This document shows, piece by piece, positions 1 to 35,768 of a DNA stretch of 35,768 bases. The notes below the pieces were generated by a model, which did no database searches, was not told where the DNA came from, and worked only from the letters and a program-made list of their open reading frames with translations. Made by a program: the position numbers and the translations under genes. The stretch's first letter is position 1. The number at the start of each line of letters is the position of its first letter. This DNA is from Synechococcus sp. BS30m-G31 (lineage in GTDB: Bacteria > Cyanobacteriota > Cyanobacteriia > PCC-6307 > Cyanobiaceae): the NCBI GenBank assembly GCA_016777265.1, contig JADHRU010000003.1, positions 1 through 35,768 of the forward strand, written 5' to 3'.

Positions 1-306
1 CTGCATGTTTCAAGCAGCCGCACTGGCTGGCTGAAGGCCTATGGCAACGCGGGCTCCCTTGTGCTGCCCATCGCCCATGGCGAAGGTCGTTATCAGTGCA
101 GCAACGACACCTTGAAACAACTTCAGGATGACGACTCCATTGCGCTTCGATACGGATCAAACCCCAATGGTTCAGTTGAAGACATTGCTGGAATCACCAA
201 TGCTTCTGGCAATGTTCTGGGACTCATGCCCCATCCAGAGCGCGCCTGTGATCCAGCCACCGGTGGCACCGACGGCCGCAGCATGCTGCAAGCCCTGCTG
301 AACTGA
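1..306 (+). CDS. purQ: Phosphoribosylformylglycinamidine synthase subunit PurQ, 3' part
   Basis: The reading frame is open from the first base, so this is the C-terminal ~101 residues of a gene that begins outside the window. PurQ is the glutaminase subunit of FGAM synthase (purine synthesis step 4), supplying ammonia from glutamine to PurL. The visible part carries the class I glutamine amidotransferase C-terminal signatures: [10 protein letters not shown], which contains the catalytic His, and [10 protein letters not shown], with the His-x-Glu pair of the triad. The nucleophile Cys lies outside the window. The TGA stop shares its last base with the ATG of the next gene, so the two are probably co-transcribed. 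Confidence 0.95.
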
Positions 307-1271
307 TGATCCAGCGCCGTTCGCTGCTGATCTCAGGGGCGGCCACTGCACTGGGTGCGCTCATCGGCGGACGGGCCAACGCTCGAGCTAAAGCATCCAT
401 CCCCAACCTTCCACCCCTCCGAAAGGGATCCCGCTTACGCGCCGTTAATCCGGGCACTTGGATCGAGCCAGACACAACATTTGATGCCCTGATCGACCGC
501 TGCGCCACCGAGGGTTGGACCTTGGAGATTCCGACCTCAGTGACTGAACAATGGCGATATTTTTCGGGCCGCGACCATGAACGGGCATTCGAGCTATCAA
601 CGGCTTGGGCGGATCCCAACGTTGACGCCGTGATCTCTCTCGGTGGGGGATGGGGCAGCGCTCGTGTCTTGGAGGCTGGTTTTCAGTTCCCCCGTCGGCC
701 CAAATGGAGCCTTGGCTTTTCAGACAGCTCTTCCCTTCTGCTTGCCCAGTGGTCCGCCGGGCTGCCTGGGGCCATTCATGGCTCCACAAGTGGGCCAGCA
801 GAGCAATGGCAGCGAACCGTTGCCCTGCTCAAAGGACTGCCCGTCGCGCCCCTTGATGGACGAGGGCTGGTTCAAGGCATTGGAGAAGGCCCTCTCGTGG
901 TGACCAACCTCACCGTGGGAACCCATCTAATCGGCACCCCCTGGATGCCCTCTCTCGATGGAGCCATTGTGGTGTTTGAGGACGTTGGGGAAGCCCCTTA
1001 TCGAGTGGACCGGATGTTGACCCAATGGAGAAGCGCCGGGCTGTTGGACAAGTTGGCCGGGGTGGCATGTGGTCGGTTCAGCTGGATGGAAAACGACATC
1101 TTGCCGGGTGATTTCAGCATGGAAGAGGTTCTCGAAAACCGCCTGGGAGGACTGGGAGTGCCCTTGGTCGTGAACTTACCCATCGGCCACGGCCTTCCCA
1201 ACCAGGCCCTGCCGTTGGGGCAGCGGGCACGCCTGGATGGTCGACGCGGGAGGCTTTCGCTCCTTCCTTGA
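306..1271 (+). CDS. LD-carboxypeptidase family protein (peptidase S66), TAT-exported
   Basis: A 321-residue protein of the S66 (LdcA/MccF) family of serine peptidases, which cut L,D-peptide bonds such as the terminal D-Ala of murein tetrapeptides. The N-terminus has a twin-arginine-like signal (RRSLLISG, a hydrophobic stretch, then Ala-rich GGRANARA), suggesting export of a folded enzyme. Family landmarks are visible: ISLGGGWGS, the nucleophile region GFSD with Ser139, VVFEDVGEAPYRVDRML with the family Glu, and PIGHG near the C-terminus with the catalytic His. The length is typical. The ATG at 306 overlaps the purQ stop by one base, and the stop overlaps the TTG start of the following gamma-glutamyltransferase. 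The exact substrate is not evident; murein peptides are the family default. Confidence 0.85.
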   Translation: MIQRRSLLISGAATALGALIGGRANARAKASIPNLPPLRKGSRLRAVNPGTWIEPDTTFDALIDRCATEGWTLEIPTSVTEQWRYFSGRDHERAFELSTAWADPNVDAVISLGGGWGSARVLEAGFQFPRRPKWSLGFSDSSSLLLAQWSAGLPGAIHGSTSGPAEQWQRTVALLKGLPVAPLDGRGLVQGIGEGPLVVTNLTVGTHLIGTPWMPSLDGAIVVFEDVGEAPYRVDRMLTQWRSAGLLDKLAGVACGRFSWMENDILPGDFSMEEVLENRLGGLGVPLVVNLPIGHGLPNQALPLGQRARLDGRRGRLSLLP

Positions 1272-3046
1272 TTCGCGCCCTTGTTCTGCTGCTGATTCTT
1301 TGCACTGACCTCAGCTGCCCTGAGCTCGTTGCTGCTGAGCTTGTGGGCGCTGCTCCCGTGAGTCGGGATGACCCCGAGGGCGCTGAAAGTAGCCATCGAG
1401 CAATCTCCTCAGCCGCAGGTTTAGCGGTGGTGGTGACAGCCCATCCACTCGCAACGGATGCTGCCCGCGAGATGTTGAAGCAAGGAGGCGATGCGGTGGA
1501 TGCCCTCGTGGCAGCACAAACCGTGCTGGCCGTGGTGGAACCGCAAAGCTCAGGCCTGGGCGGTGGCGGATTTCTGTTGCATTGGAATGCCCGACAACAG
1601 ACGTTGGAGGTGCTCGATGGTCGAGAACAGGCACCAAGTTCGAGCCAACCGGACGATCTACTGAGATCTGACGGAGGTCCCATTCCGTGGCGTGAAGCCT
1701 CCAGCCAACTCCGCGCCATTGGCATCCCAGGCACCGTGGCTCTGCTGTGGGATGCCCATCAGCGCTTTGGTCGCCTCCCATGGGACAGCACGTTTCAACC
1801 GGCCATCAACTTGGCCCGTGAGGGGTTTCGACCCACCCCACGGCTCTTGCGCTCGATCAGCCTGGCCAAACGGATCGGCACAGGCCACAGCCCCGGATTT
1901 GATCAGCTCTATCGACCTGGTGGTGAACGACCAAGCCTGGATCAGGTGTTTCGAAATCCGGTACTCGGAGACACCCTTGCGCAGATTGCACGGGACGGTG
2001 GTCCCACGTTTTACGACGGGGTGCTGGCCGCTCAAATCCTGAATGGCATCGCCGATCTTGGCTCGAATGAGCAGGCCTTTCAGGGATGGTCGTCAGCAGA
2101 TCTCAAGAACTACTCCGTCATTCGACGGCGTCCGGTTTGCCACCCCATCCAGCGCTGGAAGCTCTGCACTGTGCCACCACCAAGTGGTGGCGGGCTCGCC
2201 ATCCTCCAAACCCTGGCGCTGTTGGATGCCACTGGAGTGATCTCCAATCCCAGACGCCCAAAGGCGTGGCAACGGTTTGCCACGGCCCTCCAATGGGCCG
2301 ATGCCGATCGCTCTTATTGGGTCAACGACCCAAACGACTGGCCTGTACCGATGCAGGGATTGCTAGCTCCGCAATACCTCCGGGGACGAGCCAAGGCGAT
2401 GCTGGATCAGCCGTACTCCCTTCCAGGTCCAGGGTTGCCACCGGGGCGCAGCCGTTACCCCTTTGCCAGAACAAGTCCTGGCATTGAGCAAGGGACGACC
2501 CATCTTTCCATCGTTGATCGACACGGAAACATGGCCGTCTACACAGGATCGGTGGAAACAGTCTTTGGAAGTCGCCACGTCGTCGCCGGAATGGTGATGA
2601 ACAATCAGCTCACAGACTTCGCCTTTCAGCCAGCCATCCAGGGGCGACCGGTCGCGAACCGTCGCCGTGCAGGCAAACGCCCGATGTCATCCATGGCACC
2701 GCTCATCGTGTTCGAACAGGGACAACCCGTCCTGGCCGTGGGGTCCCCTGGAGGACGAACCATTCCCCACTTCATCAGTCGTGTGCTGATGGCATCGCTG
2801 TTGTGGGGACTCACCCCTGAACAGTCCGTTGCCATGCCCCATCTCTCGATCCGCGGCAATGGGCTGGTGGCTGAACGCGATTCACCCATCCCCTGGCCAT
2901 TTGCTTGGACAGAGCTCAGTGGGGGAGAGCAGGAGATCAGATCCCAACCGCTGAACAGCGGCATTGCCCTGCTTCAGCTGATCCAAGGGCGCTGGCATGG
3001 CGTCGCGGATCCGCGGAGGGAGGGCACCGCGATAGCCATTCCTTGA
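1268..3046 (+). CDS. ggt: Gamma-glutamyltransferase
   Basis: A 592-residue gamma-glutamyltranspeptidase, an Ntn-hydrolase that cleaves itself into two subunits and hydrolyses or transfers the gamma-glutamyl group of glutathione and related peptides. The start is a TTG overlapping the upstream TGA stop by 4 nt, which implies translational coupling. The first ~25 residues are hydrophobic, consistent with periplasmic export. Landmarks: GLGGGGFLLHW in the large subunit; the self-processing site in QGTTHLSIVD, where Thr410 would become the N-terminal nucleophile of the small subunit; MVMNNQLTDF; and the glycine-rich GSPGGRTIP. Coupling to an S66 peptidase suggests periplasmic recycling of gamma-glutamyl peptides, an inference from gene order alone. 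Confidence 0.92.
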   Translation: MIRALVLLLILCTDLSCPELVAAELVGAAPVSRDDPEGAESSHRAISSAAGLAVVVTAHPLATDAAREMLKQGGDAVDALVAAQTVLAVVEPQSSGLGGGGFLLHWNARQQTLEVLDGREQAPSSSQPDDLLRSDGGPIPWREASSQLRAIGIPGTVALLWDAHQRFGRLPWDSTFQPAINLAREGFRPTPRLLRSISLAKRIGTGHSPGFDQLYRPGGERPSLDQVFRNPVLGDTLAQIARDGGPTFYDGVLAAQILNGIADLGSNEQAFQGWSSADLKNYSVIRRRPVCHPIQRWKLCTVPPPSGGGLAILQTLALLDATGVISNPRRPKAWQRFATALQWADADRSYWVNDPNDWPVPMQGLLAPQYLRGRAKAMLDQPYSLPGPGLPPGRSRYPFARTSPGIEQGTTHLSIVDRHGNMAVYTGSVETVFGSRHVVAGMVMNNQLTDFAFQPAIQGRPVANRRRAGKRPMSSMAPLIVFEQGQPVLAVGSPGGRTIPHFISRVLMASLLWGLTPEQSVAMPHLSIRGNGLVAERDSPIPWPFAWTELSGGEQEIRSQPLNSGIALLQLIQGRWHGVADPRREGTAIAIP

Positions 3047-3056
3047 AACAGAAGCT

Positions 3057-4208
3057 ATGAGTCAAAAACCGAAGGATGGAATCGTGGCAGATCTCACCAT
3101 TGCCAATTCCGTTGTCAATCTCATCCAGGGGGATATCCAAGAACACCTGCCGATGTCGCACATTCCCTTGGCAGGAGATGTGCTTGGCCTGGGAACCACC
3201 ACCAGCATCGACAACGGCGAACTCACTTTTCTCCGAAATCGAGATAACACCACCGCTATTTGGCGCTGCATAGCCCACGACGGCAGCATCGTGCGCCTTT
3301 CCCCTGGCGATGGAAGCAGCAACTTTCCTTACGTGTGTTTCACCGCAGACGCCACGGCTCTGCGGAGACCTGTCCAGCTGAGCAGGCTCGGGGCTCAGGA
3401 AGGGCGACCACTGCAAGAACTCGTCGAAGCAGCGATCAAAGCAGGGCGTCAACAGGGAACCCTGGAGGACGCCCCTGTTTATGGGGTTCGACTTGTGGCC
3501 CACTGGCAAGAGTTGGTGATCACCGTGGCCTCCAAGCTCTGCATGGGTCAGCAACGCCGCAACAAAGGATTGGTCACCAGCAATGCCAACCCAGCAACCG
3601 CGGAACGGAGCATCTACGACACGCTTCAGCACTACCGACTCTCTCCGCTAAGCCAAGAGGACACCAACGATCCGATTCAATATCTGGGTCGGTCCATGCA
3701 CTGGGACTGCTGTGGCTTCTTCGATACGGAACCCGAACGCGGACGCGTCACCGTTCCCCAAGCGGGAGCCCATCTGCATCTGCATGGATGCAGCACGGAC
3801 TTGGCCTACGGAGGTCACCTACACCATGAACATGCATCCAGCAGGCTGGGTGCGCTCGACAGCTTGGTGCTCTACCCGCTGAGAACCATCCAAAAGCTCT
3901 CCAGCGACCTCGCCATTGAACAGCTTCGCTACGACAAGGGGTTAATCCATTTTCGAGCGGTCAACCTCGGGGCACTCGACGTCAACGACGTCGGCATCAG
4001 CGTGGTGTTGGACGACTCATACAGCAGCCATCGCTATGTGCGGATTCCCTGGATGGATGCGGGTGGATCAGAAGACTTCGCCGTGGCCTGGGAGCTCACG
4101 CCTGGTGCGCATCAGATCGAGGTGATCGCTGATCCCGAAGAACGGGTCATCGAAGCCGCGCGTGCTCGAGAAAACAACCGATTGCAACTGAAGCTTGTGG
4201 TGCCTTAG
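3057..4208 (+). CDS. Acetolactate decarboxylase-like domain fused to a C-terminal CARDB-like domain
   Basis: 383 residues, no signal peptide. Residues ~40-265 follow the alpha-acetolactate decarboxylase (BudA/AldB) pattern: an N-terminal LGLGTTTSIDNGEL (Glu55) like the family's GTxxxLDGEL; a YGVRL segment (Arg145) matching the family's AIRIDG; and a metal site HLH-x10-H (His241, His243, His254, in GGH) with the spacing of the three zinc ligands of the Brevibacillus enzyme. The ALDC C-terminal tail, which normally closes the active site, is absent. Instead residues ~285-383 look like a CARDB/beta-sandwich module (FRAVNLGALDVNDVGI, a Pro-Gly turn, then ENNRLQLKL). It lies 10 nt after ggt. A metal-binding ALDC fold is well supported; acetoin formation is not shown. 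Confidence 0.75.
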   Translation: MSQKPKDGIVADLTIANSVVNLIQGDIQEHLPMSHIPLAGDVLGLGTTTSIDNGELTFLRNRDNTTAIWRCIAHDGSIVRLSPGDGSSNFPYVCFTADATALRRPVQLSRLGAQEGRPLQELVEAAIKAGRQQGTLEDAPVYGVRLVAHWQELVITVASKLCMGQQRRNKGLVTSNANPATAERSIYDTLQHYRLSPLSQEDTNDPIQYLGRSMHWDCCGFFDTEPERGRVTVPQAGAHLHLHGCSTDLAYGGHLHHEHASSRLGALDSLVLYPLRTIQKLSSDLAIEQLRYDKGLIHFRAVNLGALDVNDVGISVVLDDSYSSHRYVRIPWMDAGGSEDFAVAWELTPGAHQIEVIADPEERVIEAARARENNRLQLKLVVP

Positions 4209-4221
4209 GCACGTTGCACAA

Positions 4222-4249
4222 ACAAAAAAATGGGGCCCACTGGGCCCCA
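4222..4249 (-). terminator. Rho-independent terminator of the class II aldolase gene
   Basis: Read on the minus strand, a perfect 9-bp stem TGGGGCCCA / TGGGCCCCA with a one-base centre (4231-4249) is followed by seven T (4224-4230). It lies 23 nt beyond the aldolase stop, and it also separates the convergent plus-strand gene ending at 4208. Confidence 0.9.
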
Positions 4250-4272
4250 AGCGATTCATGGCTGAGTGCTGA

Positions 4273-5346
4273 TCAGGCAGCAACAGCGGTTTTGGGATCA
4301 AGAACACCCTTGGCGTACAGGCCGGCGTAGTAGTTGATGTCGCTTTGCTTGATCTTGCTGGCATTACCGGCAGCCCAGAACTGCTGATAACGATCGAGGC
4401 AAACCTGCTTCATGTACTTCCGAGCCGGCTTGTTGAAGTGGCGGGGATCGAAATTGGCAGGATCAGCCATGGCTGCTTCACGAACAGCAGCGGTGAAGGC
4501 GAGGCGGTTATCGGTGTCGATGTTCACCTTGCGAACACCATTACGAATGCCTTCCTGGATCTCTTCGACAGGAACGCCGTAGGTCTCAGGGATAGCACCG
4601 CCGTACTTGTTGATCATCTCCAGCCATTCCTGAGGAACGGAGGAGGAACCATGCATCACCAGGTGGGTGTTGGGGATGGCTTTATGGATTTCAGCGATGC
4701 GGCTGATCGCCAGCACTTCACCTGTGGGCTTGCGGGTGAATTTGTAGGCACCATGGCTTGTGCCGATGGCGATGGCCAAGGCATCAACCTTTGTTTTGGC
4801 GACAAAATCAGCAGCTTCTGCTGGGTCGGTGAGGAGCTGATCTTTGGAGAGCTCACCCTCAAAGCCATGGCCGTCTTCGGCTTCACCTTTACCCGTTTCT
4901 AAGGAGCCGAGGCAACCCAGTTCACCTTCAACACTTACGCCGATGGCATGGGCAACATCCACCACGTCTTTGGTGACATTGACGTTGTAGTCGTAGCTGG
5001 CAGGTGTCTTGGCATCAGCTTCGAGGGAACCGTCCATCATCACGGAGGTGAAGCCGTTAGCGGCAGCACCGAAGCAGGTAGCGGGGCTATTGCCGTGGTC
5101 CTGGTGCATCACCACCGGGATGTTGGGGTAAGTCTCAACCGCAGCCAGGATCAGGTGGCGAAGAAAGTTTTCGCCTGCATAGGTCCGCGCACCGCGCGAT
5201 GCCTGCAGGATCACTGGGGAATCGGTCTCGTTAGCCGCTTCCATGATCGACTGCACCTGCTCAAGGTTGTTCACGTTGAAGGCAGGAATGCCATAGCCGT
5301 TTTCGGCGGCGTGGTCTAGCAGTAGACGGAGCGGTACGAGCGCCAT
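4273..5346 (-). CDS. fbaA: Fructose-bisphosphate aldolase, class II (Calvin cycle subtype)
   Basis: A 357-residue zinc-dependent aldolase joining DHAP with glyceraldehyde-3-phosphate or erythrose-4-phosphate, serving both the Calvin cycle and gluconeogenesis. Landmarks in order: NVNNLEQVQ; the metal ligand motif [22 protein letters not shown] (metal-binding His and phosphate loop); VMHGSSS (metal-binding His); [11 protein letters not shown]. Length fits the type used by cyanobacteria and autotrophic proteobacteria. A strong terminator follows, and the upstream region carries two inverted repeats (5373-5388 and 5411-5430). With the class I gene upstream broken, this is the only intact aldolase in the window. 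The symbol is also written cbbA or fda2 in some genomes. Confidence 0.96.
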
Positions 5347-5372
5347 AGTGAAATCTCAGTGAAGGCCATTCA

Positions 5373-5388
5373 ACGGACAAATGTCCGT
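5373..5388. promoter_or_regulatory. Inverted repeat in the class II aldolase leader
   Basis: ACGGACA-AA-TGTCCGT, perfect 7-bp arms around two bases, 27 nt upstream of the aldolase ATG. It could be an operator or a leader hairpin. No known cyanobacterial regulator motif was matched. Confidence 0.4.
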
Positions 5389-5410
5389 AGCCGCGAGACT
5401 TTACCTTTGA

Positions 5411-5430
5411 GTCGTGTGAAATGTCACGAC
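5411..5430. promoter_or_regulatory. Second inverted repeat upstream of the class II aldolase
   Basis: GTCGTG-N8-CACGAC, perfect 6-bp arms, 65 nt upstream of the aldolase ATG and downstream of the ancestral end of the decayed class I gene. The spacing resembles a dimeric regulator site, but no family was identified. Confidence 0.35.
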
Positions 5431-5472
5431 ACTCCGTTGCCTAAACGACGAGGGAGTGTCAGATGCAATCGC

Positions 5473-6542
5473 TTAGTAGGTGTAACCAGCCAGAAATAGC
5501 TGTTCATCAGACGACGGTTGTGACCCTGCGACATAACGACCTTGAGAGGCTTCGGAATTGGCTTATGCACGCGCAAGAAGCGCGGCTTGACCCTGTTCCC
5601 CGTCTCCGATCCTTTCCACGCTTTCAAACATGAATGTTGAAGTGCCCGTCCATAGGAAAAGCCGAGATTCCAGCTTGCTTTTTTAGGGAAACTATTCATC
5701 GTATTGAGATAAATAGATGCAGCTTCTTCACTCAAGCCACCGGAGAGAAAAACAATTCCTGGAACATTGGCAGGAGCACTTCTTTCCAAGGTTCGGACTG
5801 TCATTTCAGCAACAATCCTTGGATCGGCCTTCTGGGGACAATCAGCCCCCTGCACCGTCATCGATGGCTTAAGCAATGTGCCTTCTAAAAGAACACCTTT
5901 GGCATGGCAAGCCTGATCAACCTCTTGGATAACTCGCTCTTGAACAGCTGCCGTCACCTCAATCGTATGGTCACCATCCATCAAAATTTCAGGCTCAATA
6001 ATTGGGACTAAACCCGACTCCTGAACACTTCTGGCATAACGGGCAAGCCCCCAGGAATTTTCACGAACCGAGAGATCAGAAGGACAGCCATCGGCTGTGA
6101 TCTGGAGAACTGCGCGCCACTTAGCAAAGCGAGCACCTTGGGCGTAGTAGTCGGCAGCACGCTCCACCAAGCCATCGAGACCAGTGCAAAGGGTTTCCAC
6201 AGATCCTGCGCCAGGAAGAGGGCGAAGACCCTGATCAACTTTGATTCCTGGGATCACACCCAGATTCTGCAATTTTTAAACCATCGACTCACCGTCTGCA
6301 TCGTTTTGGAACAACGTCTCTTCGTAGAGAATCGCTCCACTGATGTATTGCCCTAGGCCTGCTGATGTGAACAGCATGCCGCGATAGGCCTGGCGATTTG
6401 CCTCTGTATTTTCAACATTTATTGAGCCCAATCTCTTGCCAACTGTCTTGGTGGATTCATCCACAGCAAGAATTCCTTTCCCAGACTCAGCGAGAGCACG
6501 TGCTGTTGCAATGAGCTCTTGAGAAAAGTCAGACAGCGACAT
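5473..6542 (-). pseudogene. fda: Fructose-bisphosphate aldolase class I, disrupted (two stops and a frameshift)
   Basis: Clear class I (Schiff-base) aldolase sequence: SGKGILAVDESTKTVGKR at the N-terminus, GIKVDQGL, ARFAKWRAVL, EPEILMDGDH, the lysine region EGTLLKPSM, VFLSGG and SYGRALQ. It cannot be read as one protein. (1) An in-frame TAA (6276-6278) replaces codon 89, where the family has a sense codon between ESMV and KLQ; both sides are in the same frame. (2) Near 5605-5611 the frame slips by one base after AWKG. (3) In the restored frame the text continues as QAALLARA, a TAA (5563-5565), then ANSEASQGRYV, ending at a stop at 5473-5475. Unrestored, the frame runs on to 5424. An 88-residue N-terminal piece and a 282-residue C-terminal piece (TTG start at 6272) could be mistaken for separate genes. 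Confidence 0.88.
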
Positions 6543-6666
6543 ACTTAACCAAAAAGGAAATAGTTATCTAGTCGGAAAATTGCTACGACTTGTCATTCGC
6601 TAACAAGCCATCGTGTCAATTGCGACAAATCATTGATTCATAGCGTTCAAAATTTAGGAATTCAGG

Positions 6667-7734
6667 CTATTTCGATGCCGCTGCATCACACGCAAGCCGG
6701 CTCGCCACGCCTTCCATCAATCCCGGAACCATCGGTTGCCCGCTGCGCATACTCTCCGCCCACCAGCCCTGAATCCTTGCCACGGGAGCCACGCGACCAT
6801 CACTCCAGGTGGTGGAGAAGGCCAAATCCGCATCAGCCTGGATCGATCGCAGCGGTTCTCCAGGGGATGCATGCCAAAGGGAAAAACCATGGACATAGTC
6901 CTTTTGGTTCTCGCTACCCAGGATCATGGTTCCCTTGGATCCATACACCTCCAACCAGCAGCCGCGGCCTTGGCGAGCGACCGACGCAAGATTCAACTGC
7001 GCTGGCACTGCACAATCGGAACGCCCTTGCCAGTTCAGGGTGGTCTGAATCAAGGCGACGTCTTCCGCATCAACGGCTTTCATCGCACCATCCGCGCCAG
7101 GGCGCTCAGGAATTGAGACGCTGTTCAGCGCTTGGACCGAACCCACCGGACCAATCAACCAAGCCAACGTATCGAAAGCATGGGTCCCCAAGGCACCGAT
7201 CACTCCACCGCCGGCTTTGCGATCGGAATACCAGTTCCAGCCACGGCTGGCATCGGCCCGGCTACTCATCAACCAATCCAACTTGACCAACCAAGGGGTC
7301 CCCACGGCGCCCGAGCGCAACAAGCGCTCGGCCTGCATGAATAACGGCACCGCTCTGTATTCGTAATCCACAGCGACGCTTCGCTGTTGCCGCAGCGCTA
7401 ACCGCTGCAATTCCATCGCCTCATCTGCATGCAGCGCGATCGGTTTTTCCAGCAACACATGTTTGCCCGCTTGAAGCGCTGCTCGGGCCAAATCGAAACG
7501 CGGGCCTGGAGGCGTCGCCACAATCACCGCATCCACCACGGGATCAGCCAGCAACGCATCCCAGTTGTCGTATCCCTTAAGCCCCGACGCCGCACAGGCC
7601 TGATCCAAACGCTCACGGCGGGGATGCCAAATCGCCACCGCCTCTAAGTCCTGATTGGCCTCTAAGGCCGGCAGATGCACCTTTTCACCGAAACCAAGTC
7701 CGGCAACAGCAACGCCAATGGGTTGTGTGGACAT
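6667..7734 (-). CDS. Gfo/Idh/MocA family oxidoreductase
   Basis: A 355-residue NAD(P)-dependent oxidoreductase. The N-terminal Rossmann fold shows GVAVAGLGFGEKVHLPAL and DAVIVATPPGPR; the family motif is LLEKPIAL, with the catalytic-region lysine. The C-terminal alpha/beta domain includes AGGGVIGALGTHAFDTLAWL. Members act on sugars, inositols, biliverdin and related cyclic substrates; the substrate here cannot be told from sequence. The start lies one base after the stop of the gene upstream (7736), so it is the last gene of a run with accD and the small secreted protein. Confidence 0.88.
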   Translation of the reverse strand: MSTQPIGVAVAGLGFGEKVHLPALEANQDLEAVAIWHPRRERLDQACAASGLKGYDNWDALLADPVVDAVIVATPPGPRFDLARAALQAGKHVLLEKPIALHADEAMELQRLALRQQRSVAVDYEYRAVPLFMQAERLLRSGAVGTPWLVKLDWLMSSRADASRGWNWYSDRKAGGGVIGALGTHAFDTLAWLIGPVGSVQALNSVSIPERPGADGAMKAVDAEDVALIQTTLNWQGRSDCAVPAQLNLASVARQGRGCWLEVYGSKGTMILGSENQKDYVHGFSLWHASPGEPLRSIQADADLAFSTTWSDGRVAPVARIQGWWAESMRSGQPMVPGLMEGVASRLACDAAASK

Positions 7735-7735
7735 G

Positions 7736-8107
7736 TCAGCTGGAGAGAGGTTCGTTGCAGACAGCTTCGATCACCGAAACGATCAAACCATCGTTCTCTG
7801 CAGCCTGAAAAGTGGAACGAAATCGGGGAATTCCGTTGACTTGTTTGTCGCGATACAGCGACTGCCCACAATCAAGCTCCATCACGTAAAGCTCCCCCTG
7901 ACGCTGTTCTCCATCCTCGGATGGAGCTGGCGTAAACCGACTGAGCACAGTGCGCAGACCGTTTTTATTGTCTCGAATACTGCCGCGGTCCCACCACTGC
8001 TGCCCCGCATCGGTGGCAGGCACTTCAATCCATTCCACGGGTCCAGCCCAGCTGATTCCCACAAAACAGAACAGGGCGATGAACAGAACAAGAAGGCGAC
8101 GAATCAT
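7736..8107 (-). CDS. Small secreted protein, function unknown
   Basis: 123 residues. A signal peptide is visible ([21 protein letters not shown], cleavage likely after the Ala), leaving ~100 residues with two Cys (one in ELDCGQ, one in AVCNEP) that could form a disulfide. The ATG overlaps the accD stop by 4 nt (ATGA) and the stop precedes the oxidoreductase ATG by one base, so it is embedded in an operon. The pattern [13 protein letters not shown] followed by [10 protein letters not shown] resembles small exported cyanobacterial proteins of unknown role. I recognise no domain. Confidence 0.8.
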
Positions 8108-8985
8108 GCGTTAGTGAGCTCCAACGACTTCGATCCATGCAGGCGGAGGAGAGATGCCAGCGTGCTGCGGAATTGGGTCCGCGGAACGATGGTGTCGACG
8201 AAACCGTGGTCTTGGAGATATTCAGCCGTTTGAAAGTTATCGGGCAATTTCTCACGCAACGTTTGTTCAATCACCCGACGACCGGCAAACCCAATCAAGG
8301 CCTTCGGCTCAGCCAAAATCAGATCACCCAGCATCGCAAAGCTTGCGGTAACGCCACCCGTGGTGGGGTGGGTGAGCAGCGGTAAATACAGCAGCTCAGC
8401 CTCCCGGTGACGTTCCAGAGCTCCAGAAATTTTGGCCATCTGCATCAGGCTCAACATCCCCTCCTGCATGCGCGCACCCCCGGATGCACACACGATCAAC
8501 AGGGGGAGCTTGCGTTTGGTGCATTCCTCCACCAAACGGGTGATTTTTTCCCCCACCACAGAGCCCATGGATCCGCCCATGAAGCGAAAATCCATGACCG
8601 CCAAACCCATGCCAATCCCATCCACGAGGCACAATCCGGTGACCACCCCATCGTTCAATCCCGTCGCAGCCTGACTTTCCCGCAGGCGGTCTGCGTAGGC
8701 ACGACGATCTTTAAATCCCAGTGGGTCGATGGGAGCCAGATGCTCATTCAGGGGTTGGAAACTCTCCGAATCAGCAATCAAAGCAATCCGTTCGGAGCTG
8801 TCGATGCGGTGGTGGTATCCACAGCCGGCACAGACACTGGCGTTCAAGCGAAGGTCCTTGAGATACACAACAAGTCCGCACTCGGGGCACTTGCTCCAAA
8901 GGCCATCCCCCTCTTCGGGTTCCTGTTTGACATTGCCGACGTACTGACCTTTACGGCGATCAGCAAACCAGTCGAACAGAGACAC
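8104..8985 (-). CDS. accD: Acetyl-CoA carboxylase carboxyltransferase subunit beta
   Basis: A 293-residue beta subunit of the carboxyltransferase that moves CO2 from biotin to acetyl-CoA, giving malonyl-CoA for fatty acid synthesis; its partner AccA is encoded elsewhere. The N-terminal four-Cys zinc ribbon is present (CPECG ... CAGCGYH), followed by the crotonase-like core: [46 protein letters not shown] and [12 protein letters not shown]. The N-terminus [12 protein letters not shown] matches the usual family start. It lies 22 nt after the prepilin peptidase stop and overlaps the next gene by 4 nt. Confidence 0.97.
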
Positions 8986-9007
8986 ACGAACCGGTCGGTT
9001 GATTCCA

Positions 9008-9808
9008 TTAAAGACCCATCCATGGCGTCAGAGCCGCCTGCCATTGATCCCACCACCAAAAAGGCCCCATTAACCACACCAGCCAAATGCCCAGGGCGAT
9101 GAATGGGCCGAAGGGAAACGGTTGCTGCGGAGCCAAGCGTCCGGTGATCCGAGCCACGCCGCCAACGACGGCACCAGCCAACACCGCAAGACCCATCGCC
9201 AGGCCAATACCCCATAGACCAAGCCAAGCCCCTCCCATGGCAGCGAGTTTGGCGTCGCCAAGGCCAAGCGCCGGCTTCCCCACCAAACGCTCTGCCAAAG
9301 AACTCAGTCCCTCCAAAGCCAAAAGCGACAGCACCGTGGCGATCAGATGCTGGACGAACACAGGGACTCCAGCCATAGCACTGATCGCCAACCCCACCAA
9401 CACACCCCAGCGACAGAGGGGTTCGGGCAACCACATGTGATCGAAATCGATCAAAACGAGGGGAAGCAGCAGGGCAATCAGGGGAAGTCCAGCCCAGGGC
9501 AACACTGCAGTGGGCAAGTCACCGCCCCCACTGGGCTGCACATAGGCCGCACTGAGCCACAACCCAGCGCTGAGGGCCTCAACAATGGGGTAGCGGACAC
9601 TGATGGGAGAACGACAATCGCGACAACGACCCAGTAACAACAGCCATCCGACGACCGGCAGGTTGTCGTGCCACCGCACGCCATGGCCACAACGGGGGCA
9701 ATGGCTGCTTGGAACAACAACCGACTCTTGCCTGGGCAGACGCCACGCCACCACATTGGTGAAACTGCCCACACAAGCTCCAAACAGGGCAAGAACTAGC
9801 CCCTGCAT
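9008..9808 (-). CDS. pilD: Prepilin peptidase (leader peptidase / N-methyltransferase)
   Basis: A 266-residue polytopic membrane aspartic protease of the type IV prepilin peptidase family (A24), which cleaves and N-methylates prepilins and pseudopilins. The N-terminal methyltransferase-type domain has [13 protein letters not shown] and a zinc-binding CPRCG ... CRDCR pair. The catalytic aspartates lie in [12 protein letters not shown] and in [12 protein letters not shown], set among about seven hydrophobic segments. Its presence implies type IV pilus or competence-like machinery elsewhere in the genome. The start overlaps the end of the small gene upstream by 13 nt. Confidence 0.93.
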
Positions 9809-10083
9809 CGGTTTCTCCCTCGAGTGCTACGACCACGAATCAGATCGATGCCAACAAACTCTTCGTCTGGCAACAGCACAGGCACCTCAAAAGCCACACG
9901 ACCATTTCCATTGCGCAAATGGATCACGGCACCAAGGGGATCCAAACCGGAGGGTGTAGTGGAGAGGTAATTGAAATATGTGGATCGTGCCAGAGCAATC
10001 AAGGCTCGGCTATCGACACGATCCCAGCGCGGTGTGCTTGGTGTACCAACAGCACCGCGAATTTCGAAGGAGGGCGAAGACAA
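9796..10083 (-). CDS. Hypothetical small protein (TTG start)
   Basis: 95 codons, starting with TTG because no ATG is available before an upstream in-frame stop (10102-10104). The sequence (SRALIALARSTYFNYLSTTP, then GAVIHLRNGNGRVAFEVPVL) has the texture of a real small alpha/beta protein, but the C-terminus is Arg/Gly-rich. It overlaps pilD by 13 nt, and its start touches the tail of the phosphoribulokinase terminator, so any transcript would have an extremely short leader or depend on read-through. No family recognised. It could be a chance frame. Confidence 0.45.
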   Translation of the reverse strand: MSSPSFEIRGAVGTPSTPRWDRVDSRALIALARSTYFNYLSTTPSGLDPLGAVIHLRNGNGRVAFEVPVLLPDEEFVGIDLIRGRSTRGRNRCRG

Positions 10084-10118
10084 AGAAAAAGGCCCACCTG
10101 ATCAATCAGATGGACCCA
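10084..10118 (-). terminator. Rho-independent terminator of phosphoribulokinase
   Basis: On the minus strand GGGTCCATCTGAT pairs with ATCAGGTGGGCC (10091-10118, a few wobble pairs and one mismatch), followed by TTTTTCTTT. It lies 46 nt past the prk stop. Confidence 0.8.
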
Positions 10119-10163
10119 TTGTAGAGATAAAAGTTCAATCCAATCTTGATTGGATTACCACGT

Positions 10164-11066
10164 TCAGCTGAGATTCTTTTTCTCTTCGATCATGCGATGA
10201 ATGATCGGAGTGAGGATGAGTTCCATGGCGAATCCCATTTTACCGCCGTTCACAACAATGCTGGTGGGGCTGGACATGAAGGAATCGTGGATCATTCTCA
10301 GCAGGTAGCCGAAATCAATACCCCACTTCTCGCGAGCTCCCTTGCGGAAGTGAATGATCACGAAGCTTTCATCGGGTGTCGGGATATTCCGGCAGATGAA
10401 AGGGTTCGAGGTGTCAATCGTTGGAACCCGCTGGAAGTTGATGTCGGTCTGACTGAACTGCGGGCAGATGTGATTGATGTAATCAGGCATCCGGCGCAAG
10501 ATCGTGTCCACAATCGCTTCAGCGGAATAACCACGCTCTGCGTTGTCGCGGTGAATTTTTTGAATCCACTCAAGGTTGGTGATCGGCACCACACCGACGA
10601 GCAGATCGGCAAGACCGGCAACGTCGTAACCCTCACCCTGAACACCGCCGTGCAGGCCTTCGTAAAAGAGCACGTCGGTGCCTGAAGGGATGTCTTCCCA
10701 AGGCGTGAACTGACCTGGCTCGAGGTTCACGCCCAAGCGAGCGTTGTGTTCAGTGGCCTCTTCTGGGCTGTGCAGGTAGTAGCGCTTCTGACCAGCGCCC
10801 GTTTCGCCATAGGTGCGGAACAGTTCCGCAAGCTTGTCGAACAGGTTCGCTTCAGGACCGAAGTGGGAGAAGTTCTGCCCTGCCGAGAGCGCCTCAGCCA
10901 TCGCCTGCTTCATCGGCATGCGCTCATAGCGGTGGTAGCTATCGCCTTCCACCACTGCAGGGGTAATGCCTTCACGCGCGAAGATGTGCTCGAAAGCGCG
11001 CTTGACGGTGCTGGTTCCAGCTCCAGAGGAACCGGTGACAGCTACTACCGGGTGACGCTTCGACAT
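10164..11066 (-). CDS. prkB: Phosphoribulokinase, proteobacterial (class I) type
   Basis: 300 residues. It phosphorylates ribulose-5-phosphate to RuBP, the Rubisco substrate. The N-terminus MSKRHPVVAVTGSSGAGTST carries a P-loop variant (GSSGAGTS), followed by VEGDSYHRYERMPM, VLFYEGLHGG (Walker B-like) and NLEWIQKIHRD. Start, P-loop form and ~300-residue length match the PRK of purple bacteria rather than the ~335-residue plant/cyanobacterial PRK, which has a Cys in the P-loop for thioredoxin control. That regulatory Cys is absent here. Marine alpha-cyanobacteria took their Rubisco and carboxysome genes from proteobacteria, so a transferred origin is plausible. Whether a second, plant-type prk exists elsewhere is not visible. 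A terminator follows. Confidence 0.9.
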   Translation of the reverse strand: MSKRHPVVAVTGSSGAGTSTVKRAFEHIFAREGITPAVVEGDSYHRYERMPMKQAMAEALSAGQNFSHFGPEANLFDKLAELFRTYGETGAGQKRYYLHSPEEATEHNARLGVNLEPGQFTPWEDIPSGTDVLFYEGLHGGVQGEGYDVAGLADLLVGVVPITNLEWIQKIHRDNAERGYSAEAIVDTILRRMPDYINHICPQFSQTDINFQRVPTIDTSNPFICRNIPTPDESFVIIHFRKGAREKWGIDFGYLLRMIHDSFMSSPTSIVVNGGKMGFAMELILTPIIHRMIEEKKNLS

Positions 11067-11131
11067 CGACGCAGGGATTAATGATCCGGCGATCTTGCCA
11101 GATCAAAGCCAAAAAATCACCACTCCAGATT

Positions 11132-12205
11132 TCAAAGAGCCTTGAGCAATTGCTCGCCCATGGCCTGACATCCCAGCGGAGTACAGCCTTCCGACATCAA
11201 ATCGCCGGTTCGGAATCCGGAAGCAAGAACAGCATCAACGGCCCGTTCGAGGTCGTCTGCGGCAGAACTCTGCTTCAAACCAATGCGCAGCATCATCGCG
11301 GCGGAGAGCACCATGGCCATGGGGTTGGCCTTGTCTTGACCGGCGATGTCTGGAGCAGAGCCATGCACAGGTTCGAACAAGCCAGGACCATCGCTACCGA
11401 GGGACGCGGAGGGCAGCATTCCAATCGACCCCGTGAGCATCGCGGCCTCATCGCTGAGGATGTCGCCAAACAAGTTGCCCGTCAGCAGCACGTCGAACTG
11501 GCGGGGGTCACGCACCAGCTGCATCGCCGCATTGTCCACATACATGTGGCTGACATCCACATCGCCATAACGAGGCGCCATCGCATCAACACGGTCCCGC
11601 CAAAGCTGACTGACATCCAGAACATTGGCTTTGTCCACGGAACAAAGGCGATTCTTTCTTTCCTTAGCGATCTCAAACGCCACCTTGGCAATGCGATCCA
11701 CCTCTGAGGCGGAGTAAGTCATCGTGTTGAACCCTCGTTCCTCCCCATCGGCTTCAATCCGACCCTTCGGTTGACCGAAATAGATGCCACCGGTGAGCTC
11801 GCGAACCACCATCAGATCGACCCCTTCAATCACCTCCTGCTTGAGGCTGCTGGCAGCAATTAAAGCCGGGACGATCTTCACCGGCCTCAGATTGGCGAAC
11901 AGCTCGAGACCTGATCGCAGACCAAGCAGTCCCGTTTCCGGTCGTTTCTCCCGGGGCAAGCTGTCGAAACGAGGGCTCCCAATCGCGGCCAGAAGCACCG
12001 CATCGGCCGACCGACATGCGGTGAGCGTGCTGGCAGGCAGTGGTTCACCGGTGGCATCAATGGCAGAGCCGCCAATCGGCTGCTCCTCAAACATGAGCTC
12101 AAACCCATGACGCTGGGCCACAACATCCAGTAACTGGCGGGCCACAGCGGTGATTTCAGGCCCAATGCCATCGCCTGGCAAAAGAACGACGCGGTACTGA
12201 GCCAT
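11132..12205 (-). CDS. leuB: 3-isopropylmalate dehydrogenase
   Basis: A 357-residue NAD-dependent beta-decarboxylating dehydrogenase of leucine synthesis. Landmarks: [10 protein letters not shown] at the N-terminus; [21 protein letters not shown] (substrate arginines); [24 protein letters not shown] (catalytic Lys); [26 protein letters not shown], the metal and substrate aspartates; and the NAD-binding HGSAPDIAG. The length is standard. lpxD ends 32 nt upstream and prk starts 65 nt downstream; a short weak stem followed by six T near 11108-11131 might end its transcript. Confidence 0.97.
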
Positions 12206-12237
12206 GACGAACCCGAGCGGCAGAACAGGCGCTGAGG

Positions 12238-13281
12238 TTACTGAGAGATGTCGCGCTTCATCTCTCGAAGGGTCTTCGCCATCTCAGGCAACTTGCTGAA
12301 TGCCGCAGAACAGCGCAGCCAGAGTCGATTGGGAATCGCTGGATAACCACTCACCACCTCACCGGGCGCCACTTCACCGTGGATCCCACTTTTCGAGCTC
12401 GCGATCGCCCCATCGCCCACCACAGCTCGATTGGCCACACCAACCTGCCCGGCCAAAATCACGCCATGGCCAAGCTTGGCGCCACCGGCGATGCCAACTT
12501 GTGACGCCAAAGCACAACCGCGCCCGGTGGTCACCCCATGGCCAATTTGAACCAGGTTGTCGATTTTCGAGCCGGCACCGATGCGGGTTTCGCCGACGGA
12601 GGGGCGATCGATCGTGCTGCCACAGCCCACCTCAACACCGTCCTCTAAAACCACCTGACCGGTTTGAGGCATCTTTCGCCATCCGCGGGGCGTCGGCACA
12701 AAACCAAAGCCCTCCGAGCCAATCACAGCATTGGAATTCACAACACAACCACGACCAAGTCGACTGCCTGGATGGAGTACGGCGTTGGCATGCAGCTCAC
12801 ACCCCTCACCCACCTCCACATCGTCGTAAATCACCACACCTGGGTGAACGATGCAATTCGCGCCAATTCTGCTCGAGGCGCCAATGCAGACGCGTGGGGC
12901 GATAAAGGTTCCAGGGCCAACCACCGCCCGCTCGTCCACCACTGCGGAGGGATGAATCTCCGCCAAAGGGCGCAGCCGTGGATGGAGACGCTCCAACGCT
13001 TCAGCAAAGGCCAACCGTGGATTGGCCAACACCGCAAAAGCAATGCCCCGTTCACTGGCGCATTGGATCAGATCGGGTTGATCGGGAAGCAAAAGAGCTC
13101 CAGCACCCGTTTCGGTGAGCGCGGCAATCAGCGCATTGCCCTTCTCGAGGAAGCTCAATTGATCCCCCTTGGCCTGCTCTAGCGAAGCGGCACCGGCCAG
13201 AATTGGATCCGCGCCGCACTGGCTCCAACGCAGCTCGGCTTCACCGGTCTGCAGGTCCTTAATGAGGGTGCTGAAGCGCAT
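12238..13281 (-). CDS. lpxD: UDP-3-O-(3-hydroxymyristoyl)glucosamine N-acyltransferase
   Basis: A 347-residue left-handed beta-helix acyltransferase, third step of lipid A synthesis. The start was set at [10 protein letters not shown] because that matches the family start; a longer reading (to 13368) only adds residues that overlap proB. The N-terminal uridine-binding domain (~1-100) is followed by hexapeptide repeats from ~105 to 310 ([19 protein letters not shown], then [16 protein letters not shown]) and the catalytic-site segment NLVQIGHGV, with the general-base His. It implies an outer membrane with lipid A, as expected for marine Synechococcus. proB lies 28 nt upstream. Confidence 0.95.
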
Positions 13282-13309
13282 GCTGTGGCGGAGCTGTTGA
13301 TCAAAAACG

Positions 13310-14383
13310 CTACCGGTCTTGAAGGACCAAGGCATCACGGTGCACGACAACCGGGGAGGCCTCGGCATCCGTTACGACGGACAAGGCCTGACGCACCTGG
13401 CTGCTGTTGAGGGTGCAAAGACCCCGACCCAACTCCTGTCCATCGGGATCACGCAACAGCACAGGCCGGTTTGCCTCGAACTGCCCCTTCACCGCCGTCA
13501 CACCCACCAGCAACAAAGAGGCACCGCGATGCAAAAGAGCCTGACAAGCGCCTTGGTCCAGGCAAAGTTCCCCCTCTGGAACCAAGACATGGGCCAACCA
13601 GCTGCGACGGTTGCCGAGGGGTTCGGGATGAGGATGAAAGACGGTCCCGCCGCGGTCTCCCTCGAGCAATCCGGCTAACCGCGCGGGATCGCGTCCATCG
13701 GCCAAATGAACGGTGACCCCGCTCGCCGTCGCAATTCTGGCGGCGGCGAGCTTGGTGGTCATTCCCCCCGTCCCCCAGCGTCCACCATCGCCGGCTCCGG
13801 CCTCCAGCTGCTTGAGATCACGGGGATGATGCACGTCCGAAATCGGTTGCGCATTTGCATTGCGGCGCGGATCTGAGGAATACAAGCGATCAACATCCGT
13901 TAGGAGAAGGAGCTGATGGGCACCCACCGCTGCTGCCACCAATGCAGAGAGCGTGTCGTTGTCGCCAAAACGCAGTTCAGCTGAAGACAACGCATCGTTC
14001 TCATTGATCACAGGCAGAACACCCCAAGCCAACAGCTGCTGCAACGTTCCCGACGCATTTTGGTAGCGGCGCCGATCGACCAAATCGGACCGGGTCAGCA
14101 GCACCTGGGCAACAGAAATGCCATGAACCGCCATCGCCCGCTCATACAACGCCATGAGGTATCCCTGCCCAGTGGCTGCTGCCGCCTGGAGGGCGACGAC
14201 GGCATCGGGCCGCCTCGGAAGGCGAAGTTGTTGGCAGCCCAAACCAACCGCTCCACTGGTGACCAACACCACCTGATCACCGCGACGCATGGCCGCTGCA
14301 AGTCCTGAGGCATACCCCTCAATCGTTGCGGCTGTGTCGCCCCGCAACAGACTCGTCCCAAGCTTCACAACCCACAGGGTCAT
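13310..14383 (-). CDS. proB: Glutamate 5-kinase
   Basis: 357 residues: an amino acid kinase domain ([56 protein letters not shown]) followed by a C-terminal PUA domain (~275-350). It catalyses the first step of proline synthesis. The ATG at 14383 was preferred over the one at 14404 because it gives MTLWVVKLG, the usual family start, and overlaps the upstream TGA by 4 nt (ATGA). That places it in a coupled run with the YqeG-type phosphatase. Confidence 0.95.
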
Positions 14384-14892
14384 GCCGTAGGGGCCCCCAT
14401 CCATCGCGCAAGAGTGCGCTCAAAGCGTTGAACGCGATCTTGATAACAGGCGGTGCCGTCGAGACGAACCGGACGTACAAGCACGGTGTACAGCCCCAGA
14501 CGATTCCCACACAGCACATCGGTGAATAACCGATCCCCGACCATGGCAACGCGGTTCGCGGGCAAGTCCAAGTCGGCGAGGACACGCCTCAAGGCACCAC
14601 GACGCGGTTTGCCCGCTGCAGCGGTGAAACTGACGCCCAACTGATCGGCTACAGCTGCAATCCGGCTGTGGGAGGGGTTATTGCTGAAGAGATGCAGAGA
14701 AAACCGCTGCTTGGCCTCCATCAACCAGAACCGAACCGGCTCTGGAAGGGTCACATCCCGACCGGGAAGCAGAGTGCGGTCCACATCTAAAACTGCCGCT
14801 TCAATTCCTTGAGCCGTCAGATGGGACAACGCCAGATGAGCAATGGTTAGCCCCGGATCCCAATCGGGCTGCAACCAATGTTGACCCATCAT
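14380..14892 (-). CDS. YqeG family HAD IIIA-type phosphatase
   Basis: About 170 residues. HAD motifs: motif I is VLDVDRTLLPG, a variant with Arg where DxDxT enzymes often have Gly or Asn; motif II is LFSNN; the motif III lysine is in GKPRRGALR; motif IV is MVGDRLFTDVLCGNRLGL. This matches the YqeG/YqeG-like family seen in Firmicutes and cyanobacteria; plant homologues act as phosphatidylglycerophosphate phosphatases. That activity is therefore a reasonable guess, and pgsA, which makes the substrate, lies elsewhere in the window, but nothing here proves it. The ATG at 14892 gives a 4-nt overlap with the upstream stop. Confidence 0.88.
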   Translation of the reverse strand: MMGQHWLQPDWDPGLTIAHLALSHLTAQGIEAAVLDVDRTLLPGRDVTLPEPVRFWLMEAKQRFSLHLFSNNPSHSRIAAVADQLGVSFTAAAGKPRRGALRRVLADLDLPANRVAMVGDRLFTDVLCGNRLGLYTVLVRPVRLDGTACYQDRVQRFERTLARWMGAPTA

Positions 14893-15443
14893 TCCGGCCA
14901 TTCACGCTCCTCAAGCTCCGCCTCGATCCGGGGCTGAATCCGGTCAAGCTCATCTTCATTGAGAAGTTCCGCTTGGCCATCCACCATTCGGACTAAGACA
15001 AGAAATGGATCGAGCGGGATGTAGAGGCCATATTCCTGAGCATCCACCATGAAACTCACCAGAAGCTCAAAGGTTTCTGCATCGTCATCAAGGTCGTCTT
15101 CGTCCTCTAATTCTTCCAAGTCGTCCTGATCTGGCTCCTCCAGTTCTCCACTCACCGTGAGGGTAATGGCGGAGCGCACCAAAACGAGATCGTGCTCTTG
15201 TAAAACCACATCCGCTACGGAGAGGATTGGCTCACTGCTGGAGATACTGGTGATCGGCTCTGGCTCGTCGTTATCGCGTAGCCGAAATAAGGAAACGGGG
15301 GTGTCAACTGGCGAAAGCAGGGCGTAATCCAGACCATCGAGCGGGATGAGGTGCTCAAGAAAACAAAGCAGGTCGTGGCCCTCGCGATCACGCACCAACA
15401 GTGTTGGGTGGTCTCCGCTCTTTCCTGCTGCGATGTCCGACAT
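14889..15443 (-). CDS. DUF3727-type acidic protein
   Basis: A 184-residue acidic protein with an extended Asp/Glu run at ~102-124 (DLEELEDEDDLDDDAETFE). Before it are LVRDREGHDLLCFLEHLIPLDG and ALLSPVDTPVSLFRL; after it LVSFMVDAQEYGLYIPLDP. This layout matches the cyanobacterial/chloroplast DUF3727 (DUF1292-like) family of unknown function. It sits between ruvX (19 nt upstream) and the HAD phosphatase (4-nt overlap), a context I would not over-read. The acidic run makes interaction with a basic partner possible, which is inference. Confidence 0.8.
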   Translation of the reverse strand: MSDIAAGKSGDHPTLLVRDREGHDLLCFLEHLIPLDGLDYALLSPVDTPVSLFRLRDNDEPEPITSISSSEPILSVADVVLQEHDLVLVRSAITLTVSGELEEPDQDDLEELEDEDDLDDDAETFELLVSFMVDAQEYGLYIPLDPFLVLVRMVDGQAELLNEDELDRIQPRIEAELEEREWPE

Positions 15444-15462
15444 CGACTCTCACTATCTGAAG

Positions 15463-15936
15463 TCAGGATCCACCATCCACGGGCTCGGCGCCCGTCCCAG
15501 CAGCCATCAATTGGGCCGGTTTAAGCGCCGGCCCATCCTGCAGCCATTGTTCAAGCAGTAAAGCCGCCGCCGCACTGTCGAGTCGGCCTGTGCGATCACC
15601 CTGCAAACCATGGCGTTCGCCAGCCTCCCAAGTGCTGCTGTGCTCATTCACCCAAGCCAAGGGAAGGCTCAAGGATTGGGCTAAGCGCAAGCCGTAGCGG
15701 CGGCAGTGCTCAGCCTGAACGGTGAGCTGTCCAGCGGCATCGAGTGGCAAACCCACAACGAGTCCCTGTACCGATCGCCGCTGGCAGTGGTCACGCAACA
15801 CCAACAAATCATGGTCAAAACGTCCTCGCTGCAGCGCCGTCAAGGGCGTCACCGTGATACCGAGCGGGTCACATCCTGCGAGGCCGATGCGTCTCCGACC
15901 AACGTCCAAACTGAGTACGGAACATGCGGATGGCAT
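15463..15936 (-). CDS. ruvX: Putative pre-16S rRNA nuclease / Holliday junction resolvase-like protein RuvX (YqgF)
   Basis: About 157 residues with the RNase H-like YqgF fold: SLDVGRRRIGLAG (first catalytic Asp), VVGLPLDAAGQ, VNEHSSTWEA and LDSAAAALLLEQWL (last catalytic Asp). The third motif usually reads DERxST; here Asp is Asn and Arg is His while the Glu remains, a small departure. E. coli YqgF matures 16S rRNA 5' ends. Start choice: the ATG at 15936 leaves 2 nt after the upstream stop, whereas 15957 would overlap by 19 nt. Confidence 0.88.
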   Translation of the reverse strand: MPSACSVLSLDVGRRRIGLAGCDPLGITVTPLTALQRGRFDHDLLVLRDHCQRRSVQGLVVGLPLDAAGQLTVQAEHCRRYGLRLAQSLSLPLAWVNEHSSTWEAGERHGLQGDRTGRLDSAAAALLLEQWLQDGPALKPAQLMAAGTGAEPVDGGS

Positions 15937-15938
15937 GG

Positions 15939-16979
15939 CTACCGAGGCCCTAAACATCGCGGACCCAAGCTTGGGTTCGGCAGGGGGCTCCCTTGCGGGC
16001 GTAGCCGCCCAAAAACATCATCCAAGGACCGACTGAGCTGAGGATTGCGGTGTGCCGTGTGGCGGCGCCACATGCTTCGGCCTAAGAGCAACTGCTCACC
16101 ACCTCTCGTCCAGCCTTGGCCCTCCAAAACCCCACATAACGGAGCATCGTCGAAGGCCGTGATCAAAGAGCCAAGGGCTCCTTGATGCAGAACCCGGCCC
16201 AGCACGACGGGCAACGCCTGATCGAGGCGAGCATCCCAGGCCACATCGCGCAGCAACTCAAAGGTGCCGTGCTCACTACTTTCCGTCTGGCGGATGCAAC
16301 CGGCCAAAACCGTTTCTCCATCGACCAAAACACCGCAACCGGGGCCACTGCGGTCCAAGAGATCCAACCAATGTCGATCTGTGATCTGGCGCAGGTGGCT
16401 GAAATGCCCCACCTGCTCGATCGGCCAAAGCAACTGAGCCGTGCGGCGGGTAATCGGCAACCAACTCAAAGGGTCGATGCCTCCAATGGGAGGAGGCGTC
16501 GCAGGCGCTTGCGGGGGCAACCAGCTTTGATACGGCCGAAGGGGCTGAAACCCCAGTTCCCGCATCAGAGCAATGGCATCAGCGTCTGAGGCTGGGCAGC
16601 GGATCACCCAGCTGCAAACCTGCGGCGCGCCCAATTGAAGAGCTTCAAGCAGCAAATCGTGCTGCACATCCCGGAGGCTGTGGCGACAAGCCTCACCGCT
16701 CAACTCCGGCAGCTGCAACGTCCAGCAGGTGCCACGACGGTTGTAAGGACGCGCAACAACCGTGGCAAGAAGCTGATCCTCGTCCAAGGCCACCAAACAT
16801 CGGGGCGAACGGCTGGGGAGAAGATCTGGAAAGCGTTGTTCAAAACGCGCCAACCAATCGCCGATCAGAAAAGCTTGAAAACGAGGTAGACCACCCGAAT
16901 CGGCGATGACCCGGCAACGAGCTAGGTGAGCCGGATTAAGCGGTTCAATTCTTAGAGAGGACAGGACTGGTTCCGACAT
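15939..16979 (-). CDS. GNAT-like acetyltransferase domain protein
   Basis: About 346 residues, no signal peptide. The N-terminal half reads like a GNAT fold (IEPLNPAHLARCRVIADSGGLP, then VALDEDQLLATVVARP) and a second similar half starts near residue 190 (LDRSGPGCGVLVDGETVLAGCIRQ, then GTFELLRDVAWD), so a tandem GNAT-like arrangement is possible. The classical acetyl-CoA motif Q/RxxGxG/A is not clear in either half, so activity is uncertain. The ATG at 16979 was preferred to a TTG at 16994. It immediately precedes ruvX; the upstream neighbour is the CofE-like gene (43 nt). Confidence 0.6.
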   Translation of the reverse strand: MSEPVLSSLRIEPLNPAHLARCRVIADSGGLPRFQAFLIGDWLARFEQRFPDLLPSRSPRCLVALDEDQLLATVVARPYNRRGTCWTLQLPELSGEACRHSLRDVQHDLLLEALQLGAPQVCSWVIRCPASDADAIALMRELGFQPLRPYQSWLPPQAPATPPPIGGIDPLSWLPITRRTAQLLWPIEQVGHFSHLRQITDRHWLDLLDRSGPGCGVLVDGETVLAGCIRQTESSEHGTFELLRDVAWDARLDQALPVVLGRVLHQGALGSLITAFDDAPLCGVLEGQGWTRGGEQLLLGRSMWRRHTAHRNPQLSRSLDDVFGRLRPQGSPLPNPSLGPRCLGPR

Positions 16980-17022
16980 CCCCACTCCCCGCAAAGCCTG
17001 TGTTCACAATGTATCGCTCAAT

Positions 17023-18198
17023 TCAGCTCGGGCGAACCAAAACCAAAGGAGTTCGCTGGTTGGCGTTCCCCGCTGGGTTGGGCTGGAGCGCCCGGTGCAG
17101 CAGAGCTTCATCGCAACCAGCACTCGATGCCAGCACCTTCACCCGACCCAGATCATTGACATCGACAATGGCGACTGCAACGCCTAGGGCCGCTGCAGCT
17201 TCCTGACAAAAGGCAGAGGGATCGTCAGGACCGAGCACAAGCGTTTGGTCATAGGGCGGCGTCGTACCGGTGATGTCATCAATCAAGCGGGCTTGCGGTC
17301 CAGCCAAGCGATAAAAACCGCCGGGGATCCCAATCAATTTCATCAACAGGCCACCGCACCAAGCCGCAAGTACACGGGTCGGGCCCACCACATCAATCAA
17401 GGTCTGCATTCCGCAGGCCGAAGCCAAGCTGCTGGTGGGATGAAACACCCGACAGGCCAATCGAGCCACCATGCCTGGATTCACCTCACTGGGGTGCCGG
17501 TAACGCCCCTGGATCACGGCTAGAGGTGTTTCCCCAAGTGTGAGCACGTCGCCCGGTTGCACCACTGCAGAGGCATAGGTGCGCAGCACATCAATCGCAT
17601 CGTCCAGGGGTCCCAAAAGGTGGGTTTTTAAGGGCAACACGGAACAACCATCTCCTGGTGTGAAACACGCTTCAGCCGCTTGAACAGGCTGGGGACGACG
17701 CAACGGCACCAGAACACCCTGGCGACGCTGCAAGCGACCAAACGGTCCGTAATTGCTCCAATGGGTATCCACCCAAAGACTGTCGACCAGGTCGAGAGGA
17801 TTCACACCAGCGACATCGATCCTCACCTTCACCCGCGTGGTTTTGCGGCCTTTCACGATGTAGGCCACCCAGTACCCATCCGGCCGAGTCTCCTCATCAG
17901 GATGGTCGGCCTCCACGCGTGTGGTGACCTTCAACACAGATGGATCGCTCCGCCCCAGCAAAACGGGATTCACCTGCAGATCAGGGACAAAAACCTCCAT
18001 GCGTGGATGGGGGTTATGGATCTCGAGAACACCCTCAATCCGAAGCATTCCTGAAAGGCTGGTCACAGACCAATGCTTCGGCTGCATGCGCAGCGGCGAT
18101 GATGGTCTGAGCCGATGACGAAGCTCCAGCCAGGCCGCACCAAGTCCGAGGGCCAGTGGAGCGATCATCAAGGACACGGCGAACAACCGGCGGAACAC
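17023..18198 (-). CDS. Coenzyme F420:L-glutamate ligase-like (CofE-like) protein
   Basis: 391 residues. An N-terminal hydrophobic anchor (MFRRLFAVSLMIAPLALGLGAAW) is followed by a ~150-residue beta-rich region (VLEIHNPHPRMEVFVPDL, resembling an LEA/Ig-like domain) and, from ~205 on, a CofE-like domain: VVQPGDVLTLGETPLAVIQGRYRHP, VDVVGPTRVLAAWCGGLLMKLIGIPGGFY, then DDITGTTPPYDQTLVLGP. CofE proper is soluble and adds glutamates to F420, a cofactor picocyanobacteria are not known to depend on. The anchor and extra domain point to a cyanobacterial paralogue with another role, perhaps another gamma-glutamyl transfer. Function unknown. Confidence 0.75.
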   Translation of the reverse strand: MFRRLFAVSLMIAPLALGLGAAWLELRHRLRPSSPLRMQPKHWSVTSLSGMLRIEGVLEIHNPHPRMEVFVPDLQVNPVLLGRSDPSVLKVTTRVEADHPDEETRPDGYWVAYIVKGRKTTRVKVRIDVAGVNPLDLVDSLWVDTHWSNYGPFGRLQRRQGVLVPLRRPQPVQAAEACFTPGDGCSVLPLKTHLLGPLDDAIDVLRTYASAVVQPGDVLTLGETPLAVIQGRYRHPSEVNPGMVARLACRVFHPTSSLASACGMQTLIDVVGPTRVLAAWCGGLLMKLIGIPGGFYRLAGPQARLIDDITGTTPPYDQTLVLGPDDPSAFCQEAAAALGVAVAIVDVNDLGRVKVLASSAGCDEALLHRALQPNPAGNANQRTPLVLVRPS

Positions 18199-18243
18199 CG
18201 GGAAAACTCGCGAGCAGCGTAGGCGCCCCCCACCAAGGCGTCC

Positions 18244-18786
18244 TTAGTTTGAGGTGACCTCAACGTTCACTTCGTTGAAACTTCCGTCTTGGTTGATGTC
18301 ACCCAAGTCAGGTGCTGGCAATCCAGTGGCAGAGCTAATCGCCTGATTGATCTCTGAAAGGGGCACTTGACCATCACGATCAAACACAAGTCTCGAATCG
18401 GGTCCGATCACCACCACCTGAGGAATGGATCCGTTCCAGTACGTGGCTGGATCCTTGGCTCCTGAAGCAGGGCGCCCCTGCAAACCGTCCGTTGTCAGTG
18501 GAATCAACTCAATGTTTTGGCCCCAAAGCCGCTGCAATTCGGACACCACAGGAGCAAAGCGCTTACTGACGGCGCTGTCATCCAGGTAATAGATCACCAC
18601 GGATGTTCGTCCAGAATCCATGGCTTCGCCGAGGGTGCTGGCGGGGGGGACGAGCGACCCGTTGCCCGCATACAGGGCATAGATATTGCCGTCATAACTG
18701 TCGGTATTGAGGATGGCTCCAACGGGGGCAACCCAAAGCAGCAGTGCTGCCGTCAAACCGATCACAAGCTGCAGCAAAGGGGCCAT
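18244..18786 (-). CDS. Thioredoxin-like thylakoid protein (possible photosystem I accumulation factor)
   Basis: About 180 residues from the ATG at 18786; an earlier ATG (18879) would overlap the upstream gene by 44 nt and precede an obvious anchor. Residues ~1-25 are hydrophobic (MAPLLQLVIGLTAALLLWVA), then comes a conserved ILNTDSYDGNIYALYAGNGSL block and a thioredoxin-like region (TSVVIYYLDDSAVSKRFAPV; SIPQVVVIGP; VFDRDGQVPL) without a CxxC, so redox activity is unlikely. The layout recalls cyanobacterial proteins named thylakoid membrane photosystem I accumulation factor; I make that link from memory of the family pattern, not a search. DUF3685 ends 50 nt upstream. Confidence 0.7.
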   Translation of the reverse strand: MAPLLQLVIGLTAALLLWVAPVGAILNTDSYDGNIYALYAGNGSLVPPASTLGEAMDSGRTSVVIYYLDDSAVSKRFAPVVSELQRLWGQNIELIPLTTDGLQGRPASGAKDPATYWNGSIPQVVVIGPDSRLVFDRDGQVPLSEINQAISSATGLPAPDLGDINQDGSFNEVNVEVTSN

Positions 18787-18835
18787 CAATCCGACGTCGC
18801 AGACGCCATTGTGACCTTCAGGCTCCGCTGCAACG

Positions 18836-20461
18836 TCAACCTCTGCCAAGACTGCGGCCCATGCCCTGGGCAATGCCACGACCCACGAGACCGATCGCGC
18901 GACCCAAAACCTGGGTCAACAACACGACGGCGAGGTCGCCCAAACGTCGGACAAGGCCCTGCACCTGCGGTGCCAAAGCGTCACGGGTTTCCAGCAACAG
19001 CGCCACCTGACGCTGCCACCAACCCAGCTGGTTCAATTCGTGATCCCTCGGTTCAGTGAGCTGAAGCGGCTCAATGCGCCCCTGACGCAATTGAAACAAC
19101 GTCCGTTGGCTTTCATAGAGCTGAATCGGACGTTCAACCCAGTCGGCCCAGCGCATCTGAGAGTTGAGTCGATTCCTCAAGCGATCCAACTCTCGTGTCG
19201 CAAGGAGTGAGTCGCGAAGCAAATAGCGTCGTAACTCAGGCCATTGACCACAGGACTCGAGCAATTCGGATCCGATTAGTTCCGCAGTGCGAACCAACCA
19301 ATTGCTCACCAACGTTTCCAGTTGAAGCAACGCTCGGGGATCATCAGCTGGGAGCAACTGACCGTTCACCAGCACGGGTTGATCGCTGAGCAACGGCGCC
19401 AGCATCGAGGAGGGATCGGGAAGATCCCCGTCATCACCACTGAGATCGGCCTGCTCCAGCAAGACAGTCACCACAGATTCCAGATCACCATTGCGTGGAA
19501 TTTGCACATAGCTCCCCGCCATAGCGGTGACCGCTTGCTGGCGAAGTTCAGGCTGAAGTTGCTCCCACAAGCTTCCCAAGCAAGGGGCTTGATCACCTCC
19601 CCGTAATCGATTGAGAACACAATCAAGCTGCTGAATCAGGGCCAGCAACAATTCACGACGGCGCTCTGGATGCAAGCCTTCGATGGCCAGCAACCGACCC
19701 GTGGCATTGGTGAGACCAGCTTGAACAGAGTCATCGAGACGCCCACGGATCGCTTCCCAGACAGCGGTGGCATTGCGCTCCCGCAGCGTGATGGCGGTGT
19801 GTTCAGGCTTTGGCTTGGGATGACCGGTGGCTGCCCTTAGGGGCACTGCATCCGCCAAGCCAAGCTGCAATGGTCCCCAAAGCAGAAGCAATAAGTCGCG
19901 GGCACTTCGCAATTCGCGACAGCGACCCTCCATCAACAAGCGCAGTAGGAGCTGGTTTGGCGGAGGGTTGAGCATCGCCTCAATCACCTGGAGATCGTGA
20001 CTGATCTGCTGCAGGCCGCTCATCAAGACCCATTGGCCGAAGCCCATGGTGGGGGGCTCAACTTGGGGCGACTTACGTCCAGCTTCTAAGCGAACAAACC
20101 GTCCACCCGTCAACAACGCTTCGATCGAATCGGTGAGTGTGGCGAGATCACAGTTCTGCAACAAACCACTGGCAGGAAGACCCAACAGCTGCTCGCGGGT
20201 CGCAGCAACATCCAGGGGTAAGAGAAGCAACAAGGGCGCTGGCAGCCAGCGCTCCCCCAATCGCATCGCTTCCTGCTGAATCGCACCAAGGGAGGTCACA
20301 GCGTCGATCGACCAGACCACCAAGGCGGGGTGACCGGGCAACTGGTCAGGCTTTAAAAGCACCTCCCAACTGGGATTTGCCGTTGTTAGCTGCAACGCCA
20401 ACGACTCCCCCAGGAGGTCGGGTGCCAACAACAAAATCCTCACAGGAGACGAAGAGGCCAA
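18836..20461 (-). CDS. DUF3685 (Ycf55-like) protein
   Basis: 541 residues. The first ~120 look like a degenerate response-regulator receiver fold (VRILLLAPDLLGESLAL, LVVWSIDAV, LLLLPLDVAA, LTDSIEALLTGGRFV), the rest a long alpha-helical region rich in Leu, Gln and Arg (e.g. LLRDSLLATRELDRLRNRL). This matches DUF3685, the family that includes Ycf55 of red-algal plastids. Function unknown. The start is a TTG at 20461; a GTG at 20443 is an alternative. The C-terminus (LGRAIGLVGRGIAQGMGR) is glycine-rich and amphipathic. A Fur-family gene ends 44 nt upstream. Confidence 0.75.
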   Translation of the reverse strand: MASSSPVRILLLAPDLLGESLALQLTTANPSWEVLLKPDQLPGHPALVVWSIDAVTSLGAIQQEAMRLGERWLPAPLLLLLPLDVAATREQLLGLPASGLLQNCDLATLTDSIEALLTGGRFVRLEAGRKSPQVEPPTMGFGQWVLMSGLQQISHDLQVIEAMLNPPPNQLLLRLLMEGRCRELRSARDLLLLLWGPLQLGLADAVPLRAATGHPKPKPEHTAITLRERNATAVWEAIRGRLDDSVQAGLTNATGRLLAIEGLHPERRRELLLALIQQLDCVLNRLRGGDQAPCLGSLWEQLQPELRQQAVTAMAGSYVQIPRNGDLESVVTVLLEQADLSGDDGDLPDPSSMLAPLLSDQPVLVNGQLLPADDPRALLQLETLVSNWLVRTAELIGSELLESCGQWPELRRYLLRDSLLATRELDRLRNRLNSQMRWADWVERPIQLYESQRTLFQLRQGRIEPLQLTEPRDHELNQLGWWQRQVALLLETRDALAPQVQGLVRRLGDLAVVLLTQVLGRAIGLVGRGIAQGMGRSLGRG

Positions 20462-20504
20462 GCCTTACAACTGAAGGGTTGTCGTCAAGGTAACGAGCCT
20501 TTGC

Positions 20505-20963
20505 TCAATCCTCCAGTGGGCGACGCCCATTGAGTTGAAGCGTGTAGGACTCAATGCGAAAACCAGTGCGTTGTTCGATCTGAGTGAGCAGCTCCTCTGG
20601 CAAATTCACATCAATATCTTCAATCAAGCCTGAATCAAGACAAGTGAGGTGGCTATGGGGGTCACTGCGGTACCCATACAGACGACCATTGGCGCGGTCT
20701 AAACATTCAATAACTCCAGCGGACTGGAGCGCTTCAAGGTTTTGATAAACGGAGGTATGACCAATGCTCCTGCCTTGCACATTCAATTTTTCAAAAATAT
20801 CTCGAGCACTTAAGTGACTTTTCTCACTCCACAACAAATCCAGGACCATGCGCCGCTGACGGCTTAGGCGCATTCCTAACCGCCGGCATTGCTCAAAAAC
20901 GTTTTGGAGGCTGTCCGGATTGGGCAGACCATCGATGTCAGTGGTGGAGGTTGGCCTTACCAC
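20505..20963 (-). CDS. Fur/PerR-family transcriptional regulator
   Basis: A 152-residue Fur-family repressor. The winged helix is clear (RLSRQRRMVLDLLW; HLSARDIFEKL; IGHTSVYQNLEALQSAGVIEC), followed by the dimerisation domain with DPHSHLTCLDSG. In most Fur, Zur and PerR proteins that last motif is CxxCG, the first half of a structural zinc site, and a second CxxC lies near the C-terminus. Here the second Cys is Ser and there is no C-terminal CxxC, so the structural zinc site seems lost, while His residues of the regulatory site (SDPHSHL) remain. The start is GTG. It precedes the DUF3685 gene by 43 nt. Which metal or signal it senses is not evident. Confidence 0.87.
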   Translation of the reverse strand: MVRPTSTTDIDGLPNPDSLQNVFEQCRRLGMRLSRQRRMVLDLLWSEKSHLSARDIFEKLNVQGRSIGHTSVYQNLEALQSAGVIECLDRANGRLYGYRSDPHSHLTCLDSGLIEDIDVNLPEELLTQIEQRTGFRIESYTLQLNGRRPLED

Positions 20964-20999
20964 AGAACACTGTCTCTCAACAAACCTTAGAACCCATCA

Positions 21000-21767
21000 T
21001 TAGGCCAAATCAGTTGAGCCGCAAGTTATGTCCTGCAGTCGGTCATCACCGATCGCAGCGATCGCCTCCGCCAAATCAATCCTGCCGTCGTACAAAGCCC
21101 GGCCAACAATCACGCCGCTGACGCCCTGATCTTCAAGGGGAAGTAGTGACAAAAGATCAGCCATGCAACCAATGCCTCCTGAGGCAATGACTGGAACGCT
21201 GCTGGCCTGAGCCATGTCACGCAGGGCTTCAAGGTTGGGTCCCGCCAAGGTTCCATCGGTCGCGATATCGGTTGTGATGATCGCCGTGATTCCCGAATCA
21301 CTAAAGCGGCGGGCGAGATCCGTTGCCAAAACATCGCTTTGCTCGAGCCAGCCTCGCGTTGCCACCATTCCTTGATTGGCATCAATGCCAACAACCACAG
21401 CCCCTGGATGACGCTCCGCAAGAACCTGAACCATTTCAGGCTGTTCGATCGCGACAGTGCCCAAAATCACCCGTTCTAAGCCGCACTTGAGCAGATCCTC
21501 GGCGCGTTCGATCGAGCGCACACCTCCACCAAGCTGAACGGGAATATCCAGTGCGTTGGCGATCGCTCTCACCGCAGCATCATTAACTGGCTCCCCACGT
21601 TTTGCACCATCCAGATCGACGAGATGAAGCCGCTTGGCTCCCTGACGCTGCCAACTGAGCGCTTGGGCTACCGGATCGTCGCTGAACCGCGTCACCTGGT
21701 CGTAATCCCCTTGGTGCAAGCGCACACAGGCACCGTCGAGCAGGTCGATGGCGGGGATGATCTCCAT
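21000..21767 (-). CDS. hisA: Phosphoribosylformimino-5-aminoimidazole carboxamide ribotide isomerase
   Basis: A 255-residue (beta/alpha)8 isomerase of histidine synthesis. The start was set at MEIIPAIDLLDG, the family start; an upstream ATG (21791) adds only eight atypical residues. Landmarks: AIDLLDG with catalytic Asp, GGGVRS (phosphate loop), ITTDIATDGTLAGPNLE with the second catalytic Asp, IASGGIG, and VIVGRALYDG. Upstream lies a 318-nt AT-rich gap shared with the divergent CSP41-like gene. Confidence 0.96.
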   Translation of the reverse strand: MEIIPAIDLLDGACVRLHQGDYDQVTRFSDDPVAQALSWQRQGAKRLHLVDLDGAKRGEPVNDAAVRAIANALDIPVQLGGGVRSIERAEDLLKCGLERVILGTVAIEQPEMVQVLAERHPGAVVVGIDANQGMVATRGWLEQSDVLATDLARRFSDSGITAIITTDIATDGTLAGPNLEALRDMAQASSVPVIASGGIGCMADLLSLLPLEDQGVSGVIVGRALYDGRIDLAEAIAAIGDDRLQDITCGSTDLA

Positions 21768-22085
21768 GGAGCTACACAAGAAGGTATTCATCCTGCAGGA
21801 GGGCTGTCTTTTGCCCCCCGGCCATTGGAGAATTCACACAAATTTTGAGCGACTTTTAAAGCTCAATAATCTTTTCAATACCCATAAGTGTTGAACATCA
21901 CTTATATCAGCAAGGACAAATCAAATAATTCTGATACTTAACCTGCATCATTCCCGTCAAGATTTTGCAAGACAAAACATCTGAACCCACGACTGATTCA
22001 CGCCATGTTCCATCCCTTAGATTTTCGAAGTTTTAAATCTTTGGTTAGGAACAAACCGTCTTAACCAATCTGGAGGCGCAACGTC
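21768..22085. other. AT-rich divergent intergenic region with three inverted repeats
   Basis: 318 nt between divergent hisA and the CSP41-like gene, clearly more AT-rich than its flanks. It holds no credible protein (the longest plus-strand frame from an ATG is 19 codons). It contains inverted repeats at 21845-21866 (TTGAGC-N10-GCTCAA), 21884-21905 (ATAAGTG-N8-CACTTAT) and 22041-22068 (TTGGTTA-N14-TAACCAA). The last ends 17 nt before the CSP41-like ATG, next to its Shine-Dalgarno GGAGG at 22072-22076. Promoters for both genes must lie here; I could not fix their -10 boxes. Confidence 0.5.
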
Positions 22086-23006
22086 ATGCAAATTCTGGTG
22101 ATGGGGGGAACCCGGTTTGTGGGCAAGCCTCTGGTGGCTCGGCTCATGGCTCAAGGGCACACCCTCACCCTGTTTACGCGTGGGAAGAACCCTGTCCCCG
22201 CCGGCGTTGAGCACATCACGGGTGACCGCAGTAGCGATGAAGGCCTCAGCGCACTGCAGGACCGCGCTTTCGATGTCATCGTCGATAGCTCTGGCCGAAC
22301 ACTGGACGACAGCCGTCGCGTCCTAACGGCGACGGGGCATCCCAGCCATCGCTTTGTCTACGTCAGCTCTGCCGGGGTCTATGCGGGGTCAGACCACTGG
22401 CCACTGGATGAAAACAGCCCAACAGACCCCAAAAGCCGGCATGCAGGAAAAGCCGACACTGAGACATGGCTCAAAGCCGAAGGCATCCCCTTCACCAGCT
22501 TCCGGCCGACGTACATCTATGGGCCTGGTAACTACAACCCAATCGAGCGCTGGTTTTTTGACCGAATCGTGCATGAACAGCCGGTGCCCCTCCCCGGCGA
22601 TGGCACCACGATCACGCAATTGGGCCATGTCGACGATCTCGCCGAAGCCATGGCCCGCTGCATCGATGTCGATACAGCCGCCAACCGGATCTACAACTGC
22701 TCCGGCAAGCAGGGAGTCACGTTTAAAGGCCTGATTCGGGCAGCCGCTCAAGCCTGTGGCAAGGATCCCGAAACCGTTGTGATGCGGTCGTTTGATCCAT
22801 CAGCCCTGGATCCGAAAGCACGGAAGGCCTTTCCGTTACGACTGAATCACTTCCTGACGGACATCACGCGGGTCGAGCGGGAGCTGGCCTGGCAACCGCA
22901 GTTTGACTTGGCGGCTGGCTTGGCCGATAGCTACACCAACGATTACGCCACCAATCCCAGCCAAAACCCCAACTTCAGCTCCGACGCCAGCCTGATTGGG
23001 GCTTGA
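22086..23006 (+). CDS. CSP41-like NAD-dependent epimerase/dehydratase family protein
   Basis: 306 residues, atypical short-chain dehydrogenase. Rossmann start MQILVMGGTRFVGKPLVARL, with the GGTRFxG form typical of CSP41-type proteins; then FVYVSSAGVYAGSDHWPLDE, GKADTETWLKAEGIPFTSFRPTYIYGPGNYNP and the C-terminal HFLTDITRVERELAWQP. The canonical YxxxK lysine region is altered. Plastid CSP41 binds chloroplast RNAs; cyanobacterial homologues associate with ribosomes and RNA polymerase in some reports. A good Shine-Dalgarno (GGAGG) sits 9 nt before the ATG. The 3' end overlaps the convergent pgsA by 32 nt. Confidence 0.88.
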   Translation: MQILVMGGTRFVGKPLVARLMAQGHTLTLFTRGKNPVPAGVEHITGDRSSDEGLSALQDRAFDVIVDSSGRTLDDSRRVLTATGHPSHRFVYVSSAGVYAGSDHWPLDENSPTDPKSRHAGKADTETWLKAEGIPFTSFRPTYIYGPGNYNPIERWFFDRIVHEQPVPLPGDGTTITQLGHVDDLAEAMARCIDVDTAANRIYNCSGKQGVTFKGLIRAAAQACGKDPETVVMRSFDPSALDPKARKAFPLRLNHFLTDITRVERELAWQPQFDLAAGLADSYTNDYATNPSQNPNFSSDASLIGA

Positions 23007-23547
23007 GGTAGCTCAAGGCCGAGGTCAAGGCCAAGGCCCAAGAGGGCCAGAACAACCACCACCCGCAAACCACCAGAGTTGACTGGCCGACCCATCCCGG
23101 CGGCCAGAGCAACAGCAACAAGCTCAAAAACTGAAGGATGGTTTTGGCTTTACCGCCCCACGACGCTGGGGCCCCATCACTGACTCCCGCACGCCAACCT
23201 GAGATCAACAGCTCACGGGCCAGCAGGATCCAAATCGCCCACAAAGGCAGTGTTCCAGAAGCTGCGAACCACAACAGAGGGGCCGCAATCAGCACCTTGT
23301 CGGTGAGGGGATCAAGCCTGGCGCCCCAGCTGGTTCCACCACCAGCACGGCGGGCCAACCAGCCATCAGCAGCATCGCTCAGACCAGCCAAAAGCAGCAG
23401 CCACCAGGCCAACACCGCCCAGCCCTGTTGAAGCGCCAGAATTAATGGGAGGCCTGCCACGGCCCTGCCGATGGTGAGGCCATCAGCCAACAAACGCAGG
23501 GATTGAGACAAGGATCGAGACGGTGATCGAGACGGTGGACGAGACAA
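22975..23547 (-). CDS. pgsA: CDP-diacylglycerol--glycerol-3-phosphate 3-phosphatidyltransferase
   Basis: A 190-residue polytopic enzyme making phosphatidylglycerophosphate, the precursor of the thylakoid lipid phosphatidylglycerol. The CDP-alcohol phosphotransferase signature is complete: SDAADGWLARRAGGGTSWGA followed by RLDPLTDKV, i.e. DxxDGxxARxxxxxxxxGxxxDxxxD. The first ~17 residues (SRPPSRSPSRSLSQS) are low-complexity and encoded by a 12-bp tandem repeat. The only start that keeps them is a TTG at 23547, and the true start could be an inner TTG. The gene is divergent from the CBS protein 32 nt away and overlaps the CSP41-like 3' end. Confidence 0.93.
   Translation of the reverse strand: MSRPPSRSPSRSLSQSLRLLADGLTIGRAVAGLPLILALQQGWAVLAWWLLLLAGLSDAADGWLARRAGGGTSWGARLDPLTDKVLIAAPLLWFAASGTLPLWAIWILLARELLISGWRAGVSDGAPASWGGKAKTILQFLSLLLLLWPPGWVGQSTLVVCGWWLFWPSWALALTSALSYLKPQSGWRRS
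23501..23545. repeat. 12-bp tandem repeat at the pgsA 5' end
   Basis: Two exact copies of GATCGAGACGGT (23513-23524, 23525-23536), a degenerate copy before them (23501-23512, 9 of 12 bases) and a partial one after (23537-23545). On the minus strand it encodes the Ser/Arg/Pro-rich start of PgsA; it also lies in the promoter region of the divergent CBS gene. Confidence 0.85.
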
Positions 23548-23579
23548 CGGCGCAGAATGGATGCAGATCGTTCTGAATC

Positions 23580-24053
23580 ATGGTCCTGCAGCTGACGGTG
23601 GCCGACGTGATGACCAAGCCCGTACTCACCGTTCGAGCCGACACTCCACTGCAGGAGGCGGTGAAGATCATCAGCGACCACCACGTGAGTGGTCTTCCTG
23701 TTGTTGATGACCAAGGGGCATTAATCGGCGAGTTGAGTGAAAAAGACCTGATGGTGCGCGAAAGCGGCGTGGATGCAGGTCCTTACGTGATGCTGTTAGA
23801 CAGCGTGATTTATCTAAGGAATCCACTCAACTGGGACAAACAAGTGCATCAAGTGCTTGGCACCACTGTGGGTGAATTGATGCAAAAAAATAGTCACAGT
23901 TGCGATGTCACTCTTGCTCTTCCCAAAGCCGCTTCAATGCTCCACAACAAGGGCACACAGCGTCTCTTTGTGCTTGACAACCAGAAACATCCAATTGGTG
24001 TTCTAACTCGAGGAGATGTTGTACGAGCGATTGCCTCCCACCAAACAAACTAA
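23580..24053 (+). CDS. Two-CBS-domain protein
   Basis: 157 residues consisting of a CBS pair: CBS1 at ~5-60 (TVADVMTKPVLTVRADTPL; HHVSGLPVVDDQGALIGELSEKDL), CBS2 at ~95-155 (TTVGELMQKNSHSCDVTLAL; GTQRLFVLDNQKHPIGVLTRGDV). Stand-alone CBS pairs bind adenine nucleotides and regulate partners such as enzymes, transporters or, in plants, thioredoxins (CBSX). There is no attached effector domain. It is divergent from pgsA with a 32-nt gap. The partner is unknown. Confidence 0.92.
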   Translation: MVLQLTVADVMTKPVLTVRADTPLQEAVKIISDHHVSGLPVVDDQGALIGELSEKDLMVRESGVDAGPYVMLLDSVIYLRNPLNWDKQVHQVLGTTVGELMQKNSHSCDVTLALPKAASMLHNKGTQRLFVLDNQKHPIGVLTRGDVVRAIASHQTN

Positions 24054-24104
24054 TTCAATAGATCTCGTCATCAAATCACTTAAATCAATCGAAGGTTAGG
24101 TGCA

Positions 24105-25268
24105 TCAACTGCCTTTACGGATCGCAATCGCAATAGGCCGTATCGCACGGAAATCCACATAATCGCCAACGTTCAGATTTTTCACTGGCTCCCCATTGAT
24201 GTCACCATGAACATCAAGGTTGTGTACTCCTCCGAATGGACCACGAAGGCTGAGCTCATGGTCGTTTTCCGAGACCTTCACCACCTCTGCAGTGCCGCTG
24301 GTCATCGCCACCTTGGCGCCTTGGCGTACGGGACCAAATTGCTCCGAAAGAATCACATCTTCCCTGGCAAATGTGAGAGCCTTTCGCGAGCTTTTGCGTA
24401 GATCAACGACCAATCCATCGAGCAGATCAACCGTGACCTGCTCACCCACTTTGATTCCGGCAGTGGACAAATCAACGCCACTGGTGATCAACATGTCGTG
24501 GCCATAGGGAGTGCGAAGTTCCAGCACCTTCTCAGCAGGACGGATCCGTTGAACCGTGCCAAACACTTTTGTAATTTCAAAAGATTGAAGCAGCTCCGCC
24601 TTCAAACTTCCCTGTTTAGTGACGGCATCAGAAAGCAGGGGTTGCGACTTCGTCGCTGCGTTGGCTTGGGCCTTTGCAATGGATGCCTTTTTGATCTGAA
24701 CGGCAACAGGTTGGATCAAACGAAAATCCACCAGATCCCCCGCGTTCAACAGCGGGAAAAGGTCATCACCGGAATCGGCAAGAACATCGAGGTTGTGAAT
24801 GCCTCCAAGTGGACCCATCAAGCTGATGCTGCGGTCGACCTCCGACAATTTGATGATCCGTGCTGTGCCCGATGCCAGAGCGAGGCGCATTCCCTTCTTT
24901 AATGGCCCCATATTGAGGGGCATGATGATGTCTTCACGGTTAAAACTCAGCTCTTTTGTCGCGCTGCGCTGAAGGTCCACGACCAATCCATCCAGCACCG
25001 AAACATCCACGCCATCTCCGGGCTGCAAACCCAGTGGAGCCAAGTCGATACCAACAGTGATGATCTCCTTATGACCTTCAGGATCAACCACTTCGATCAC
25101 CTTTTGGGCAGGTGACACCAGATTCACAACACCACGCAGGTGTGTGACTTCAAAACCAGCCAATTCCTCCAGGGAGAAACCAGCTCGGGCAGGGATGTTG
25201 ACCGTGAGAGCCGAAGCGACGGCTGCAGCAGTAATCAGAGCTGCACGAAAACCGGAAGTTCGGATCAT
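24105..25268 (-). CDS. Secreted protein made of two tandem ~158-residue repeats
   Basis: 387 residues from the ATG at 25268; a longer frame to 25436 adds 56 residues before an obvious signal peptide. A signal peptide (MIRTSGFRAALITAAAVAS...) ends at IPARA. The mature part is a duplication: residues ~39-195 align without gaps to ~230-386 (fixed offset 191), about half identical by hand count, with LDGLVVDL, GPxGGxHNLDV and VDFRxIxP in both. The ~34-residue linker is Ala/Ser/Gln-rich. Each unit is beta-rich with many short V/I/L strands, suggesting OB- or SH3-like barrels. The family is unknown to me. It is divergent from the L,D-transpeptidase; both proteins are exported, so an envelope role is likely. 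Confidence 0.82.
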   Translation of the reverse strand: MIRTSGFRAALITAAAVASALTVNIPARAGFSLEELAGFEVTHLRGVVNLVSPAQKVIEVVDPEGHKEIITVGIDLAPLGLQPGDGVDVSVLDGLVVDLQRSATKELSFNREDIIMPLNMGPLKKGMRLALASGTARIIKLSEVDRSISLMGPLGGIHNLDVLADSGDDLFPLLNAGDLVDFRLIQPVAVQIKKASIAKAQANAATKSQPLLSDAVTKQGSLKAELLQSFEITKVFGTVQRIRPAEKVLELRTPYGHDMLITSGVDLSTAGIKVGEQVTVDLLDGLVVDLRKSSRKALTFAREDVILSEQFGPVRQGAKVAMTSGTAEVVKVSENDHELSLRGPFGGVHNLDVHGDINGEPVKNLNVGDYVDFRAIRPIAIAIRKGS

Positions 25269-25354
25269 CAAACGACAACGAATTAGGCGATGAGCCGACG
25301 CTAGCTCCTTTCGAATGCGGCAGAATGAACGAAGGTTGCTTTTTACGGAAATCC

Positions 25355-25816
25355 ATGTCCGTCCGTCCATCGTTATTGGCAGCCCTGCTTGCAATTGGCT
25401 TTTCTTCGACGGCACCCGTTCAAGCGGACACGTCAATTGAAGTAAGCTTGAAACAACGATATCTCACACTATTTGAGAACGGAAAGGTTATTGGTAAATA
25501 CCCAATCGCCATTGGAGCCCCTGAGTCTCCCACCATTCCAGGAGACTTTGATATCCAGAATAAAGATGCTTCACCCATCTATCACAAAAAAGGGAAGGTC
25601 GTTGCACCAGGACCGGACAACCCTGTAGGTGTTCGTTACATGCCCTACGTGAGAATTGGGCGAGATGAATATGCAATTCACGGCACAGCCTGGCCCAGCT
25701 GGGTCAAATTAAGAGCTGCAGTGAGTCTTGGCTGCATTCGTATGTTGAATAACGATGTGATTCAAGTGTTTAACCGCGTCAAGGTTGGAACACCAGTTGT
25801 CGTAACCACCAATTAG
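25355..25816 (+). CDS. L,D-transpeptidase (YkuD/ErfK family)
   Basis: About 153 residues from the ATG at 25355; an earlier ATG at 25325 adds ten residues before the signal peptide. The signal peptide is MSVRPSLLAALLAIGFSSTA, ending near VQA|DTS. The YkuD catalytic fold follows: VSLKQRYLTLFENGKVIGKY, PTIPGDFDIQNK, EYAIHGT with the catalytic His, and SLGCIRM with the nucleophile Cys of the S/TxGC(I/V)R motif. Such enzymes form 3-3 cross-links or attach proteins to peptidoglycan. It is divergent from the duplicated secreted protein and 17 nt ahead of a second small secreted protein. Confidence 0.93.
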   Translation: MSVRPSLLAALLAIGFSSTAPVQADTSIEVSLKQRYLTLFENGKVIGKYPIAIGAPESPTIPGDFDIQNKDASPIYHKKGKVVAPGPDNPVGVRYMPYVRIGRDEYAIHGTAWPSWVKLRAAVSLGCIRMLNNDVIQVFNRVKVGTPVVVTTN

Positions 25817-25833
25817 CCCTTCACATAGCACCC

Positions 25834-26106
25834 ATGATTTTCAGATTACTTCTCATCTCTGCCGCAAGCGCCCTGCTTTCAACCGTTGCCCTGGCGAACG
25901 CAAGCCAGGAAATGAATGAAGGGGATTTTCTCGATTTAGTCGATGCCAGCGGCCACGTCACCGTGCAAGGCAATGGAGTGGCCGGTGTCAACGCCAATGC
26001 AAAAGCACAAGGCTTGAGTAGTCCAGCAATTGGATACTGGTCTCCTGAAGGACATTGCTTCGTTATGCCTGCACCAGGCCCCTGCAATGGTGTGTTTAAA
26101 CAGTAA
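25834..26106 (+). CDS. Small secreted protein, function unknown
   Basis: 90 residues. The signal peptide MIFRLLLISAASALLSTVALA leaves ~68 mature residues with two Cys (GHCFVMP and GPCNGVF), probably a disulfide, and a Gly/Asn/Ala-rich middle (QGNGVAGVNANAKAQG). It starts 17 nt after the L,D-transpeptidase stop on the same strand, so it is likely co-transcribed. No family recognised. Confidence 0.75.
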   Translation: MIFRLLLISAASALLSTVALANASQEMNEGDFLDLVDASGHVTVQGNGVAGVNANAKAQGLSSPAIGYWSPEGHCFVMPAPGPCNGVFKQ

Positions 26107-26583
26107 AAAGATTTAAATCAAATATAATCCGGAAATACGCACGATCGACCGGCGTTCTACTATCAAAAACTCAACTGAAAATCAATAAACTGAACTACTA
26201 TCTAGATACAATTTCTATATAATTTTGCCGAAAGGCTAAACAATATTGCTTGAGGGTTGATCACAGATCAAACAATTAGCAGCCAAAAAGGCAATTCCAT
26301 ACAGCCCCAAAGTGCATTTCTCCCTTCGAATAAATCATTACAGCTAACGCAATGATGCCAGCATTGACTGTAATGAATACTGCGCTTACTGTAATTCGAT
26401 CATTCATGAACAGATTATTGCACATTTATGCCAATATCAATCAACTATCACTACGGAAACTGTCTGACCTGAAGACTGGCATGGCTCTGATCAAGCACAC
26501 AGAAATATGAAGTGCCCGATTCAGCCCAATGAAATTGTTATCTCAGAGCCCATTCATTGCTCTTCCCAGCCTGCCTAAAAAAC
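26107..26583. other. AT-rich intergenic stretch, possible tiny ORFs only
   Basis: 477 nt, the most AT-rich part of the window. It contains no tRNA-like or strong terminator structure that I can see. Short frames exist on both strands (a 43-codon one on minus at 26276-26407, listed separately, and a 52-codon one on plus from about 26352). It may hold promoters or a small RNA; nothing firmer can be supported. Confidence 0.5.
26276..26407 (-). CDS. Candidate 43-residue single-span membrane protein
   Basis: ATG at 26407, TAA at 26276-26278. The product starts MNDRITVSAVFITVNAGII, continues ALAVMIYSKGEMHFG and ends AVWNCLFGC: a short polar N-terminus, one ~20-residue hydrophobic helix, a charged loop and an aromatic/Cys tail. 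This is the pattern of small thylakoid or plasma membrane proteins, and unlike a random AT-rich frame. There is no clear Shine-Dalgarno, and a plus-strand 52-codon frame overlaps it. No family recognised. Confidence 0.35.
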   Translation of the reverse strand: MNDRITVSAVFITVNAGIIALAVMIYSKGEMHFGAVWNCLFGC

Positions 26584-26769
26584 CTAATTGATGTTATTGA
26601 AACTTGAGCCGGGACAAAGGGAGGGTGCATCCAACTCCAATTGAGAAGAGGCCAAGTCGTGCTCTTCGGTTTTCGTGAGCTGGCACACGAGATTCAGGGC
26701 ATCCTGAGCCGACATCTCGCCGTTCTCTTCCCACTTGATACTGGAGAGTTCGACGGCGGACATCGGCAT
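26584..26769 (-). CDS. Hypothetical small acidic protein
   Basis: 61 residues from the ATG at 26769; another ATG two codons later and one at 26799 are alternatives. Composition is protein-like and acidic (MSAVELSSIKWEENGEMSA, then DALNLVCQLTKTEEHDLA), with no membrane segment. It is isolated from its neighbours by AT-rich DNA on one side and another small gene on the other. No family recognised. Confidence 0.5.
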   Translation of the reverse strand: MPMSAVELSSIKWEENGEMSAQDALNLVCQLTKTEEHDLASSQLELDAPSLCPGSSFNNIN

Positions 26770-26868
26770 TGCGCTTGAGGCAATGAACCTAGTCAGCAAT
26801 TCTTATGAGACGGGGCAGCGACTCACGCTTGGTAACTTAAAAAAATTGGAAGACTCTTCTCTAAGACA

Positions 26869-27072
26869 TCAATCGCTGGCTTTTGCGTCGTCCCACTTGG
26901 CCTTGCCGTCGAGCAGCAAAACAAGCTCTTCCAATTTTTGATTGGTTTCACGAACATCGACAGCTTCAGGCATCGTGCCATCAGCAACAACGTTGTAGTG
27001 GTCGCGGCAGCGATTACGCAATTCCTGCAGGAGTTTTTTCGTGATCGTTTTCTTTTCTGCAGCGGTCGCCAT
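26869..27072 (-). CDS. Hypothetical small helical protein
   Basis: About 67 residues from the ATG at 27072; an ATG at 27093 adds seven. It is rich in Lys, Glu and Arg with heptad-like helices (MATAAEKKTITKKLLQEL; TNQKLEELVLLLDGKAKW) and looks like a cytosolic helical protein. An overlapping 84-codon frame in another phase has poor composition and was rejected. No family recognised. Confidence 0.6.
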   Translation of the reverse strand: MATAAEKKTITKKLLQELRNRCRDHYNVVADGTMPEAVDVRETNQKLEELVLLLDGKAKWDDAKASD

Positions 27073-27166
27073 ACCAAGTTTGATCCATGCCATCCATAGT
27101 TTGCCTTATCGCATTAAGAGATGGATCTGGCTTCAAAAAAACGGCTTGCAACAGGACGACACAACA

Positions 27167-27751
27167 TCAATCAACATCCTGTGCCGCGATGGTGATCAGG
27201 TACTGACGCCAACGCAACAGGGTGAGGCTGTAGAGCTGGCCAAAACATTCTGCTGAGCCACGTTGTCGATCAAGGGCAACGTTCGAAAGCCCTCCAGCGA
27301 GGCCATAGCCACTGGCTTTAAGCACGGCCTCCTTGATCGTCCAAAGCTGCATAAACGACCAACGCTCTAAGCATGCGGCTGCATCCCGTTCCGTTTTAAA
27401 CATCCGCCGCAACAATAATGTGGGAGAAACGCCGATCCGGCGATTCTCAGCTTCCACATCAATACCAATCGCCCCCTCACTCAACACGCCAACAGTGATA
27501 GGCCCGGTATTGGAAATGCTGTGATTGAAAGAACAATCGCGGCGACATCTGAGCTGCGGTTTGCCATAAATCGTGCGACCCAACTCCGCTGGTTGGACCA
27601 CAACACCTGCTTCACCAAACAAGCGCAAGGTGAGTTGCTCACTCACCTGAGTCTGGATCGCGCGTTGAGGAGGCTCCGTCAACACTCCTACGAGGGGACG
27701 ATACCGAGACGATGTTTCCTCGATCCATTCCCAAGACGGAGCAACCCTCAT
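27167..27751 (-). CDS. 4'-phosphopantetheinyl transferase superfamily protein (Sfp/HetI-like)
   Basis: 194 residues. It transfers phosphopantetheine from CoA to a Ser of carrier proteins such as fatty acid ACP or PKS/NRPS carriers. Landmarks: SFNHSISN, the metal motif GIDVE, and WTIKEAVLKASGYGL, the WxxKEA signature. The length suits the Sfp type, which in picocyanobacteria usually serves as the ACP-activating enzyme. The ATG overlaps the upstream stop by 4 nt (ATGA), so it is co-translated with the 498-residue membrane protein. Confidence 0.92.
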   Translation of the reverse strand: MRVAPSWEWIEETSSRYRPLVGVLTEPPQRAIQTQVSEQLTLRLFGEAGVVVQPAELGRTIYGKPQLRCRRDCSFNHSISNTGPITVGVLSEGAIGIDVEAENRRIGVSPTLLLRRMFKTERDAAACLERWSFMQLWTIKEAVLKASGYGLAGGLSNVALDRQRGSAECFGQLYSLTLLRWRQYLITIAAQDVD

Positions 27752-29244
27752 TCCGCCATAGGAGGGAGCGGCTGCAGCGGAGCGAACTCAAGGGGAGGGA
27801 GCTCTGGCGGAGGAGGCGCATCATTCAAGCCATCATTCAAACCGTCATCCAAACCGTCATTCAGATCGAAATCGAGGCGAGATTGAGGCGGCAAAAGTCC
27901 CTCCTCGTTGGGAATGACGGGTTCAATCGACTCGTCGAGCACGATCGGAGGGGGCAAATCTGGGGGCAAGGGCAGGAAAGGATCAGAACGATCCCAGGTT
28001 TCATCCCCACCTTGATCCGGATCGAGCTCATCGCTGTCGATGGAGGGCTGTTCACGCAAGACAAGAGGGTCTGCCGTGATGGGCGGCTCCCGCAAGGGAG
28101 CGCGATCCGAATTCATCGGAGCTACGGAATCATCACGATCCTGCCTGGGCTTACTGCCGGGGGATGGAGCCCAAATCATCCGAGCCAGGGGCTCAACACC
28201 CTGCTCCATCACCCGGTTCAAACCGGCCAACGCCCGGTCGGCCAGATGGCTGCCAACCTTCTGAGCACAATCCACAGGTCCGTCGCAGGATTGCTGCTCA
28301 ATCAATTTGGGGGTAAGACCTGCCACCAAATCCCCCCGCAGCCACCGCTTGCGTGGACTGAGACGCAGCATGTACGGCACATGCACGAAGCTGGTAGCGC
28401 CACCGCTGATCCAATTGGCATCTTCTTCGGTGAACCCTTTTGTTCCAGGAATGATGAAACGACTTTTTGAGGCGTGATCAGGCATGTACGCCGCGAGATA
28501 GCCACGACGTCTGGCCAAGTCCTTTGTTTGTTCAAGGGTGAGCCCGTCACGACTCATCAAGATCTCCAAATGGCCGTCGTCCCGAAGGCCCATCACCATG
28601 CGTATGCGTGGCAGGTAGTAGCGAATGCGCTGCCCCATGCTGATGCTGTAAGCACCCTTGTAGGTGTCTGGTGGATCTTCCAGATCGTTGTAGAGGCTGT
28701 GAAGACCGCCAATGAAGGTGTCGTAGCTGTTGCTGCGAGCGTCTGTGAGCTCCCCGTAGCCAAAGTCAACGCTGCCATCTTTTTGGATTCCAATAAAAGC
28801 GCGCTGACGCGAGGCGGTGCGATTCCGCCCCTTCCAAACCTTGGAGCCAAACTTCAGATCGCCGAGCGGAACGGTTAGTTCCTGTCCGGCAGCATCAACA
28901 TGACGCTCGTACATCGGACCTGAGACGTAGGCCAGTGCAGAAATGTCGTCAAAGGCATCGTCTTCCCGATCCCAACCCTCTAGAAGGCCAAAACGCACCC
29001 GACGGGGATCGAGGTCGAGGGCATAGACCTCCTCATCAGGGATGTAGTTGAAGGGTGTGTCATCTCCTGATCGATTCGCAGACCTGGCCTGATCCGTCCG
29101 TTCATTCTCCGGACGATCTGGAGCCTTCGGAGCAAGGGCGATCAAAGCCACTAAAACCACAAACGGCAGCGCAAGCAGCAACCAGCGTTTTCGCACCCAA
29201 CTCTTTGGAGAGGGAGTCGCGGTTTTGGGAGCGTGTTTTTTCAC
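27748..29244 (-). CDS. Membrane-anchored protein with Pro/Asp-rich repetitive tail, function unknown
   Basis: 498 residues from a GTG at 29244, which overlaps the upstream stop by 4 nt (GTGA); an ATG at 29316 would overlap by 76 nt. A basic N-terminus and one transmembrane helix (WLLLALPFVVLVALIALA) lead to a ~280-residue outside domain: QRAFIGIQKDGSVDFGYGEL, YYLPRIRMVMGLRDDGHLEI, LTLEQTKDLARRRGYLAAYM. The order G-x-DG, then a helix ending RRGY, faintly recalls phosphodiester glycosidases, a weak guess. The last ~120 residues are Pro/Asp-rich and disordered-looking, with a 4-residue repeat (NDGL/DDGL). It sits between a PdeM-like enzyme and the phosphopantetheinyl transferase. Confidence 0.75.
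   Translation of the reverse strand: MKKHAPKTATPSPKSWVRKRWLLLALPFVVLVALIALAPKAPDRPENERTDQARSANRSGDDTPFNYIPDEEVYALDLDPRRVRFGLLEGWDREDDAFDDISALAYVSGPMYERHVDAAGQELTVPLGDLKFGSKVWKGRNRTASRQRAFIGIQKDGSVDFGYGELTDARSNSYDTFIGGLHSLYNDLEDPPDTYKGAYSISMGQRIRYYLPRIRMVMGLRDDGHLEILMSRDGLTLEQTKDLARRRGYLAAYMPDHASKSRFIIPGTKGFTEEDANWISGGATSFVHVPYMLRLSPRKRWLRGDLVAGLTPKLIEQQSCDGPVDCAQKVGSHLADRALAGLNRVMEQGVEPLARMIWAPSPGSKPRQDRDDSVAPMNSDRAPLREPPITADPLVLREQPSIDSDELDPDQGGDETWDRSDPFLPLPPDLPPPIVLDESIEPVIPNEEGLLPPQSRLDFDLNDGLDDGLNDGLNDAPPPPELPPLEFAPLQPLPPMAE
27822..27869. repeat. 12-bp tandem repeat in the tail of the 498-residue protein gene
   Basis: Four adjacent 12-bp units at 27822, 27834, 27846 and 27858 based on CATTCAAACCGT, differing at a few positions. 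They encode the NDGL/DDGL repeat in the protein's C-terminal tail. The length is a multiple of 3, so copy-number change would keep the frame. Confidence 0.85.
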
Positions 29245-29918
29245 GCGGTCTGTCGTCCTCGTTTTTTGGGAAATGAGGCGAGCCAAGGAACGATGGCGTC
29301 CTCGGCCACTAGCCATTGTTGGTAACGCTCGCCGCAGTCATGGCCTCCCGTCAACTGTCCGAAGGCAGGGATCACCAGCCGTGGCCCCTTCGGATCAAAG
29401 GCAAAACATGGCAATCGCAACCGATCTGAACGACTTCGTACCGACGCCACGGGATGAAGATGGCCACAAACATTGAGCTGATCGGGATGTGGCGGCGTTT
29501 CAGGAATGTGGCTTAGCCAGAGGTCACCAAGGCCCTGGGAGGGTTGTTGAGGCAATCCTTCAAGCCAACTGTCTCGATCGTGATTGCCGCCGATGAACAC
29601 CAACTCGCATCCGCAAAGAGCAGGCAGTGCCCTTAAGGCATCGCGCAACGACGGCGTTAGTCCAAGACGGGCATGGATCAGATCCCCCAAAAGAATCAGC
29701 CGATTGGGTTGCCACCAATGGCACAGATCAAGGAGCGGGTTGAGGGTTCCGGAATCGCCATCACTCGGCATCGGTACACCGTTGGCTTGAAATACCTCGG
29801 CCTTACCAAGGTGCAAATCAGCCACCATCAGCACACGATCTTTCTCACGCCAGAGCGCCTTTTCCGGCAAGAAGTGCAGATATTCGTTTCCCCAACCCCA
29901 AATGTGACTAGCCATCAC
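29241..29918 (-). CDS. pdeM: Calcineurin-like phosphoesterase, ligase-associated PdeM type
   Basis: 225 residues. Metallophosphoesterase motifs in order: ADLHLGKAEVF (motif I, D-x-H), LLGDLIHARLG (II), FIGGNHDRD (III), then LSHIPE and CGHLHP (IV/V). The form DLHLGKAxxF plus GDLxHxR is typical of the PdeM family, often paired with ATP-dependent DNA ligase in repair loci; here the ligase partners are not adjacent, so the name rests on motif shape. A second Met (29915) is an alternative start. It heads the run with the 498-residue protein and the phosphopantetheinyl transferase. Confidence 0.82.
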   Translation of the reverse strand: MMASHIWGWGNEYLHFLPEKALWREKDRVLMVADLHLGKAEVFQANGVPMPSDGDSGTLNPLLDLCHWWQPNRLILLGDLIHARLGLTPSLRDALRALPALCGCELVFIGGNHDRDSWLEGLPQQPSQGLGDLWLSHIPETPPHPDQLNVCGHLHPVASVRSRSDRLRLPCFAFDPKGPRLVIPAFGQLTGGHDCGERYQQWLVAEDAIVPWLASFPKKRGRQTA

Positions 29919-30229
29919 TCAAAGAGAAAAAAGAGAGCATTTCTCCGCCGAAGCTCCCGCATTGTGCCGCCTTCAACCACCAAATCCAGCATTGCGTTGT
30001 CGGCTCGTTGGCACGACATGTGGTGGGGACGATGCATCGGTGCCACCCTGAAATCACCCGCACGACACGAGCCCCCATGACCATCGCTCTGCTGATAGCA
30101 CTGGCTGGCTCCTTGGCGGCCATGGCGTTGATTGTGCGTCGTCTTGAGCAGCGTTAAACCACGCCAAAGCATTCGGTCGCATCGCCGTTGTCGTGGCACC
30201 CTGAATCCAGACGAGGGGCCGCATCCATG
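29919..30229. other. Divergent intergenic region between pdeM and the GluR0-like channel
   Basis: 311 nt, less AT-rich than the other gaps. It holds one candidate 26-codon frame at 30077-30157 (listed separately) and must carry the promoters for both divergent genes, which I could not assign. No tRNA-like or repeated structure seen. Confidence 0.4.
30077..30157 (+). CDS. Candidate 26-residue single-helix membrane peptide
   Basis: ATG at 30077, TAA at 30155-30157. The product begins MTIALLIALAGSLAAMALIV and ends RRLEQR: a hydrophobic helix and a positively charged tail, consistent with an N-out, C-in membrane peptide. There is no visible Shine-Dalgarno. Short length makes chance likely; I list it because small single-span proteins are common in thylakoid complexes. 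Confidence 0.25.
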   Translation: MTIALLIALAGSLAAMALIVRRLEQR

Positions 30230-31300
30230 CGGAGGTTCCGACAAAAATCAGCCGTTGTGGTGGTTGTCCTCCTGCTAGCGGGACTCCCAGCGCAAGCGCG
30301 AAAATTAAAAGTAGGCGTCAGCGGTTCCCCACCGTTTGTGATTCAGGCGAACAACTCCTTTCAAGGCATCAGCCTTGATGTTTGGCGGCAGGTCGCTGAG
30401 GACAACGCGCTGGTGTACGACCTCGTGCCGCAGAGCTCGCCGGAGGCCGGCATCGCGGCGGTCGACCAGGGACAGATCGATGTGTTGGTCGGGCCGATCA
30501 GCATCACCCCCCGCCGATTGGCCATGCCAGGGGTCGATTTCACTCAGCCTTACTACCTCGCCAAGTCCGGAGTCTTGCTCCCCCTCGACTCACCCACAGT
30601 CTTTAGCCGCCTCAAGGTGTTCTTCGGCTGGGCTGTGATCTCCTCGCTCTTGATCCTTGTCAAAGTGTTGCTGGTGGTGGGCAGTTTGATTTGGCTTGCT
30701 GAACGTCGCGACAATAGTGAACAGTTTCCGAAACGTTGGCTGCCAGGAATTGCCAGCGGAATGTGGTTTGCCGTCGTCACCCTCACCACCGTGGGTTATG
30801 GCGACAAAGCCCCGATCAGTCGAACAGGCCGAGGCATTACGGCCACATGGATGGTGATCTCTCTGATTGCCGTGTCGTCGTTAACGGCAAGCCTGGCCTC
30901 AGCATTCACCTTGTTTTTCTCCGGAGCGAGAGAAACAAGGATCGGTTCACCCGCTCAACTGCAACATCGTCGGGTGGCCACCATCGAAGGGACCAGTGGG
31001 GTGGAGTTAGCTGAACGAGGCAGCATGCGGGTTCTCAAAACTGAGAATCTGACTCGCGGCATTGAGTTGGTGTTGTCGGAACAAGCAGAAGCACTGATTT
31101 TTGAGCGGCCGGCCATACGGCATTACATCAAACAAAATCCTCACTTGGCCGTTCAGCTGGCGCCCTTCACGCTTGCGGAGGAGACCTATGGGTTCGTGTT
31201 TAAGACAGGGAATCCCCTAAGAAATCCCCTGAACGTGTCGATCTTGCGACTGCAAAGCTCCGGCAAAATTAAATCCATCGCTGATGGACTACTGAATTAG
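30230..31300 (+). CDS. GluR0-like ligand-gated potassium channel
   Basis: 356 residues from the ATG at 30230; an earlier ATG (30188) precedes the signal. Order: signal peptide (SAVVVVVLLLAGLPAQA); first half of a periplasmic binding domain (RKLKVGVSGSPPFV ... ISITPRRLAMPGVDFTQPYY, the Arg/DFTxPY pattern of amino-acid binding proteins and glutamate receptors); TM1 (VISSLLILVKVLLVVGSLIW); a pore loop with the potassium filter TVGYGD; TM2 (MVISLIAVSSLTASLASAF); then the second half of the binding domain (RVATIEGTSGVEL; EALIFERPAIRHY; EETYGFVFK). This is the architecture of prokaryotic GluR0, first described in Synechocystis. Ligand unknown. The stop abuts the stop of the convergent RHH gene with no base between. 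Confidence 0.9.
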   Translation, partial: RRFRQKSAVVVVVLLLAGLPAQARKLKVGVSGSPPFVIQANNSFQGISLDVWRQVAEDNALVYDLVPQSSPEAGIAAVDQGQIDVLVGPISITPRRLAMPGVDFTQPYYLAKSGVLLPLDSPTVFSRLKVFFGWAVISSLLILVKVLLVVGSLIWLAERRDNSEQFPKRWLPGIASGMWFAVVTLTTVGYGDKAPISRTGRGITATWMVISLIAVSSLTASLASAFTLFFSGARETRIGSPAQLQHRRVATIEGTSGVELAERGSMRVLKTENLTRGIELVLSEQAEALIFERPAIRHYIKQNPHLAVQLAPFTLAEETYGFVFKTGNPLRNPLNVSILRLQSSGKIKSIADGLLN

Positions 31301-31570
31301 TCAGCTAAGGGGACGGTGACGACGAAGCCCTTCCTCCAACAGGTAAGCCGCGAGATTTCCACAACTGCGGCCTTCATCCAGGGCATGGCGCTTCAAATCG
31401 TCCATCACTCCGCGGGGGAGGGTCACGTTGATGCGCTCAGAGCTGGCGGCATCCGCGACCGCTGCAGTCGGGGGAACAGGGGCAGCCTCCCCGAGCCGTT
31501 GCTGTAACTCAAGAACAAGATCCTGAAGAAGTGACACGATTTCGTAACAATAATTACTCAATATTGACAC
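31301..31570 (-). CDS. Ribbon-helix-helix (CopG-like) protein
   Basis: 89 residues. The C-terminal ~45 residues look like a ribbon-helix-helix DNA-binding fold: a strand SERINVTLPRGVMDDLKRHA followed by LAAYLLEEGLRRH. The N-terminal part is a short helix (IVSLLQDLVLELQQRL) and an Ala/Pro linker. Such proteins act as small repressors or antitoxins, but no toxin partner is next to it. The ATG at 31570 is only 76 nt from the divergent PPC-glutaredoxin start, so it might control that gene or itself, which is inference. Confidence 0.7.
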   Translation of the reverse strand: MSILSNYCYEIVSLLQDLVLELQQRLGEAAPVPPTAAVADAASSERINVTLPRGVMDDLKRHALDEGRSCGNLAAYLLEEGLRRHRPLS

Positions 31571-31645
31571 ATTATCGTGACAAATGGGCGGTGGTGTTTC
31601 TCAGCCACCACTTCGGCGTAATCTTGTACGGATTTTTGAGGTGCC

Positions 31646-32248
31646 ATGCGTCCCCTGCCGCTCAAGCTTGCACCCGGCAGTGACCTGCGCCTCAGCCTGG
31701 AAGATTTGGCTCGTCGCGAGGGGATTCAAGGATTCGTACTCAGCGTTGTGGGCAACCTCACACGCGCAGCCTTCCAGTGCCCAGGCCAATCAGAGCCCAC
31801 CGTCTTGGAAGGGGATCTCGAAGTAATCACCCTGAACGGCACGCTCAACCCCGATTCCGTCCATCTTCACCTCAGCCTTTCCGACGGTGCTTGTCAGGTT
31901 TGGGGAGGCCACCTTGAGCCGGGCACCATTGTGCAAAAAGGGGCCGATCTTCTGATCGGTGTTCTTGAGCAACACAAACCGGCGGCGGTTACGACCGTAA
32001 CGGCACCGCGTTTAGAGATTGCTGTGTTGCCAGGATGTCCATGGTGCAGCAGGGCGCTCCGCCTGCTTCGCACCTTGGATCTGCCGCATACCGTGACCAC
32101 CGTGAACGATGACACCACGTTCACGAGCGTTCAGAGCCGTAGTGGGATGGGAACATTTCCGCAGGTGTTCGTCGACGGCACCGTGATCGGTGGCTACGAC
32201 GACCTCACCACGCTGCACGCTGCTGGTGACCTCGAAGCCCTCCGCTAA
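31646..32248 (+). CDS. PPC/DUF296 domain fused to glutaredoxin
   Basis: 200 residues in two modules. Residues 1-~115 form a PPC (DUF296) domain: LRLSLEDLARREGIQGFVLSV, the metal-site motif HLHLS (His73, His75) and WGGHL (His89), then GTIVQKGADLLIGVLE. Residues ~123-200 form a glutaredoxin: CPWC active site (Cys131, Cys134), GTFPQVFVDGTVIGGYDDL with the cis-Pro TFPQ motif and GGYDD glutathione site. PPC domains occur alone in bacteria and with AT-hooks in plants; linking to glutaredoxin suggests redox- or Fe-S-linked control, untested. An upstream stem (GGTGGTG, 9-nt loop, CACCACT; last pair a wobble) sits ~50 nt before the ATG. Confidence 0.88.
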   Translation: MRPLPLKLAPGSDLRLSLEDLARREGIQGFVLSVVGNLTRAAFQCPGQSEPTVLEGDLEVITLNGTLNPDSVHLHLSLSDGACQVWGGHLEPGTIVQKGADLLIGVLEQHKPAAVTTVTAPRLEIAVLPGCPWCSRALRLLRTLDLPHTVTTVNDDTTFTSVQSRSGMGTFPQVFVDGTVIGGYDDLTTLHAAGDLEALR

Positions 32249-32483
32249 CGACTCTGCCGAACTTCCATCGTTCTGGTCGCTCAAACCTTGGTGGTGTCAG
32301 CCCTGGTCCATTCTGGCGACCGGATTGGTCGGAGTGCTCGGCTCCTGGCTGGTCCTGCAACGGCTTTGGATCAGTGTTCCCATTGCCATAGCCGTCGCCC
32401 TGTGGTGGGGACTTTTTCTGGTGGTTGTGCCAAGCGCCTACAAAGCCAGCCTGGAGCAGGACTTAATGGGCCGCAGACCGTGA
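32190..32483 (+). CDS. DUF6737-type two-helix membrane protein
   Basis: Up to 97 residues. The ATG at 32190 overlaps the previous gene by 59 nt in another frame; a GTG at 32226 (overlap 23 nt, 85 residues) is more plausible. The core is PSFWSLKPWWCQPWSILATG with two hydrophobic helices (ILATGLVGVLGSWLVLQ and PIAIAVALWWGLFLVVVP), matching small cyanobacterial DUF6737 proteins. Function unknown. The 3' end overlaps the convergent small gene by 21 nt. Confidence 0.75.
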   Translation: MATTTSPRCTLLVTSKPSANDSAELPSFWSLKPWWCQPWSILATGLVGVLGSWLVLQRLWISVPIAIAVALWWGLFLVVVPSAYKASLEQDLMGRRP

Positions 32484-32669
32484 TGCTTCGCGGTAACGCT
32501 GCTTCTCCTCATAGAGCTCCCCCTCCAACTGCTCAATCAGACGACTGACCAGATCCTGAAATTCAGGCTGGCATCCACGAAAAGCAGCTTTGTGGCGGAT
32601 CGGTTCATTCCGCATCCGTAGATCGGTCAACATCAACTGCAGAGAATCAATCCTGGCGTTGGAGTTCAT
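32463..32669 (-). CDS. Conserved-looking small helical protein
   Basis: 68 residues from the ATG at 32669; an ATG at 32690 adds seven. A helical, charged product (MNSNARIDSLQLMLTDLRMR, then LVSRLIEQLEGELYEEKQRYR). It lies 45 nt after the CrtISO-like stop on the same strand, and its 3' end overlaps DUF6737. No family recognised. Confidence 0.6.
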   Translation of the reverse strand: MNSNARIDSLQLMLTDLRMRNEPIRHKAAFRGCQPEFQDLVSRLIEQLEGELYEEKQRYREASRSAAH

Positions 32670-32714
32670 CCTGAGAGCTAGCTCGCGCACAGAGGTTATG
32701 ACGCAACCGTCCGC

Positions 32715-34250
32715 TCAGATTCCCAACTCCTTCAGCAAACGCGTCTGAGCCTGGCCACCCAAGATGGCGTGGGCCGCCATCGCTCCACTTGCCGCAACGG
32801 GTGGAATGCCAATTCCAGGAAATGTGCTGGCCCCACAAAGCCAGAGATTCTCGAGCGGAGTGGTCACCCCAGGGAACAAGCCCTTCGCAGCCGAAAGAGC
32901 AGGTCCATAGCTGCCTTGGCTCACGTTCAAGAAATGGCTATGGGTTAGGGGCGTGCCCTCCATCACCAGATCACATCGGTTACGAATATCTGGGATGCTG
33001 CGCTCTAAAACCCGCCAGAAAACCTCGCAACGCTCCCGCTTGAACGCGTCATAGGCCTGCGTCCCACGCGCGTGCTCGCGCCACAGCGTCCAAGGCTCAC
33101 TCGCTGGGGTATAGCCATGCAAGACATGGCGACCGGCAGGAGCCATCGAGGCGTCCAGGACGGAAGGAACCGACAACACCACCACATTGCGCTCGGCAGC
33201 AATTCCCCGTTCCCAGTCGTTGACCCACACCGTGTGAATGGGCAAGGGATCCAGACCGCTGGCATCAAAGCCCAAATGAAGGTGCAAAAAGCTGTTGCAA
33301 CGTGGGGTCTCTGCCCGTTGACGCTGCCAGGCCTTGGCAGCGTCAACAGGAAGCATCGCCAGGGTGCTCCAAATGTCGGCGTTACTCACAACGCGCTGCG
33401 CAGAAATCGTCTCCCCGTTCTGCAACTCGACGCCTACAACGCGATCACCATCCAGCAGCAGAGATCGCACGGTGACCCCTGTACGCAGGCTGCCGCCATG
33501 GGCCTCAAGTCCCTTGACCAGGGCATCCACCACCGCAGCACTGCCACCAAGGGGATAGTCGAGATGAGCCTCAGGCTGAAACCACTCCCCAAACAATGTG
33601 GCCATCGCAGCAGCGTTGGTATCGCCCATCGGCATCCCGCTGATCAGGAAGCAAAGCAAATCCACCCAATGGCGAAGGAACGGATCCTGGAGATGTCGAT
33701 CGACCAGTGGACCAAATGCGCCGGCGAGGTGACGCATCGCCCGGAGGTGGGGCAGTAAACGTCCCCCACGCTGCAACAGCTGAGCCATGCCATCGACACC
33801 CGGCCGCATGGAGAGGAGCGGCAACGCATCGGCCGCCGCGGCAATCGGACGAAGCACATCCATAAATCGGTGCCACTCCTCCACGGCAGCGGGGCCCCTC
33901 AGCTGACGCACCACCGCCTCAAACCCGTCATCGCCAACGGCAACGCTCAGGTCGCCTTCGGGAAGAAGCACGTCCCAGGTGCGGTAAGGAACAACCTCCA
34001 AGGTCTGACCCAGGGCCCGTAACACTTGAGCCAAAGGGTTATTGCTGGGCCAGCGCCCCAAGCCACTCCACAGGGACGGACCCGATTCGAGGTGATATCC
34101 CTGTCTTTGGAAACCATGGGCCGCTCCGCCAGGCTGGTGATGGGCCTCAAGCACCAGCACATCCCGGCCCGATTTGGCACAGAGCCCCGCGCAGCAGAGC
34201 CCCCCGATACCACTTCCAATTACGAGGACATCAACGCTGTCCTTCACCAA
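32715..34250 (-). CDS. CrtISO-like FAD-dependent oxidoreductase
   Basis: 511 residues of the phytoene desaturase / carotenoid isomerase superfamily. The N-terminal dinucleotide fold is textbook (VDVLVIGSGIGGLCCAGLCA, then VLVLEAHHQPGGAAHGFQRQG), with the CrtISO-like GYHLESGPSLW; the C-terminal FAD segment is NLWLCGASTFPGIGIPPVAASG. Standard CrtISO (CrtH) reads FPGQG before its last block, and this FPGIGIPPV differs, so it is more likely a CrtISO-like paralogue than CrtH itself. The substrate is probably a carotenoid or related lipid, not shown. The start is 44 nt from the divergent rhomboid ATG. Confidence 0.87.
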   Translation of the reverse strand: MVKDSVDVLVIGSGIGGLCCAGLCAKSGRDVLVLEAHHQPGGAAHGFQRQGYHLESGPSLWSGLGRWPSNNPLAQVLRALGQTLEVVPYRTWDVLLPEGDLSVAVGDDGFEAVVRQLRGPAAVEEWHRFMDVLRPIAAAADALPLLSMRPGVDGMAQLLQRGGRLLPHLRAMRHLAGAFGPLVDRHLQDPFLRHWVDLLCFLISGMPMGDTNAAAMATLFGEWFQPEAHLDYPLGGSAAVVDALVKGLEAHGGSLRTGVTVRSLLLDGDRVVGVELQNGETISAQRVVSNADIWSTLAMLPVDAAKAWQRQRAETPRCNSFLHLHLGFDASGLDPLPIHTVWVNDWERGIAAERNVVVLSVPSVLDASMAPAGRHVLHGYTPASEPWTLWREHARGTQAYDAFKRERCEVFWRVLERSIPDIRNRCDLVMEGTPLTHSHFLNVSQGSYGPALSAAKGLFPGVTTPLENLWLCGASTFPGIGIPPVAASGAMAAHAILGGQAQTRLLKELGI

Positions 34251-34294
34251 TCACTGTGCGGCGGAATCATCATTGTGGTCGCTTCTTGTTGTTG

Positions 34295-34837
34295 ATGCGT
34301 GGGCGATTTCTCCTGCCAGTGCTGTTGCTGGGGCTGGCCTGGGCGCAGGAATTAATCGACCAAGTGCTCTTCGGTGGAACCTGGAATCTGCCGATGGGGC
34401 CGGGTCTGCCGTGGTGGGGAGTCCTAAGCGCCCCGTTTAGCCACGCCGGCTTTGGACATTTGTTGTCCAACAGTGTGATCTTCCTCGTGCTGAGTTGGCT
34501 GGTGCTCACCCGAGGGGTCAGGGATTACGTGTCCATCTGGGTGGCGGTTCTAATCGTCAATGTGCCAATCGCGCTGTTGTGGCCAGCCCGAAGCCATGGG
34601 CTCTCTGGAGTGATTTATGGGCTTCTCGGTTATGTCTTAGCGGTTGGCTGGCTCGAGAAAAAAATTCTGCCGATCGTGTTGAGCCTGGTGGCGTTTTGGT
34701 TGTACGGATCAGCACTCATCGCCCTAATTCCAGGAGTCTCACCAGCGGGAGTGAGCTGGATTGGCCACGCTGGTGGATTCGCCGCTGGACTGCTCGCCGC
34801 ATGGACACAAAACAAGGAACGTTCCAATGCGATTTAA
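34295..34837 (+). CDS. Rhomboid family intramembrane serine protease
   Basis: About 180 residues from the ATG at 34295; an earlier ATG (34256) only adds a basic extension. Six hydrophobic segments carry the rhomboid core: HAGFGHLLSN in the early part, GLSGVIYGLLGY with the nucleophile Ser (GxSGxxxG), and WIGHAGGFAAG with the catalytic His. The substrate is unknown. It is divergent from the CrtISO-like gene and convergent with the peroxiredoxin-like gene (35 nt gap). Confidence 0.92.
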   Translation: MRGRFLLPVLLLGLAWAQELIDQVLFGGTWNLPMGPGLPWWGVLSAPFSHAGFGHLLSNSVIFLVLSWLVLTRGVRDYVSIWVAVLIVNVPIALLWPARSHGLSGVIYGLLGYVLAVGWLEKKILPIVLSLVAFWLYGSALIALIPGVSPAGVSWIGHAGGFAAGLLAAWTQNKERSNAI

Positions 34838-34872
34838 ATGAAATAAACCAACGGAACATCCTGGGTGAACCA

Positions 34873-35646
34873 TCAGAGGTATTGATCCAAGAAAGCCAAC
34901 GGGTTAGCCATCGTCTCGGAATAACCCAAGAGGCTTTTGTCGCAGTGTTGATACAACAAGTCATCATCACTGTCTAACAAATAGGTAGCTCCACGTTGGG
35001 TGATGTAGTCATCACAGGGCACATAGGTGCGCCAGTTTCCAAGCACTTCGTTCATATTTCTCAGTCGCCAAGTCGCCAATTCAAACGGTCTCTGGAAGCC
35101 ATCACCGCCGGCACGTCGGAACATCTTTCCGCGAAATGACGGCAGGGGCGAGGCCTGCACCAGATCGTCATCCGCGAACAGCTGCGGCGCCCGACGGTCG
35201 CCCGTGTAACCACGCAACACCTCCTGCAGTGTTCCTGGAGATCCAACACCAGCACACATCAACAAAAAGCCAGGCCAAGGCCCCCCTGGAATTTTCAATC
35301 CAGCCTCAAGCTCCAATTGCTCATGCAGTGTTGGAACAGGGTCAACTTGCAGTTGCTGGCGGGGAAAACGTGTGAACCCACAAAAGCGATCAGCCCCTGC
35401 GGCATCGCCAATCGCGAACACTTGAACACTGACGCCGTGGTCTCGCAAAGAATCCAAACGGGGAACGAGTGCCTGGGCATATTCCAAGGAATCAAAGTCG
35501 CCAAGCTGTCCCATGACAGCCACAAGACGCCTTGAACCTGTTGCCATACCTGGTAGTGGTGCGAGACGACTCAACAATGCTTCTGGTGCTTTCATAACCT
35601 TCTGGACAACAGCGTTGACAACAAATTTTGTTGTCAACGCCAGCAT
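34873..35646 (-). CDS. Peroxiredoxin-like (AhpC/TSA-type) family protein
   Basis: 257 residues if the ATG at 35646 is used. The core resembles the cyanobacterial/plastid peroxiredoxin-like family: RLVAVMGQLGDFDSLEYAQAL, VSVQVFAIGDAAGADRFCGF, TRFPRQQLQVDP and GVGSPGTLQEVLRGYTGD. A Cys in RFCGFTRFP could be redox-active, but the classical PxxxTxxC of peroxiredoxins is not seen, so peroxidase activity is uncertain. A downstream ATG at 35595 (MKAPEALLSRLAP) would leave the perfect palindrome 35612-35640 outside the protein; with the upstream start the palindrome encodes residues ~3-12. I cannot decide between the two. Confidence 0.78.
   Translation of the reverse strand: MLALTTKFVVNAVVQKVMKAPEALLSRLAPLPGMATGSRRLVAVMGQLGDFDSLEYAQALVPRLDSLRDHGVSVQVFAIGDAAGADRFCGFTRFPRQQLQVDPVPTLHEQLELEAGLKIPGGPWPGFLLMCAGVGSPGTLQEVLRGYTGDRRAPQLFADDDLVQASPLPSFRGKMFRRAGGDGFQRPFELATWRLRNMNEVLGNWRTYVPCDDYITQRGATYLLDSDDDLLYQHCDKSLLGYSETMANPLAFLDQYL
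35612..35640. promoter_or_regulatory. Perfect 29-nt palindrome at the peroxiredoxin-like gene start
   Basis: Arms GCGTTGACAACAAA and TTTGTTGTCAACGC around a single T: 14 perfect base pairs, the longest perfect inverted repeat I found in the window. No T-run follows, so it is not a normal terminator. It overlaps the first codons or the leader of the gene ending at 34873, and suits an operator or a translation-blocking hairpin. Confidence 0.7.
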
Positions 35647-35768
35647 GCTCTTTTTATGGCATAACCGTTGAGGTGCACGCCATTGGTCAGCCGCTCGAGT
35701 GCCATCGCAGCGAACTAGTCATCGTCAAACTTTTCAACTGATCAATCAATCAGTCCCTTTGCATCTTT
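35647..35768. other. Non-coding right edge
   Basis: The last 122 nt, upstream of the peroxiredoxin-like gene. I see no credible gene, only short AT-richer sequence that could hold its promoter. Another gene could start just beyond the window. Confidence 0.4.

Follow-up and report, generated by a model that had tools for sequence, protein, structure and literature searches.

The locus considered here raises the question of why a long and perfect inverted repeat should stand at the start of a bacterial gene, and of how such symmetry could have come about. The window (the whole stretch of DNA analysed, 35,768 nucleotides) is contig C81 of a marine Synechococcus-like genome of 1.33 Mb, with an estimated completeness of about 65%. 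Direct checking of the sequence bore out the exact position given in a preliminary description for a 29-nt perfect palindrome, GCGTTGACAACAAA-T-TTTGTTGTCAACGC (14-1-14; 35612–35640). In 202 dinucleotide shuffles of the window, perfect arms (with a loop of 0–10) reached at most 12 bp, so the 14-bp arm observed lies beyond this model of chance, as the description had supposed. The description was also right that the palindrome is no terminator: scans for promoters and terminators recognised nothing at this position. The palindrome is not unique in the clade, as perfect arms of at least 13 bp (terminators included) were present in the sampled DNA of all four genomes examined: six in 419 kb of the window's own genome (G000), four in 348 kb of G027, five in 740 kb of G005 and six in 400 kb of G014. 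The explanation that we favour, with a probability of about 0.55, is that a conserved cis-element of one gene carried an imperfect dyad that became perfect, partly by template-switch mutation.

The gene concerned (34873–35595, minus strand) encodes an AhpC-TSA_2 (PF13911) protein of 240 aa, counted from the inferred start at 35595 and assigned by domain match and ortholog alignment. Among named relatives in the collection searched, Synechococcus sp. AG-683-C23 is the nearest, with 95% identity for this protein. The conserved GQLGDFDS segment has no cysteine, and an alignment of five sequences has a single invariant one (LLMCAG); peroxidase activity is therefore not to be taken for granted. Sequence matching to solved structures gave no convincing hit, a search for viral homologs found none, and no tRNA or integration site was found near the palindrome locus.

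The reading frame is open from an ATG at 35646, across the palindrome, into the AhpC-TSA_2 sequence, and the doubt previously expressed as to the real start codon (35646 or 35595) was justified; the comparison of relatives favours 35595. Changes in third codon positions account for only 5 of 20 in the 51 nt between the two ATGs, versus 137 of 197 in the gene (Fisher p = 1.3e-4; three comparisons among the four closest genomes: window–G027, G014–G005 and window–G014). Between the window and G014, the extension has diverged by 14%, versus a synonymous divergence of 43% in the gene. In two relatives (loci L015 and L021), length changes break the frame between the ATGs, with the motif of the surrounding block retained. 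The first residues are missing from distant orthologs, whose alignment with the protein starts at about the methionine encoded at 35595. The apparent N-terminal extension of 17 codons (35596–35646, minus strand) thus evolves like non-coding DNA. All four of the closest genomes keep the ATG at 35646 with an open frame, as would be expected if the palindrome were a mere coincidence of coding within a translated N-terminus, but the absence of a codon-position signal, the frame-breaking indels and the alignment of distant orthologs only from about 35595 onwards leave that explanation scarcely credible. The same three lines of evidence make 35595 most likely to be the real start, and the palindrome would therefore belong to non-coding DNA 5' of the gene, 16 nt ahead of the start codon.

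In this flank, a block of the form gTTGACAACAgcccTTtTTGTCtAC..GTTGTC..ATG aligns in ten ortholog loci (L001–L004, L007, L009, L010, L015, L019 and L021). It is recognisable in only these ten of the orthologous loci, the other orthologs in the genus having unrelated upstream sequence. Genus-wide searching and alignment place an older 25-bp dyad core, GTTGACA-N11-TGTCAAC (35614–35638 in the window), at the same place in orthologs. A second TTGTC (35605–35609, minus strand) follows 12 nt after the TTGTC of the dyad, and the TTGTC-N7-TTGTC spacing is kept in several relatives; a further conserved stretch of 5' flank, CTCAACGGTT..CATAAAAAG (35647–35673, minus strand), is common to the four closest genomes and is a candidate promoter region. 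Watson-Crick pairs in the arms could be counted in nine of the ten loci, those with a clear register (for L021, one base of a C run was removed), and number 14 in the window, 13 in G027, 11 in G005, 10 in G014 and 9, 9, 7, 6 and 6 in the others; only the window and its sister G027 have near-perfect arms. In a structure count over eight loci, 79.5% of cells were paired, a level reached in 4 of 500 shuffles. An apparent compensatory change in L015 falls in an ambiguous alignment and was set aside. The alignment of relatives that had been proposed earlier thus reveals the dyad in a degraded form, independent of protein coding, with no codon-position signal and with broken frames. We infer from these alignments that the conserved block acts in cis on one gene, as a promoter, operator or leader element.

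Such an element might act as RNA, through a hairpin in the 5' leader that ends 16 nt before the start codon and modulates translation or mRNA stability. The four closest genomes have a strong predicted stem (-12 to -18 kcal/mol), and two of the arm mismatches of G014, at outer and middle positions, are G-U pairs. G027 and G005, however, have A-C mismatches, the stem is weak or absent in G004, G029, G012 and G015, and fold-energy z-scores are about 0 in most relatives. Double changes in the arms, in the same eight-locus count, are unremarkable and within the range of the shuffles (85 of 500), and the palindrome may even lie outside the transcript, depending on where transcription starts. A search of Rfam gave no match. 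The hairpin suggested earlier as a mask on translation finds no support as a conserved feature, with fold energies near background in most relatives and no combination of compensatory changes with a stable fold; conservation of a hairpin is unlikely, and a leader hairpin is an improbable explanation of the palindrome.

The block might instead be read by a protein, a dimeric regulator binding two GTTGACAA half-sites near the promoter of the AhpC-TSA_2 gene only, in which case the symmetry itself would be selected. The sequence of the half-sites and their 11-bp spacing are retained in several genomes, G027 has one coordinated T:A to C:G change in the arms, and the observed pairing is matched by few shuffles, as given above. 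Each of G027, G005 and G014 nevertheless has arm mismatches, and the dyad is no regulon motif. Allowing at most one mismatch, GTTGACA-N11-TGTCAAC occurs at 12 sites in 34 genus genomes, five of them at the AhpC-TSA_2 ortholog; the only two exact matches genus-wide are both at this ortholog, and two-mismatch counts in eight genomes are close to those of the reversed control. Regulon searches found no second conserved target, whether run with the dyad, with the asymmetric motif or with the TTGTC tandem. The idea of a stress regulon, with the arm repeated near other genes, is thus not borne out, as strong copies occur only at the AhpC-TSA_2 ortholog.

Candidate regulators are also few. TetR and LacI domains were found in none of the 34 genus genomes (19 of which are at least 90% complete, the window's own genome being 65% complete), in searches with positive controls; TetR was found in Synechococcus elongatus, which belongs to the control set, unlike the 34 genus genomes. 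There is one clear GntR protein per well-assembled genome, whether the motif is present or not, and MarR matches are marginal. Published consensus sequences exist for the cyanobacterial LexA box, RGTACNNNDGTWCB, and CRP box, TGTGAN6TCACA (PMC3091678, PMC2633013); compared by eye, the dyad fits neither, and both were rejected. Nothing relevant to the half-site was found in the literature. An operator for a dimeric regulator, as first proposed, therefore fails for TetR and LacI, families absent from the genus, and is possible as a single-gene operator of another family; selected operator symmetry is, on balance, a doubtful explanation.

The way in which the symmetry arose can be followed by hand parsimony on a tree assumed from pairwise distances rather than built, in which G000 and G027 are sisters, G005 and G014 are sisters, and G004 and G008 lie outside. 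On this tree, the stem of the four closest genomes acquired pairs 2:28 and 11:19, and two adjacent changes on the branch leading to the window and G027 perfected pairs 13:17 and 14:16. The substitutions that perfect the arms map to internal branches and those that break them to terminal ones (position 6 in G027 and G005, position 7 in G014 and position 13 in G005); the G at position 6 was probably there in the ancestor, G027 and G005 having lost it. In the comparison with G005, one arm of the palindrome is conserved and the differences cluster in the other, as might be left by a template switch. Against such an event here, the outgroups show only the adjacent positions 13 and 14 to be clearly derived on the window/G027 branch, and, once a palindrome has been chosen for being perfect, any difference from it in a relative will resemble a perfecting step.

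Template switching has been described as a route by which inverted repeats become perfect (PMC8794818), and its signature was sought across the clade as clusters of at least two changes that create a 10-mer reverse-complementary to an unchanged neighbour. Reversed and complemented words served as controls, and five settings of word length and number of changes were tried. Between G005 and G014 (374 kb, without the window's genome), there were 18 cases, versus 4 reversed and 5 complemented (K=10, at least two changes), and this excess was clear at 10 and 11 bases and gone at 12 (1 versus 1 and 0). G000 and G027 gave 4 cases versus 0 and 0. Clusters explained by the reverse complement thus exceed both controls clade-wide, although pooled totals are not independent, because the six genome pairs share lineages, and selection for hairpins could partly account for the excess. 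Non-terminator perfect arms of at least 12 bp occur at 1.91 per 100 kb sampled in the window's own genome, 1.15 in G027, 0.54 in G005 and 1.25 in G014, small counts that do not establish differences between lineages. An apparent scarcity of long palindromes in G005, suggested by a 400-kb sample with no arm longer than 12 bp, was discarded, as a longer sample did contain them.

In several palindromes of the clade, one arm is conserved and a cluster of changes has altered the other. A second perfect palindrome in the window (33317–33347; 13-bp arms, 5-nt loop) lies in a crtISO-like coding sequence. One of its arms is kept in G027 and G005 and the other carries three clustered changes, a pattern clearer than that at 35612–35640. 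Two of its three clustered differences from G027 alter residues (Pro-Val-Asp versus Pro-Asp-His). L165:1207–1230 of G027, compared with the window, likewise has a cluster of changes in a single arm, with the opposite arm conserved. Perfect hairpins with arms of 18–19 bp occur at L161:2468–2508 and L156:3964–4007 in G027 and at L191:4832–4874 in G000. A long open frame spans the centre of the L161 hairpin; G027 is apparently a single-cell assembly, and its very long hairpins may be amplification artefacts.

The clade-wide signature and the two adjacent perfecting changes support, short of site-specific proof, the view that the perfection of the palindrome comes partly from template switching. 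The conserved one-gene cis-element would have held the imperfect dyad GTTGACA-N11-TGTCAAC, the symmetry of which seems to have grown stepwise, first through 2:28 and 11:19 and then through 13:17 and 14:16; at least this last step would have been a template switch that copied one arm from the other. The perfect symmetry would then be mainly a by-product, and the underlying block the selected feature. A more ambitious proposal, a long shot in our judgement, is that the dyad is a gene-specific operator or leader element, conserved in marine Synechococcus and recognised by a putative undescribed regulator, and that its symmetry is repeatedly repaired by template switching; if so, mutation would help to maintain a regulatory site. 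Arm copying is frequent enough in this clade for its cases to be counted, and until a mutational route has been excluded, the length and perfection of a palindrome say little for a regulator; perfect symmetry, for its part, need not mean a switch. The analysis also settles which start codon is the likely one in a conserved cyanobacterial gene, and points to a candidate undescribed cis-element at that gene.

The palindrome resembles several known systems in part. Like the LexA and CRP boxes of cyanobacteria, it is a palindromic site upstream of a gene, but its half-site sequences and spacing differ from theirs (PMC3091678, PMC2633013). With the dyad operators of dimeric regulators in general, it shares inverted half-sites, a fixed spacing and a position near a start codon; unlike them, it stands at one locus, in a genus without TetR and LacI, and its perfect symmetry is not kept. 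The two papers cited here on template-switch mutation concern RNA genes and yeast coding sequence (PMC8794818, PMC8604942). The quasi-palindrome correction described there has the same form as that proposed here, in that clustered changes in one arm yield the exact reverse complement of a conserved neighbouring arm; the present case differs in that it is drawn from a comparison of four marine Synechococcus genomes, with only one two-base step clearly polarised for this palindrome.
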